In this document: one piece after another, positions 1 to 23,898 of the stretch
How the letters are laid out: every line of letters begins with the position of its first letter
Numbering within the stretch: the first letter of the stretch is position 1
IMG/VR virus record: IMGVR_UViG_3300037502_000646
Coordinates: 1-23,898 of that record
Reading direction: 5' to 3' (one strand)
Source: a virus
DNA length: 23,898 bases
The notes under the pieces: model-generated
What the model was told of the DNA's origin: nothing
Database searches by the model: none
What the model saw: only the letters and a program-made list of their open reading frames with translations
Made by a program: the position numbers and the translations under genes

Positions 1-2
1 TA

Positions 3-545
3 GGTGAAAAGGCGCTAAGTAAAACAAACATCTTCAATACTTGGGACTTTATTCCTAAACGACCCGAAAGGTTTACGAACTTTGTTTATGGGTTGGACTT
101 CGGTTACAATCACCCGACGGCTTTAATGCGTGTTTATTGGTGTGACGGTGACATTTATATTGAACCCGTTATTTATGAAAGCTATTTAACGACAAGCGAA
201 TTAATTGAGCGCTTTAAACAACTAAACATTGAACAAACGGTTGACATACTTGCCGACTATTCAAGACCCGAAATAATTGCCGAAATGCAAAACGCAGGGT
301 TTAACGTTAACAACGCAAACAAGAACGTTAAGAGTGGAATCAATGCCGTTAAGACTTTCAAGGTGTGGTGTCAAGAAGACGACAACTTGAAAAAAGAATA
401 CAATAATTATAAGTGGAAAAAAGTCGGCGACAATATAACCGACGAACCTGTTAAGCTTTACGACGATGCAATGGACGCCGTACGTTATGCTGTGATGTTC
501 ATTAAAGAAATGTACTATACGGATGACTCGTATTTAACCTTGTAA
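3..545 (+). CDS. terL: Terminase large subunit, C-terminal nuclease domain (5' truncated by window)
   Basis: The reading frame is open from the left edge, so the gene starts outside the window; a TTG inside the frame at 93 is not a credible start. The visible 180 residues match the RNase H-fold nuclease domain of phage large terminases, which cuts concatemeric DNA during packaging while the N-terminal ATPase (not in view) translocates it into the prohead. The three acidic positions of the fold are visible: Asp in GLDFGYNHP (codon 96-98), Asp in ADYSRPE (codon 254-256), and the late DDAMDAVRYA helix (about 463-490). The spacing fits the Terminase_3C/6C type. A promoter-like motif begins immediately after the stop codon, so the next gene probably starts a new transcript. 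Confidence 0.9.
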   Translation, partial: GEKALSKTNIFNTWDFIPKRPERFTNFVYGLDFGYNHPTALMRVYWCDGDIYIEPVIYESYLTTSELIERFKQLNIEQTVDILADYSRPEIIAEMQNAGFNVNNANKNVKSGINAVKTFKVWCQEDDNLKKEYNNYKWKKVGDNITDEPVKLYDDAMDAVRYAVMFIKEMYYTDDSYLTL

Positions 546-576
546 AACACGAATCTTAATTTACTATTATAAGATA
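546..576 (+). promoter_or_regulatory. Putative phage late promoter, copy 1 (leaderless start of tail gene)
   Basis: AACAC at 546-550, a 14-nt spacer, TATTAT at 565-570, then AAGAT and the A of the ATG at 576. The same arrangement occurs at 4708, 10607, 13178 and 21952. If TATTAT is the -10-like box, the transcript would start at or next to the start codon. The motif starts directly after the terminase stop. Confidence 0.55.
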
Positions 577-1991
577 TGGCAATAACAACTATAAACGAAC
601 CGTTCGACCGAACACCCGCTTACAACCCTATTAAGTTTTTGTACAACTCAACGAACAAAAACAACCTTGGGTTTAAATATATCTTTGACGTTTACGAAAG
701 TGGGACTTCAAACAAGATAGCTGAATATCGAGTTTTACCAAGATACTCCGATGGCTACGGTGAAATAGATTTAAGTAAGTTATTACAAAACAAAGTAAGT
801 TACGACTTTGACCAGTTGTTAACAGAAAGCGACCCAGCAACTAACTCTTATTACAAATACGATTTGAAGGTCGGCGAAGAATTTGTTACCTCGTATACGT
901 ACACGGCTAACCTAGTTAACAACGGAGGTAACGTTCAAATAACGCCAACGGTTGCGCATACTTTTGTTGTAGGTGACCAAATCATTTTAAATGCTGGTGT
1001 TGCGAACTCGGCTATCAATGGACTTTGGACAGTTATTGCGGTAAGTGGAACAACGAACTTTACAATAAATGCTTTATTTGCTAACGTGCTGAATCCAACT
1101 GATAACGGAAGCGTAAGTTATGCCGACAATCGAAAGACGGTAACACGAGATATTGTAACTGAATCAAATAAATATGTTTTTAACGGTGCTATCCCTTGGG
1201 CTAACTTCAGGACTTATAACCAGTCTCAGTTTATATTAAACGGAAACACGGATAAGTTATTAACAAACATTCCAACAACGGGCTTCAAAGTAACACCTAC
1301 ACAAGACCTTTGGGTTAATATAATGAATAACTTTGTCACTACTGGCTTTATGGTGTTTGGTAATTCGGATGGCGACATTTTCGCAAAGCCAATAACAGAC
1401 AACGCCTTAATAACTCAAGTCGGGATTGGTATTAATAACCTTGGAACACTTACGCCGTTAGTTGGAACGTTGCCATTAATTAAACCAACAACTACTTATT
1501 ATTCTTTTGTTTATACTGATTCCAGTTACAACGACAATTCTTTAATTTACACTATTGACGTTGATAGGCGCTGCGTTATTGAACCTTTCGAAATTGCTTT
1601 CTTAGATAGGTTAGGTTCGTTCGGTAGTTTCGCTTTTCAGTTGAGGGCTTACGAACAAGGTAACGTTCAAAAGACGACGTATAAACAAGACGTTACTGGG
1701 TTTACAGATAGTGGAATGTGGACGTATGGAACGGACGAAAAGGGAACTAGGGTAATTAACCCAACCGTTACAAAGACGATACAATTAAACACGAACTGGT
1801 TAACGGTTGAAATGGATAATTACTTTCAGGAGTTAATGACATCACCCGAAGTTTATATTAAAATAGGCTCAAAATATTACGCTTGTATAGTTCAAGAAAA
1901 TAGTTTCGACGTGGCAAGGCAAAAGAATAAGAATTTAATTAAGCATTCAATTAGTGTGATGCTTTCAAACCAAGATTCGATAAATGGTTAG
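576..1991 (+). CDS. Putative tail-tip protein with an inserted beta domain
   Basis: A 471-residue protein without a signal peptide or membrane segment. I do not recognise an enzyme. Its position after terminase, overlapping by 8 nt the start of a larger fibre-like protein and upstream of the tape measure, suggests a virion tail-tip or distal tail component. Residues about 112-185 look like an inserted beta domain of the type seen repeatedly in phage tail proteins (and resembling the FCCH fold of E1 enzymes): HTFVVGDQIILNAG, then INGLWTVIAVSGTTNFTI. The rest is beta-rich, with many aromatic and Asn/Thr residues. The ATG at 576 is chosen because it abuts the conserved TATTAT motif. The function is inferred from context only. 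Confidence 0.6.
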   Translation: MAITTINEPFDRTPAYNPIKFLYNSTNKNNLGFKYIFDVYESGTSNKIAEYRVLPRYSDGYGEIDLSKLLQNKVSYDFDQLLTESDPATNSYYKYDLKVGEEFVTSYTYTANLVNNGGNVQITPTVAHTFVVGDQIILNAGVANSAINGLWTVIAVSGTTNFTINALFANVLNPTDNGSVSYADNRKTVTRDIVTESNKYVFNGAIPWANFRTYNQSQFILNGNTDKLLTNIPTTGFKVTPTQDLWVNIMNNFVTTGFMVFGNSDGDIFAKPITDNALITQVGIGINNLGTLTPLVGTLPLIKPTTTYYSFVYTDSSYNDNSLIYTIDVDRRCVIEPFEIAFLDRLGSFGSFAFQLRAYEQGNVQKTTYKQDVTGFTDSGMWTYGTDEKGTRVINPTVTKTIQLNTNWLTVEMDNYFQELMTSPEVYIKIGSKYYACIVQENSFDVARQKNKNLIKHSISVMLSNQDSING

Positions 1992-4707
1992 GATACAATT
2001 AGAAAATGGATACCTTGACGTAAAGGACGGGACTGCATTTCCGTTAAACTTTCAAGTAGGTGACATTCGTGACGTGTCAACACGTAAAGGAGCGTTTAGT
2101 AAAACGATAGTTCTTGAGGACACAAAGAACAACCACGACCTTTTAAACCACTATTACGACGTAAACATTGAAGCGGGAACGTTCGACATAAACACGATAA
2201 CAAAATGTAGCGTAATTCAAAACGGGATTCCTGTAATGGAGGACGCAAGTCTTCAGTTAATTTCAGTTAAGAAGACACAAACAAACGACGCTTATGAACA
2301 ATCGGTTACTTACGAAGTTTTAGTTAAGGATAGTCAATCGGATTTCTTTACCGAACTTGGCGCGAGAGAGTTAACCGATTTGAACTTTAGTGATATGACC
2401 CATTTGTACACTTCAGCGAATGTTGTAGCAAGTTGGTCGCATACGGTTGCGGATGGTTATAAATACGTCTTGCCTTATTCGGGTGACAACTTTTACCCGC
2501 TCAAAGAAATGAAGCCTGCGGTTTATGCAAAGGTTTATTTTGATAGGATATTCGAGGCGGCTGGATTTCAATATACGTGGTCGACGTTAAGCGCAGCGTA
2601 TTTCGATAAATTGTTAATTCCTTATAATGGGGACGTTGAATTTTTAGACTTTACGGTTTACGCCGTTGAAGCTGACGAGCAAAGAAATATAACTTACAAC
2701 ACGACACCGCCGGGGCAATCGGTAAGCTTTACCGAAAAACTAGACAATTGGAACGAAACCCAAGACCCTTTTTTATTATTTGACCCTTTAACGGGAACTT
2801 ACACAAACACGCTTACGGTAGTTCAAGGTAGTTCAATCGACTTAACTTTTCAATGTTACTATGATATTGATTTAAACAACACTTCGGGAGCGACGGCTTA
2901 CTTAAACGCAATCGGTGGTGGTGGTAACCCTTTGAGTTATTTTTATGCACTTAGGATTCAAATATACGTAAATGGTGTTTTAAACACGGAGACAAATTTA
3001 GCGTCATTTATTGCAACTATTGACGCATTCAGAACAAGCGGAACAAACATACCAAACGGAATTACGAATTTAGGTTCGTTCAATAGATTAATTAACTTGT
3101 CCGTTTCTAACTTAAACGTTGGTGACACGGTTGAAGTTTACGCAGGTGTTCAAGTTGAGACTTACGTCCCGCAGGGTTCAAATGGTTATTTAAGGTGGCA
3201 AACAATCGGAGGGGTTAATACGGCTTTTGTTGAAACTGAAATAAATAACTTTGATGTAGTTATGAAAATAGTTCCGTCAAATAACAACCTTGCAACGGGT
3301 GCGGTAATTGACCCGACTTACTGGATACCTAAAAAAATAAAGCAATCGGATTTCGTTAAGTCTATTTTCACAATGTACAATCTTTACACGGAGATTGACC
3401 CCGATAACCCGAATAAACTAATACTTTCACATCGTGATGATTATTACGACGCAGGGCAAGAGAAAGACTGGACTTTAAAACTAGCAAAAGACCGAGAACA
3501 AGACCTTAAATTTTTACCTGAAATAACATCGAAGCGTTTAATCTTAACTTACAAAGAAGACAAAGACCAACCCAACGTTAGTTACTTTGATGCGACAAAT
3601 GAAATTTACGGACAAGTTGAATACATCTTCGAGAACGAATATGTTAAGAACGTAGACAAAAAAGAAATTATCTTTTCACCTACGCCAATGGCGAAAACGG
3701 TATTTAATGCGGTTGTTCCATTGATTGCAGGTGCCGCGCCAAAGACGAATATTAGAATACTTTTCGATGGTGGAATGTTCGGTTGTAACCCGTTTAATAT
3801 TTACGACTACGGAACAACGGGACAAATCGGTTTAACACAATACCCGTCAATAATTCACTTTGACAATCCAGACGTTCCAACCTTTGACCTTAACTTCGGG
3901 GTATGCGATTATTATTTTTACCAACAAAACGTTTTAACCAATAACAACCTTTTTAATTTATATTGGCGTAGAACGATAGGACAAATTGATACGGGTAAAA
4001 TGTTAACCGCTGAATTTGATTTAAGGGAAACCGACATTGCTACATTAAAACTAAACGACAAGATTCGAATAGACAATTCTTGGTGGAATATAAACAAGGT
4101 AATTGATTACGATTGCAACAACCCAAGGTTAACGAAAGTTGAGTTATTAAGCGTTGACACTGAAATCGACTTTGCTAACTTCCAAACTGGACACCCTATT
4201 TTTCCAACTATTTCGGAGGTGGGTAATATTACAACCCCAATTATAAACTCAAACAATGAAAACACGAACGTTATAAGTTTAGGAAGTAACGCTTTAGTAT
4301 TCGGACAAGGTAACGTTATTCAACAAGGTTTTCAAGGTGTGGTTATTGGTAATAATAAATCGGTAAGTTCAGGTGATAGTGGAATTTGGACGGACAACTT
4401 AAACGGAAAATCTTTAAGTAACTGGCAACCTAATTCTTTAGTTTATAACCCTACATTAATAGACCAAGACTACACACTAACCGCAGACGATACACTTATA
4501 ATTTCGGACGGTGCAGCTTTGGTTAACGCAACGCTTCCAGCGGTTGGGAACTTTGGCAAAGTTTACGTTATTAAAAACATTTCAACGTTTCAAGTTGACG
4601 TTCAAGGAACAGGTGGAGACTTAATCGACGGAGCGTTAACTTACACTTTAAACCAATGGGACGCGGTTACGGTTGTTGACTACGGGACGCAATGGCTAAG
4701 CGTTTAA
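1984..4707 (+). CDS. Large tail fibre/tail-tip protein with trimeric C-terminal region
   Basis: A 907-residue protein whose ATG overlaps the upstream stop by 8 nt, so the two are translationally coupled. The N-terminal ~120 residues (DIRDVSTRKGAFSKTIVLED and following) form a compact beta/alpha region that probably docks to the tail. The middle is long and beta-rich. Residues about 760-805 hold short repeats of the trimeric autotransporter head type (SLGSNALVFGQGN, then GVVIGNN), and residues about 830-907 resemble fibre tip domains (DYTLTADDTLII, ATLPAVGNFGKVYVIKN). This order, a docking domain followed by a trimeric stalk and a small tip, fits a host-recognition fibre or central spike. No catalytic motif was seen. 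The family has a flavobacterial-phage flavour, but no formal domain name can be assigned by eye. Confidence 0.6.
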   Translation: MVRIQLENGYLDVKDGTAFPLNFQVGDIRDVSTRKGAFSKTIVLEDTKNNHDLLNHYYDVNIEAGTFDINTITKCSVIQNGIPVMEDASLQLISVKKTQTNDAYEQSVTYEVLVKDSQSDFFTELGARELTDLNFSDMTHLYTSANVVASWSHTVADGYKYVLPYSGDNFYPLKEMKPAVYAKVYFDRIFEAAGFQYTWSTLSAAYFDKLLIPYNGDVEFLDFTVYAVEADEQRNITYNTTPPGQSVSFTEKLDNWNETQDPFLLFDPLTGTYTNTLTVVQGSSIDLTFQCYYDIDLNNTSGATAYLNAIGGGGNPLSYFYALRIQIYVNGVLNTETNLASFIATIDAFRTSGTNIPNGITNLGSFNRLINLSVSNLNVGDTVEVYAGVQVETYVPQGSNGYLRWQTIGGVNTAFVETEINNFDVVMKIVPSNNNLATGAVIDPTYWIPKKIKQSDFVKSIFTMYNLYTEIDPDNPNKLILSHRDDYYDAGQEKDWTLKLAKDREQDLKFLPEITSKRLILTYKEDKDQPNVSYFDATNEIYGQVEYIFENEYVKNVDKKEIIFSPTPMAKTVFNAVVPLIAGAAPKTNIRILFDGGMFGCNPFNIYDYGTTGQIGLTQYPSIIHFDNPDVPTFDLNFGVCDYYFYQQNVLTNNNLFNLYWRRTIGQIDTGKMLTAEFDLRETDIATLKLNDKIRIDNSWWNINKVIDYDCNNPRLTKVELLSVDTEIDFANFQTGHPIFPTISEVGNITTPIINSNNENTNVISLGSNALVFGQGNVIQQGFQGVVIGNNKSVSSGDSGIWTDNLNGKSLSNWQPNSLVYNPTLIDQDYTLTADDTLIISDGAALVNATLPAVGNFGKVYVIKNISTFQVDVQGTGGDLIDGALTYTLNQWDAVTVVDYGTQWLSV

Positions 4708-4738
4708 AACACGAACGAAATTTTTCTATTATAAAATA
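4708..4738 (+). promoter_or_regulatory. Putative phage late promoter, copy 2 (tape measure operon)
   Basis: AACAC at 4708-4712, 14-nt spacer, TATTAT at 4727-4732, AAAAT, then the A of the ATG at 4738. The whole 30-bp intergenic region closely matches that before 576: both begin right after or within the previous stop codon and share AAAACACGAA and CTATTATAA. Confidence 0.55.
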
Positions 4739-7014
4739 TGGCAGGTACGATAAACGTAGGTACTATTCAAGTCGGAGGGCTTAAAGAACTCAAAGCGGAA
4801 TTAAAAGCGGTTCGTGACGAATTATTAAACGCTACCGACCCGAAAAGAATGCAAGAACTCGCGGAAGCGGCGGGTGGTTTAAAAGATAGGATTGCCGACG
4901 CTAACGAACAAATTTCAACTTTTGCTAGTGGTTCAAAGTTTGAACAAATAACTAATTCATTCGGTAGTTTACAAGATTCGTTAATGAACCTCGATTTTGA
5001 AGAGGCTGCCGACAAAGCTAAAATATTTCAACAAACAGTTACCTCAATAAGTCCCGAAACAATTTCAAACGGTTTAAAAGGTTTAACGTCCACAGTTTCG
5101 ACATTAAGTAAAACGTTTGTTCAGTTTGGAATAATGCTTTTAACTAACCCTATATTTTTATTGGTTGTTGCTATTACCGCAATTGTTGGAGCAATAGCCG
5201 CTTTAATGAATGCACTCGGAATACTTCAACCAATACTTGACGTAATCGGTGCGGTGTTTGGTTTTATTGGTGATGTTATAAATATAGTAATTGACGCCAT
5301 TAAAGAATTCCTTTCTTGGTTTGGTATTGGTGAGGGTGCAGCGGAAGAGGGTGAAGCGAACGCCGAGGAACGCCATAAAAACGAAATGCGCAGACGTGAA
5401 GAGTTAAGGGCAACACGTGAAATGAATTTCAATAACGAACAAGCGGAGATTCAAAGAAAAATTGACTTAACGAAAGCCGAGGGTAAAAGTACTGAAGAAC
5501 TTGAAAAGAAAAAATTACTAGCGTCAATGCGCTATCAATTATCTATTCAAAAAGAATTACAACTTCGTGCCAAGGTAATGGACGCTTTAATAGCCGAAAT
5601 TGAAATGTCAGATTTGGACGCAGAAATAAAAGGGCAGGTTCTTGACGATTACACTAAAAAACGTGACGAAGCTCGTAAAGGTGCGAACGATGCGTTTAAT
5701 TCAATAGCGGATTCTTACAATCAATTACAAATAATTGAAGCAACTGCGTCAACGGAGTCGACAACTAAGGCAGCGGAAAATAATAAAAAACGAATTGAAG
5801 ACCGAAAAGAAGCGTTAGAAAAAATTGCGGAATTAGAAGAAAAATTTAGATACAACCAACTAAGCGAACGCAAACAAGAACTTGAAGACATTGACGCAAA
5901 TTACAAAGAAGCGTTCCAGTTAGCGAAAAAATACGGACAAAGTACGGCAACTTTATTAGCAAATTACAACGCAGAAAGACAAGCTGTTAATGACAAGTAC
6001 GACAAAGAAGAAGCGGAGAAAGCAAAAGAACAAGCGGATGCCCTTAATTTATTACAACGTGAACTTAATTATAAAACGCTAAGTGAAAACGAAGCTAATA
6101 GGCAAAAAGAAATTGATTCGTTAAATGATTGGTATAAAGAAAAACTGGAGCTATATAAAGACGATGCAACAACAACTAAACAACTTCAAGAACAACAACT
6201 ACTAGACCAACAAGCGTTAACGGAAAAATACGCAAAAGAAGACGCCGAAAAACTAAAAACATACAACGACCAAATCACGGCACTAAAAAACGAACTTAAC
6301 CAAGTAGGTTTAAGCGACGAAGAAATCGCACGTCAAAACGAAAGGGCAGCTTTAGAAAATTGGTACACTGAAAAAATGGAACTTGCAAAACTAGACGCTG
6401 CGGTTCAAGAAGAAATTCAGTTAGCCTACCAACAAAAGAAAATGGAGTTGTTAAAAGCCGACCGAGATGCCGAAGTTCAACTAGCAATCGAAAAGGGAAA
6501 CGCCGTCGCAGACGCTACAAAGACGGGAATAACCACCGTTAACGACGTTATCCAAGCTTTCGCAGGTGAAAGTGAAAAGCAACAAGAGAAAGCCTTTAAA
6601 ATTAACAAGGCTGCAAATATAGCGATGTCAGTAATTGACACTTTAAAAGGTGCGGTTGCAGCTTACACTTCGCAAATAGTTGCAGGTGACCCGACTTCGA
6701 TTATAAGGGGTGCAATTGCGGCGGCAATGGTTACGGCTGCGGGAATAGCTAATATTAAAAAGATTGCATCAACACAATTCAAAGGGGCTTCGGCTTCGGG
6801 TGCGCAAGGCGGTGCAGGTTCTTCGGGTGGTGGTGGTGTTCAACCTGCAACACCTCAAACTAATTTGTTTGGACAAGCTAACCAAATGAACACGCTACAA
6901 GGTGCGCAAAGTGTTGAAAGCCAACCACAAGTTGTTAAGGCGGTGGTTGTTGAAAGCGACATAACAAGCTCACAAAGTAGAATTAAACGAATGGAAGAAA
7001 ACGCAACACTATGA
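4738..7014 (+). CDS. Tail tape measure protein
   Basis: A 758-residue protein that sets tail length and is threaded through the tail tube. The N-terminal ~100 residues are helical. Residues about 128-196 form a strongly hydrophobic stretch with several membrane-like helices (IFLLVVAITAIVGAIAALM and following), as expected for a tape measure that inserts into the host membrane. Residues about 205-570 are a charged coiled coil containing about three related ~75-residue units starting near 373, 447 and 524 (LSERKQ, LSENEA, LSDEEI). A second hydrophobic helix region lies at about 620-680, followed by a Gly/Ser-rich tail. At about 0.15 nm per helical residue the tail would be roughly 100-110 nm long (inference). 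Its stop overlaps the next ATG by 4 nt. Confidence 0.85.
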   Translation: MAGTINVGTIQVGGLKELKAELKAVRDELLNATDPKRMQELAEAAGGLKDRIADANEQISTFASGSKFEQITNSFGSLQDSLMNLDFEEAADKAKIFQQTVTSISPETISNGLKGLTSTVSTLSKTFVQFGIMLLTNPIFLLVVAITAIVGAIAALMNALGILQPILDVIGAVFGFIGDVINIVIDAIKEFLSWFGIGEGAAEEGEANAEERHKNEMRRREELRATREMNFNNEQAEIQRKIDLTKAEGKSTEELEKKKLLASMRYQLSIQKELQLRAKVMDALIAEIEMSDLDAEIKGQVLDDYTKKRDEARKGANDAFNSIADSYNQLQIIEATASTESTTKAAENNKKRIEDRKEALEKIAELEEKFRYNQLSERKQELEDIDANYKEAFQLAKKYGQSTATLLANYNAERQAVNDKYDKEEAEKAKEQADALNLLQRELNYKTLSENEANRQKEIDSLNDWYKEKLELYKDDATTTKQLQEQQLLDQQALTEKYAKEDAEKLKTYNDQITALKNELNQVGLSDEEIARQNERAALENWYTEKMELAKLDAAVQEEIQLAYQQKKMELLKADRDAEVQLAIEKGNAVADATKTGITTVNDVIQAFAGESEKQQEKAFKINKAANIAMSVIDTLKGAVAAYTSQIVAGDPTSIIRGAIAAAMVTAAGIANIKKIASTQFKGASASGAQGGAGSSGGGGVQPATPQTNLFGQANQMNTLQGAQSVESQPQVVKAVVVESDITSSQSRIKRMEENATL

Positions 7015-8642
7015 CAAGTTATTACGGACTATTAAATAAACTTGAAACGTTCTTTAACGCTCACATTCAAGTTAAAAAATTTGGTGGTGAATTTAGAGAG
7101 CAAATGCCAAACTTCTCAACACTTGACGAACGTTACCCTTTAGTGTATGTTGTTCCAACTTCTGAAATTTCAGGAATGAACACGAACGTTTTCACGCTTG
7201 ACGTTTATTGCGTTGACATTATTCAAAAAGACCGCGCCAATATAAACACAATTTTAAGCGATACTCAATTAATATTAAACGACCTTTATTTATATTACAC
7301 CGACGGGAACGATTTAAGTATTGATATTATTTCAGACCCTACAATGACACCTTTAAACAACTTCGACTTGGATTACGTTGCGGGGTGGGTTGGAACTTTT
7401 ACGTTTGAGGTTAACCAGTATTCAGTTTGTGAGATTCCTTTAGAACCTATTACACCCGTTGTAGTTGAATGCTTACCTGCTAGTTATTTAGTCGAATACG
7501 AAAACGGAACTGACATTCAAAGCGGAACAATACCAAGCGGTGGAAGTTTAACAATACAAGTTCCAGACCCTGCAGTTTGTGACCCTGCAACCTACGAAAT
7601 AACCGACACCGATTTAAACGTACTTTATTCGGGTTCAATACCAAGCGGTGGTAATTTAGACCAAGTTATTCAAGATTCAGTTGTTAGTAATTCAAACGAC
7701 ACTTATTTAACTAATGTTTTAAGCGAACAAAATTTAGAACTTCCAGACGTTACATTTACGATTGAAAACACGAATGCTTTAGTTGTAAATTCGGCAGTTG
7801 TTCCAAGTGTAACAAATCAAACTTTAATTGCACCTGACGGACACGTTCACCTTAAAAAAGAAAACGACGGAACGATAACAAACATTTTTCCTGCAAGTGG
7901 TGAAACTGAAATTTACTACGTAGCCAACAATGACTTAACGGTTAACAACGCTTTTCCTTTTGACATTCACGCAACGGAATCTTTAGACATACGTTTAAAA
8001 GACCAAAACAACGCAACGTTAAACCCTACTAGCGTAACCCATAACAACAACCAAAACCACGTTGACATCGTTATTAACACTTCGTCTTTTGCTCCAGTTG
8101 GTGCAACCTTAATGAAGACGGGACAAACAACAAGTTACAGAACGGGAGACGATGGCGACATTGAGGCAGGGCGTGCAACTTCGTTTTCTGTTTTATCATC
8201 AAACAATCCATTTGGAAACACGAATAGATTCACTGACGAATTAGGAGGTCAAACGTACACTAAAAATATTGTTATTGATTGGTCAACTTACAACGGAACA
8301 AACGTGTTAGGTTATTACCGAGTTGTTAACGCTTCAGATGTTACTTGGAACACGGCAATAGATTCGGCTTTAGCTTTGTCAATAGTTGGTTATACAACGG
8401 GTTGGAGGTTACCAAACAAAAGAGAAATCGAAAACGTTTGCAACTATCAATTAATTTCGCTTTTAAACTACGCACCTTTTAATATAAACAATGGAGTTTG
8501 GACTTCAACAACATACCTAGCCTCCACGACAATAGCTTACATTCTTTCGCAATCTTGGGTTAATTTAGTAGCAAAAAGTGGTTTAAGTGGTCGTTGGATA
8601 GCAGTTAGAACTTTCACGGTAACAGGTACAACTTTAACATAA
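7011..8642 (+). CDS. Tail-terminator-like protein fused to a C-type-lectin-like (DUF1566/Lcl_C) domain
   Basis: A 543-residue, apparently multi-domain virion protein. Residues 1-145 are an alpha/beta domain (VYVVPTSEISGMNTNVFTLD, then YVAGWVGTFTFEV) resembling small tail-completion or terminator proteins; this is inferred. Residues about 165-225 carry a duplicated short unit (SGTIPSGGSL near 170, SGSIPSGGNL near 206) and an Asn/Thr-rich linker. Residues about 225-360 are beta-rich, with LIAPDGHVHLKKENDGT. The C-terminus, about 400-540, has the hallmarks of the DUF1566/Lcl_C fold (TGWRLPNKREIENV, GVWTSTTYLAS, RWIAVRTF), a C-type-lectin-like binding domain. It probably decorates the tail and binds a receptor or glycan. 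It follows the tape measure with a 4-nt overlap. Confidence 0.55.
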   Translation: MTSYYGLLNKLETFFNAHIQVKKFGGEFREQMPNFSTLDERYPLVYVVPTSEISGMNTNVFTLDVYCVDIIQKDRANINTILSDTQLILNDLYLYYTDGNDLSIDIISDPTMTPLNNFDLDYVAGWVGTFTFEVNQYSVCEIPLEPITPVVVECLPASYLVEYENGTDIQSGTIPSGGSLTIQVPDPAVCDPATYEITDTDLNVLYSGSIPSGGNLDQVIQDSVVSNSNDTYLTNVLSEQNLELPDVTFTIENTNALVVNSAVVPSVTNQTLIAPDGHVHLKKENDGTITNIFPASGETEIYYVANNDLTVNNAFPFDIHATESLDIRLKDQNNATLNPTSVTHNNNQNHVDIVINTSSFAPVGATLMKTGQTTSYRTGDDGDIEAGRATSFSVLSSNNPFGNTNRFTDELGGQTYTKNIVIDWSTYNGTNVLGYYRVVNASDVTWNTAIDSALALSIVGYTTGWRLPNKREIENVCNYQLISLLNYAPFNINNGVWTSTTYLASTTIAYILSQSWVNLVAKSGLSGRWIAVRTFTVTGTTLT

Positions 8643-8647
8643 AAAAT

Positions 8648-8881
8648 ATGACTTATAAATTTGAACAATTCAATGTTGAAATAATTAACCCTACGGTTGA
8701 GGTGGTTAATGTAATCGACAACATAAACACGAAAACTTGTAATGTTGACGTTTTACTAACTACGGACACAGCACAATTTGGTGTAACTTTAAACGGGTTT
8801 ACTTATTTGGAAACTTGGGACGATGCGGACGTTGTTAATTGGGTGGGTATTGAATTACAAAAATACGTTGTAAATGGCTAA
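8648..8881 (+). CDS. Small putative tail-associated protein
   Basis: A 77-residue acidic, beta-rich protein without membrane segments, starting 5 nt after the lectin-like fusion and overlapping the HK97 gp10-like gene by 8 nt. It has alternating hydrophobic strands (FNVEIINPTVEVVNVI, CNVDVLLTTDTAQFGVTLNG) and a Trp-containing C-terminal helix (ETWDDADVVNWVGIELQKY). The tight packing within the tail operon suggests a small virion or assembly protein. I do not recognise the family. Confidence 0.6.
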   Translation: MTYKFEQFNVEIINPTVEVVNVIDNINTKTCNVDVLLTTDTAQFGVTLNGFTYLETWDDADVVNWVGIELQKYVVNG

Positions 8882-9314
8882 GTTTAAAGTAAAATACGCA
8901 ACTCGAAACAAGTTAGCTAAAGCCTTACAAAAAGAAGTTAGGCAATTAGGATTAATTGACACGGGTGCGCTTTATGATTCGATAAGGGTTTCCGCAATGA
9001 CGGGAGACAAACTAAACGAATTAAACGTAACTATAAACGCCCTATATTATTATTTATTTCAAGACAAAGGTGCAGACCTTTGGAACGGTGGTGTAATTAC
9101 ACCTCAAGACATTACTCAAAAATGGGTAAATAGTTCAAGTGTTCAAGCTATTTTTGGTGAAATTTTAGGCGAGTATATTGCGTGGCAATTTGAAAACTAC
9201 CCTTTACTACAAATGGCTACAATATTAAACAACCCACAAATAAAAATAGGCTTTAATTTATACGGTGACCCTAGCGGAAAATGGAATTTACAAATACCTC
9301 CAGGTTCTTATTAA
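8874..9314 (+). CDS. HK97 gp10-like tail/neck component
   Basis: A 146-residue protein. The N-terminus is basic and helical (FKVKYATRNKLAKALQKEV), followed by DTGALYDSIRVSAM, the signature-like 'D-T-G-x-L-x-x-S-I' pattern of the HK97 gp10 / minor tail family, and then a beta segment with NALYYYLFQDKGAD. Members of this family join head and tail or close the tail tube. It is the last gene of the tape-measure operon; its stop overlaps the stop of the convergent minus-strand gene by 4 bp, and no terminator is visible between them. Confidence 0.65.
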   Translation: MAKFKVKYATRNKLAKALQKEVRQLGLIDTGALYDSIRVSAMTGDKLNELNVTINALYYYLFQDKGADLWNGGVITPQDITQKWVNSSSVQAIFGEILGEYIAWQFENYPLLQMATILNNPQIKIGFNLYGDPSGKWNLQIPPGSY

Positions 9315-10042
9315 CTCAAAACGTGCTTCATTGAAAGCATATTAAACACAAAGGTTAAATTAAGGTCGGTGATTGCATCTATTTTTGTGATGTCTTCGCC
9401 TGCTAAATTATAAAGCAAAGATTCCCAAGCGAACTTTGAACGTTTCTTTTCGTTTTCAACTTCCTTTTTTTCTTCAGGGGTTAGTTCGGTGGTGTCCTCT
9501 TCGTCTTCAAATTGCGGTGCAAATAGGTTTTCATATTGTTTAGTAAAATTATCTCTAAATTTTAAGTATTCGTGAACTACTCCGAACACCGAGGTAACGG
9601 GTATTTCTTTAAACATTTCCGCACGTTCAAAAAGATTGTATTTATAAGGTTCAAAAACACGGTTACCCCATTCATCGAGGTTGGTTTGTCTGTAAAATAT
9701 TGCGCAAATAATCGGTATATTTCCGATTTTGTCTTGAACCGTGAAATAATCGGTGTCAATAAACTCCCCTAAAGTAATTTTTTCGAAAGGTTTAAACGTG
9801 AACTTGTCAATTTGTTGGGTAATTTTAACCCGTGGTTCTTGCCTTAAAAATTTAAGCGGTTCGATTAGTGCATTAAGTTCGTCAATTTCTAAGTCATAAA
9901 ATTCGTCGGGGTCTTCGTCCGCTAAAATCGATAACATTTCAACTTGCATTTCAAACAACGAATCGAATTCAATTTGTTCTAATTTTGCAAGTTCAATAAA
10001 CTGATTAACCGTTATTTGATTCCACGACTGCGGTAACTTCAT
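9311..10042 (-). CDS. Minus-strand protein, possible tail assembly chaperone (second of a paralogous pair)
   Basis: A 243-residue soluble, acidic protein read leftwards, overlapping its upstream partner by 38 nt (10005-10042). The N-terminal ~70 residues (WNQITVNQFIELAKLEQIEF, then ILADEDPDEFYDLEIDELNA) line up with residues ~10-75 of the 189-residue partner, so the two share a duplicated domain. The middle has LGEFIDTDYF and FEPYKYNLFERAEMFKEI; the C-terminal part has a charged linker (EDEEDTTELTPEEKKEVENE). A pair of overlapping, related genes next to the tape measure operon suggests tail assembly chaperones of the G/GT type, but there is no sequence motif proving this and the opposite strand is unusual. 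The start at 10042 is an ATG inside the end of the upstream gene, consistent with coupled re-initiation. Confidence 0.7.
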   Translation of the reverse strand: MKLPQSWNQITVNQFIELAKLEQIEFDSLFEMQVEMLSILADEDPDEFYDLEIDELNALIEPLKFLRQEPRVKITQQIDKFTFKPFEKITLGEFIDTDYFTVQDKIGNIPIICAIFYRQTNLDEWGNRVFEPYKYNLFERAEMFKEIPVTSVFGVVHEYLKFRDNFTKQYENLFAPQFEDEEDTTELTPEEKKEVENEKKRSKFAWESLLYNLAGEDITKIDAITDLNLTFVFNMLSMKHVLS

Positions 10043-10574
10043 TTGTCATTTGTTTAGCAGTGTCTTTTAATTTCTCGGCAACGTAAGCCATAAACGGAAG
10101 TGCAATTTCAGCATTTAAAGACTTGAATAAATTTGCTTTGTGTTTGATGTGAGCATCCGAATAATGTTCAACCGTGTCGAGGTCTTCGCGTTTAAAAATA
10201 ACAGCTAACATTTTACTAACGTAACGGGTCGGGTCTTTCTTAATTATCTTTTCAATGTGCTTAATGTCACGAACTGATAACTTGAATTTTTTGTCGTAAC
10301 TAACGTATTTATACCCCTCAAGTTCAACCGTCTTTTTAAACTTAGTCGGTGCTTTGTAAGTTACGGTGTTGAATTCTTTAACCTTGTCTTTGAATTCAGA
10401 AAAGTCCATTTCGTTAACTTCGTTTTCATCCGCTCCCAAGTACGTAAACACGGAAACCCATTTCTCAAAAGCGTCCAGTTCTTGGTTATTTGTGAACTCG
10501 CTAACCTTTTCAAATTGCTCAATAGTTAGTTCGTTAATTACATTCGGAATTTCTTGCTTACCTAGTTTAATCAT
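10005..10574 (-). CDS. Minus-strand protein, possible tail assembly chaperone (first of a paralogous pair)
   Basis: A 189-residue soluble protein, first gene of the only minus-strand operon in the window. It opens with INELTIEQFEKVSEFTNN, then a helical region around YLGADENEVNEMDFSEFKDK. The same order of features begins the downstream 243-residue protein, which I read as tandem duplication followed by divergence. Residues 80-120 are lysine-rich (KFKLSVRDIKHIEKIIKKDP). No membrane segment or catalytic motif. A TATATTTG box, matching the Bacteroidetes -7 element, lies 17 nt upstream of the ATG. The chaperone role is inferred from location between tail and head genes; an early regulator or anti-host function is an alternative, because the promoter type differs from that of the virion genes. 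Confidence 0.7.
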   Translation of the reverse strand: MIKLGKQEIPNVINELTIEQFEKVSEFTNNQELDAFEKWVSVFTYLGADENEVNEMDFSEFKDKVKEFNTVTYKAPTKFKKTVELEGYKYVSYDKKFKLSVRDIKHIEKIIKKDPTRYVSKMLAVIFKREDLDTVEHYSDAHIKHKANLFKSLNAEIALPFMAYVAEKLKDTAKQMTNEVTAVVESNNG

Positions 10575-10590
10575 CTCTTTAAGTTTTCAA

Positions 10591-10598
10591 CAAATATA
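10591..10598 (-). promoter_or_regulatory. Host-type -7 promoter box for the minus-strand pair
   Basis: Read on the minus strand this is TATATTTG, an exact match to the Bacteroidetes/Flavobacterium -7 consensus TAnnTTTG. Transcription would start about 10 nt before the ATG at 10574. TTTG elements lie upstream at 10609-10616, but at shorter spacing than the usual -33 element. Confidence 0.45.
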
Positions 10599-10606
10599 AA
10601 AAAAAT

Positions 10607-10637
10607 AACAAACAAATTTTTAACCTATTATAAGGTA
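10607..10637 (+). promoter_or_regulatory. Putative phage late promoter, copy 3 (protease-scaffold/capsid)
   Basis: AACAA at 10607-10611, 14-nt spacer, TATTAT at 10626-10631, AAGGT, then the A of the ATG at 10637. It lies in a 62-bp divergent region, back-to-back with the host-type promoter of the minus-strand pair; the two overlap. Confidence 0.55.
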
Positions 10638-11608
10638 TGGATAAAGAATTACCTCTTTATAAAATTACTATTGAAGAAGAATACAGCGAGGGCGAAGACT
10701 TGGGAATCGATATGATTGCATTCACGTCTAAACCTGCGGTTATGGTTAAGGGAATGGCGTTCAATTCAGCGCAAATATTCCATTTCAAAGACGAACCTAA
10801 AATGAGAATCGTAGCCCCTGCAATGATTCCAATGAATATATATAGAAACGACGAGGGTGAGGAATACTACGTTCAATTTACCGAACAAGAAATAGAAAAT
10901 ATTTATTCGAAGTTTATGCAGGATTTAAACAACCAAAACTTGTTTAACCTCGAACACACCGATAAAAAAGTTCCTGCGTATATTCTCGAAGCTTGGCTAG
11001 TGGAAAACCCAAAAGAAGACAAAGCGTTTTCTAGTTATGGTATTGAGGTGCCTAAAGGAACGTTAATGTTAACCGCTCAAATAACGGACAAAGAATATTA
11101 CAATAAGTTAGTCGAAAGCGACCAAGTTGGTTTTAGTATTGAGGGGTTTCTAGGTCTTAAATTAAGCAACCAAATAAACAAATATAATATGAAGTTACCA
11201 GACGGAGAACACCTTATCGAGGGTAAAATCTACGTTGTAAAAGACGGGGAAGTTATCGAGATTAAGGAGGAAGTTCCTGCGGAAATGGAAGCGGAATTAG
11301 CAGCTGAAGAAGTTGTTGAGGAAGAAGAAATCGAAGCGGAAGAGGTAGCGGCAGCGGAAGTTGAAGAAAAAGTTGAGGAAGAAATCGCAATGGCGGTTGA
11401 TGTTGAAACTGATTCGGAAGCGGTTCTCGCTATCGTTCAACCTGTTTTAGACGCTTTAGCTACCGAATTAATGAAAGCTATCGCAGAAGTAAAAGCATTG
11501 ATTCCAGTTTCTGAAGAAGTGGAAGAAGAAGAAGTTGAATTGTCGGAACAAAAATTCACGGCAATTGACCGTTTAAAAAAGTATAGACAATTATTTAAAG
11601 AAAATTAA
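10637..11608 (+). CDS. Prohead protease (XkdF-like) fused to acidic scaffold
   Basis: A 323-residue protein directly upstream of the major capsid gene (1-nt gap). Residues 1-180 resemble the XkdF-type phage serine protease: YYVQFTEQEIENIYSKFM, then FNLEHTDK with candidate catalytic His107, then EAWLVENP, and VGFSIEG with candidate nucleophile Ser167. Residues about 205-300 are extremely Glu-rich, helical and low in complexity (acidic stretches around 224-250 and 288-300), ending in a basic C-terminus (TAIDRLKKYRQLFKEN). This is the expected layout of a protease-scaffold fusion: the acidic helix guides capsid assembly, the protease then removes it. The ATG at 10637 abuts the conserved TATTAT motif. 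Confidence 0.75.
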   Translation: MDKELPLYKITIEEEYSEGEDLGIDMIAFTSKPAVMVKGMAFNSAQIFHFKDEPKMRIVAPAMIPMNIYRNDEGEEYYVQFTEQEIENIYSKFMQDLNNQNLFNLEHTDKKVPAYILEAWLVENPKEDKAFSSYGIEVPKGTLMLTAQITDKEYYNKLVESDQVGFSIEGFLGLKLSNQINKYNMKLPDGEHLIEGKIYVVKDGEVIEIKEEVPAEMEAELAAEEVVEEEEIEAEEVAAAEVEEKVEEEIAMAVDVETDSEAVLAIVQPVLDALATELMKAIAEVKALIPVSEEVEEEEVELSEQKFTAIDRLKKYRQLFKEN

Positions 11609-11609
11609 A

Positions 11610-12545
11610 ATGAACAGAAAATTAAAATTCGATTTAGACATCGAAACTAACGCACTACTTTGTGCAAACCCTGACGAGTTTTACTCACGTGCTTATTTAA
11701 CTGAGGACTTAGTTGACAATTACAGAACTTTGCCGGGCATTAAGTCAGCTACAAAATTAGCTAACGTTGCTTTTGGTAATATCTTGAGAGCATCAAATTG
11801 TAACTTTACCGCTCCAACTGATTCACTTGACGCAATCGATATCGATGTTTGTCCTTTGTCAGCAATGGCGCAAATTTGTCAATTTGATTTGGAACAATCT
11901 TTTGTTTCTTTACAAATGGCGCAGGGTTCAAACGGTGACTTTACGGTTGCTAGTTTTATGAACTACTATTGGAACGAAATGAGTTTGAAGATTCAAGAAG
12001 ACCTTGAGTTAATTCGTTGGCAAGGTGACACGGCTTTAACTGAAGACCCTATCCTAGGACTTTGTGACGGGTATTTAAAGAAACTTTGCGGTGATGGTGA
12101 CGTTATCGGAATTCCTTCTGTTTCTGTTGATTCAACAAACGTAATCGCTGAAATGACTAGCGTTTATACTTCTTTGCCTGCTGCGGTTATTCGTAAAAAA
12201 GCGGACTTGAGATTTTACGTTTCTGCTAACGTTGCTGCTGCATACGAACTTGCTGCTGCTACTGGTAACACTCAAACTTACGTTACATTTCCTTTAGGCT
12301 TAACTTTCCTAGGTGTTAAAGTTGTTGTTGCTGACGGTATGCCGAATGACACAATGGTATTAACTTTGAAATCAAACCTTATCTACGCATTCGACGGAGA
12401 GGGAGATTCTAAAGCGTTGAAAGCGGTTAACCTTACTGACACGGTTGCAGAGCCTTATTTGAGAACTCGTGCAAATATGAAAGTTGGTTTCTACTATACC
12501 AACCCAACAGAAATCGTTGCTTATAACGAGTGCTTTGGTGCTTAA
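11610..12545 (+). CDS. Major capsid protein (HK97-fold)
   Basis: A 311-residue protein just after the protease-scaffold gene and followed by a strong terminator, as expected for the most abundant head protein. Segments consistent with the HK97 fold: an N-terminal arm (residues 1-70), then SLQMAQGSNGDFTVASFMNY and IQEDLELIRWQGDT (long-helix region), and a C-terminal half with DLRFYVSANVAAAYELA, GVKVVVADGMPNDTMVLT and a final beta region RTRANMKVGFYY. The codon choice looks different from its neighbours (many GCT, GTT, TTG), as in highly expressed genes. Identification rests on size, position and segment pattern, not on a diagnostic motif. Confidence 0.8.
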   Translation: MNRKLKFDLDIETNALLCANPDEFYSRAYLTEDLVDNYRTLPGIKSATKLANVAFGNILRASNCNFTAPTDSLDAIDIDVCPLSAMAQICQFDLEQSFVSLQMAQGSNGDFTVASFMNYYWNEMSLKIQEDLELIRWQGDTALTEDPILGLCDGYLKKLCGDGDVIGIPSVSVDSTNVIAEMTSVYTSLPAAVIRKKADLRFYVSANVAAAYELAAATGNTQTYVTFPLGLTFLGVKVVVADGMPNDTMVLTLKSNLIYAFDGEGDSKALKAVNLTDTVAEPYLRTRANMKVGFYYTNPTEIVAYNECFGA

Positions 12546-12568
12546 TTAATTTAATTACTAACAATAGA

Positions 12569-12599
12569 GGGGGTCGGGGTTTACCCTTACCCCTTTTTT
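12569..12599 (+). terminator. Intrinsic terminator after the major capsid gene
   Basis: GGGGT (12570-12574) pairs with ACCCC (12589-12593) and GGG (12576-12578) with CCC (12584-12586) around a small loop, with a one/two-base internal bulge, followed by six T (12594-12599). Confidence 0.8.
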
Positions 12600-12613
12600 A
12601 ATAACTTATAAAA

Positions 12614-13123
12614 ATGGCTTGTACAACTTTAGAAGCGATTGTTAAAGGATGCGACAATAACATCGGCTCAATTACAAAAATTTATATCAATGACCAAGAA
12701 GAGGTAACTGCGGTTAACGCAAACACGACTACTTGGATAATCGGTTCAATAACTCACACTTCGCCTTTCTTGGAGTTTGAGTTTAGAAGAAACACTTCAA
12801 ACTATACCGAAGAAGCTGCGATTGATTTAATCAATGGTTCGTCTTTTGTTACACAAACAATTAACTTAATGTTTCACCGTAGAGAAGCTGCGAAGTCTTT
12901 GGCTATTAAAATACTAGGCGAGGGACAAAGAGACCTTTCAGTAGTTGTTTTGGATGGAAACGGAAAGTATTGGTACTTTGAAAACGTTCAAGTTACTGCA
13001 TACGGTGAGGGTTCAGGAACTACAAAAGCGGATGGTTCAAAATATTCACTTGTATTGACAGCTGAAAGCGAACACCTTGCATACGAAGTTGATGATTCAG
13101 TTATCGCTGGATTACTAGTTTAA
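12614..13123 (+). CDS. Major tail tube protein
   Basis: A 169-residue beta-rich protein lying between the capsid and portal regions, bounded on both sides by terminators, which suggests tight control of a highly expressed virion protein. It starts MACTTLEAIVKGCDNNIGSI, and contains two long beta hairpins and a central helix-forming segment (HRREAAKSLAIKIL), then LSVVVLDGNGKYWYFENVQV. Size and composition fit a siphovirus tail tube subunit. No late-promoter motif is present in the 15 bp between the upstream terminator and the ATG, so expression may depend on partial read-through from the capsid promoter. A head completion role is a less likely alternative. Confidence 0.65.
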   Translation: MACTTLEAIVKGCDNNIGSITKIYINDQEEVTAVNANTTTWIIGSITHTSPFLEFEFRRNTSNYTEEAAIDLINGSSFVTQTINLMFHRREAAKSLAIKILGEGQRDLSVVVLDGNGKYWYFENVQVTAYGEGSGTTKADGSKYSLVLTAESEHLAYEVDDSVIAGLLV

Positions 13124-13143
13124 CCAAACTAAAATCTAATAAG

Positions 13144-13168
13144 ACCCTCGGAGAAATTCGGGGGTTTT
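13144..13168 (+). terminator. Intrinsic terminator after the tail tube gene
   Basis: A 9-bp stem with GAAA tetraloop: ACCCTCGGA (13144-13152) pairs with TTCGGGGGT (13157-13165) with two G-T wobbles, followed by a T-run (13165-13168, resuming after GTG). Confidence 0.85.
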
Positions 13169-13177
13169 GTGTTTTAT

Positions 13178-13209
13178 AACAAATTACGTATTTATACTAT
13201 TATTAAGTA
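13178..13209 (+). promoter_or_regulatory. Putative phage late promoter, copy 4 (portal/lysis operon)
   Basis: AACAA at 13178-13182, 15-nt spacer (one longer than the other copies), TATTAT at 13198-13203, TAAGT, then the A of the ATG at 13209. It lies just downstream of a terminator, as a fresh promoter would. Confidence 0.55.
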
Positions 13210-13559
13210 TGATTTATTTGGATAAAGGAGAAATAAACACTTTCGCGTTAACGCTTACGGAGAATTCAACTATTACGGCTCCCGTTTGGTTGTTCGTGTT
13301 TGAGAACGAATTCAATACAGCTTCAGAACCTATTTATTGGGTGGGTGTTGACACTTCACCTTATGTAAATAGATACAATTTATTCACTTTAGAAGAGGGC
13401 GTTGACCTTACTTTAATTATTGGTCAATATACATATTCAGTTTACGAAAGTCCAGTTCCTATTGTAGTCGACCAAAACACGAGCGCAAGTGGTTTGAACT
13501 TAGTTGAAGAGGGTCGAATGGTAGTAAGTGGAACAGCAACAACATCAATATACGATTAA
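13209..13559 (+). CDS. Small putative virion protein preceding portal
   Basis: A 116-residue protein (MIYLDKGEINTFALTLTENS). The ATG at 13209 is chosen over an in-frame upstream start at 13167: the latter would lie within the T-run of the preceding terminator, while 13209 abuts the conserved TATTAT box. The protein is beta-rich, with APVWLFVFENEF, GQYTYSVYESPVPI and a C-terminal LNLVEEGRMVVSGTATTSIY. The pattern of alternating strands and its place one base ahead of portal fit a small structural or decoration protein. I cannot name the family with certainty. Confidence 0.6.
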   Translation: MIYLDKGEINTFALTLTENSTITAPVWLFVFENEFNTASEPIYWVGVDTSPYVNRYNLFTLEEGVDLTLIIGQYTYSVYESPVPIVVDQNTSASGLNLVEEGRMVVSGTATTSIYD

Positions 13560-14873
13560 ATGAAAATATTCGGATTCGAAATAGGAAAAAAAGAAAGCGT
13601 TCAAGTGGTTGAGGGCAACAATTATCAAGCGTTTTCAACGCCTTTTTTAAAGGTTGGTGAGGGTAATCTAAGTTTACCATACGTAAACCCTAGACAACAA
13701 GTTAACGGTTATATTCGATTTGGTTCGGACAATTTGTATAGTCAGCTACTTAACCAAATGTACTATACAAGTCCACTACACGGTGCTATCGTGGATTATA
13801 AAACAAATGCTGCTGTTGGTGGTGGGTTTGAGTTGACCGTTGACAAGAATGCAACTGCAACGGAAAAAGTAGACGTTTACACCTTTGATAAGCGCACTAA
13901 CTTGAAACAGCTTGTTCCAATACTAACGAAAGACGTTATTATTCACAATAGAGCGTACTTTTACCTTTGTTTTAATCAAATAGGCGACCTAATTAAAATC
14001 AAACACATTGGAGCGGAAAAGATTCGAAAAGATAAGTACGGAGAAACTTACTTTATTTGCGAAGACTGGAGTTCACAAATTGATATTAAAGAAATAAAGC
14101 CTTATCGATGGAACTTAAAACAACGTGAATGTTTGTATGTTTACGAAAATAAGTCTGTAGGACAAGACGTATATCCCATTCCGCAATATTCGAGTGCAAT
14201 GAATTGGGCGTTTTTGGATGGTGAAATGTCGTATTTGCAAAAGTCTAATATAATAAACTCAATTTTCCCATCGTTTGCAATGATGTTCCCTAAAAAACCA
14301 CAGAGCGAAGAGGAAAAAATCGCAATCAAAAACACTATCGATAAGGCGAAAGGCGCGCAAAACGGAGGAAAAGCAATTGCGTTCTTTGCAAACAATGCTG
14401 AAAGCCTACCAAAAATCGAATCCATACCAACGAATTCAAACGACAATTTATTTCAAAACACGACTGAAAGTATAGATTCAAAGATTTGTCAAGCGCATAT
14501 AATCGACCCAATATTAATGGGAATAAGAGTTAGTGGTAAACTTGGTTCAGGAAGTGACATTAAACAAGCTTATATTATTTTCGAGAAAAACACGATTATT
14601 CCTTTACGTGGTATTATTGAAGAAATATTTAACGACCTAATGGAAATATGCCAAGTTAAAGCAACGCTTTCAATAAACAACTTCCAAATAGTAAACGAAA
14701 CAATTGTCGAGAGAGACGAAAACGTTTCAGCAATAAACGACGCTTTGAGTACAATGCGACCAGAACTAGCGGTTAAAGTTTTGGAAAATATGACCGTTAA
14801 CGAAATTCGTGCAATGGCTTCTTTACCACCGATTGAAAACGGAGATTCTAATAATCAAACACCTGCGCAATGA
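13560..14873 (+). CDS. Portal protein
   Basis: A 437-residue protein that would form the dodecameric ring through which DNA enters and leaves the head. Recognisable features: N-terminal GEGNLSLPYVNPRQQVNGYI, then DNLYSQLLNQMYYTSPLHGA and IVDYKTNAAVGGGFEL, which match the clip/wing start of phage portal proteins; a middle segment rich in beta strands (IKHIGAEKIRKDKYGETYFI); a helical stem candidate near 260-330; and a C-terminal region with MRPELAVKVLENMTVNEIRAM. The portal lies downstream of the capsid gene, which is unusual for classical siphoviruses. The stop overlaps the next ATG by 4 nt. Confidence 0.8.
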   Translation: MKIFGFEIGKKESVQVVEGNNYQAFSTPFLKVGEGNLSLPYVNPRQQVNGYIRFGSDNLYSQLLNQMYYTSPLHGAIVDYKTNAAVGGGFELTVDKNATATEKVDVYTFDKRTNLKQLVPILTKDVIIHNRAYFYLCFNQIGDLIKIKHIGAEKIRKDKYGETYFICEDWSSQIDIKEIKPYRWNLKQRECLYVYENKSVGQDVYPIPQYSSAMNWAFLDGEMSYLQKSNIINSIFPSFAMMFPKKPQSEEEKIAIKNTIDKAKGAQNGGKAIAFFANNAESLPKIESIPTNSNDNLFQNTTESIDSKICQAHIIDPILMGIRVSGKLGSGSDIKQAYIIFEKNTIIPLRGIIEEIFNDLMEICQVKATLSINNFQIVNETIVERDENVSAINDALSTMRPELAVKVLENMTVNEIRAMASLPPIENGDSNNQTPAQ

Positions 14874-15379
14874 TTTATTTTATAACTGAAAACTATTTAA
14901 AGACGCAAACACCAATAACGGCAAATGTTGACGTTAATGACGTTGTTCCTTATATTAAAACTCAAAGCGATATGAGGGTGCAACCGATTCTTGGAACGTA
15001 CTTTTATAATTATATGCTAACGGGTTACAATGCGCAAACGTTAAACAACGACGAAGAAACACTTGTTACATACATTCAACCAGTTGTTGCGTGGCGAAGT
15101 GCTGAAGATGCCGTTTTCGGGTTAAGCTACCAACTTAAAAACAAAGGTATTCAACAACAATTCGGGGATTATTCAAGCCAAGTGACACAAAACGAAGTTG
15201 TATTTTCAATGGAACATTACGCACAAAAGGCAAGTTTTTACGAAGCAAGGTTGTTTAAATACTTAAAAGAAAACAAAGCCTTGTTTCCTGAATTCATTTC
15301 GGACTTAAACAAGGATAGCGATATCAAACCTGCTAAAAAAGAAGACACTGGATTCACTAACCAAATTTTAATTTTGTGA
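14870..15379 (+). CDS. Head-tail connector-like protein (DUF6712-like)
   Basis: A 169-residue mostly helical protein coupled to portal by a 4-nt overlap. It contains VVPYIKTQSDMRVQPILGTYFYNYML and a helix with AWRSAEDAVFGLSYQLKNKG, then QKASFYEARLFKYLKEN. The helical pattern and location immediately after portal fit a head completion/connector adaptor; it resembles a Bacteroidetes phage family I associate with DUF6712, though I cannot verify this. It ends with a polar tail before the holin. Confidence 0.55.
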   Translation: MIYFITENYLKTQTPITANVDVNDVVPYIKTQSDMRVQPILGTYFYNYMLTGYNAQTLNNDEETLVTYIQPVVAWRSAEDAVFGLSYQLKNKGIQQQFGDYSSQVTQNEVVFSMEHYAQKASFYEARLFKYLKENKALFPEFISDLNKDSDIKPAKKEDTGFTNQILIL

Positions 15380-15807
15380 AAATAGCAAGTTATATTTCAG
15401 GACTTTTTAAAGCGTTATTAATATTTTTAAGTCCGATTAAATACATCGTTTTATTGGTTGCTTTATCGACCGTTATAGACACTTTGTTCGGACTTTGGAG
15501 GGCATACAATACTAACGTTTCAATTCAATCTAAAAAACTAAGACACGGCTTTGTTCCTAAGTTAATTACTTATTGCTTTGCGGTTATTATAACTTACTCA
15601 ACTGACTTTTATATTTTAAACGACCTAACACAAACGGTTGTTGCAGTTGATTTCTTAAGTACTAAATTGTTAGCGTTGGTTTTGATTTCAATTGAGGTCA
15701 AATCAATGGACGAAAGTTTCAAGGCGGTTAAAGGTTATTCGTTTTTAGAAAAGGTAATAAACACGGTTCGAAAAGTTAAGGACGTTAAAAAAGAACTTCA
15801 AGAATGA
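15376..15807 (+). CDS. Holin
   Basis: A 143-residue membrane protein starting at a GTG that overlaps the previous stop by 4 nt. Three hydrophobic segments are visible: about 9-41 (ALLIFLSPIKYIVLLVALST), 63-81 (LITYCFAVIITYSTDFYI) and 88-108 (VVAVDFLSTKLLALVLISIE), with a basic, charged C-terminal tail. The VIDTLFGLWRAYN segment followed by KLRHGFVPK matches the Phage_holin_4 (Cp-1/TcdE-like) family. It would form lesions in the inner membrane at the end of the infection. It begins a three-gene lysis cassette with spanin and endolysin, each overlapping by 4 nt. Confidence 0.75.
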   Translation: MKIASYISGLFKALLIFLSPIKYIVLLVALSTVIDTLFGLWRAYNTNVSIQSKKLRHGFVPKLITYCFAVIITYSTDFYILNDLTQTVVAVDFLSTKLLALVLISIEVKSMDESFKAVKGYSFLEKVINTVRKVKDVKKELQE

Positions 15808-16280
15808 TTAACCTTGAGAAACTTTTAGGGTTTATTTTAGCTTGTTTATTAACGGCTTTATTTTTATTATTCTATGGTTGTTCGGCGTCCTATCACATCA
15901 ACAAGGCTATAAAAAAAGGTGCAAAGATTGAAACACGAATCGACACCGTAAGAATTTATTTCAAAGATTCAATAATAAAAGACGGTTTCAAAGAATACTT
16001 TTACAACTACCGTGACACTATCGTTCAAAATAATACGATTTACGTACCTAAAACACGCTACCAAACTAAAACCGAATATAAAATAATAAAAGAACAGATT
16101 CAACAAGACGCTAAAACAGACAGAGTTAAGCTGAAACAAGACGCAAAGACGGAACGCAAAGAAATTCAAGCGGAAAAAAAGACCAGTTGGTCAAGCGTAA
16201 TGAAGTTTTTAGCCGTTATTCTTGGGTTAGTTGCGTTAATTATAATACTTTTAAAAACCAATAAAAAAATAGGTTTATGA
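15804..16280 (+). CDS. Candidate unimolecular spanin (outer-membrane lipoprotein with C-terminal TM helix)
   Basis: A 158-residue protein between holin and endolysin. The N-terminus is a lipoprotein-type signal: a hydrophobic core (LLGFILACLLTALFLLF) followed by Gly25-Cys26 and SAS; Phe at -3 and Tyr at -2 make the lipobox imperfect. The periplasmic middle is a charged helix (KTEYKIIKEQIQQDAKTDRV and following). Residues about 132-150 form a second transmembrane helix (FLAVILGLVALIIILL) followed by KTNKK. A lipid anchor at one end and a TM helix at the other is the u-spanin arrangement, which fuses inner and outer membranes in Gram-negative lysis. The alternative is a two-TM inner-membrane Rz-type protein if Cys26 is not lipidated. 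Confidence 0.55.
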   Translation: MINLEKLLGFILACLLTALFLLFYGCSASYHINKAIKKGAKIETRIDTVRIYFKDSIIKDGFKEYFYNYRDTIVQNNTIYVPKTRYQTKTEYKIIKEQIQQDAKTDRVKLKQDAKTERKEIQAEKKTSWSSVMKFLAVILGLVALIIILLKTNKKIGL

Positions 16281-16834
16281 ATAATGTAAGAAAATACACT
16301 GATGCGCAGTTACTAGACAAGGTTAAAGGACTGGAGACTTTCGAAAAGATTCCGTCTAATTATTGGGCGTTATTTGTGCGCTCAAACGAGGACGCTCCCG
16401 ACAAGTTTGATGATAAGTGTTACATCTTTAAAGGTAGTAAATTTGTAATGGTAACAACTTGCACCACGAACAAAGGTCACAAAGGAACGGGAGTTGTTGA
16501 GGCTAACGTTTGGAACTACGACGGTTATTATTTAGGATTGCACCGAGGTAAAACCCCAGCAGGAGTTCAACGAAAAGGTTTTCCGTATCGTCGAGACTTT
16601 ACAACAGATGGAAAAACGAATCCAACTACCGAGATAAAATCGGACATTCGAGGCTTTAATTTTCACGCTGCAACACACGATTTAAAATCAACTCGAATAG
16701 TTGAAAACATCGGCGGTTGGTCAGAGGGTTGTTTAGTGTTTAATAATACGCCTGACTTTGTAAAGATTTTAAACTTAATGAAACCCCAATTTATTTGGTC
16801 ATTCGTAATTGTAGACGAATTCGAAGCGGCATAA
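16277..16834 (+). CDS. Putative endolysin with L,D-transpeptidase-like (YkuD-like) catalytic motif
   Basis: A 185-residue soluble protein ending the lysis cassette. It has no signal peptide, so it would rely on the holin. Near the C-terminus the pair FNFHAATHD (His130, His134) and GGWSEGCLVFN (Ser149, Gly151, Cys152) resembles the His...Ser-x-Gly-Cys catalytic motif of L,D-transpeptidases and related cysteine peptidoglycan enzymes. In this position such an enzyme most likely cleaves peptidoglycan cross-links or stem peptides. No glycosidase or amidase motif was seen. Homologues of this type appear in Bacteroidetes phages, but I cannot confirm the family. The stop codon lies in the loop of the following terminator. 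Confidence 0.6.
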   Translation: MNNVRKYTDAQLLDKVKGLETFEKIPSNYWALFVRSNEDAPDKFDDKCYIFKGSKFVMVTTCTTNKGHKGTGVVEANVWNYDGYYLGLHRGKTPAGVQRKGFPYRRDFTTDGKTNPTTEIKSDIRGFNFHAATHDLKSTRIVENIGGWSEGCLVFNNTPDFVKILNLMKPQFIWSFVIVDEFEAA

Positions 16835-16848
16835 CAACCGCTTTTTTT
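16824..16848 (+). terminator. Intrinsic terminator of the lysis operon
   Basis: AAGCGG (16824-16829) pairs with CCGCTT (16838-16843) around an 8-nt loop, followed by T42-T48. The endolysin stop codon TAA is inside the loop. Confidence 0.85.
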
Positions 16849-16867
16849 ATTTACCTAAACCTTTTTT

Positions 16868-17644
16868 ATGAAAAAAAGATTGTTCTTCGACCTGGAAGTG
16901 AGCCCCAATATTGTTTTTTCTTGGCGTTCAGGTTACCGTTTAAACATTGACCCTGATAACATAATCGAAGAACGGAAAATTATTTGTGTTTGTTGGAAGT
17001 GGGAGGGTAACGATGAAATTCATTCGTTAACGTGGGACAAAAAACAAGACGATAAGAAGCTATTAAAAGACTTCATTAAAGTAATGAATTCAGCGCACGA
17101 AATAATCGGACACAATTCGGATAGGTTTGACGTTAAATGGCTACGTACACGGGCTTTATTGCAGGGCGTTGATATGTTACCCTATTACGTATCAATTGAC
17201 ACGCTTAAACACGCTAAAAACGGCTTTTATTTTAATTCAAATAAACTGGACTACTTAGCTAAATTATTTGGTGAGGGTCAAAAGAAAGACAACGGCGGTT
17301 TTTCAACGTGGAAAAAAATAGTTTTAGACAAGGATGCGGACGCTCTTCAGTTAATGGTTGACTATTGTAAACAAGACGTTGCTATTTTAGAAAAGGTATT
17401 TAATAAACTTCAACCTTACGTTCAAAATACGACCCATTACGGGGTGCTATGGGGCGAAGAAAAGTATTCGTGTCCGACTTGTTCAGGTTACAATATAAAT
17501 TTACATAAAAGATACACTACTAAAATGGGAACGTTACGTTATCAAATGTATTGCAAAGACGGTTGTCCTGAAAAGTTCACCATTTCACATAAATGCTACC
17601 AAGACTTATTGACACATAAAATAAAAGAAAAAAATATTTCTTAA
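16868..17644 (+). CDS. DEDDy 3'-5' exonuclease with C-terminal zinc ribbon
   Basis: A 258-residue protein with the RNase H-like 3'-5' exonuclease fold. Candidate metal ligands are Asp8 and Glu10 (FFDLEVS), Asp88 (GHNSDRFDVKWL) and the DEDDy pair Tyr166/Asp170 (MVDYCKQDV). The C-terminal region holds CPTC (Cys202, Cys205) and a later Cys229/Cys233 (YCKDGCP), suggesting a zinc ribbon. It would trim or degrade DNA 3' ends in phage replication, repair or host DNA degradation. The gene stands alone between two terminators, and I see no clear promoter in the 20 bp before its ATG. Confidence 0.75.
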   Translation: MKKRLFFDLEVSPNIVFSWRSGYRLNIDPDNIIEERKIICVCWKWEGNDEIHSLTWDKKQDDKKLLKDFIKVMNSAHEIIGHNSDRFDVKWLRTRALLQGVDMLPYYVSIDTLKHAKNGFYFNSNKLDYLAKLFGEGQKKDNGGFSTWKKIVLDKDADALQLMVDYCKQDVAILEKVFNKLQPYVQNTTHYGVLWGEEKYSCPTCSGYNINLHKRYTTKMGTLRYQMYCKDGCPEKFTISHKCYQDLLTHKIKEKNIS

Positions 17645-17688
17645 ATTAGCCTATTCTTGTTTTTAAGTAGGTTAGGTTTGATTCAGAA

Positions 17689-17718
17689 AGGGGTGCTTTA
17701 ATTAGCACCTCTTTTTTT
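17689..17718 (+). terminator. Intrinsic terminator after the exonuclease gene
   Basis: AGGGGTGCT (17689-17697) pairs with AGCACCTCT (17704-17712), one G-T wobble, loop TTAATT, then seven T (17712-17718). It separates the late half from the early operon; a weaker imperfect hairpin (CCTA/TAGG) lies just upstream at about 17650-17672. Confidence 0.85.
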
Positions 17719-17794
17719 ATGAAAAAAATTTTCATTCGGAAACCCTTGATTTTATTGGTTTTTAGAAAATAATCGAAAAAAAATTAAAAAAAAG

Positions 17795-17832
17795 TTTAAA
17801 AAAGTTATTTACATTTAAAAAAGTTGTTTACA
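17795..17832 (+). repeat. Tandem 19-bp direct repeat in the early promoter region
   Basis: Two adjacent copies of TTTAAAAAAGTTRTTTACA (17795-17813 and 17814-17832), differing at one base (A/G). The second copy runs into the -7 box TACATTTG; the first ends in TACATTTA. This suggests either duplicated promoters or paired operator sites. It is followed by a 40-bp leader before the first ORF. Confidence 0.75.
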
Positions 17833-17836
17833 TTTG
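17829..17836 (+). promoter_or_regulatory. Host-type -7 promoter box of the early operon
   Basis: TACATTTG matches the Bacteroidetes -7 consensus TAnnTTTG exactly. A TTA at 17805-17807 sits 21 nt upstream, close to the usual -33 spacing. The transcript would start near 17843 and has a leader of about 33 nt ahead of the ATG at 17877. Confidence 0.6.
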
Positions 17837-17876
17837 TAAGGTCAATAAGGCACAAAACAATTTAAAAACAAGAACA

Positions 17877-17951
17877 ATGAAAAACTTTTTAAAATTCGCA
17901 CTTGCAGTTTATTTACTAGGATTAATTATCGGAATTATTGAATCACTTTAA
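17877..17951 (+). CDS. 24-residue predicted membrane peptide
   Basis: A short ORF directly downstream of the early promoter: MKNFLKFALAVYLLGLIIGI then IESL. It has a basic N-terminus and one hydrophobic helix, as expected for a single-pass membrane peptide. Its start region (TTTAAAAACAAGAACAATG) is nearly identical to that of the next gene 11 nt downstream. Being the first ORF of an early operon suggests a host-takeover or superinfection role, but no function can be read from the sequence. Confidence 0.5.
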   Translation: MKNFLKFALAVYLLGLIIGIIESL

Positions 17952-17962
17952 AAACAAGAAAA

Positions 17963-18286
17963 ATGAAAAATTTAAACTTATACATCTATTTAGATTTAGA
18001 ATGCGTTGAGTTCACGCTTAACGGTACTGACTACCGTGTCGACTTTCAATACCAAAACTTTTGTTGCATTTACAATTCAATGAAGTTTTCTTATGTTAAC
18101 GAAAATTACGATACCGTTGAAATACCTTCGACCGCTTTAGAAAGTCACGGCTTCGACTTAGACTTTATTGAATGGGTTCACGAAGAAATTAACGAACGCT
18201 TAAAAGACCATTTCGAAGAGTATTACGGAGAAGAAGACGACGATAGTTGGAAAGACAAATATTATTCACTTAAATACGGATTCTAA
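17963..18286 (+). CDS. Acidic early protein of unknown function
   Basis: A 107-residue protein, strongly acidic toward the C-terminus (EEYYGEEDDDSWKDKYY) with many aromatic residues. The first half is beta-like (LNLYIYLDLECVEFTLNG, then YRVDFQYQNFCCIYN), the second helical (FDLDFIEWVHEEINERLKDH). It has no membrane segment. The start shares a 24-bp initiation region with the 24-residue peptide upstream. Small acidic early proteins are often nucleic-acid mimics or inhibitors, but this is only speculation. Confidence 0.6.
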   Translation: MKNLNLYIYLDLECVEFTLNGTDYRVDFQYQNFCCIYNSMKFSYVNENYDTVEIPSTALESHGFDLDFIEWVHEEINERLKDHFEEYYGEEDDDSWKDKYYSLKYGF

Positions 18287-18287
18287 T

Positions 18288-18521
18288 ATGAAACAAACAG
18301 CAGTAGAGTGGTTAATTGAGCAACTGAAAGAATATAAGCATCTGTCTTATGATGAACAATCTTGGATATTTGAACAAGCCAAAGAAATGGAGAAGGAGCA
18401 GATGGTTTATAGTATTTATAAATATATTGAGGATAATTTAGACACAAGTACACACGGAAATATTGAAAATGTAAAAGAATGGTCAGAACAATACTACAAC
18501 GAAACCTTTAAATCAGAATAA
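18288..18521 (+). CDS. Small helical protein, paralogue of the 19120 gene
   Basis: A 77-residue protein, 1 nt after the previous stop: AVEWLIEQLKEY, then IFEQAKEMEKEQM and a C-terminal YYNETFKSE. The same blocks (VEHFLDAI, SQAKEMEKEQI, YYNEKFK) occur in the protein at 19120-19368, so the two are paralogues. It is a helical protein of a type often seen in flavobacterial phages. CG dinucleotides are rarer here than in flanking genes, suggesting acquisition. The stop lies within the first 23-bp junction repeat. Confidence 0.65.
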   Translation: MKQTAVEWLIEQLKEYKHLSYDEQSWIFEQAKEMEKEQMVYSIYKYIEDNLDTSTHGNIENVKEWSEQYYNETFKSE

Positions 18522-18526
18522 AATGA
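18504..18526 (+). repeat. 23-bp gene-junction repeat, copy 1
   Basis: ACCTTTAAATCAGAATAAAA plus TGA. It covers the codons for TFKSE, the stop, and the next ATG at 18523. Copies at 18716 and 19101 differ at a single base (G in place of A). Confidence 0.85.
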
Positions 18527-18723
18527 CACCAAAAGAAAAAGCAAAAGAGTTGGTTGATAAATATAGTTTTGTGGAAATTCAACACTATACTTCTATGTTT
18601 GAAGTTAAACAATGCGCATTGATTGCAGTTGATGAAATATTGAACAATGATGGATTTACTCGATTTGATATTTATCTTACAGAGTACTGGCAACAAGTTA
18701 AACAAGAAATAATCAACCTTTAA
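18523..18723 (+). CDS. Small helical protein of unknown function
   Basis: A 66-residue protein: MTPKEKAKELVDKY, then CALIAVDEILNN and YWQQVKQEIINL. It is helical, without membrane segments. This combination (KEKAKELVDK ... KQCALIAVDEIL ... YWQ.VKQEI) recurs in many flavobacterial phage and prophage genomes as far as I recall, with no known role. It lies between copies 1 and 2 of the junction repeat; its stop (TAA at 18721) falls inside copy 2 in a different reading frame from the other copies. Confidence 0.65.
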   Translation: MTPKEKAKELVDKYSFVEIQHYTSMFEVKQCALIAVDEILNNDGFTRFDIYLTEYWQQVKQEIINL

Positions 18724-18738
18724 ATCAGAATAGAATGA
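18716..18738 (+). repeat. 23-bp gene-junction repeat, copy 2
   Basis: ACCTTTAAATCAGAATAGAA plus TGA, identical to copy 3. Here the upstream gene ends at the TAA within CTTTAA rather than at GAATAG, so the DNA is conserved even though the reading frame is not. Confidence 0.85.
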
Positions 18739-19118
18739 AAGCAAATGAATTAAGAATTGGGAATTATGTTAATGTTCCAAACCCTAAACAATGTCCTTTT
18801 AGAATTGATGCTTTTGAGTATTGTTCTGAAAAGTTTATTAAAGTGGCACAAGAAGTAAAAATAAATGGAAAAGAAGTTCATCCATTAACTTGGTATGGAA
18901 AAGATTTAGAGCCCATCCCACTAACAGAAGAATGGTTGTTAAAGTTTGGGTTTGAAAACAATAGATTAGGTTTATTTGATTGCATTAAAGTAGTTGAGGA
19001 TATTGGGTTTCATATTTATTTTATACAAAGACATTTAAAAGAAGTACAGTATGTTCATCAGCTTCAAAACCTATACTTTGCATTGATTGGTGAAGAATTA
19101 ACCTTTAAATCAGAATAG
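18735..19118 (+). CDS. Protein of unknown function (ELRIGNYV type)
   Basis: A 127-residue protein starting MKANELRIGNYVNV, then PIPLTEEWLLKFGFE and a C-terminal VHQLQNLYFALIGEEL. The opening ELRIGNYV and the closing QNLYFALxGEEL are, as I recall, hallmarks of a family scattered through Bacteroidetes genomes and their phages, with unknown role. The N-terminal part resembles a small beta barrel that could bind a ligand or nucleic acid (speculation). The ATG and the stop both lie within 23-bp junction repeats. Confidence 0.65.
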   Translation: MKANELRIGNYVNVPNPKQCPFRIDAFEYCSEKFIKVAQEVKINGKEVHPLTWYGKDLEPIPLTEEWLLKFGFENNRLGLFDCIKVVEDIGFHIYFIQRHLKEVQYVHQLQNLYFALIGEELTFKSE

Positions 19119-19123
19119 AATGA
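19101..19123 (+). repeat. 23-bp gene-junction repeat, copy 3
   Basis: ACCTTTAAATCAGAATAGAA plus TGA. It encodes LTFKSE, the stop and the next ATG (19120), as copy 1 does for a different gene. Confidence 0.85.
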
Positions 19124-19368
19124 AAACACCAGTAGAACATTTTTTAGATGCAATTAAAGACCAAATTCCATTAAGCAATGAGCATTTGGAAATGATAGAA
19201 TCTTATGCATCGCAAGCCAAAGAAATGGAGAAAGAGCAAATAATTGAAGCTCACGGTAATAAGCAAAAGACAAAAAGCAATCCAGGTTCAATAGTTACAT
19301 TTGGCTATACTTACACGGGTGAAATGTATTATAATGAAAAATTTAAAGGAATTAAACCAATAATTTAA
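19120..19368 (+). CDS. Small helical protein, paralogue of the 18288 gene
   Basis: An 82-residue protein: VEHFLDAIKDQIPLSNEHL, then SQAKEMEKEQI, a Gly/Thr-rich insert and YYNEKFKGI. It shares its N-terminal helix, the QAKEMEKEQ core and the YYNE-FK C-terminus with the 77-residue protein at 18288. The last residues (KPII) replace the SE ending coded by the junction repeat. It is the last gene of the AT-rich, repeat-flanked island. Confidence 0.65.
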   Translation: MKTPVEHFLDAIKDQIPLSNEHLEMIESYASQAKEMEKEQIIEAHGNKQKTKSNPGSIVTFGYTYTGEMYYNEKFKGIKPII

Positions 19369-19379
19369 ATAAAAACAAA

Positions 19380-19532
19380 ATGTACGTAGACATAAACACA
19401 ATAATTAATTACTGGAAGGGTCAAAAACACGAAGGAGACAAAGGAGGAAACTTTAACCTAGACCTATATTTACAAATATTAAAAGCCAAAAGCAATGAAA
19501 TACAACAGGGGAAAAATAGCAAAGCTAACTGA
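19380..19532 (+). CDS. Small 50-residue protein
   Basis: MYVDINTIINYWKGQKHEGD, then FNLDLYLQILKAKSNE and a Lys-rich end. It starts 11 nt after the previous stop behind an A-rich leader (AAAAACAAA before the ATG), the usual start context here. It overlaps the next gene by 38 nt, so it is likely translated from the same mRNA. No function is recognisable. Confidence is moderate because of the small size. Confidence 0.5.
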   Translation: MYVDINTIINYWKGQKHEGDKGGNFNLDLYLQILKAKSNEIQQGKNSKAN

Positions 19533-19896
19533 ATGCACTAAATTCGAAATGATTGACTTTTATAATGCGTGTCCTTTCGTGTTTGAGGGTGATTTAATCG
19601 ACACCCGTAGACGTGAGGTTGTATTGTGGCGTTCGGTTGGTATGGTTTGGAAGTGGTTAAGCGGTGCGTCACTTGCCGAAGCTGGAAAAGAATTTCACCG
19701 AAACCACGCCGTAACGATTCACGCAATTAAAGCAGTGGTTAATGCTTACGAGGGTTACGGACACCCCGAAATTGTTCAAAACATCGAAAAGGTTAAAGCG
19801 TGTTTTCCTTTAAATTACTACCCTGAAAATGATATTTGGGTTAATTACGCTAAAAATTTGGTTCGTTTAGACGGACTTATCGGAAAAATGTTATAA
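19495..19896 (+). CDS. Stand-alone DnaA domain IV-like DNA-binding protein
   Basis: A 133-residue protein whose central part (residues about 40-85) resembles the C-terminal DNA-binding domain of DnaA: RREVVLWRSVGMVWKWLSG, then ASLAEAGKEFHRNHAVTIH and AIKAV. The SLAE-GKEF-RNH-TIHAIK spacing matches the DnaA signature 'SL.EIG..FGRDHSTVIHA'. There is no AAA+ ATPase domain. It could bind an origin or act as a regulator, and it opens the replication/recombination module. The start at 19495 overlaps the preceding small ORF by 38 nt; an internal ATG at codon 19 is possible. Confidence 0.65.
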   Translation: MKYNRGKIAKLTECTKFEMIDFYNACPFVFEGDLIDTRRREVVLWRSVGMVWKWLSGASLAEAGKEFHRNHAVTIHAIKAVVNAYEGYGHPEIVQNIEKVKACFPLNYYPENDIWVNYAKNLVRLDGLIGKML

Positions 19897-19921
19897 TTTT
19901 AAACAATCAAATCTAATAAAA

Positions 19922-20455
19922 ATGAAAAAACAAGAACAAATCGTTGAGGTTGCGGCCTTAACATTCCTGCAAAAGCTTCACAAAGCAAAGCAATCAATTA
20001 AAAAGGTAGCAAAGAACGCTAAAAATCCACACTTTAAGAACAATTACGCCGACATTAACGCATTAATTGACGAGGTTGAACCCGTTCTTTTGGAAAACAA
20101 CCTTTTATTATTACAACCAATTGAAGACGGTTACGTATTTAGTCGAATAATCGATATCGATTCGGGAGAAATTGCTGAAAGTTTTATGAAATTACCCGAA
20201 ATTTTAGACCCTCAAAAAATCGGTTCGGCAGTTACGTATTTTCGTCGTTACACGCTTCAAAGTTTATTAAGCCTACAAGCTATCGACGACGATTCGAATT
20301 TAGCAACAGAAGCCATTAAAACGCAAAAGCCGACAATTTCAGATGAACGCTTTCAAAAGGCTTTAACTGCTATTGAAGACGGACTTGCTACAAAGACAGA
20401 CTTGAGTAAATTTAGTTTAACACAATCACAAATTAATCAACTTAACCAACTATGA
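19922..20455 (+). CDS. ERF-family single-strand annealing protein
   Basis: A 177-residue recombinase of the ERF family (first described in P22), which anneals complementary single strands during phage recombination and genome circularisation. Diagnostic blocks are FLQKLHKAKQSIKKVAKNA, NPHFKNNYADINALIDEVEP and IGSAVTYFRRYTLQSLL (about 100-116), followed by an acidic AIDDDSN. The C-terminal ~50 residues are a variable tail. Its stop overlaps the exonuclease ATG by 4 nt; annealing protein plus exonuclease is the standard two-component recombination pair. Confidence 0.85.
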   Translation: MKKQEQIVEVAALTFLQKLHKAKQSIKKVAKNAKNPHFKNNYADINALIDEVEPVLLENNLLLLQPIEDGYVFSRIIDIDSGEIAESFMKLPEILDPQKIGSAVTYFRRYTLQSLLSLQAIDDDSNLATEAIKTQKPTISDERFQKALTAIEDGLATKTDLSKFSLTQSQINQLNQL

Positions 20456-21117
20456 AAATAAGATGCAGCGCAATCGGTAAAATAATGACTAACCCTCGGA
20501 GTAAATCCGAGGTGTTAAGTCAAACAACTAAATCGTATATTCAAGAACTAGCTTTAGAACATTTATACGGTATTAAAAAGGACTTTAATTCTAGGTACAC
20601 GGATAAGGGGAATGAAGTTGAACAAGCTTCAATTGAATTAACAGAACGTGTTCTTGAGTTGGGTTTTGTAACAAAAAACGAAGACTATTTTGAAAACGAT
20701 TACATTAAAGGAACACCCGACATTATAACAGATAAAATGGTTATCGATGTAAAAAGTTCGTGGAATGCTTTGACGTTCCCGTGGTTTGAAGACGAACTTC
20801 CAAACAAAGACTATTATTACCAAGTTCAGGGGTATTTATGGCTTACTGGGAAACCTTTTGGAATGGTTGCTTATTGTTTAGTTAATACACCTTCAAATAT
20901 TGTAGACGATGAAATCAGAAGAACGTCGTGGTCAAAGTACGAAATCGAACCTAGTGACGAAACTATTCGAGACGTTATGGCTGCTCACAATTTCGATAAT
21001 ATACAAGAAGACCGAAGAGTAAAGGCTTATTTATTCAACTACGATGAGCACGTTATCGAGCAGATAAAAACACGAATAGAAGAATGTAGAAAATACTTTA
21101 ATACCTTAATAAAATGA
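20452..21117 (+). CDS. YqaJ-like PD-(D/E)XK recombination exonuclease
   Basis: A 221-residue nuclease of the lambda-exonuclease/YqaJ group. Visible: Glu55/Glu57 in DKGNEVEQ, Asp90 in KGTPDIIT, the D-x-K motif Asp99-Val-Lys101 in MVIDVKSSW, and the helix YYYQVQGYLWLTG that carries the conserved Gln. It would resect double-stranded ends to give single strands for the adjacent ERF protein. The C-terminus is helical (EQIKTRIEECRKYF). It overlaps both neighbours by 4 nt. Confidence 0.85.
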   Translation: MKIRCSAIGKIMTNPRSKSEVLSQTTKSYIQELALEHLYGIKKDFNSRYTDKGNEVEQASIELTERVLELGFVTKNEDYFENDYIKGTPDIITDKMVIDVKSSWNALTFPWFEDELPNKDYYYQVQGYLWLTGKPFGMVAYCLVNTPSNIVDDEIRRTSWSKYEIEPSDETIRDVMAAHNFDNIQEDRRVKAYLFNYDEHVIEQIKTRIEECRKYFNTLIK

Positions 21118-21326
21118 ATATTACACACGAAAACGAACCGATTCAAAACGACGATAGCGTTTTAATGGCGGTAATGGCTAAATACTGGGAGCGTTCCCGA
21201 GTAGGCCAAGCGAAATACGGAACTAATTTAGACCGCTTGGACGTTGAATTTAGTCAATGGCTTGAACACCTTCAGGAGGAGTTAATGGATGCCACGCTTT
21301 ATATTGAAAAACTTAAAAGATACTAA
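21114..21326 (+). CDS. Small protein related to dATP/dGTP pyrophosphohydrolase-like family
   Basis: A 70-residue helical protein: VMAKYWERSRVGQAKYGTNL, then LDVEFSQWLEHLQEELMDAT and LYIEKL. The pattern R-x-x-G-x-x-KYG ... W-L-x-H-x-QEE-x-x-D-x-x-Y resembles phage proteins related to MazG-type nucleotide pyrophosphohydrolases (EExxD helix), but it is too short for a full enzyme core and may work as a multimer. The function is inferred from similarity only. Confidence 0.6.
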   Translation: MNITHENEPIQNDDSVLMAVMAKYWERSRVGQAKYGTNLDRLDVEFSQWLEHLQEELMDATLYIEKLKRY

Positions 21327-21327
21327 A

Positions 21328-21537
21328 ATGAAAATAACACTTGAATTCGAAGACTATATAGACGCCGAACCACATTTAAAAGGTTTGGATTACCATTGCG
21401 CTTTGTGGGACTTTAACCAGTGGATGCGTTCGCAATTAAAACACGGTGAACTAACACAAGCTAAATGGGAAATTTACCAAGAAATACGAGAAAAATTCTT
21501 TAGTATATTAGAAGAAAATAAAGTAAATTTAGATTAA
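21328..21537 (+). CDS. Small protein of unknown function
   Basis: A 69-residue protein: MKITLEFEDYIDAEPHLKGL, then YHCALWDFNQWMRSQLKHG and a helix EIYQEIREKFFSILEEN. The ATG at 21328, 1 nt after the upstream stop, is chosen over a longer in-frame start at 21289 that would overlap the upstream gene by 38 nt. It resembles small phage proteins found beside recombination genes (ALWDFxxWLR pattern, from memory), with no known role. Confidence 0.65.
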   Translation: MKITLEFEDYIDAEPHLKGLDYHCALWDFNQWMRSQLKHGELTQAKWEIYQEIREKFFSILEENKVNLD

Positions 21538-21549
21538 AATTAAAAAGTT

Positions 21550-21777
21550 ATGACTTACGACAACACAAACACGGGTGCAATATTTAAGAACGATAAAAAA
21601 GCGGACAACCAACCCGATTATAAAGGTAAAATAAACGTAAAAGGCGAAGAGTTCGAGATAGCCTTATGGGTAAAAGACGGTAAAAATGGCAAATTTTTCA
21701 GTGCGAAGATTTCCGAACCATACAAAAAAGACGTTTTTGAGGGTTTGGAACAACCGAAAACAGACCTCCCGTTTTGA
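21550..21777 (+). CDS. Small SSB-like protein with DLPF C-terminal tip
   Basis: A 75-residue protein: NTGAIFKNDKKADNQPDYKG, then KINVKGEEFEIALWVKDG, FFSAKISEPYKK and a C-terminus PKTDLPF. The strand pattern suggests an OB-like beta barrel, and the acidic-hydrophobic ending resembles the tip of bacterial SSB proteins (DDDIPF/DLPF), which recruits replication and repair partners. A single-stranded-DNA-binding role next to ERF and exonuclease is plausible; DUF736-type proteins are an alternative match. The stop overlaps a TTG start of the next gene. Confidence 0.6.
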   Translation: MTYDNTNTGAIFKNDKKADNQPDYKGKINVKGEEFEIALWVKDGKNGKFFSAKISEPYKKDVFEGLEQPKTDLPF

Positions 21778-21953
21778 AAGCCTATTATTTAATTTACCAA
21801 TCGGAGGGTGTTCGTGACTGGAGGATAGTCCAGGCGCATTCAAACGAGGATGCTGTTAAAAAAGCGGACATTCACCCTAAATTGATTTACCACGTTTCGA
21901 CATTAGAAGCTTGGGAGAAATTCAACCAAGAACGTAGAGGGTTTTATAAATAA
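21774..21953 (+). CDS. 59-residue protein with TTG start
   Basis: A small ORF beginning at TTG (21774-21776), overlapping the stop of the SSB-like gene as TTGA: KAYYLIYQSEGVRDWRIV, then QAHSNEDAVKKADIHPKLIY and TLEAWEKFNQERRG. The strand-helix-strand pattern and the tight overlap support a real gene. The TTG start follows from the overlap; no ATG exists upstream in frame within the operon spacing. The function is unknown. Confidence 0.6.
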   Translation: MKAYYLIYQSEGVRDWRIVQAHSNEDAVKKADIHPKLIYHVSTLEAWEKFNQERRGFYK

Positions 21954-21982
21954 CACTTTCGTTTTTTTTATATTATTAAATA
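21952..21982 (+). promoter_or_regulatory. Putative phage late promoter, copy 5 (drives a structured RNA)
   Basis: AACAC at 21952-21956, 14-nt spacer, TATTAT at 21971-21976, TAAAT, then A21982: identical geometry to the copies before 576, 4738, 10637 and 13209. Here the position of the ATG is taken by AGG, and the downstream sequence is a hairpin structure rather than an ORF. This copy argues that the motif acts in transcription, not translation. Confidence 0.5.
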
Positions 21983-22074
21983 GGTCACTTCCAACGTTAT
22001 ATGACCTAACTAAAATTTTTAGACCCTTTGTAATGAAGTAGAAGTTGGAAGCTATGGATTTACAGAGGGTTTTT
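21982..22074 (+). ncRNA. Candidate small RNA: two hairpins with complementary loops
   Basis: Hairpin 1: TAGGTCA (21981-21987) pairs with TGACCTA (22002-22008), 14-nt loop. Hairpin 2: ACCCTTTGTAA (22023-22033) pairs with TTACAGAGGGT (22060-22070), 11 bp with one wobble and a 26-nt loop, extendable by two pairs, then a T-run (22070-22074) as in a terminator. The loop of hairpin 1 starts with CTTCCAAC (21988-21995), the exact reverse complement of GTTGGAAG (22044-22051) in loop 2. All three helices can coexist as a kissing-loop fold. A small 5-bp stem (22010-22014 with 22018-22022) may lie between them and competes only with the two-pair extension of hairpin 2. The 5' end fits the promoter above. 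No function is known. Confidence 0.5.
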
Positions 22075-22091
22075 AATTTAAAATAATTTAT

Positions 22092-22271
22092 ATGCAACTT
22101 TTAATTAAATCAATGAATTCAGATGGTGAAATTGAATTTTATCGAACTGACGAGAAAGAGTTAATGGTGTCAATTTTAAACGGTCACGGTGAAACATATT
22201 ACACTATGAATGAATACGAAATTAAAGCTTTAGTTGACTATATAAAATTAACAGATGAGCGGTTGGGTTAA
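22092..22271 (+). CDS. 59-residue protein of unknown function
   Basis: MQLLIKSMNSDGEIEFYRTD, then ELMVSILNGHGETYYTMNEY and EIKALVDYIKL. It starts 18 nt after the T-run of the candidate small RNA and ends 17 nt inside the replication-initiator gene, so it is probably co-translated with it. A beta hairpin followed by a helix is suggested. No family is recognised. Confidence 0.55.
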   Translation: MQLLIKSMNSDGEIEFYRTDEKELMVSILNGHGETYYTMNEYEIKALVDYIKLTDERLG

Positions 22272-22914
22272 AATACATCGTCAATTTTTAAACTGGGAGT
22301 GGTTTAACAAAAGCGAAGCGGTTCATTTGTTTATGTATTTACTTTTAAAAGCTAACCACGCCAAAGGAACTTGGCAAGGTAATACAATTAACAAAGGTCA
22401 GTTTATAACTTCATACGGTAAGATTTCAAGTGATACGGGAATATCAATTCAAACGATTAGAACGTTATTAAAAAAGTTTGAAAAAACGAACGAAATTAAC
22501 ACGCAAACAACAAACAAATTTACACTTATAACTATCTGTAAATACGACACTTATCAAAGCGAAGAAGTACCAAATAACAAGCAACTAACAAGCAATCAAC
22601 AATCAACTAACAAACAACTAACAACAAACAAGAATAATAAAGAAGAAAAAGAAAGTAATATACCAACTATCGAAGAATTTGTTGTTTATGGTTCGTCAAT
22701 AATAAACGATGTTTCAATTGATGCTCTTAAACTTAAATACCAAAGTTGGTTGGTTAATGGTTGGTGTACAAGTAAAGACGGTAAATTAAAGAAAATAGTT
22801 AATTGGAAGTCAACTTTAAGTAATACTGTTCCATACTTACCAAAGGAACTTAAACAACCAAAGTCGAACGACCAGCTATTTTACGAGAACGTAATGAAAC
22901 AACTAGGAAAATGA
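22255..22914 (+). CDS. Replication initiator / helicase loader-like protein (winged helix)
   Basis: A 219-residue protein. Residues 1-105 resemble the N-terminal winged-helix domain of phage DnaD-like replication proteins: GWVKIHRQFLNWEWFNKSEA, LFMYLLLKANH, GQFITSYGKISSDTGISIQT and IRTLLKKFEKTNEI. Residues about 105-140 are a low-complexity Asn/Gln/Thr/Lys linker of slipped AAC/AAC-like units (22568-22640). The C-terminal domain (IDALKLKYQSWLVNGWCTSK, then IVNWKSTLSNTVPYLP) resembles helicase-loader tails that act with the following helicase. It overlaps the downstream ATPase gene by 4 nt. Confidence 0.7.
   Translation: MSGWVKIHRQFLNWEWFNKSEAVHLFMYLLLKANHAKGTWQGNTINKGQFITSYGKISSDTGISIQTIRTLLKKFEKTNEINTQTTNKFTLITICKYDTYQSEEVPNNKQLTSNQQSTNKQLTTNKNNKEEKESNIPTIEEFVVYGSSIINDVSIDALKLKYQSWLVNGWCTSKDGKLKKIVNWKSTLSNTVPYLPKELKQPKSNDQLFYENVMKQLGK
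22568..22640 (+). repeat. Low-complexity CAA/AAC-rich tract in the replication initiator gene
   Basis: Imperfect repeats of CAACTAACAA- and CAATCAA-like units coding for an Asn/Gln/Thr/Lys linker (KQLTSNQQSTNKQLTTNK). Likely prone to slippage and length variation. Confidence 0.6.
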
Positions 22915-23783
22915 TATTAAAACACGGACATAGCACTCAATACTTACTTGACTACAAAGATGGTAAGATATCTCAAGGTTTAGGAATAGGATGCGTTTTA
23001 GACGATTATTTGAGATTCAAGGTTAAACAACTAAACATCGTTCTAGGTCACGATAATGTCGGTAAGTCTTTTTTTATGCTTTGGTACTTCCTTGCTTTAG
23101 CGGTTAATCACAATTTGAAATTCGTGTTGTGGATGGGTGAGAATTCAAGCGGTCAAGTAATGCGTGATTTAATACAGATGTATTCAGGAAGAAAGTTTAC
23201 CGAACTAACGAAACACGAAATCATTGCCTATCAAAACGAACTAGAAACTAAATTTAAGTTTATAAGTAACGAACAAATGTACACACCTCAAGAGATATTA
23301 AAGCTAATTGAATCAACTGACGCAAACGTCGGATTTATTGACCCATTCACGGGACTTAATCGAGGTATGCAGCATTCTGATAACTACGAGTTTCTAAATT
23401 ATACTAGGGACTTTTGCAACCGCACAGGAAAAACTTTGTACATTTCAACGCACCCAAATAGTGAAAGTGGACGTAACTCGATGATTTACCCTCAAGAACA
23501 TCACTGGCACGGTCATTTAAAACCACCATTAAAGGCTCACATTGAAGGCGGTAAGCCGTTTTTAAATAGGTGTGACGATATGATAGTTATCCACCGACTC
23601 GTAAAACACGCAGAAATGAAATATATGACAATGGTCGAAGTAGAAAAAATTAAAGACCGAGACACGGGTGGACAACAAACCGAACTTAATCAACCTTTAT
23701 TATTTGATTACAATTACGGGTTAGGATTTAAGATAGGAGGTGTTGACCCAATAAAACGAATTAATAACGATTTACCTTTTTAA
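22911..23783 (+). CDS. RecA/DnaB-type replicative ATPase (helicase)
   Basis: A 290-residue P-loop ATPase of the RecA/DnaB superfamily (AAA_25/RepA-like). Walker A is GHDNVGKS (residues 46-53), followed by FVLWMGENSS; Walker B is VGFIDPF (Asp144); then LYISTHPNSES, a sensor-like segment, and an Arg-containing region. It lacks a DnaB N-terminal domain. The C-terminus ends RINNDLPF, the same DLPF tip as the SSB-like protein at 21550. Placed directly after a helicase-loader-like gene, it is probably the replicative helicase or a RepA-like DNA translocase. The overlap with the upstream gene is 4 nt. Confidence 0.75.
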   Translation: MILKHGHSTQYLLDYKDGKISQGLGIGCVLDDYLRFKVKQLNIVLGHDNVGKSFFMLWYFLALAVNHNLKFVLWMGENSSGQVMRDLIQMYSGRKFTELTKHEIIAYQNELETKFKFISNEQMYTPQEILKLIESTDANVGFIDPFTGLNRGMQHSDNYEFLNYTRDFCNRTGKTLYISTHPNSESGRNSMIYPQEHHWHGHLKPPLKAHIEGGKPFLNRCDDMIVIHRLVKHAEMKYMTMVEVEKIKDRDTGGQQTELNQPLLFDYNYGLGFKIGGVDPIKRINNDLPF

Positions 23784-23785
23784 CT

Positions 23786-23898
23786 ATGAAATTGATTAAA
23801 CAAAATAAGAAAACAACCGATTTAGTAAATGGTGAACAATTTAAGTTTTTAAATGAACAAACGAATTACGAAGTCGTTGACTGGATTTATTACCGAAA
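23786..23898 (+). CDS. Protein of unknown function (3' truncated by window)
   Basis: An ORF starting 2 nt after the helicase stop and running off the right edge: MKLIKQNKKTTDLVNGEQFK, then EQTNYEVVDWIYYR. Only 37 residues are visible, with a basic N-terminus. No assignment is possible. Confidence 0.6.
   Translation, partial: MKLIKQNKKTTDLVNGEQFKFLNEQTNYEVVDWIYYR

Follow-up and report, generated by a model that had tools for sequence, protein, structure and literature searches.

A two-hairpin RNA ahead of the replication genes

The window, i.e., the whole stretch of DNA that was analysed, is an IMG/VR virus record of 23,898 bases. A tape measure gene is encoded in it beside the genes for the terminase large subunit and the portal, and its recombination and replication region comprises an Erf-like annealing protein, an exonuclease and an SSB, after which come a DnaD-like helicase loader and a DnaB/primase-helicase-type ATPase. 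The kissing-loop RNA has the SSB-side genes on one side and, on the other, a 59-aa ORF that precedes the loader. The features are as follows.

3-545: terminase large subunit (phrog_5653, 8.6e-26)
13560-14873: portal
21953-21981, plus strand: promoter of the window clade, ACACTT ... TATATTATTAAAT; motif start at 21969, 14 nt before 21983
21982-22074, plus strand: whole RNA, about 92-94 nt (match to covariance model R1 at 21982-22075, 81 bits; covariation)
21982-21987, plus strand: 5' strand of stem P1, AGGTCA (helix 1; both-sided changes in all six pairs, with T21981-A22008 as a seventh pair)
21988-21995, plus strand: kissing sequence of loop 1, CTTCCAAC; partner at 22044-22051
21996-22001, plus strand: unpaired rest of loop 1, GTTATA; conserved, with the family form A-nn-AUA; length 6 nt in 81 of 92 RNAs
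22002-22007, plus strand: 3' strand of P1, TGACCT; 7 bp with T21981-A22008
22008-22020, plus strand: A/U-rich linker, 13 nt here; 11-17 nt in the family and 12-13 nt in 72 of 92
22021-22033, plus strand: 5' strand of the terminator stem P2, AGACCCTTTGTAA (fold and covariation)
22034-22037, plus strand: internal loop UGAA facing GGAU at 22056-22059; candidate tandem G-A module, its non-canonical pairing predicted from the letters
22038-22041, plus strand: 5' strand of P3, GTAG (helix 5; both-sided changes in all four pairs)
22044-22051, plus strand: kissing sequence of loop 2, GTTGGAAG, preceded by AA in the loop (covariation)
22052-22055, plus strand: 3' strand of P3, CTAT (covariation)
22060-22074, plus strand: intrinsic terminator, i.e., 3' strand of P2, TTACAGAGGGTTT (22060-22072), plus the U-run (22070-22074)
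22092-22271, plus strand: small ORF, 59 aa, next after the RNA; the first downstream gene varies among phages
22255-22914, plus strand: DnaD-like helicase loader, the gene family most often found after the RNA
22911-23783, plus strand: DnaB/primase-helicase-type ATPase, used as the query for fetching related loci

Hairpin 1 reads AGGTCA-CTTCCAACGTTATA-TGACCT, and CTTCCAAC and GTTGGAAG are exact reverse complements over 8 nt, as a preliminary description of this DNA had noticed; by chance, two such loops would share an 8-nt complement with a probability of 0.0008. RNAfold, which is unable to display a loop-loop helix, returned both hairpins (MFE -24.2 kcal/mol, z -2.4, 3 of 200 shuffles equally good). 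The 7 bp given in that description for hairpin 1 held, while the outer stem, noted there as 11 bp, has 11-13 bp, and the gap between the hairpins is 12-13 nt rather than 14 nt. Its terminator-like second hairpin was recovered with the U-run, and its compact RNA of about 93 nt, in which start, structure and end agree, is borne out by the R1 match and by covariation in relatives.

The internal loop below P3 is variable and takes the forms UGAA/GGAU, UGAU/UGAU, AGUA/GAA or, in reverse order, GAAA/GAGUA. The first two would be tandem G-A modules and AGUA/GAA would be loop-E-like. These putative modules interchange among relatives, suggesting that their role is architectural.

Distribution and covariation of the fold

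We fetched 80 related loci through the ATPase, ignoring the RNA in the selection. About three quite different versions of this ATPase occur among the related phages. Blastn and reading of the loci located the RNA at the equivalent place, with loop sequences that differ and yet are complementary. A covariance model lacking the kissing pairs, R1, matched 54 of the 80 loci with E below 1e-7, and the matches outside its training set (L128, L138, L140, L141, L148, L149, L153 and the second copy of L189) all have 8-nt loop pairing. A core-motif scan of IMG/VR gave at least 120 contigs, and R1 was strong in 78/78 loci newly fetched by the core-motif pattern, in which some letters of hairpin 2 were preset, including the G, U and A of loop 2, while loop 1, P1 and the promoter were free. 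Another IMG/VR pattern, CTTCCAACN{10,40}GTTGGAAG, was discarded because it is palindromic and mostly matched unrelated hairpins. When 35 IMG/VR contigs were searched whole, 31 had a strong R1 match and two contigs had two. A sequence-agnostic descriptor, which requires that a downstream hairpin with a U tail have a loop complementary to that of P1, gave 145 matches in 1.67 Mb of related phage DNA against 0 in shuffled copies; the matches listed all look like members of this family.

Altogether, the RNA is present in more than 150 IMG/VR contigs and in one cultured phage, Tenacibaculum phage Gundel_1 (MT732474.1; host Tenacibaculum sp. AHE14PA), which has a genome of 78.8 kb and no reported integrase (PMC8776804). 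With the window RNA as the query, blastn found nothing credible among cultured phages, and it was the RNA of a relative that matched Gundel_1. No convincing RNA was found in the cultured flavobacterial phages P12024L/S, GDF21, Arctus_1, Calle_1, phi38:1 and Panino or in the metagenomic ctnlZ23, and seven relatives (L170, L194 and L197-L201) have no detectable RNA although their upstream sequence is present. The core motif was not found in about 85,000 bacterial and archaeal genomes, and an ATPase-based search for bacterial carriers also returned none. From the promoter type, the GC content and Gundel_1, we infer that the hosts are Bacteroidota of the Flavobacteriia type. The carriers found look virulent. 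Two contigs (G002 and G034) have exact repeats of 123-127 nt at their ends (L358 start and L359 end, L364 start and L365 end) and are therefore probably complete genomes of about 30 kb.

A search of Rfam 15 (4227 families) with the RNAs of the window, the Gundel_1 region and six relatives gave none above the gathering cut-off, and the window scores at E<=10 were at chance level. The RNA thus still appears to be undescribed, as it was called at the outset. A description of the family was likewise not found in the literature searched, a scope outside which preprints and most subscription papers fell.

Some ATPase relatives lacking a strong R1 match have, at the equivalent position, an RNA built to this plan, its P1 being 4-5 bp long. 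In these type B RNAs the loops are 6 nt long and paired over their full length (GGGCAG/CUGCCC, GUGCAG/CUGCAC, GAGCAG/CUGCUC), so that the kissing helix is 6 bp in type B and 8 bp in type A. A scan for type B yielded 44 genuine cases beside 54 matches to the pattern by chance, with a TAnnTTTG promoter before 42/44 of the former against 2/54 of the latter.

A first set of RNAs, chosen by loop complementarity, was circular, and the covariation claim rests instead on the kissing-free model R1, itself built from a set chosen partly by loop complementarity. With R1, 92 distinct RNAs were aligned using no kissing information. The structure cells were paired in 96.1%, compared with 71.4% after shuffling and at most 46% with partners slid by 1-3 columns, and both-sided changes were seen in 587 cells against 155 after shuffling; these shuffle tests are inflated by the relatedness of the RNAs, but the varying kissing pairs nonetheless each show several pair types. 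The cells of the kissing pairs were paired in about 97-99% (97.5-98.9%), and both sides change in 6 of the 8 pairs. The other two (A-U and C-G) are essentially invariant and therefore uninformative for covariation. When all 3,828 column pairs were ranked without regard to structure, by a G statistic with APC correction and sequence weighting, the top 18 were all structural, with 13 stem pairs and five kissing pairs. A mutually exclusive antiterminator helix was absent from these top 18 pairs, which all belong to P1, P2, P3 or the kissing helix, and this counts against a classical attenuator or riboswitch. Among 85 distinct RNAs, the loops pair over at least 8 nt in 75, over 7 nt in eight and over 6 nt in two. 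One of these two, at L168:804-895, has mismatched loops (GGTCTGAC against GTGAGAGC) and is perhaps a recombinant of two loop types.

The compensatory changes that the preliminary description had named as its comparative check were thus found in the stems and in the loop pair alike. They show that the shape of the RNA, including the loop-loop pairing, is kept by selection.

Covariation alone is compatible with pairing within one molecule and also with dimers. Pairing of an RNA's own loops averages -11.5 kcal/mol, against -4.1 for loops of different RNAs. In L276, which carries two RNAs, own-loop pairing is -10.4 and -12.6 and cross pairing -0.6 and -1.0. The loops of L276 that do not cross-pair, the fixed linker (12-13 nt in 72/92) and the 6-nt remainder of loop 1 (81/92) favour intramolecular kissing, and the loops probably kiss within one molecule rather than in rings like those of the phi29 packaging RNA (pRNA). 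This bears on packaging, one of three functions that the preliminary description had left open, beside a regulatory and an anti-defence role. A packaging RNA that forms rings by intermolecular loop pairing would explain why complementary loops covary, and the promoter of the window clade is of the type seen at structural-region genes. However, linker and loop remainder fit one molecule, and type B has fully paired 6-nt loops at the same place. Because the terminase large subunit and the portal are encoded, and because most members have host-type promoters and head the replication operon, packaging is disfavoured, and we regard it as highly improbable.

Promoter, terminator and the genes that follow

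In the window, TACTATTAT motifs stand exactly 14 nt ahead of the ATG at the structural-region genes 576 and 13209. At 21969 the motif occurs as the variant TATATTATT, 14 nt ahead of 21983, i.e., the first bases of hairpin 1; the promoter-like motif with late-gene geometry that had been noticed at the 5' end of the RNA thus has the same spacing. Promoters of this type, TACTATTATnnAGTA, are located at 562-576, 13195-13209 and 21969-21983, the last exactly before the RNA as throughout the window clade. The exact 14-nt distance to the structural-region ATGs suggests leaderless or near-leaderless mRNAs. Relatives have TACTATTATTTAGTA at the equivalent site, and most other relatives have the host-type TAnnTTTG instead. 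The -7 box TAnnTTTG of Flavobacterium psychrophilum sigma-A spans -12 to -5 (PMC9723704). Since TAnnTTTG ends 3-6 nt (mode 4 nt) before the first model position in 73/85 distinct RNAs, the predicted +1 is the first base of P1. The same RNA can follow either promoter type, as in L132:4279 (CTTAATAGTATA) and L134:2421 (TTATATTTGTA), a natural promoter swap.

Conservation extends to the U-run, from which the next ATG is 11-22 nt away in most loci, typically near 19. No TAnnTTTG was found between the U-run and the next ATG in 83/85 RNAs, which suggests that the downstream gene probably depends on read-through. To judge from the letters and their conservation, promoter, RNA and terminator together are a conserved autonomous unit. 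Two 5'-terminal stem-loops right behind an early-type promoter also recall putL of phage HK022 (PMC9378689), in which case the RNA would bind the elongating polymerase in cis and make it terminator-resistant. This seems quite improbable, because the RNA itself ends in a conserved U-run terminator and has no resemblance in Rfam.

The RNA lies nearly always directly before the loader gene, a family of 81 members with a variable N-terminal part, and the ATPase, with zero or one small ORF between; the genes upstream vary among loci. In the loci read it is sense-oriented and directly ahead of an operon. Four loci (L181, L184, L276 and L189) have cassettes inserted after the RNA, which encode PAPS-reductase-like and ParB-like proteins or a ParB-like protein and an MT-A70 methylase (names assigned by reading of the sequences), and then a second RNA, with another loop pair, before the replication operon. 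In L271 the RNA precedes an HNH gene and a 799-aa primase-helicase-like protein. The Gundel_1 copy, at record positions 33905-34000, stands among structural genes, and about 15 nt further on is an AntA/KilAC antirepressor gene. The RNA is thus bound neither to a particular replication protein nor to replication in general.

The loader genes show two further features. Their N-terminal halves are swapped between phages while the C-terminal tail is retained (cluster C0). Direct repeats of 11-12 nt, some longer, occur inside related loader genes, of which 45/81 are clearly repeat-rich; in the window, 11-nt direct repeats lie at 22557-22622. They are possible iterons of a replication origin and encode an Asn/Gln/Thr/Lys-rich linker.

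The RNA of phage lambda called OOP was once proposed to prime an origin. By analogy, the RNA or its transcription could prime or activate an origin formed by the loader-gene repeats. It lies about 300-750 nt upstream of such repeats in many loader genes, and in L271 it stands even before an unrelated primase-helicase module. However, the Gundel_1 copy sits between structural genes, one RNA in L276 and in L181 is about 2.7 kb from the repeats, the extremes of GC skew lie away from the RNA in five near-complete contigs, and the terminator would free the RNA before the repeats. We therefore consider an origin function unlikely.

In a subset of members the RNA has a link to the downstream leader. 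Of 32 distinct type-B leaders, 10 contain an exact copy of the loop-1 hexamer of their own RNA, located 6-7 nt beyond the U-run and immediately ahead of the ATG. Base frequency predicts 0.24 such copies, none of 5000 shuffles reached 10, and several of the downstream genes differ. Such copies occur in L379, L383, L374, L426, L437, L446, L451, L459 and L462, and also in the type-A RNA of L271, where CTTCGAC stands just before the ATG, independently of type B. In those members loop 2 would thus be able to pair with the leader. In type A, L271 is the one clear case among 92 RNAs, and a search for antisense sites of the loop sequence in the whole locus gave 8 where 14.8 were expected. Leader pairing therefore cannot be the general function.

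Function and known systems

We tentatively propose, at a probability of about 45%, that the RNA is a self-terminating regulatory RNA at the head of an operon, folded by its kissing loops. Transcription would run from the first base of hairpin 1 to hairpin 2, yielding an RNA of about 92 nt. The terminator would halt most polymerases, which leave a stable RNA behind, and a minority would read through into the operon, the RNA serving as a gate for its expression. Loop 2, on the terminator hairpin, would normally be paired with loop 1; in some members it could switch to the loop 1 copy before the downstream start codon, and this pairing, in cis in the read-through mRNA or in trans, may limit translation of the operon. 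The conserved unpaired A..AUA of loop 1 and UUA of the linker might be where a protein, RNA polymerase or the ribosome reads the fold. The operon-head place, kept despite unrelated first genes (the loader, the cassettes, HNH plus primase-helicase, the antirepressor), supports this proposal, as do the leader copies of loop 1 in some members. However, in gene-dense phage genomes read in one direction any intergenic RNA lies near the next ATG, which weakens it.

A bolder form of the proposal, which we find rather doubtful, is a new RNA class in which a terminator loop is held by a kissing helix with the 5' hairpin and switches to an identical sequence in the downstream leader. Such an RNA would regulate replication genes through two alternative partners of its terminator loop, and the loop pairs would drift apart into sets orthogonal to each other.

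Much of the same evidence is shared by the main rival reading, possible though not the one we prefer, in which the folded RNA acts in trans by binding a host protein (a defence effector, RNA polymerase or a nuclease) as an inhibitor or decoy, anti-defence included, and its place merely reflects synteny. Nearly all members have their own promoter at +1 and their own terminator, so that the downstream gene is not needed; the RNA is kept despite the promoter-type swap between L132 and L134 and, in Gundel_1, away from replication genes; and its conserved unpaired nucleotides could be a protein site. The AbiF RNA of C. difficile has a like layout of promoter, RNA, terminator and gene and binds protein (PMC12373285). 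However, the RNA was always sense and directly before the operon in the loci read, and the loop copy in the leader ties it to the downstream mRNA in some members. Neither a toxin or defence gene beside the RNA nor a partner gene common to all carriers was found, and known antitoxin RNA families such as RF03085 gave no match. The remaining probability belongs to something else.

To our knowledge, little charting has been done of structured RNAs in virulent phages, and a function has been assigned to few of them. In this family the fold has been fixed by evolution down to the base pair, and one isolate from a cultured host, Gundel_1, carries the RNA. Gating of the replication operon by the RNA would, if true, amount to a new mode of early phage gene control, and binding to a host protein, if that is what it does, would point to a target in a class of bacteria that has received little study.

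Among known systems, the AbiF RNA has the most similar layout. The RNA of this kind from a C. difficile phage, RCd22 (RF03085), is structured, with two hairpins, its own start and terminator, and a gene reached by read-through (PMC12373285). Like it and like the type III antitoxin RNAs (ToxI), the kissing-loop RNA is about 90-115 nt long and has a start site and a terminator of its own, with a gene directly behind it. However, a toxin gene is needed there, whereas here the genes are those of the loader, the ATPase, DNA-modification cassettes, HNH or an antirepressor; the fold, with kissing loops between the 5' hairpin and the terminator hairpin, also differs, and no Rfam model matches. The c4 antisense RNA of phages P1 and P7 controls an antirepressor gene by pairing near the ribosome binding site (reviewed in PMC12197685). 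The Gundel_1 RNA also precedes an antirepressor gene, and in some members the loop is copied in the leader that follows. Here, in contrast, the loops pair mutually, most members have no antisense site, the carriers look virulent and Rfam gives no match; loops complementary to the downstream translation start, the c4 feature, occur in a subset only (10/32 type-B leaders and type-A L271).

The putRNA of HK022 has two stem-loops behind a phage early promoter, is about 70 nt long and suppresses termination (PMC9378689). The two stem-loops just behind the promoter are alike, but in our RNA the second hairpin is the terminator itself. The phi29 pRNA forms a 4-bp intermolecular pairing in the packaging motor (PMC7357161). 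Complementary loops in a phage RNA are common to both, whereas here the helix has 8 bp (or 6 bp) and is probably intramolecular, and the phage has a terminase; phi29-like packaging machinery in its place was not encountered in the window (terminase large subunit at 3-545). An OOP-like origin RNA is antisense to regulator or replication transcripts and near ori, while this RNA is sense and the putative repeats lie 300-750 nt downstream. T4-type phages are said (Arbiol et al. 2010) to have promoter-early-stem-loop cassettes, in which a promoter plus a hairpin heads genes as a mobile regulatory unit. Our RNA resembles them as a unit of promoter and hairpin and differs in its kissing fold, its strong covariation and its usual single copy per genome. 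None of the tested defining features of AbiF, c4, put and pRNA holds across the kissing-loop family, which appears to be an undescribed family of structured RNAs common in virulent phages of Flavobacteriia-type hosts.
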